From Candidatus Firestoneibacteriota bacterium (GTDB lineage Bacteria > Oederibacteriota > JAAXVQ01), in contig JAAXVQ010000025.1 of the NCBI GenBank assembly GCA_013335425.1, positions 1 to 12,192 of the forward strand: a stretch of 12,192 nucleotides of DNA. Direction: 5' to 3'. Shown here one piece after another: positions 1-12,192 of the stretch (its first letter is position 1; each line of letters opens with the position of its first letter). A program made the translations under genes and the position numbers. Under the pieces are notes generated by a model. It saw only the letters and a list, made by a program, of their open reading frames with translations. It was not told where the DNA came from and searched no databases.

Positions 1-633
1 CGGCTGAACAACTTTTTGAAAGGATATGGCGTCTTTCTGGCCTCCTATCCGGCTTCGACCGATATGGCCACGATCGGCGGCATGATTGCCAACAATGCCT
101 CCGGCGCGAACTCGTGCAAACTCGGCACGACCCAGCATCAGGTCCTGGATTTGCACATCGTCCTGGCGGATGGAACCGGCCTGTGGACCTCGGAGATCAA
201 ATCGGGCGAACAGCCCTGGAGCAAGATCACCGAACTCGTCCGGCTCAACAAAGAGGTGATATCGATCAGACTCGCCCAGGACATGCCCATGACTGTCAGT
301 TGCGGGATCGCCGAGTGTCTGCTCGACCGTGACGCCTCTCCTGGAGACCTGATGCGGCGCGCCGAGGCGGAACCGGTGCAGGCGGCGCTGGCGGCGCTGA
401 TGAGCGCCGATCCGGTCGCCCGCCGTCGCCGGCAGCAACTCGAACAGGGCTGCGATGCGCTCATCGCCGGCGAGCGTGGCGGTGGCCAAGAGGCCGGTAG
501 CCGAATTGCCGACGATCAGGCTGTCGCGGACCCAGCCCTTGGTCTCGGGTATGAAGCTCCAGAGCAGCACCCACAGGCCGGCCGGCGCTTCCTTAGCTCT
601 GCCGATCAGCAACTTAATCAGTGTGTGAAGTGA
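1..633 (+). pseudogene. Broken FAD-linked oxidase (GlcD/D-lactate dehydrogenase type) joined in frame to a GGDEF-like tail
   Basis: The frame is open from base 1, so the gene starts before the window. Bases 1 to about 255 encode part of a PCMH-type FAD-binding domain: the run TIGGMIANNASGANSCK followed by LDLHIVLADGTG is the classic FAD-pyrophosphate loop of FAD-linked oxidases related to D-lactate dehydrogenase and GlcD. The match is good until about LNKEVIS (near 261). There the oxidase would normally continue for several hundred residues with the rest of the FAD and substrate domains. Instead the frame runs into MTVSCGIAECL...ASPGDLMRRAEAE (bases 283-372), which resembles the last strands of a GGDEF diguanylate cyclase domain, without the GGDEF motif itself. 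After about 375 the sequence is low-complexity Ala/Arg/Gln and stops at 633. I read this as a non-functional mosaic made by recombination, or as a metagenome assembly join. The FAD identification is firm; the GGDEF identification is moderate. Confidence 0.6.
361..633 (-). other. Protein-like open minus-strand frame without a start or known match
   Basis: Reading the minus strand from 633, a frame stays open with a natural-looking composition: a hydrophobic start (GLWVLLWSFIPETKGWVR), then DSLIVGNSATGLLATATLAG and ERIAALFELLPATAGD. It looks more like real protein than the Arg/Gln-rich plus-strand frame over the same bases. No start codon with a ribosome site is visible and I do not recognise the family. 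It may be a third gene fragment in the mosaic that begins with the FAD oxidase, or it may be chance. Confidence 0.25.
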
Positions 634-648
634 GGGACGTTGTGTTTT

Positions 649-665
649 GGGGGACTCCGTCCCCC
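649..665. repeat. Short perfect palindrome, copy 1 (REP-like)
   Basis: GGGGGAC (649-655) and GTCCCCC (659-665) form a perfect 7-bp stem around a TCC loop. No T-run follows on either strand, so it is not a typical terminator. A close variant, GAGGGACTCCGCCCCCA on the minus strand at 8637-8653, matches it at 14 of 17 positions. Short GC-rich palindromes of this sort are often dispersed REP sequences. The rest of 634-768 holds no gene that I can support. Confidence 0.5.
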
Positions 666-768
666 ATCACGCACAAACATGAAGTCTTCAGTGGTACGGC
701 GCCAGGTACGAATTTTGACTGTCGGAGATGATCATACACGCCCCTCGCTTTACTCAATAAAGACGTAT

Positions 769-1134
769 TCAGCGACAGCCGGCCGAAAGTCCGGCAGCTC
801 CGGGCTTTCCTTTGTTTCTTTCCACGCTAAAATGAAGGCCTAAATACTCGAGAATGCGGGTAAGCGTGAAATACTCCGGCTTGCCGTGCTTTGAAAGCGT
901 GCGATAAAGTTGGGTGCGGTTTAATTTTGTTTCTTTCGATAAAGTGCCCACACCGCCGACGGCATCAATGACGTTACGCAAAGATAAAATCAGCGTTTGC
1001 GGATCGTCTGCTTGTAAGGATTCCTTGATATAGGCCTCACGAAAAGCCGGATCATTTTTCAACATTTGAATGACGGTTTTAATAAATGCGCTGCCTGCCG
1101 GATTCTTTGACCTTGATAATGTCTTAACTGCCAT
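769..1134 (-). CDS. HigA-type antitoxin with HTH domain (addiction module antidote family)
   Basis: A 121-residue protein of the putative addiction module antidote family (COG3636/TIGR02684 type). It would bind and neutralise the toxin encoded just upstream and repress the shared promoter. Residues 45-105 carry the family core: VIDAVGGVGTLSKETKLNR is the helix-turn-helix region, followed by YRTLSKHGKPEYFTLTRILEYLGLHFSV, which matches the usual family ending. The first 40 residues hold the typical DPAFREAYIKESL segment. After the core there is a short Gly/Ala-rich tail (GKPGAAGLSAGCR), whose DNA contains a GCCGG/CCGGC hairpin at 778-795, so the tail may be a late extension. The ATG at 1134 is preceded by AGGGGAAAG at good spacing, and the reading frame overlaps the toxin gene by 11 bases, so translation is probably coupled. 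Toxin-first order is typical of hig-like modules. Confidence 0.85.
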   Translation of the reverse strand: MAVKTLSRSKNPAGSAFIKTVIQMLKNDPAFREAYIKESLQADDPQTLILSLRNVIDAVGGVGTLSKETKLNRTQLYRTLSKHGKPEYFTLTRILEYLGLHFSVERNKGKPGAAGLSAGCR

Positions 1135-1483
1135 AACGACTTTCCCCTTCCTGCCTGCGCAACTTATAATCTGCCCCATATTTCTTCGCCAGTTTGACGT
1201 CCTCTTTTCGAGTGTGTTTCTCGCCACCATACGGCAGGATAACCAGAAATTTTCCATCCTGCCCCAAGTAGACTCGATAGCCGGGTCCAACCGGAACCTC
1301 CAGTTCAAGGACTCCCTCGCCAACCGCTTTACAGTCCCCCAAATTTCCGAATTGCGCCCGCTCAAGTTGTTTGGTAATCGCCACTTTGGCTTGCAGCTCG
1401 GTTAAATGGATTAACCACTCCACAAAAGGTTCGCGCCCTGCTTGCGTCTGATAATTTCTAATTTCTCTCGGAAAGGCTTCCAT
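1124..1483 (-). CDS. HigB/RelE-like toxin (addiction module killer protein family)
   Basis: A 119-residue protein of the COG3657/TIGR02683 group of the RelE/ParE superfamily. Relatives are small toxins, mostly ribosome-dependent mRNA interferases; the activity here is inferred. Seen in the sequence: an N-terminal helical half (residues 1-45), then RAQFGNLGDCK, GPGYRVY (66-72) and LPYGGEKHTRKEDVKLAKKY (83-102), all in the family's usual order and spacing. Nothing is truncated, so it looks intact. The ATG at 1483 is chosen because TAGGGGAAGAT lies immediately upstream; an in-frame TTG at 1501 is possible but has no ribosome site. It is the first gene of the pair and overlaps the antitoxin by 11 bases. 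The pair sits between a degraded oxidase fragment and a transposase remnant, a common setting for mobile toxin-antitoxin modules. Confidence 0.85.
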   Translation of the reverse strand: MEAFPREIRNYQTQAGREPFVEWLIHLTELQAKVAITKQLERAQFGNLGDCKAVGEGVLELEVPVGPGYRVYLGQDGKFLVILPYGGEKHTRKEDVKLAKKYGADYKLRRQEGESRYGS

Positions 1484-1510
1484 ATCTTCCCCTAAGCCCA
1501 AGATTATCGA

Positions 1511-1522
1511 CGTCTATAAACG
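1511..1522. promoter_or_regulatory. Possible operator of the toxin-antitoxin pair
   Basis: CGTCTATAAACG is an imperfect 12-base palindrome (10 of 12 positions symmetric), 28 bases upstream of the toxin start. HigA-type antitoxins usually repress their own promoter by binding such sites. A TTGACC lies further upstream on the minus strand, but no -10 box at ideal spacing is visible, so the promoter itself is not assigned. Confidence 0.25.
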
Positions 1523-1686
1523 ACAAATGGTCAAGACCAATGTTGTGACTGACCGATATGGCAAGAACTGACATTGAATAGTTCCCTAACGTTGTTTGAG
1601 ATATTATTTTTAAAACAGCTTATTTTTTTATTGCCGGGAAGTTGGACATTGCCGGATGAAATAAGTTGCATTTTATTTTTTGGGTT

Positions 1687-1758
1687 TTGGGGGACGGTGA
1701 GGTGGGGGGCGCGGTTCTTGGGGTACTTGGAGTACTTGGGAACGTCGCCTTCCCCGCA
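1687..1758 (+). repeat. G-rich structured repeat segment next to transposase debris
   Basis: This stretch is strongly G-rich on the plus strand, unlike the AT-rich bases before it (1570-1680). It contains three tandem 9-mers, CTTGGGGTA, CTTGGAGTA and CTTGGGAAC (1717-1743). The middle forms a perfect hairpin GTACT-TGG-AGTAC (1723-1735), and GTTC/GAAC can close an outer stem. GGGAA/TTCCC (1738-1754) gives another small stem. It ends just before the transposase remnant. It looks like a REP-type element; no coding function is apparent. Bases 1523-1686 show nothing else I can name. Confidence 0.35.
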
Positions 1759-1763
1759 CCACA

Positions 1764-1904
1764 ACTGAGAGCAAGGTCTCTCTGGGATACGTCGAAGGGC
1801 TCAACAACAAGATTCGGGTCTTCCAACGCCGGGCATACGGTTTACGTGATCCCGAGTACCTTCGGCTCAAGGTTCTGACCTGTACGTTGCCCGACTTTGT
1901 GTGA
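1764..1904 (+). pseudogene. C-terminal remnant of an ISL3-type transposase
   Basis: Forty-six codons plus a TGA stop, reading TESKVSLGYVEGLNNKIR, then VFQRRAYGLRDPEYLRLK and a short LPDFV end. The E-LNNKIR-x-QRRAYG-(F/L)RD-EYLRLK pattern is the usual C-terminal end of DDE transposases of the ISL3 (IS204/IS1001/IS1165) group, following the last catalytic Glu helix. Everything upstream, including the catalytic core of about 300 residues, is missing, and the frame is replaced by the G-rich segment. The remnant therefore cannot encode an active enzyme. It shows that an insertion sequence once sat here and was mostly deleted. Confidence 0.75.
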
Positions 1905-1919
1905 AAACCGGGTCATTTC

Positions 1920-1944
1920 ACTCCACACGATTTGGAGAAGACCC
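1920..1944 (-). repeat. Probable right terminal inverted repeat of the lost ISL3-type element
   Basis: Read inward on the minus strand this begins GGGTCTTCTCCAAATCGTG, starts 40 bases beyond the transposase stop and is followed by a plain A-rich sequence. ISL3-group ends begin with GG, are about 20-30 bases long and lie close to the transposase stop, so the position fits. GGGTC at 1910-1914 and GACCC at 1940-1944 also face each other. No matching left end is present in the window. Confidence 0.4.
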
Positions 1945-2028
1945 AAAAAAATTAAAAATCTGTTTACTCATGAATGCATGGCAAACATTATCGACCATTC
2001 ATAGTGCTGCACGCACCTTTTTTCACTC

Positions 2029-4737
2029 TTAAACCCGGCGTGCCTGGCGCGATTTTCGCAGCCACTTCTCCAAACCCACCCACACCGAGGCACAAAAAGA
2101 AACCAACAGAATTTTCCACCAATAATCAAAAGCAATGGGTGCGCTGTGAAAAAATCGGTTCAAGATTGGTGTATAGGCAAATAACATTTGGCTTGCTATC
2201 ATCAGCACACATCCCAGCAAGATCCATCGATTAGAAAGAACGCCCAACTTAAACACCGACGATCGCAGCGATCGGCAATTCCATAAATAAAAAAGCTGCA
2301 CCATGACCACCACATTCACTGCCACGGTCCTGGCTTCCTCGATCCTGGCGCCTCGAGTCAATTCCAGATTAAATAGAAAAAACGAGCCGGCTACCATGAC
2401 TAGGCTGACCACTGCCATGCGCACAAGCATATCCCGACTGATAAGGGCGGCTTGGGGATTCCGCGGCGGTTGCTCCATTAATCCTGGTTCCTGAGGTTCG
2501 AAAGCCAAGGTTAAGCCTAAAAACAAAGCTGTGGTCATATTGATCCAGAGCATTTGCACAGGCAGAACCGGCAATTCCTCACCGGTTAGAACCGCTGCCA
2601 AGATAACCAAGCCCTGCCCCACATTGGTCGGCAGGGTCCAGACCAGGTATTTGACCAGGTTGCCAAAAACTCGCCGGCCTTCCCGGACGGCTTTTTCCAG
2701 AGTTGCGAAGTTATCGTCGGTCAAAAGCATATCCGCAGCTTCTTTGGCCACCTCGGTGCCTGTGATCCCCATGGCAATGCCAATGTCCGCCTGTTTTAAT
2801 GCCGGAGCGTCATTGACGCCGTCCCCGGTCATAGCGACAATTTGATTTTGCGCCTGAAGCGCTTCCACCAAGCGCAGTTTTTGTTCAGGCGCCACCCTGG
2901 CGCATACCGCGAGATTCATCACCAATTTGGCCAATTCCGTATCAGATAAAGCCTCTAGGTCCCTGCCGGTCATGGCTGCCTTGTGAGGCGTCTTTTCGCG
3001 TGAAGGAAGAATCCCGATTTGACGCGCAATGGCAATCGCGGTTTGGAGATGGTCGCCGGTGATCATTTTCACTTGAATGCCTGCGGCTTGGCAAGCAGCC
3101 ACCGCCTGGATGGCTTCAGGCCGAGGCGGGTCAAGCATGGCTTCCAGCCCCAGGAAGATCATTTCCCCCAAGGCTTCCCCCCGGCAAAAATCCCGGCAAG
3201 GCAACTCTCCTTGTGCAAAGGCCAACACGCGCAAGCCGATTTGCGAATAGGCTTCGGCTTGCTTTAAAATAGGCGCTGCATCCAGAGGTCTGATCCCTTG
3301 AGTGGTCTGAGCCTGTGTGCAAAGAGTAAGTATTTTTTCCACTGAGCCTTTGGCCCATACCATGCTTACCGTAGCAGCTGCCTCGCGATGCAAGGTGGCC
3401 ATATATTGTCGTTCGGATTCAAAAGGGATAACATCCAAACGCGGGAAACGACTTTGCAAACTGCTCTCCTCCAAAGCCGCTTTGCGCCCAGCAACCAGCA
3501 GGGCGGCTTCGGTAGGGTCGCCTTGAATGGTCCACGCTCCCTCCTTCTGAATAAGCTGCGCTTCGTTGCATAACATGCCGGCTGCCAGGCACTGCCCTAT
3601 AGGACTTTGCAGGTCAATGGTTTGCCTGGTCTCACCCTGGTAAAGTCCTCCCTCCAGGGAATATCCGGTCCCGGTCACAACGTATTCCACGCCTCCGGCC
3701 CATACACGCTGTACGGTCATTTGATTCTGGGTGAGTGTGCCGGTTTTATCCGTACAAATGACTGTGGTGCTGCCCAAGGTTTCCACGGCCGGCAAATGCC
3801 GGATGATGGCTTGCTTTTTGGCCATGTGGCTCACACCCAAAGCCAGGGTAATGGTCACTACTGCCGGCAAGCCTTCGGGAATAGTCCCTACCGCCAGCGC
3901 AATGGCAGCTAAAAACATATGCACTGGGGATTCACCTTTGAGCCAGCCAAATAAAAAAGTCAGCGCTGCCAGGGCTAAAATAGCCGCCAAGATCCAGTGG
4001 CTGAAACGGTTTATTTTCCGGATCAATGGTGTTTCCAAAGCCGGCCGATCCAACAGCTTAGCAATGCGGCCATTCTCGGTTTTATCCCCTGTGGCCACCA
4101 CCAAACCATACGCCTGCCCATAGGTCACCAGCGTACCTGCGTACGCCATATTTTTTCGGTCAGCCAGTATGGTCTCTGGCGGCAATACCAGGGTGTGTTT
4201 GGCCACAGGCGCGGATTCACCGGTTAAAGAAGACTCATTCACCTGAAACCCTTTAACCTCCAACAACCTAATATCTGCCGGAACTTTATCTCCGGATTGC
4301 AGAAAAACCAGATCCCCCGGCACTGCTTCCCGAGCGGCTACGCGTCTGACTTCTTTATCACGGATAATGGCAGCTTCGCTGGAGAGCATGGCTTTAAGGG
4401 ATTCAATCGCCTTCTCTGCTTTGGCTTCCTGCAAATACCCGACGATGGCATTAATCAGCACCACGCCAAATATCACGGCTGCATCCACCGGCGCTTTCAA
4501 CAGCGCGGTGAACAGGGCGGATAATAGCAGTACATAAATCAGCGGTTGATGAAATTGCAGGAGAAACTTGAAAAAAGAGTTTTTCGGTTTTCGGACGCTG
4601 AGCTGATTAAGCCCAAAATGCTGCCTGCGGCGCTGGGCTTCAAATAAAGCCAGACCCCGCGTGCGGTCGGATTCTAACAACCGCGCCACCTCTTCGGCAG
4701 ACAAGTGATGCCAATGTTTGCCCAACAGTGTTTCCAT
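2029..4737 (-). CDS. Type II P-type cation-transporting ATPase
   Basis: A 902-residue membrane pump that would use ATP to move a cation across the inner membrane. Domains in order: N-terminal cation-ATPase domain (about 1-60), M1-M2 (62-103), actuator domain with TGES (172-175), M3-M4 with PEGLP (287-291), phosphorylation site DKTGT (330-334, Asp330 is phosphorylated), nucleotide domain with KGS (463-465), hinge TGDGVNDAP (637-645), then M5-M10. Length and layout match the Ca2+/cation pumps of the COG0474 group. Aligning by eye with SERCA, the M4 Glu is kept (Glu288) and so are the M5 and M6 Asn residues (Asn705, Asn733). However, the M5 Glu771 position is Gln708 and the M6 Asp800 position is Ala737, so Ca2+ transport should not be assumed. 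The ATG at 4737 has GAGG nine bases upstream. The gene follows the ZIP gene by 34 bases and is probably on the same transcript. The gene looks intact. Confidence 0.9.
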   Translation of the reverse strand: METLLGKHWHHLSAEEVARLLESDRTRGLALFEAQRRRQHFGLNQLSVRKPKNSFFKFLLQFHQPLIYVLLLSALFTALLKAPVDAAVIFGVVLINAIVGYLQEAKAEKAIESLKAMLSSEAAIIRDKEVRRVAAREAVPGDLVFLQSGDKVPADIRLLEVKGFQVNESSLTGESAPVAKHTLVLPPETILADRKNMAYAGTLVTYGQAYGLVVATGDKTENGRIAKLLDRPALETPLIRKINRFSHWILAAILALAALTFLFGWLKGESPVHMFLAAIALAVGTIPEGLPAVVTITLALGVSHMAKKQAIIRHLPAVETLGSTTVICTDKTGTLTQNQMTVQRVWAGGVEYVVTGTGYSLEGGLYQGETRQTIDLQSPIGQCLAAGMLCNEAQLIQKEGAWTIQGDPTEAALLVAGRKAALEESSLQSRFPRLDVIPFESERQYMATLHREAAATVSMVWAKGSVEKILTLCTQAQTTQGIRPLDAAPILKQAEAYSQIGLRVLAFAQGELPCRDFCRGEALGEMIFLGLEAMLDPPRPEAIQAVAACQAAGIQVKMITGDHLQTAIAIARQIGILPSREKTPHKAAMTGRDLEALSDTELAKLVMNLAVCARVAPEQKLRLVEALQAQNQIVAMTGDGVNDAPALKQADIGIAMGITGTEVAKEAADMLLTDDNFATLEKAVREGRRVFGNLVKYLVWTLPTNVGQGLVILAAVLTGEELPVLPVQMLWINMTTALFLGLTLAFEPQEPGLMEQPPRNPQAALISRDMLVRMAVVSLVMVAGSFFLFNLELTRGARIEEARTVAVNVVVMVQLFYLWNCRSLRSSVFKLGVLSNRWILLGCVLMIASQMLFAYTPILNRFFHSAPIAFDYWWKILLVSFCASVWVGLEKWLRKSRQARRV

Positions 4738-4771
4738 TTAACGATTCCTCGGTTTTCGCGATATCACGATT

Positions 4772-5584
4772 TCATCCCAATGCCACATCCAACACCATCA
4801 TGATTAAAAACCCCAGTATGGCTCCGCCGGTGGCGATTTCCGTGTGGCCATTGCGCTGCGATTCCGGTATAACTTCCTCGACCACCACAAATATCATAGC
4901 GCCGGCCGCAAAAGCTAAAGCATAAGGCAGCAGCGGCTTTGCCGCCAAGACCATTGCTGCCCCAATTAAGCTCGCAATAGGTTCCACCACAGCGGATAAT
5001 TGGCCATACCAGAAACTCCTCAATCTTGATAAGCCTTCCCGCCTAAGCGGAACTGAAACGGCAAAGCCCTCGGGAAAATTTTGTATTCCAATGCCCAATG
5101 CCAGCGCAACCGCCCCTGACAAGGTTGCTCCCGAAAATCCCGCACCCACTGCGCCAAACGCCACACCGATGGCCAGACCTTCCGGAATATTATGCAGCGT
5201 AATTGCCAAAACCAGGAGTGTACTGCGCCGCCAGGATGTTTTGATGCCTTCTGCCTCTGTGGTGGGATAACCAATGTGCAAATGCGGAATAATCCAATCA
5301 ATCAACCTTAAAAAAACAGCCCCCAATAAAAAACCCACCGCAGCCGGAATCCAGGCTGCCACTGGCCCGCTTTGAGACATTTCAATGGCCGGTGCCAATA
5401 AAGACCAAAAACTGGCTGCGATCATAACTCCGCCGGCAAACCCCAGCATGCCGTCCAATGCCTTCTGGTTAAATTTCCAGGTGGTAAATACGGCCGCAGC
5501 GCCCAGGGCGGTAATCCCCCAGGTGAAGATCCCGGCGCCAAACGCCTGCATTATTGGAGAAAAATTATGAATAAAATTTATCAT
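4772..5584 (-). CDS. ZIP-family divalent metal transporter (GufA-like)
   Basis: A 270-residue polytopic inner-membrane protein of the ZIP family, which moves Zn2+, Fe2+, Mn2+ or similar ions, usually into the cytoplasm. Seen in the sequence: eight hydrophobic segments; the TM4 motif [14 protein letters not shown] (His131, Asn132, Glu135); the TM5 motif [14 protein letters not shown] (Gln168, Asn169, Glu172); and [10 protein letters not shown] (Glu236/237) in a late segment. These are the residues that form the two-metal centre in bacterial ZIP structures, so the transporter should be functional. I place the start at the ATG at 5584 because homologues begin near here ([20 protein letters not shown]); an AGGA lies 13 bases upstream. 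An in-frame GTG at 5635 would add 17 residues. It lies downstream of the cupredoxin-like gene and 34 bases before the ATPase gene, giving a metal-handling cluster. The metal cannot be told from sequence. Confidence 0.88.
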
Positions 5585-5640
5585 GTCCGAGATGATATCC
5601 TTTTCTAAAACACCTAAAACAGCAGCGTAAGACACATCCC

Positions 5641-5698
5641 TACCAGGAGCCTCAAGCGGGATCCCGGGTTCCCCTGGCGCCCCCGAAGCTTTACTCCG
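5641..5698 (-). other. GC-rich potential hairpin between the cupredoxin-like and ZIP genes
   Basis: The gap between the two genes contains a perfect 10-base palindrome CGGGATCCCG (5657-5666), and GGAG/CTCC pairs bracket it further out. The segment is much more GC-rich than the rest of the gap. No U-run follows on the minus strand, so it is a poor terminator. It may be an mRNA processing or stabilising structure that sets different levels of the two neighbours, or simply a short repeat. Confidence 0.25.
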
Positions 5699-5699
5699 G

Positions 5700-6380
5700 C
5701 TATTCCACCACTACGCGGGCGCTTATTCCATGATTTTGTTTGGGATATCCCGGGCGTGAAAGCAAGTAGACCCCCGCAGGCAATCCTTGCTTCAATTCCA
5801 CAATTTCCATTTGCTTATGCTTCAGTTTGAATTTTACCTCCGTACCCAACAACTCCAAATCTCCATGAGGAATAAACGAAGATGTATACCAATAAACCAC
5901 TACGGGTTGGTTGCCCTTGAAACGGGTTATTTCGGGTTTAAACTGTTTGTATCCGGCTATGATGGCCACCGCTTGCGCCGTGGCAGTATTGGCGGCGCTT
6001 CCCACACGCAGATTTGCGGTCATGGTTTTACCCGATTTTGCTGTTTTAAATTGAATCTCGTAATCACCCGGCTTTAACGCTGCAAGGTTTAAGGCCGTAA
6101 GTTTGTTCTTTTCTAATTCCAAAACCAAGGGCGCTGGAAACTGCAAGGACAACGTGCCCGGATCGCCGGAGCCGTTGACCACCCAAAGAGAGCTTGGCGT
6201 GTTTTCAGCTATGGTGACCGCCTTCGGGAATACACCCTCGGCCGTGACGATAAGCCCTTGCTCCATAACCGCCGTCGTGGTCAGGGCCGCCGGAGACCCT
6301 GGCTCAGCCCAAGCCGAAACGGCACTCAGCCCCGCCGCCAATAATCCGCAGCCAACAATCCATCTCACGTTTTTTCGCAT
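5700..6380 (-). CDS. Secreted cupredoxin-like protein with two domains
   Basis: A 226-residue exported protein. A Sec signal peptide is clear: MRKNVR, a hydrophobic core, and a cleavage site after AWA (residue 25). The mature part seems to hold two cupredoxin-fold units: about 42-127 ([19 protein letters not shown] ... [11 protein letters not shown] ... ANLRV) and about 145-226 ([18 protein letters not shown] ... [12 protein letters not shown] ... ISARVVVE). The strand order and the pG-x-Y turn fit small blue-copper folds. Of the four classic copper ligands only candidate histidines are visible (His172 and His217); there is no Cys, which is replaced around LLSRPG, so a type-1 copper site is unlikely. 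The ATG at 6380 has a strong GGAGG five bases upstream. It precedes the ZIP and ATPase genes and may hold or pass metal in the periplasm; this role is inferred from position. Family assignment is by fold pattern only. Confidence 0.7.
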
Positions 6381-6403
6381 ACCCACCTCCAAATTTATTT
6401 TGT

Positions 6404-6448
6404 CCAGTATGCCCCGGTCTCGGCGTACCGCTATCCTGCCAGTATGCC
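6404..6448 (-). promoter_or_regulatory. Direct repeat in the leader of the cupredoxin-like gene
   Basis: The 10-mer GGCATACTGG (minus strand) occurs twice, at 6448-6439 and 6413-6404, 35 bases apart, between the large stem-loop and the ribosome site. Two exact copies within 45 bases are unlikely by chance and could be half-sites for a regulator or part of an RNA fold. No known regulator site is recognised. Confidence 0.3.
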
Positions 6449-6532
6449 TGCGGCCGGGCAAACTCACGTCCATGAAGTATAGGGGTGTTTCCCCTCATAG
6501 GTCGCCGACGCGCCAAACTTATGGCCGCAGGC
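6446..6532 (-). ncRNA. Structured leader element closed by a perfect 10-bp stem
   Basis: In the 271-base gap upstream of the cupredoxin-like gene, GCCTGCGGCC and GGCCGCAGGC (6523-6532 and 6446-6455) form a perfect 10-bp stem closing an 87-base element. Inside is a second hairpin: GGGG/CCCC (6482-6485 with 6491-6494, loop TGTTT) extended by CCATGA/TCATAGG with one bulge. The 5' and 3' linkers hold the related words AGTTTGGC and AGTTTGCC. A closing stem, an inner hairpin and a position about 65 bases before a strong Shine-Dalgarno upstream of metal-transport genes fit a cis-regulatory RNA. I could not match it to the TPP, cobalamin, yybP-ykoY manganese, NiCo, fluoride or c-di-GMP riboswitch patterns. 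Read on the plus strand it ends in TTTTTGTTT and could act as a terminator, but no plus-strand gene lies upstream. Confidence 0.4.
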
Positions 6533-6595
6533 TTTTTGTTTAAAGGATGCATCGGGTATTTCAGGTTCGCACATGGATTTCAATGCTTCTTTTTT

Positions 6596-6626
6596 AAAAC
6601 GCAATTTCCCTCGCAACTGCTTGCGT
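6596..6626 (-). terminator. Possible terminator after the beta-barrel gene
   Basis: About 25 bases past the stop of the beta-barrel gene the minus strand reads ACGCAA (6626-6621), then TTGCGT (6604-6599) followed by TTT. The 16-base loop offers the alternative inner stem CGCAA/TTGCG (6625-6621 with 6616-6612). The U-run is short, so termination may be partial. If it works, the cupredoxin gene has its own promoter or depends on read-through. Confidence 0.3.
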
Positions 6627-6651
6627 AGGGTTCAAGGCACCGGCACTACGA

Positions 6652-7404
6652 TCAATAGATGGCGGTCACGCCCACTACGCCATAATGAATCGCGGCAAAA
6701 CTATACACCTCTGCATTATCCCCGCCGCCTTCCACAAATCGATATCCCAACTTGAAGCGCCAATGCTCATCCGCCTGATAGGTGACGGCCAGCAACACAT
6801 CCTCGGCGCGGCCTTGAGGTGCAGCCAGGGCTTCAGCGTCCAGCAGCAGACCCCAGGGATGCGCAAAATTCCAGTCCGCGCGAAGATAGAGCAAGGGGAC
6901 AAAACCCACATTGGTTTTCTGTGCTTTGATGCCGTTGCCCTCCAGACTGATCTCCGCGTCCCGGATTTTGGCAGTCAAGCCGATATGCACATTTGCGTTC
7001 TGCTCGTACCAAAAGCGATAACGATACGTAAGCCGGTAAGAGTCAAAACGGTAGAGTGCTTTCAAGCGGGTATGTGCCGGGAATAGTTGACCGGCAAAAT
7101 CGACCGCTTCGGAAGATTCGCCTTCGCCGTGCAAGCTAAGTGGAGCCACCAAAGCTCCGAGCGCATGATCCTCCGAAAAAGTGTAGAAAAGTCTGAACCG
7201 AAAGAAAGTCTCTGGGCGGAACGTGAACGTGTCGGGCAAGGATATTTGAGTGCCGGTTTTTCCGGGAATACGCACGACGTTATACCCGCTGTTCACTTGA
7301 CCGGTTTCCAGATCGCCTTCCCAAGTACCGGCCCAACTAATGGTTGGAATGCAAAATAGTAAATTCCAAAATAGAATTAATGATCTTACATTATTTAAAC
7401 GCAT
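6652..7404 (-). CDS. Outer-membrane beta-barrel protein of an uncharacterised family
   Basis: A 250-residue protein with a signal peptide (MRLNNVRSLILFWNLLFCIP, cleavage after ISWA, residue 25). The mature part alternates polar and hydrophobic residues with many aromatics, as in beta-barrel strands: FFRFRLFYTFSEDH, ALYRFDSYRLTYRYRFWYE, VHIGLTAKIRDAEISLEG, KTNVGFVPLLYLRADW, DVLLAVTYQADEHWRFKLGY and VYSFAAIHYGVVGVTAIY. It ends in an aromatic residue, a typical signal for outer-membrane insertion. The words YRLTYRYRF, TAKIRDAEI and APQGRAEDVLLA recall a conserved family of unnamed outer-membrane proteins; no function is known to me. The ATG at 7404 has GAGAGGCGG upstream at good spacing; earlier in-frame codons lack one. 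It is the first gene of the minus-strand metal block, separated from the rest by 271 bases, so a link to metal transport is only suggested. Confidence 0.75.
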   Translation of the reverse strand: MRLNNVRSLILFWNLLFCIPTISWAGTWEGDLETGQVNSGYNVVRIPGKTGTQISLPDTFTFRPETFFRFRLFYTFSEDHALGALVAPLSLHGEGESSEAVDFAGQLFPAHTRLKALYRFDSYRLTYRYRFWYEQNANVHIGLTAKIRDAEISLEGNGIKAQKTNVGFVPLLYLRADWNFAHPWGLLLDAEALAAPQGRAEDVLLAVTYQADEHWRFKLGYRFVEGGGDNAEVYSFAAIHYGVVGVTAIY

Positions 7405-7534
7405 GATTCCGCCTCTCTCGCCGAAACAATATTTTCTACAAATAAAAAACCTGGGTGTCGTCCGCTTTGAAAGCATAACAAAAAATCATTTAATACGCTG
7501 CTTATTTCCCACGCTACACTCGCTGAGTGCTTTG

Positions 7535-7605
7535 GGGGATGGCTTTCGGTTAATCGGCTACCGCATCTTGCAAAAACCTTAACCGACTATCCGAAAGCCG
7601 TCCCC
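7535..7605. repeat. Long imperfect hairpin repeat, copy A
   Basis: The left arm (7535-7560, starting GGGGATGGCTTTCGG) and right arm (7580-7605, ending CCGAAAGCCGTCCCC) can pair over 26 positions, with 22 standard pairs, around a 19-base loop. A second copy in the same orientation lies at 11676-11744. The right arm and its flanks are identical over 34 bases, and the left arm differs at only a few positions. Both copies sit between divergent genes and are followed by a shared CGCACA. Copy A lies 131 bases upstream of the beta-barrel gene and 113 bases upstream of the QW membrane protein gene. It may be a miniature mobile element, a REP-type sequence or a shared regulatory structure. Confidence 0.75.
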
Positions 7606-7717
7606 TTCTACCGCACAATAAGAACTCTCCACCCGGAACGGCCTTGATTCCAGTATATTTTCCACCATGATTATGCTAAACTATGTTGCGTTTCATTATA
7701 TCTTTATAAGGAATAGA

Positions 7718-8383
7718 ATGCTCCTTAAAAATATTGACAACCTCAAACAATGGTTTCGCTGGACCCTGGTTTGCGGTATAGGGGAGCTAGTGGGATTGGC
7801 TGTTGCTTCCATGATTGAATGGGTACTATGGGCAACTTTTGGGACATCACTATTCTTATTGCATGGACTGCTTTTTCTCGCGGTCGCAATAGGTGCCGGA
7901 TACCTGGAAGGGTGGCTTAGCGGATTTTGCCAATGGATCGTTTTGCAGGAACGGTTCCCCAGCATATCCCTGAAACCTTGGGTGCGAGCCAGCGGCTTCG
8001 GAGCTGCCATCGCCTGGTTTCTCGGGTCATTGCCTTCCATTGCTTTTGCATCCTTACCCGGTTTTAAATTCCCACCCATCATGCTTGTCTTCACCGCCAT
8101 TTTGGCCGGTATGATCCTGGGAGGAATCATAGGTTTATTCCAGTGGCGAGTTTTAAAAAATTACAGCCTCCATAGCGGGCTCTGGATTATCGGCAATGTT
8201 TTAGCCTGGCCAATAGGCACACTGATTATTTATATAGTTGCCAGAACCGCAAGCAGTAGCAGCGCCCCTATGCTGATATTCGGCTTAGGCGCTTTTTCCG
8301 GCTTAGCATCCGGCCTTGCCATTGGCGGTATTACAGGCTTGTTTTTTATTGCACTTAAACCCACCGGTTCAAAAATTAACTAG
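7718..8383 (+). CDS. Integral membrane protein with repeated G-x3-G-QW motifs
   Basis: A 221-residue protein with about six hydrophobic segments, no signal peptide and a short positively charged N-terminus. Two segments carry the same pattern: GYLEGWLSGFCQWIVL (61-76) and GMILGGIIGLFQWRVL (131-146), each followed some 12 residues later by a W and another glycine-rich helix (PWVRASGFGAAIAWFLG; LWIIGNVLAWPIG). A third helix (GLASGLAIGGITGLFFIAL, 195-213) has the glycines but not the QW. This points to an internal duplication of a two-helix unit, a pattern seen in several unnamed bacterial membrane proteins. The function is unknown. The ATG at 7718 is chosen for AAGGA five bases upstream; an in-frame ATG at 7667 has no such site. 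The 3' end overlaps the P-II remnant on the other strand by 8 bases. Confidence 0.75.
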   Translation: MLLKNIDNLKQWFRWTLVCGIGELVGLAVASMIEWVLWATFGTSLFLLHGLLFLAVAIGAGYLEGWLSGFCQWIVLQERFPSISLKPWVRASGFGAAIAWFLGSLPSIAFASLPGFKFPPIMLVFTAILAGMILGGIIGLFQWRVLKNYSLHSGLWIIGNVLAWPIGTLIIYIVARTASSSSAPMLIFGLGAFSGLASGLAIGGITGLFFIALKPTGSKIN

Positions 8384-8633
8384 CGCCTTCACCTTTTTCC
8401 CCGGTCCTGATACTATGCAATTCACGGATTTCATATACAACCACTTTACCATCACCCCTTCTACCAGTGTGCGCATGCTGCTTTATGGCATCGATAATCT
8501 TTTCGCATTCCTCATCAGAGCTTATAATTTCCAACTTCAGCTTGGGCGAGGCGTCAACCTGGTAATCCATTTCGTGATGGGGATAGCTTTCATCTTTTTC
8601 TCGGCCCAAACCTTTGATTTCTACCATGGACAT
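8376..8633 (-). pseudogene. N-terminally truncated P-II nitrogen regulator (GlnB/GlnK family)
   Basis: The 85-residue frame aligns with residues 28-112 of GlnB. It keeps VEIKGLGREK, a T-loop of the usual length with the Tyr51 position (MDYQVD), the B-loop TGRRGDGK, and the C-terminal IRTGEKGEGAS. P-II proteins are trimers that sense ATP/ADP and 2-oxoglutarate and control ammonium transport or nitrogen enzymes. The first 27 residues, which form strand 1 and helix 1 of the ferredoxin-like fold, are missing. The codons just upstream read through a GC-rich palindrome to a stop six codons before the first Met, and neither ATG (8633, 8627) has a ribosome site. Loss of the first strand should destroy the fold, so I call it a pseudogene, although the retained part is well conserved and the loss may be recent. 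Its 3' end overlaps the convergent membrane-protein gene by 8 bases. Confidence 0.75.
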
Positions 8634-8658
8634 GCTTGGGGGCGGAGTCCCTCAAAGC
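8634..8658. repeat. Short palindrome, copy 2, at the P-II break point
   Basis: GCTTGGGGG and CCCTCAAAGC can pair as an imperfect stem around CGGAGT. The minus-strand core GAGGGACTCCGCCCCC closely matches the palindrome at 649-665. It begins exactly where homology to P-II stops, so it may mark the event that removed the start of that gene. Bases 8659-8726 hold nothing else I can identify. Confidence 0.45.
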
Positions 8659-8726
8659 TCTTTCCATCCCTTTATTGCTCTTCCCCCGCAGTCCTCCCTC
8701 AAAACGAAGTTGCACGTTATTAAATC

Positions 8727-8754
8727 TTGAACTATATTTATTCGGTATTATAAA
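8727..8754 (+). promoter_or_regulatory. Sigma-70-type promoter of the beta-helix gene
   Basis: TTGAAC (8727-8732), a 16-base AT-rich spacer and TATAAA (8749-8754) give a good -35/-10 pair. Transcription would start near 8761, leaving a short leader of about 16 bases before the ATG at 8777. An alternative TTGCAC lies at 8710. Confidence 0.5.
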
Positions 8755-8776
8755 AGTACTTTTCGACGAGGCGATG

Positions 8777-10957
8777 ATGAGCAACGAAACAGACCGTAGG
8801 ATTACGGTGCGACGCACGTTTTTGATCTTCATTCAGATCGGGTGGCTATGCTTCAACCTGGCCATCCGTGCATCCGCGGCTACCTGGACCGTCACGAGCA
8901 CGGCTGACAGCGGCGCCGGAACGTTACGCCAGCAAATCGCCAACGCGGGCAACGGAGATATCATCGATTTCAACCTTACCTACCCGGCCACCATCACGTT
9001 AGCCTCGACCCTTGCGATCAACAAATCGCTTACCCTCGCCGGCCCCGGCGCGGCCAATCTCACCGTGAGCGGAAACAATGCCTGCCGGGTATTCGACTTG
9101 ACCGGCGGGCTGACCACGATTGCGATTTCGGGCCTGACTGTGGCCAATGGCCGGGTAGACGGCAACGGTGCAGGGATCCAGTTGGGGGGCGCCCTTACGG
9201 TTACGCTCGACCGCTGTACTTTCGCCAATAACGCTTGTGTCAGCAGCACCAAAAACACCTACGGCGGAGCGGTGTATTTTCCCGCGGGTGCCACCCTGAA
9301 AATCTTCCGCTCGAATTTCTCCGGCAACTCGGCTGCCACCTACTATGGTTCCGGAGGCGGGGCGATCTACGTGCAAGGCAGCGGACTGGTCATGACGGAC
9401 TGTGCCCTGTGGAACAACAGCGCAGTCATTGCAGGAGCCATCATGGACTATACCCGAACCGGCAACACCACCCAACTGGTCAACTGTACTGTCACCGGGA
9501 ACCATGGCGCCTATTACGGCGCGGTGTACAAAGAGGATTACGGCACGATGATCCTCACGAACTGCGTGATCACGGGAAACACTTCCGACTACTTCGCGCC
9601 AGGTCTTTACGCCACCTATGGATCATTGAACATGCGAAACACGGTGATCACCGGCAACACCACCCCCGAACCCGGCGGTGTCGGAATGGATGTCTACTTG
9701 TATTCCATTACCTTCACCTCGGGCGGTTACAATATAACCGGCGACGGCGGCTCGGCCTGGACCACCGGAGACGTGGCGGGGATCACGAACCCCGGTTTGG
9801 ACACGTTGGCGAATAACGGCGGATGGGTGCGCGCGTGCCTGCCGCAAGCCGCCAGCCTGGTGCTCGATCCGGCTGACAGCAATAACGCCCCTTTTGTAGA
9901 CAGCCGCGGCTACCTTCGCTCCGGGACAGCGGATCGGGGGAGCTGCGAACGATCCGCTGTTCCGCCTGTGGCTGATCCTGCCGGCACTATTACGCTCACG
10001 TCCTTCAATGCCAATTGGGAGAGCGTGCCGGGCGCCACGGGATACTTGCTCGATGTCGCCACGAATGCCGCTTTCACCACATGGGTAACGGGCTACCGGG
10101 ATCTGGATGTGGGCAATGTGCTCACCTATCCCGTAAACGGGTTGACCACCGGAGCGACCTATTATTACCGGGTGCGGGGAACCAATGGAAATCAGCAGAC
10201 CTACTACACAAACACGGTCTCCTGTGTGCCCATGTACCTTTCGCCCACCCGGACTGCGACCCTCACGCCGACTTCCACACCGAGCCCCACGATCACCGCG
10301 ACACCCACCTCGACGCCCACGGGAACCGCGAGCATGACCCCCACGCAGACCGCATCCCCGACGGTCACGCTCACCTCCAGCGAAACCCCAACTCAAACCT
10401 TTACGCCCACCGTCAGCGACACGGCGACGCCGACGTCCACATTCACGGGAACCGCAAGTACAACCCCCACGCAGACCGCAACCCTGACACTTACACTCAC
10501 GTCCAGCGAAACACCAACCCTGACCTTCACGACCACCGCCAGCAGCACACCGACTCCCACACTCACCGCCAACGGGATTTCGACTCAGACCCCCACGTCT
10601 ACGGTCACCCCCACCCTCGGGATGACACCCTCGGCAACAGCATTCTCCACTCTGACACCCACGGTCACCGCGACCCGGACCCCTGATCCGAAAGACAATT
10701 TCGAAGGCTTCCGAGCCTACCCCAATCCGGCCCGGCAGAGTTTGCGTTTCCGTTTCCGCTTGAAACAGCCCGGTGCGGTACGGATTTCCATCTACAATAT
10801 CACCGGAGAACGAATTGCCGATCTCTCCAGTCATCTGCCGTCCGGAACCAACGATCTTATCTGGAATTGCCGGGACGTTGCCCCGGGAATTTACCTGGCC
10901 CGAATGCAAGCCGAAGGGAACGGGAACCAGCAGATCAAGATCGCAGTAATGAAATAA
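8777..10957 (+). CDS. Secreted right-handed beta-helix protein with Thr/Pro stalk and YPNP-type C-terminal domain
   Basis: A 726-residue exported protein. Domains: signal peptide (about 10-35, core FLIFIQIGWLCFNLAI, cleavage near ASA); a parallel beta-helix domain (36-390) opening with the familiar TWTVTSTADSGAGTLRQQI and then repeated turns such as GGAIYVQGSGLVMTDCALWN and MILTNCVITGN, as in polymorphic-membrane-protein/pectate-lyase-like folds; a fibronectin-III-like domain (about 396-486, TYYYRVRGTN); a Thr/Pro-rich stalk (489-637); and a C-terminal domain (642-726) with FRAYPNPAR, IYNITGERIADL and APGIYLARM. This last unit resembles FlgD-Ig/type IX secretion sorting domains, so surface attachment or secretion is likely. 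No catalytic residues can be assigned; an adhesin or polysaccharide-binding role is inferred. The second ATG of a tandem pair (8777) is chosen because GAGG lies five bases before it. It has its own promoter and converges with the lipoprotein gene. The 100-base gap after it holds no clear terminator. Confidence 0.85.
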   Translation: MSNETDRRITVRRTFLIFIQIGWLCFNLAIRASAATWTVTSTADSGAGTLRQQIANAGNGDIIDFNLTYPATITLASTLAINKSLTLAGPGAANLTVSGNNACRVFDLTGGLTTIAISGLTVANGRVDGNGAGIQLGGALTVTLDRCTFANNACVSSTKNTYGGAVYFPAGATLKIFRSNFSGNSAATYYGSGGGAIYVQGSGLVMTDCALWNNSAVIAGAIMDYTRTGNTTQLVNCTVTGNHGAYYGAVYKEDYGTMILTNCVITGNTSDYFAPGLYATYGSLNMRNTVITGNTTPEPGGVGMDVYLYSITFTSGGYNITGDGGSAWTTGDVAGITNPGLDTLANNGGWVRACLPQAASLVLDPADSNNAPFVDSRGYLRSGTADRGSCERSAVPPVADPAGTITLTSFNANWESVPGATGYLLDVATNAAFTTWVTGYRDLDVGNVLTYPVNGLTTGATYYYRVRGTNGNQQTYYTNTVSCVPMYLSPTRTATLTPTSTPSPTITATPTSTPTGTASMTPTQTASPTVTLTSSETPTQTFTPTVSDTATPTSTFTGTASTTPTQTATLTLTLTSSETPTLTFTTTASSTPTPTLTANGISTQTPTSTVTPTLGMTPSATAFSTLTPTVTATRTPDPKDNFEGFRAYPNPARQSLRFRFRLKQPGAVRISIYNITGERIADLSSHLPSGTNDLIWNCRDVAPGIYLARMQAEGNGNQQIKIAVMK
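10319..10570 (+). repeat. Tandem 126-bp repeat in the Thr/Pro stalk
   Basis: Two in-frame copies of a 42-residue unit begin at 10319 (TGTASMTPTQTASPTVTL) and 10445 (TGTASTTPTQTATLTLTL). Both continue with TSSETPTxTFT at the same offset. The DNA is similar enough to show recent duplication. Such units change the length of a surface stalk through recombination or slippage. Confidence 0.7.
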
Positions 10958-11057
10958 CGGTTCCCCGAAAGGTGCCCGCCACTGCTTTATGCAAATATTG
11001 ACATGACCCAGAAGCAAAAGGACGATTTGAAAGACTCAGAGGGAGATGCTGGCCAAA

Positions 11058-11597
11058 TCAGTCGGATAAAACGCGCCCGGTTTTGTCGATTTCCTTCCAT
11101 TGACCGCCTAGGATTTTCTGATGCTCGCCGTCTTGGATCAGCGTGCAGCCCCAACCCACTCTCGCTTTTCCCTGTCGAAAGGGATACGCAAAGTCAAATT
11201 GCGGTTGAATCACCACTCGGCCGCGTTCGTCAAAAAAACCGAACTTTCCGTCCCGGACAAACCTCGCCAAGCCGTCCACAAAATAGTCGGGGCCATTGTC
11301 AAACATGTAGGGGCGGATCACTTCCTCGCCCTTGGAATTGACGAGCACCCAGCCCTGGCCGTCAAGCGCCGCCGCTAGACCGTGACGGGTAAATTCGGTG
11401 ACGGTCCGAAAACGGGCGGGAATGACGGTTTGGCCGTCTCCACTTTTAAAGCCCCAGAGTCCATCCTGTTCAAACGGCGCCCAGGTTTCAACTGCCGACC
11501 TGGGGCCGCGCGCCGACGGACGAGTTTGAACAGTCTGGCAGGCCGTGATTAAGACGAAACAAAGCGGCAAGACCATCCAGCGAGAGTTCACACCCAT
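11058..11597 (-). CDS. WG-repeat lipoprotein
   Basis: A 179-residue lipoprotein. The signal peptide MGVNSRWMVLPLCFVLITAC ends in a lipobox with Cys20, and Gln21 is compatible with sorting to the outer membrane. The mature part has about three WG/KWG-type repeats: near 44-79 (DGLWGFKSGDGQTVIPARF), 80-115 (GQGWVLVNSKGEEVIRPYMF) and 116-149 (DGKFGFFDERGRVVIQPQFD). Each has the pattern G-x-W/F-G-F, a short turn, then V-I-x-P-x-F. WG repeats form small beta units in many bacterial surface or periplasmic proteins; their partners are mostly unknown. The ATG at 11597 has AGGAG six bases upstream, a strong site. It converges with the beta-helix gene (100-base gap) and diverges from the partial membrane-protein gene. 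Confidence 0.8.
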   Translation of the reverse strand: MGVNSRWMVLPLCFVLITACQTVQTRPSARGPRSAVETWAPFEQDGLWGFKSGDGQTVIPARFRTVTEFTRHGLAAALDGQGWVLVNSKGEEVIRPYMFDNGPDYFVDGLARFVRDGKFGFFDERGRVVIQPQFDFAYPFRQGKARVGWGCTLIQDGEHQKILGGQWKEIDKTGRVLSD

Positions 11598-11675
11598 TGC
11601 GTTCTCCTGAGCATCTGCGTTCCTCCCCAGCTTGGCCGGGTGGCTGTGGATACTTTGTTGTAATAGTGTCTTGAA

Positions 11676-11744
11676 GGACGGCTTTCGATTAATCGGTTAC
11701 CGTATCTTTTATAAACCTTAACCGACTATCCGAAAGCCGTCCCC
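11676..11744. repeat. Long imperfect hairpin repeat, copy B
   Basis: Second copy of the element at 7535-7605, in the same orientation. The left arm starts GGACGGCTTTCGATTAATCG and the right arm ends CCGAAAGCCGTCCCC; about 21 of 26 arm positions pair and the loop is again 19 bases. It lies 79 bases upstream of the lipoprotein gene and 152 bases upstream of the partial membrane-protein gene, again in a divergent intergenic region. The surrounding genes are unrelated to those around copy A. Confidence 0.75.
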
Positions 11745-11774
11745 TTATACGCACATTTTTTTGCAACTAGCCAT

Positions 11775-11802
11775 TTGCCATAGGCACGGCCTATGGTACA
11801 CT
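11775..11802 (+). promoter_or_regulatory. Promoter with a perfect 8-3-8 palindrome in its spacer
   Basis: TTGCCA (11775-11780), a 16-base spacer and TACACT (11797-11802) form a plausible sigma-70 promoter for the gene starting at 11896. The spacer is almost wholly occupied by the perfect palindrome CCATAGGC-ACG-GCCTATGG (11778-11796). A dimeric regulator bound there would cover both promoter boxes. The regulator itself is not identified in the window. Confidence 0.45.
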
Positions 11803-11830
11803 CACAGGGATGTGTTTAGGATCCTGCAAA

Positions 11831-11865
11831 GCTTTCCCGCCTAACGAATTTTAGTTGCGGAAAGC
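11831..11865 (+). other. Leader hairpin before the partial membrane-protein gene
   Basis: GCTTTCCCGC (11831-11840) pairs with GCGGAAAGC (11857-11865) with one bulged base, around a 16-base loop. It lies in the roughly 85-base leader between the palindromic promoter and the ribosome site. It could influence mRNA stability; no U-run follows, so it is not a terminator. Confidence 0.3.
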
Positions 11866-11895
11866 GACTCTCCAGAACTGCCGGGAGCCGGTTAT

Positions 11896-12192
11896 ATGTC
11901 CACCGCCACCGCACAGACTTCACCCTTGCCCGTCTACGCGGAGCGCGTGGGTTGGGGCTTATACCTCGCCCTGCTGGGCGCGGCGGTCTTGGCGCACCTG
12001 GATCGAACCGGTGTGCCCTTCCTCCCGCTTTGGCTCACAATCTCCACCTTGTTCTCGGTGGTCATCCTTTTTATCCTGGTGATTCTTTTTGCCTTGCTGG
12101 CGGATAAAGGTTATACGGATGCGGTGCGCAACAGCGGCAGTGGATTTCTGGCGCTGGGCGGCGGGCTGGTTTTTACGGTCCTGCTCTTGCTC
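11896..12192 (+). CDS. Unrecognised integral membrane protein, 3' end beyond the window
   Basis: The first 99 codons of a frame still open at the window end. After a short polar start (MSTATAQTSPLPVYAERVG) come hydrophobic segments WGLYLALLGAAVLAHL, a long one with WLTISTLFSVVILFILVILF, and FLALGGGLVFTVLLLL, separated by short loops such as ADKGYTDAVRNSGSG. This is a polytopic inner-membrane protein; no family can be named from this part. The ATG at 11896 has GGGAG about eight bases upstream and no better in-frame start is nearby. It is transcribed away from the WG-repeat lipoprotein and has its own palindrome-bearing promoter. Confidence 0.65.
   Translation, partial: MSTATAQTSPLPVYAERVGWGLYLALLGAAVLAHLDRTGVPFLPLWLTISTLFSVVILFILVILFALLADKGYTDAVRNSGSGFLALGGGLVFTVLLLL

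What the first reader, a model, noticed from the sequence alone, without database searches (positions are those of the whole stretch)
7535..11744. A ~70-base hairpin repeated in two divergent intergenic regions
The elements at 7535-7605 and 11676-11744 share 34 identical bases over the right arm and its flanks, the same 19-base loop length, the same orientation and a following CGCACA. Each lies between two divergent genes, where a transcription terminator is not expected. The gene pairs around them are unrelated. This could be a miniature mobile element, a REP family served by a distant transposase, or a structure that links expression of several surface and membrane genes. Left-arm changes are all transitions and are not compensated, which argues against strict selection on pairing.
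Basis: partly seen in the sequence, partly recalled or inferred. Interest (0 to 1): 0.7.

Follow-up and report, generated by a model that had tools for sequence, protein, structure and literature searches.

The report
Transposon ends stripped to a hairpin
The two repeated hairpins are most likely gene-less relics of a small bacterial transposon whose two ends mirror each other, a known kind of mobile DNA seen here in little-studied bacteria, and not a special control switch.

Summary
In detail: two ~70-base hairpins (7535-7605, 11676-11744), 86% identical over 86 bases, lie between divergent genes. They are best read as miniature non-autonomous elements made of the two terminal inverted repeats (TIRs) of a Y1 (HUH, IS200-like) transposon. 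In a genome of the same order the same 23-base arms bound a 1,110-bp element around a 331-aa Y1 transposase whose stop codon lies inside the right TIR. Another relative holds a natural internal-deletion derivative joined at a 7-base microhomology. The window's draft genome (84% complete) has a third hairpin, a lone arm and two shortened forms, some after stop codons or between converging ORFs, so a divergent-promoter preference is not supported; no cognate transposase was found there. The parent fits the published TIRtrons/TIRYTs: 81 of 95 loci tested show TIRs, against 7 of 185 mismatched pairs. By-product: TIRs carry tandem direct repeats, period 8 (GGGGAC class) or 7 (GGGGTC class), beside a DnaA-like C-terminal domain in many members. 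Mobility of the window copies is inferred, not shown.

The parts
7526..7617 (-). Mini-element W1: hairpin plus the flanks it shares with W2 (AGTGCTTTG on the left, TTCTACCGCACA on the right). Minus strand is read as the transposon sense strand.
7580..7605 (-). W1 left-end (LE) TIR arm, GGGGACGGCTTTCGGATAGTCGGTTA on the minus strand; GGTAG stands two bases outside it
   Evidence: 2 mismatches in 23 to the TIR of the G002 transposon
7561..7579 (-). W1 19-nt loop; with the arm it reads F L Q D A V A D stop on the minus strand, comparable with the C-terminal end of the G002 transposase (F A Q G K A L T D stop). Suggestive only.
7535..7560 (-). W1 right-end (RE) TIR arm
   Evidence: 1 mismatch in 23 to the TIR
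11665..11755 (-). Mini-element W2: hairpin plus shared flanks (AGTGTCTTG / TTATACGCACA)
11719..11744 (-). W2 left-end TIR arm, identical to that of W1
11674..11699 (-). W2 right-end TIR arm
   Evidence: 3 mismatches in 23 to the TIR
642..675 (.). Shortened relative: GTGTTTTGGGGGACTCCGTCCCCCATCACGCACA, same type of outer flanks as W1/W2 but almost no arm interior; between an ORF ending at 633 (+) and ORFs on the minus strand ending at 769
   Evidence: assignment to the same element type is inference from the flanks

Best explanation
The two hairpins are copies of one miniature, gene-less element: the left and right TIRs of a Y1/HUH transposon (TIRtron; transposase of the TIRYT / TnpA-REP subclass 2.1 type) brought within 19 bases of each other by an internal deletion, and then spread. 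Shown here: the same arms bound a complete transposon in a relative; a deletion derivative with a 7-base microhomology junction exists in another relative; further copies lie elsewhere in the own genome. Inferred: that the window copies moved by the action of such a transposase supplied in trans on single-stranded DNA, as in the IS200/IS605 and REP systems; that the supplying transposase has been lost, or lies in the missing ~16% of the genome; that the copies have no dedicated regulatory role.
For: Arms: GGGGACGGCTTTCGGTTAATCGG occurs with 0 mismatches at both ends, inverted, of G002:C8:77584-78693, around a Y1_Tnp ORF with no stops inside; the contig has the same length and letters as JAUVAV010000005.1, titled candidate division FCPU426 bacterium. 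The ORF's stop codon lies inside the right TIR. Deletion derivative: G006:C18 joins 21 nt of the left end to the last 127 nt of the same element with GGATAAG shared at the junction; G006:C315 carries a second, larger internal deletion. Copies in the own genome besides W1/W2: hairpin C4:3012-3087 (E 1.1e-7), lone arm C4:1617-1646, shortened forms C232:642-675 and C344:1428-. A second hairpin family in the same genome, C204:3040-3135, has arms like the TIRs of the G003 transposon. General test: 81 of 95 loci with full or near-full transposase ORFs have a TIR score of 15 or more, against 7 of 185 mismatched up/down pairs, and in at least the top case of these the two loci are close relatives.
Against: No transposase of this type was found in the own genome (0 matches at E <= 1e-20; its one Y1_Tnp, on C491, has no TIR above threshold). 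No empty site could be compared: the neighbours' orthologues (2 of 8 relatives in total, G007 and G003) stand in other surroundings. W1 and W2 share short flanks on both sides outside the arms, which a simple cut at the arm ends would not give; either the moved unit is larger than the arms or the copies arose by another route, such as local duplication. The loop/C-terminus match rests on a few codons. Copy number is low.
Confidence: 0.88

Rival explanations
1. A regulatory hairpin (DNA or RNA) selected to couple expression of the divergent genes on either side, spread by duplication for that purpose.
For: Both window copies lie between divergent ORFs; the stems are far more stable than shuffles; one double change keeps a pair between C4 and the window copies.
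Against: Other copies follow stop codons or lie between converging ORFs; no Rfam family matches at the gathering threshold; promoter-like matches are at about chance level in one region (1 found, shuffle mean 0.8) and slightly above in the other (1, mean 0.3), and no terminator-like site was found in either; the arms are transposon ends. Five arm differences between the two copies do not look like strict conservation.
Confidence: 0.05
2. A bona fide REP/REPIN of the GTAG superfamily mobilised by a RAYT, rather than a TIR element.
For: GGTAG stands immediately outside the left end in 4 of 4 intact-head left ends of this TIR family in G002, G005 and G006, in 0 of 4 right ends, and two bases outside the left-end arm in W1; the transposase scores 78.3 bits on the NCBIfam REP-associated model.
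Against: W2 reads GTAT there; the C4 copy lacks GTAG; over the wider set GTAG plus head occurs at 6 left and 1 right ends of 81, so it is no general tag. Each arm alone is not a hairpin; the fold needs both arms. The NCBIfam score is just under the cut-off of 80.
Confidence: 0.05
3. W1 and W2 are a local duplication of one non-mobile inverted repeat (they are 4.1 kb apart on one contig), with no transposition.
For: They share flanks outside the arms and the same loop.
Against: Similarity stops a few bases outside the arms; further copies lie on other contigs; the arms recur as ends of complete transposons in other genomes.
Confidence: 0.1

Closest known systems
TIRtrons, TIRYT transposases and their TIR repeat families (Di Nocera et al. 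2013, PMC3733652)
   Same: Y1/HUH transposase gene bounded by long TIRs starting with a G-run (their consensus GGGGWSAS); TIR copies also dispersed in the genome as singles, dimers or groups (section 16, read).
   Different: Head here is GGGGACGG, one letter off their consensus; host lineage (FCPU426 / Firestonebacteria-titled MAGs) is not one named in the sections I read; internal-deletion derivatives with a junction are documented here.
TnpA-REP subclass 2.1 with C-terminal Bac_DnaA_C / HTH_23 / HTH_28 domain (Quentin et al. 2018, PMC6006769)
   Same: Y1 domain with C-terminal helix-turn-helix; no typical REP hairpins next to the gene (section 20, read).
   Different: They left open what the C-terminal domain reads; the tandem 7/8-base repeats in the TIRs reported here were not mentioned in the passages I saw.
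REPINs / BIMEs (REP doublets) and RAYTs
   Same: Two inverted arms folding into one hairpin, non-autonomous, presumed to be served by a Y1 transposase in trans.
   Different: Arms are transposon TIRs without an own hairpin; few copies; no general GTAG tag. (Definition recalled and from the abstracts and listings.)
MITEs
   Same: Short, gene-less, TIR-bounded derivatives of a larger transposon.
   Different: MITEs in the usual sense (recalled) come from DDE transposons and carry target-site duplications; none was seen here by eye, and Y1 enzymes are not expected to make them.

Membership tests
Y1 / HUH transposase (PF01797) for the parent element | Y1_Tnp domain above Pfam's cut-off | tested here: met
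   G002 protein 46.2 bits, cut-off 23; 70 of 70 proteins of the two TIR classes match at E <= 0.1 (19 of 19; 51 of 51)
Y1 / HUH transposase (PF01797) for the parent element | HUH motif and catalytic tyrosine | tested here: met
   H59, H61 and Y118 invariant in 19 of 19; H58, H60 and Y117 invariant in 51 of 51; assignment of the roles is recalled
TIRtron (Di Nocera 2013) | Transposase gene bounded by long TIRs | tested here: met
   G002:C8 element, 23 of 23 identical; 81 of 95 loci at score >= 15, 7 of 185 controls
TIRtron (Di Nocera 2013) | TIR motif GGGGWSAS | tested here: inconclusive
   This family reads GGGGACGG, 7 of 8 letters; the paper says that only some TIRs share the motif
TnpA-REP subclass 2.1 | C-terminal Bac_DnaA_C / HTH_23 / HTH_28-like domain | tested here: met
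   G002 protein: Bac_DnaA_C E 0.0024, 18.3 bits, under the cut-off of 31.5; DnaA models E 5e-4 and 3e-3. At E <= 0.1, Bac_DnaA_C in 12 of 19 and 36 of 51. A weak but consistent match
TnpA-REP subclass 2.1 | Place in the published protein tree | not tested
   The published sequences were not held
GTAG REP / REPIN | GTAG tag at one end | tested here: inconclusive
   Present in W1 (two bases out), absent in W2 (GTAT) and C4; 4 of 4 intact left ends in relatives; 6 left and 1 right of 81 overall
GTAG REP / REPIN | High copy number (usually over 100 per genome, abstract of PMC2817692) | tested here: not met
   Five double-sided copies and one lone arm found in an 84% complete draft
Miniature mobile element (MITE-like, non-autonomous) | Both ends of an autonomous element, no gene, several dispersed copies | tested here: met
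Miniature mobile element (MITE-like, non-autonomous) | Observed transposition or an occupied/empty site pair | not testable with these tools
   No closely related strain; flanking synteny not conserved

The most novel reading that the evidence does not exclude
The TIRs of these Y1 transposons are built like a miniature replication origin: a GGGGWC head where the Y1 domain nicks, followed by two tandem 7- or 8-base units (iteron-like) that are read by the DnaA-like C-terminal domain; the window hairpins are such ends with the gene removed. This would answer what the unexplained C-terminal domain of TnpA-REP subclass 2.1 recognises and would link these transposases mechanically to iteron/HUH replication initiators.
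Probability: 0.25. Interest if true: 0.65.

Novelty: new member of a known kind. Interest (0 to 1): 0.38.

Why it matters
It turns a puzzling hairpin pair into an identified mobile element with a known parent, and extends TIRtron-type Y1 transposons and their gene-less derivatives to a candidate lineage without cultured members that I know of (recalled). The microhomology-joined derivative shows how such hairpins can be born. The tandem 7/8-base repeats give the first concrete candidate, among the passages I read, for what the DnaA-like domain of these transposases binds, which can be tested with purified protein.

Tried and rejected
Rfam at gathering thresholds: 0 matches in the window. Plasmids (distant blastn of 7526-7619): none. 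Viral contigs, exact arm pattern: none; phage records were not searched. Empty sites: neighbours' orthologues found in only 2 of 8 relatives in all and in other surroundings. PDB by sequence: no match for the transposase at E <= 0.001; no fold was predicted. A general GTAG tag at left ends: 6 left, 1 right of 81; TAG 20 left, 10 right of 81; no base before the head is clearly conserved, so I dropped it as a rule. A preference for divergent promoters: dropped. Terminator reading: no terminator-like site at either place. The C474:217 and G104:C46 look-alikes have one arm-like stretch without a partner and were set aside as probable chance; so were most TGGGGGACGG hits, whose count, 20 against 10 for the reversed pattern, is only a twofold excess. 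C88:3879 likewise.

Choices before counts: one search used 96 loci, picked by hand from the matches for full or near-full ORFs; 13 of the 49 loci that those two calls fetched were left out as cut or broken (7 of 30 and 6 of 19), 60 more were fetched, and one (L101) fell out for want of a stop. One search used the 70 of 81 TIRs with a GG(G)GWC-type head (19 A, 51 T), collapsed at 75% identity to 16 and 30. In the GGGGTC class the period is a pooled effect: the best lag is 7 in only 7 of 30, against 8 in 9 of 16 for the GGGGAC class.

Full report
What is in the window. Two hairpins, 7535-7605 and 11676-11744, with 26- and 24-nt arms and 19-nt loops, are 86% identical over 86 bases and share a 34-base identical run. 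Each folds better than 200 of 200 dinucleotide shuffles (z -5.3, -5.8). Similarity extends a little beyond the arms, to AGTGYYTTG on the left and a CGCACA-ending stretch on the right (units 7526-7617 and 11665-11755). Both lie between divergent ORFs. Within the left arm the five differences are all transitions.

Other copies in the same genome. The window is contig C232 of a 2.59-Mb draft in 525 contigs, 84% complete. A blast-type search with 88 bases found W1, W2, a third full hairpin at C4:3012-3087 (73% over most of the query, E 1.1e-7) and a lone arm at C4:1617-1646; the remaining hits are reverse readings of these or weak (E 0.37 or worse). Pattern searches added two shortened forms with the same kind of outer flanks, C232:642-675 and C344:1428 onward. 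Their places: W1 and W2 divergent; C4:3012 44 bases after the stop of a + ORF and before another + ORF; C344:1428 30 bases after the stop of a Fic-family ORF and before another + ORF; C232:642 between a + ORF ending at 633 and minus-strand ORFs ending at 769. So two of five are divergent, which does not support a preferred divergent position; five is too few for statistics.

The parent element. With up to 2 mismatches the arm pattern occurs in 5 of 145 genomes: the own one, three of the same order (G002, G005, G006) and, weakly, one distant genome (G104). In G002 it occurs twice, inverted, with 0 mismatches over 23 bases, 1,110 bp from end to end, around one ORF. The ORF (331 aa from the methionine-alanine-arginine start used here; 344 aa from an upstream GTG) is a Y1_Tnp protein (46.2 bits, cut-off 23), scores 78.3 bits on NCBIfam's REP-associated tyrosine transposase model (cut-off 80, so just under) and touches DnaA models at its C-terminal end. 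Its stop codon lies within the right TIR. G005 and G006 hold remnants: left or right ends with pieces of the gene.

How the small form arises. G006:C18 carries a derivative in which 21 nt of the left end run into the last 127 nt of the element (95% identical to G002), with GGATAAG present at both parental sites and once at the junction: a deletion between 7-base direct repeats. Its own outer left head is missing. G006:C315 has another internal deletion. The window hairpins go further: left end, then about eight codons and the right end. On the minus strand the loop and arm read F-L-Q-D-A-V-A-D-stop (W1) and F-I-K-D-T-V-T-D-stop (W2), against F-A-Q-G-K-A-L-T-D-stop at the end of the G002 transposase; the last codons are the TIR itself, so this is only suggestive. 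The same genome has a second hairpin, C204:3040-3135, whose arms resemble the TIRs of a Y1 transposon in G003.

Is the parent type real in general? Of 384 genomes searched, 85 have a relative at E <= 1e-25. Of 96 loci picked by hand for full or near-full ORFs, 95 could be tested; 81 have an inverted repeat of score 15 or more between the 300 bases before the gene and the stretch from 60 before to 250 after its stop, against 7 of 185 pairs taken from different genomes, and two of those seven are the same pair of close relatives drawn twice. In 53 of 81 the stop codon lies inside the right TIR, and the median element is 1,047 bp. Most heads are GGGGWC-like: 19 with A, 51 with T, 11 without such a head. 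The HUH histidines and the tyrosine are invariant in 19 of 19 and 51 of 51 proteins. A Bac_DnaA_C match at E <= 0.1 is found in 12 of 19 and 36 of 51, many presumably under the curated cut-off, as for the G002 protein (18.3 against 31.5).

Mechanism. Best reading: a Y1 transposase supplied in trans acted on single-stranded DNA of these ends, as is established for IS200/IS605 elements and proposed for REPs (recalled, and PMC3733652 and PMC6006769 as far as read). In this reading the hairpin forms between the two ends rather than within each. No such transposase was found in the own draft (0 at E <= 1e-20; its single Y1_Tnp on C491 has no TIR above threshold). Whether it was lost or lies in the missing part cannot be told. 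GGTAG stands just outside the left end in 4 of 4 intact-head left ends of this family and 0 of 4 right ends, and two bases outside in W1, which recalls the GTAG tag of REPs; but W2 and C4 lack it and the wider set shows it at 6 left and 1 right ends of 81, so I do not treat it as a rule.

A by-product. Within the TIRs, after the head, bases repeat at a spacing of 8 in the GGGGAC class (16 non-redundant TIRs: 0.547 against 0.277 in shuffles, 0 of 2000 reach it) and of 7 in the GGGGTC class (30: 0.392 against 0.259, 0 of 2000; spacing 8 is also slightly raised, 62 of 2000); 20-base stretches just inside and just outside show nothing. In the GGGGTC class the effect is pooled rather than visible in each TIR. 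The G002 end (CGGTTAAT CGGATA) and the window arms show it too (7, 7, 7 and 6 of 12 positions). Two papers on these transposases do not mention it in the passages found with 'direct repeat', 'tandem' and 'iteron'; a library search with related terms listed 20 of 23 papers, of which I read only the listing. The TIR figure of PMC3733652 is not held.

Known or new. The parent type was named TIRtron/TIRYT by Di Nocera et al. 2013 (PMC3733652; I read the abstract, section 16, the first part of section 17 and passages) and corresponds mostly to TnpA-REP subclass 2.1 of Quentin et al. 2018 (PMC6006769; section 20 and passages). Dispersed TIR copies, dimers included, were already reported there. So the hairpins are a new member of a known kind; the derivative with a microhomology junction and the tandem repeats are additions. 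'TIRYT' is found in 2 and 'TIRtron' in 1 of the held papers.

Noticed in passing
G000:C204:3040-3135 (L084:1501-1596); single arms at C4:3178-3187 and C318:40 and 197: A second hairpin mini-element family in the same genome, arms TGGGGGACGGAGTTAGTTTATTAGTTT-like, matching the TIRs of a Y1 transposon in G003 (L043).
   Followed up: partly
TIRs of Y1 transposons in 46 non-redundant loci: Tandem direct repeats inside the TIRs, period 8 in the GGGGAC class and 7 in the GGGGTC class, absent just inside and outside.
   Followed up: partly
L038:351-488 (G006:C18): Natural internal-deletion derivative of the transposon with a 7-base microhomology junction (GGATAAG); it still holds a short in-frame ORF of the transposase C-terminal end (366-497, minus strand).
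   Followed up: yes
window 769-1501, minus strand: Toxin-antitoxin-like pair: the 772-1365 ORF matches an addiction-module antidote family (PF21716); the upstream small ORF 1124-1501 has no Pfam match but reads like a RelE/HigB-type toxin (recalled).
   Followed up: partly
window 16-633: ORF at the contig start matches a FAD-binding domain in residues 4-58 only and weakly another family after that: perhaps a remnant or a frame change.
   Followed up: no
window 8636-10957 and L084:1-858: Secreted proteins with a Thr/Pro-rich repeat stalk; the window one has a right-handed beta-helix and a Por_Secre_tail domain; the C204 one ends in a similar C-terminal stretch.
   Followed up: no
G000:C491:822-1463 (L014): The only Y1_Tnp found in the own genome; no TIR above threshold, but a GGTGCCAGGCACA-type repeat stands upstream.
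   Followed up: partly
L059 (G012:C7) and L060 (G023:C65): TIRs that are themselves near-perfect palindromes (TAAACGCCCTGTCTGGGGTCTGACCCCAGACAGGGCGTTTA), unlike most others in the set.
   Followed up: no
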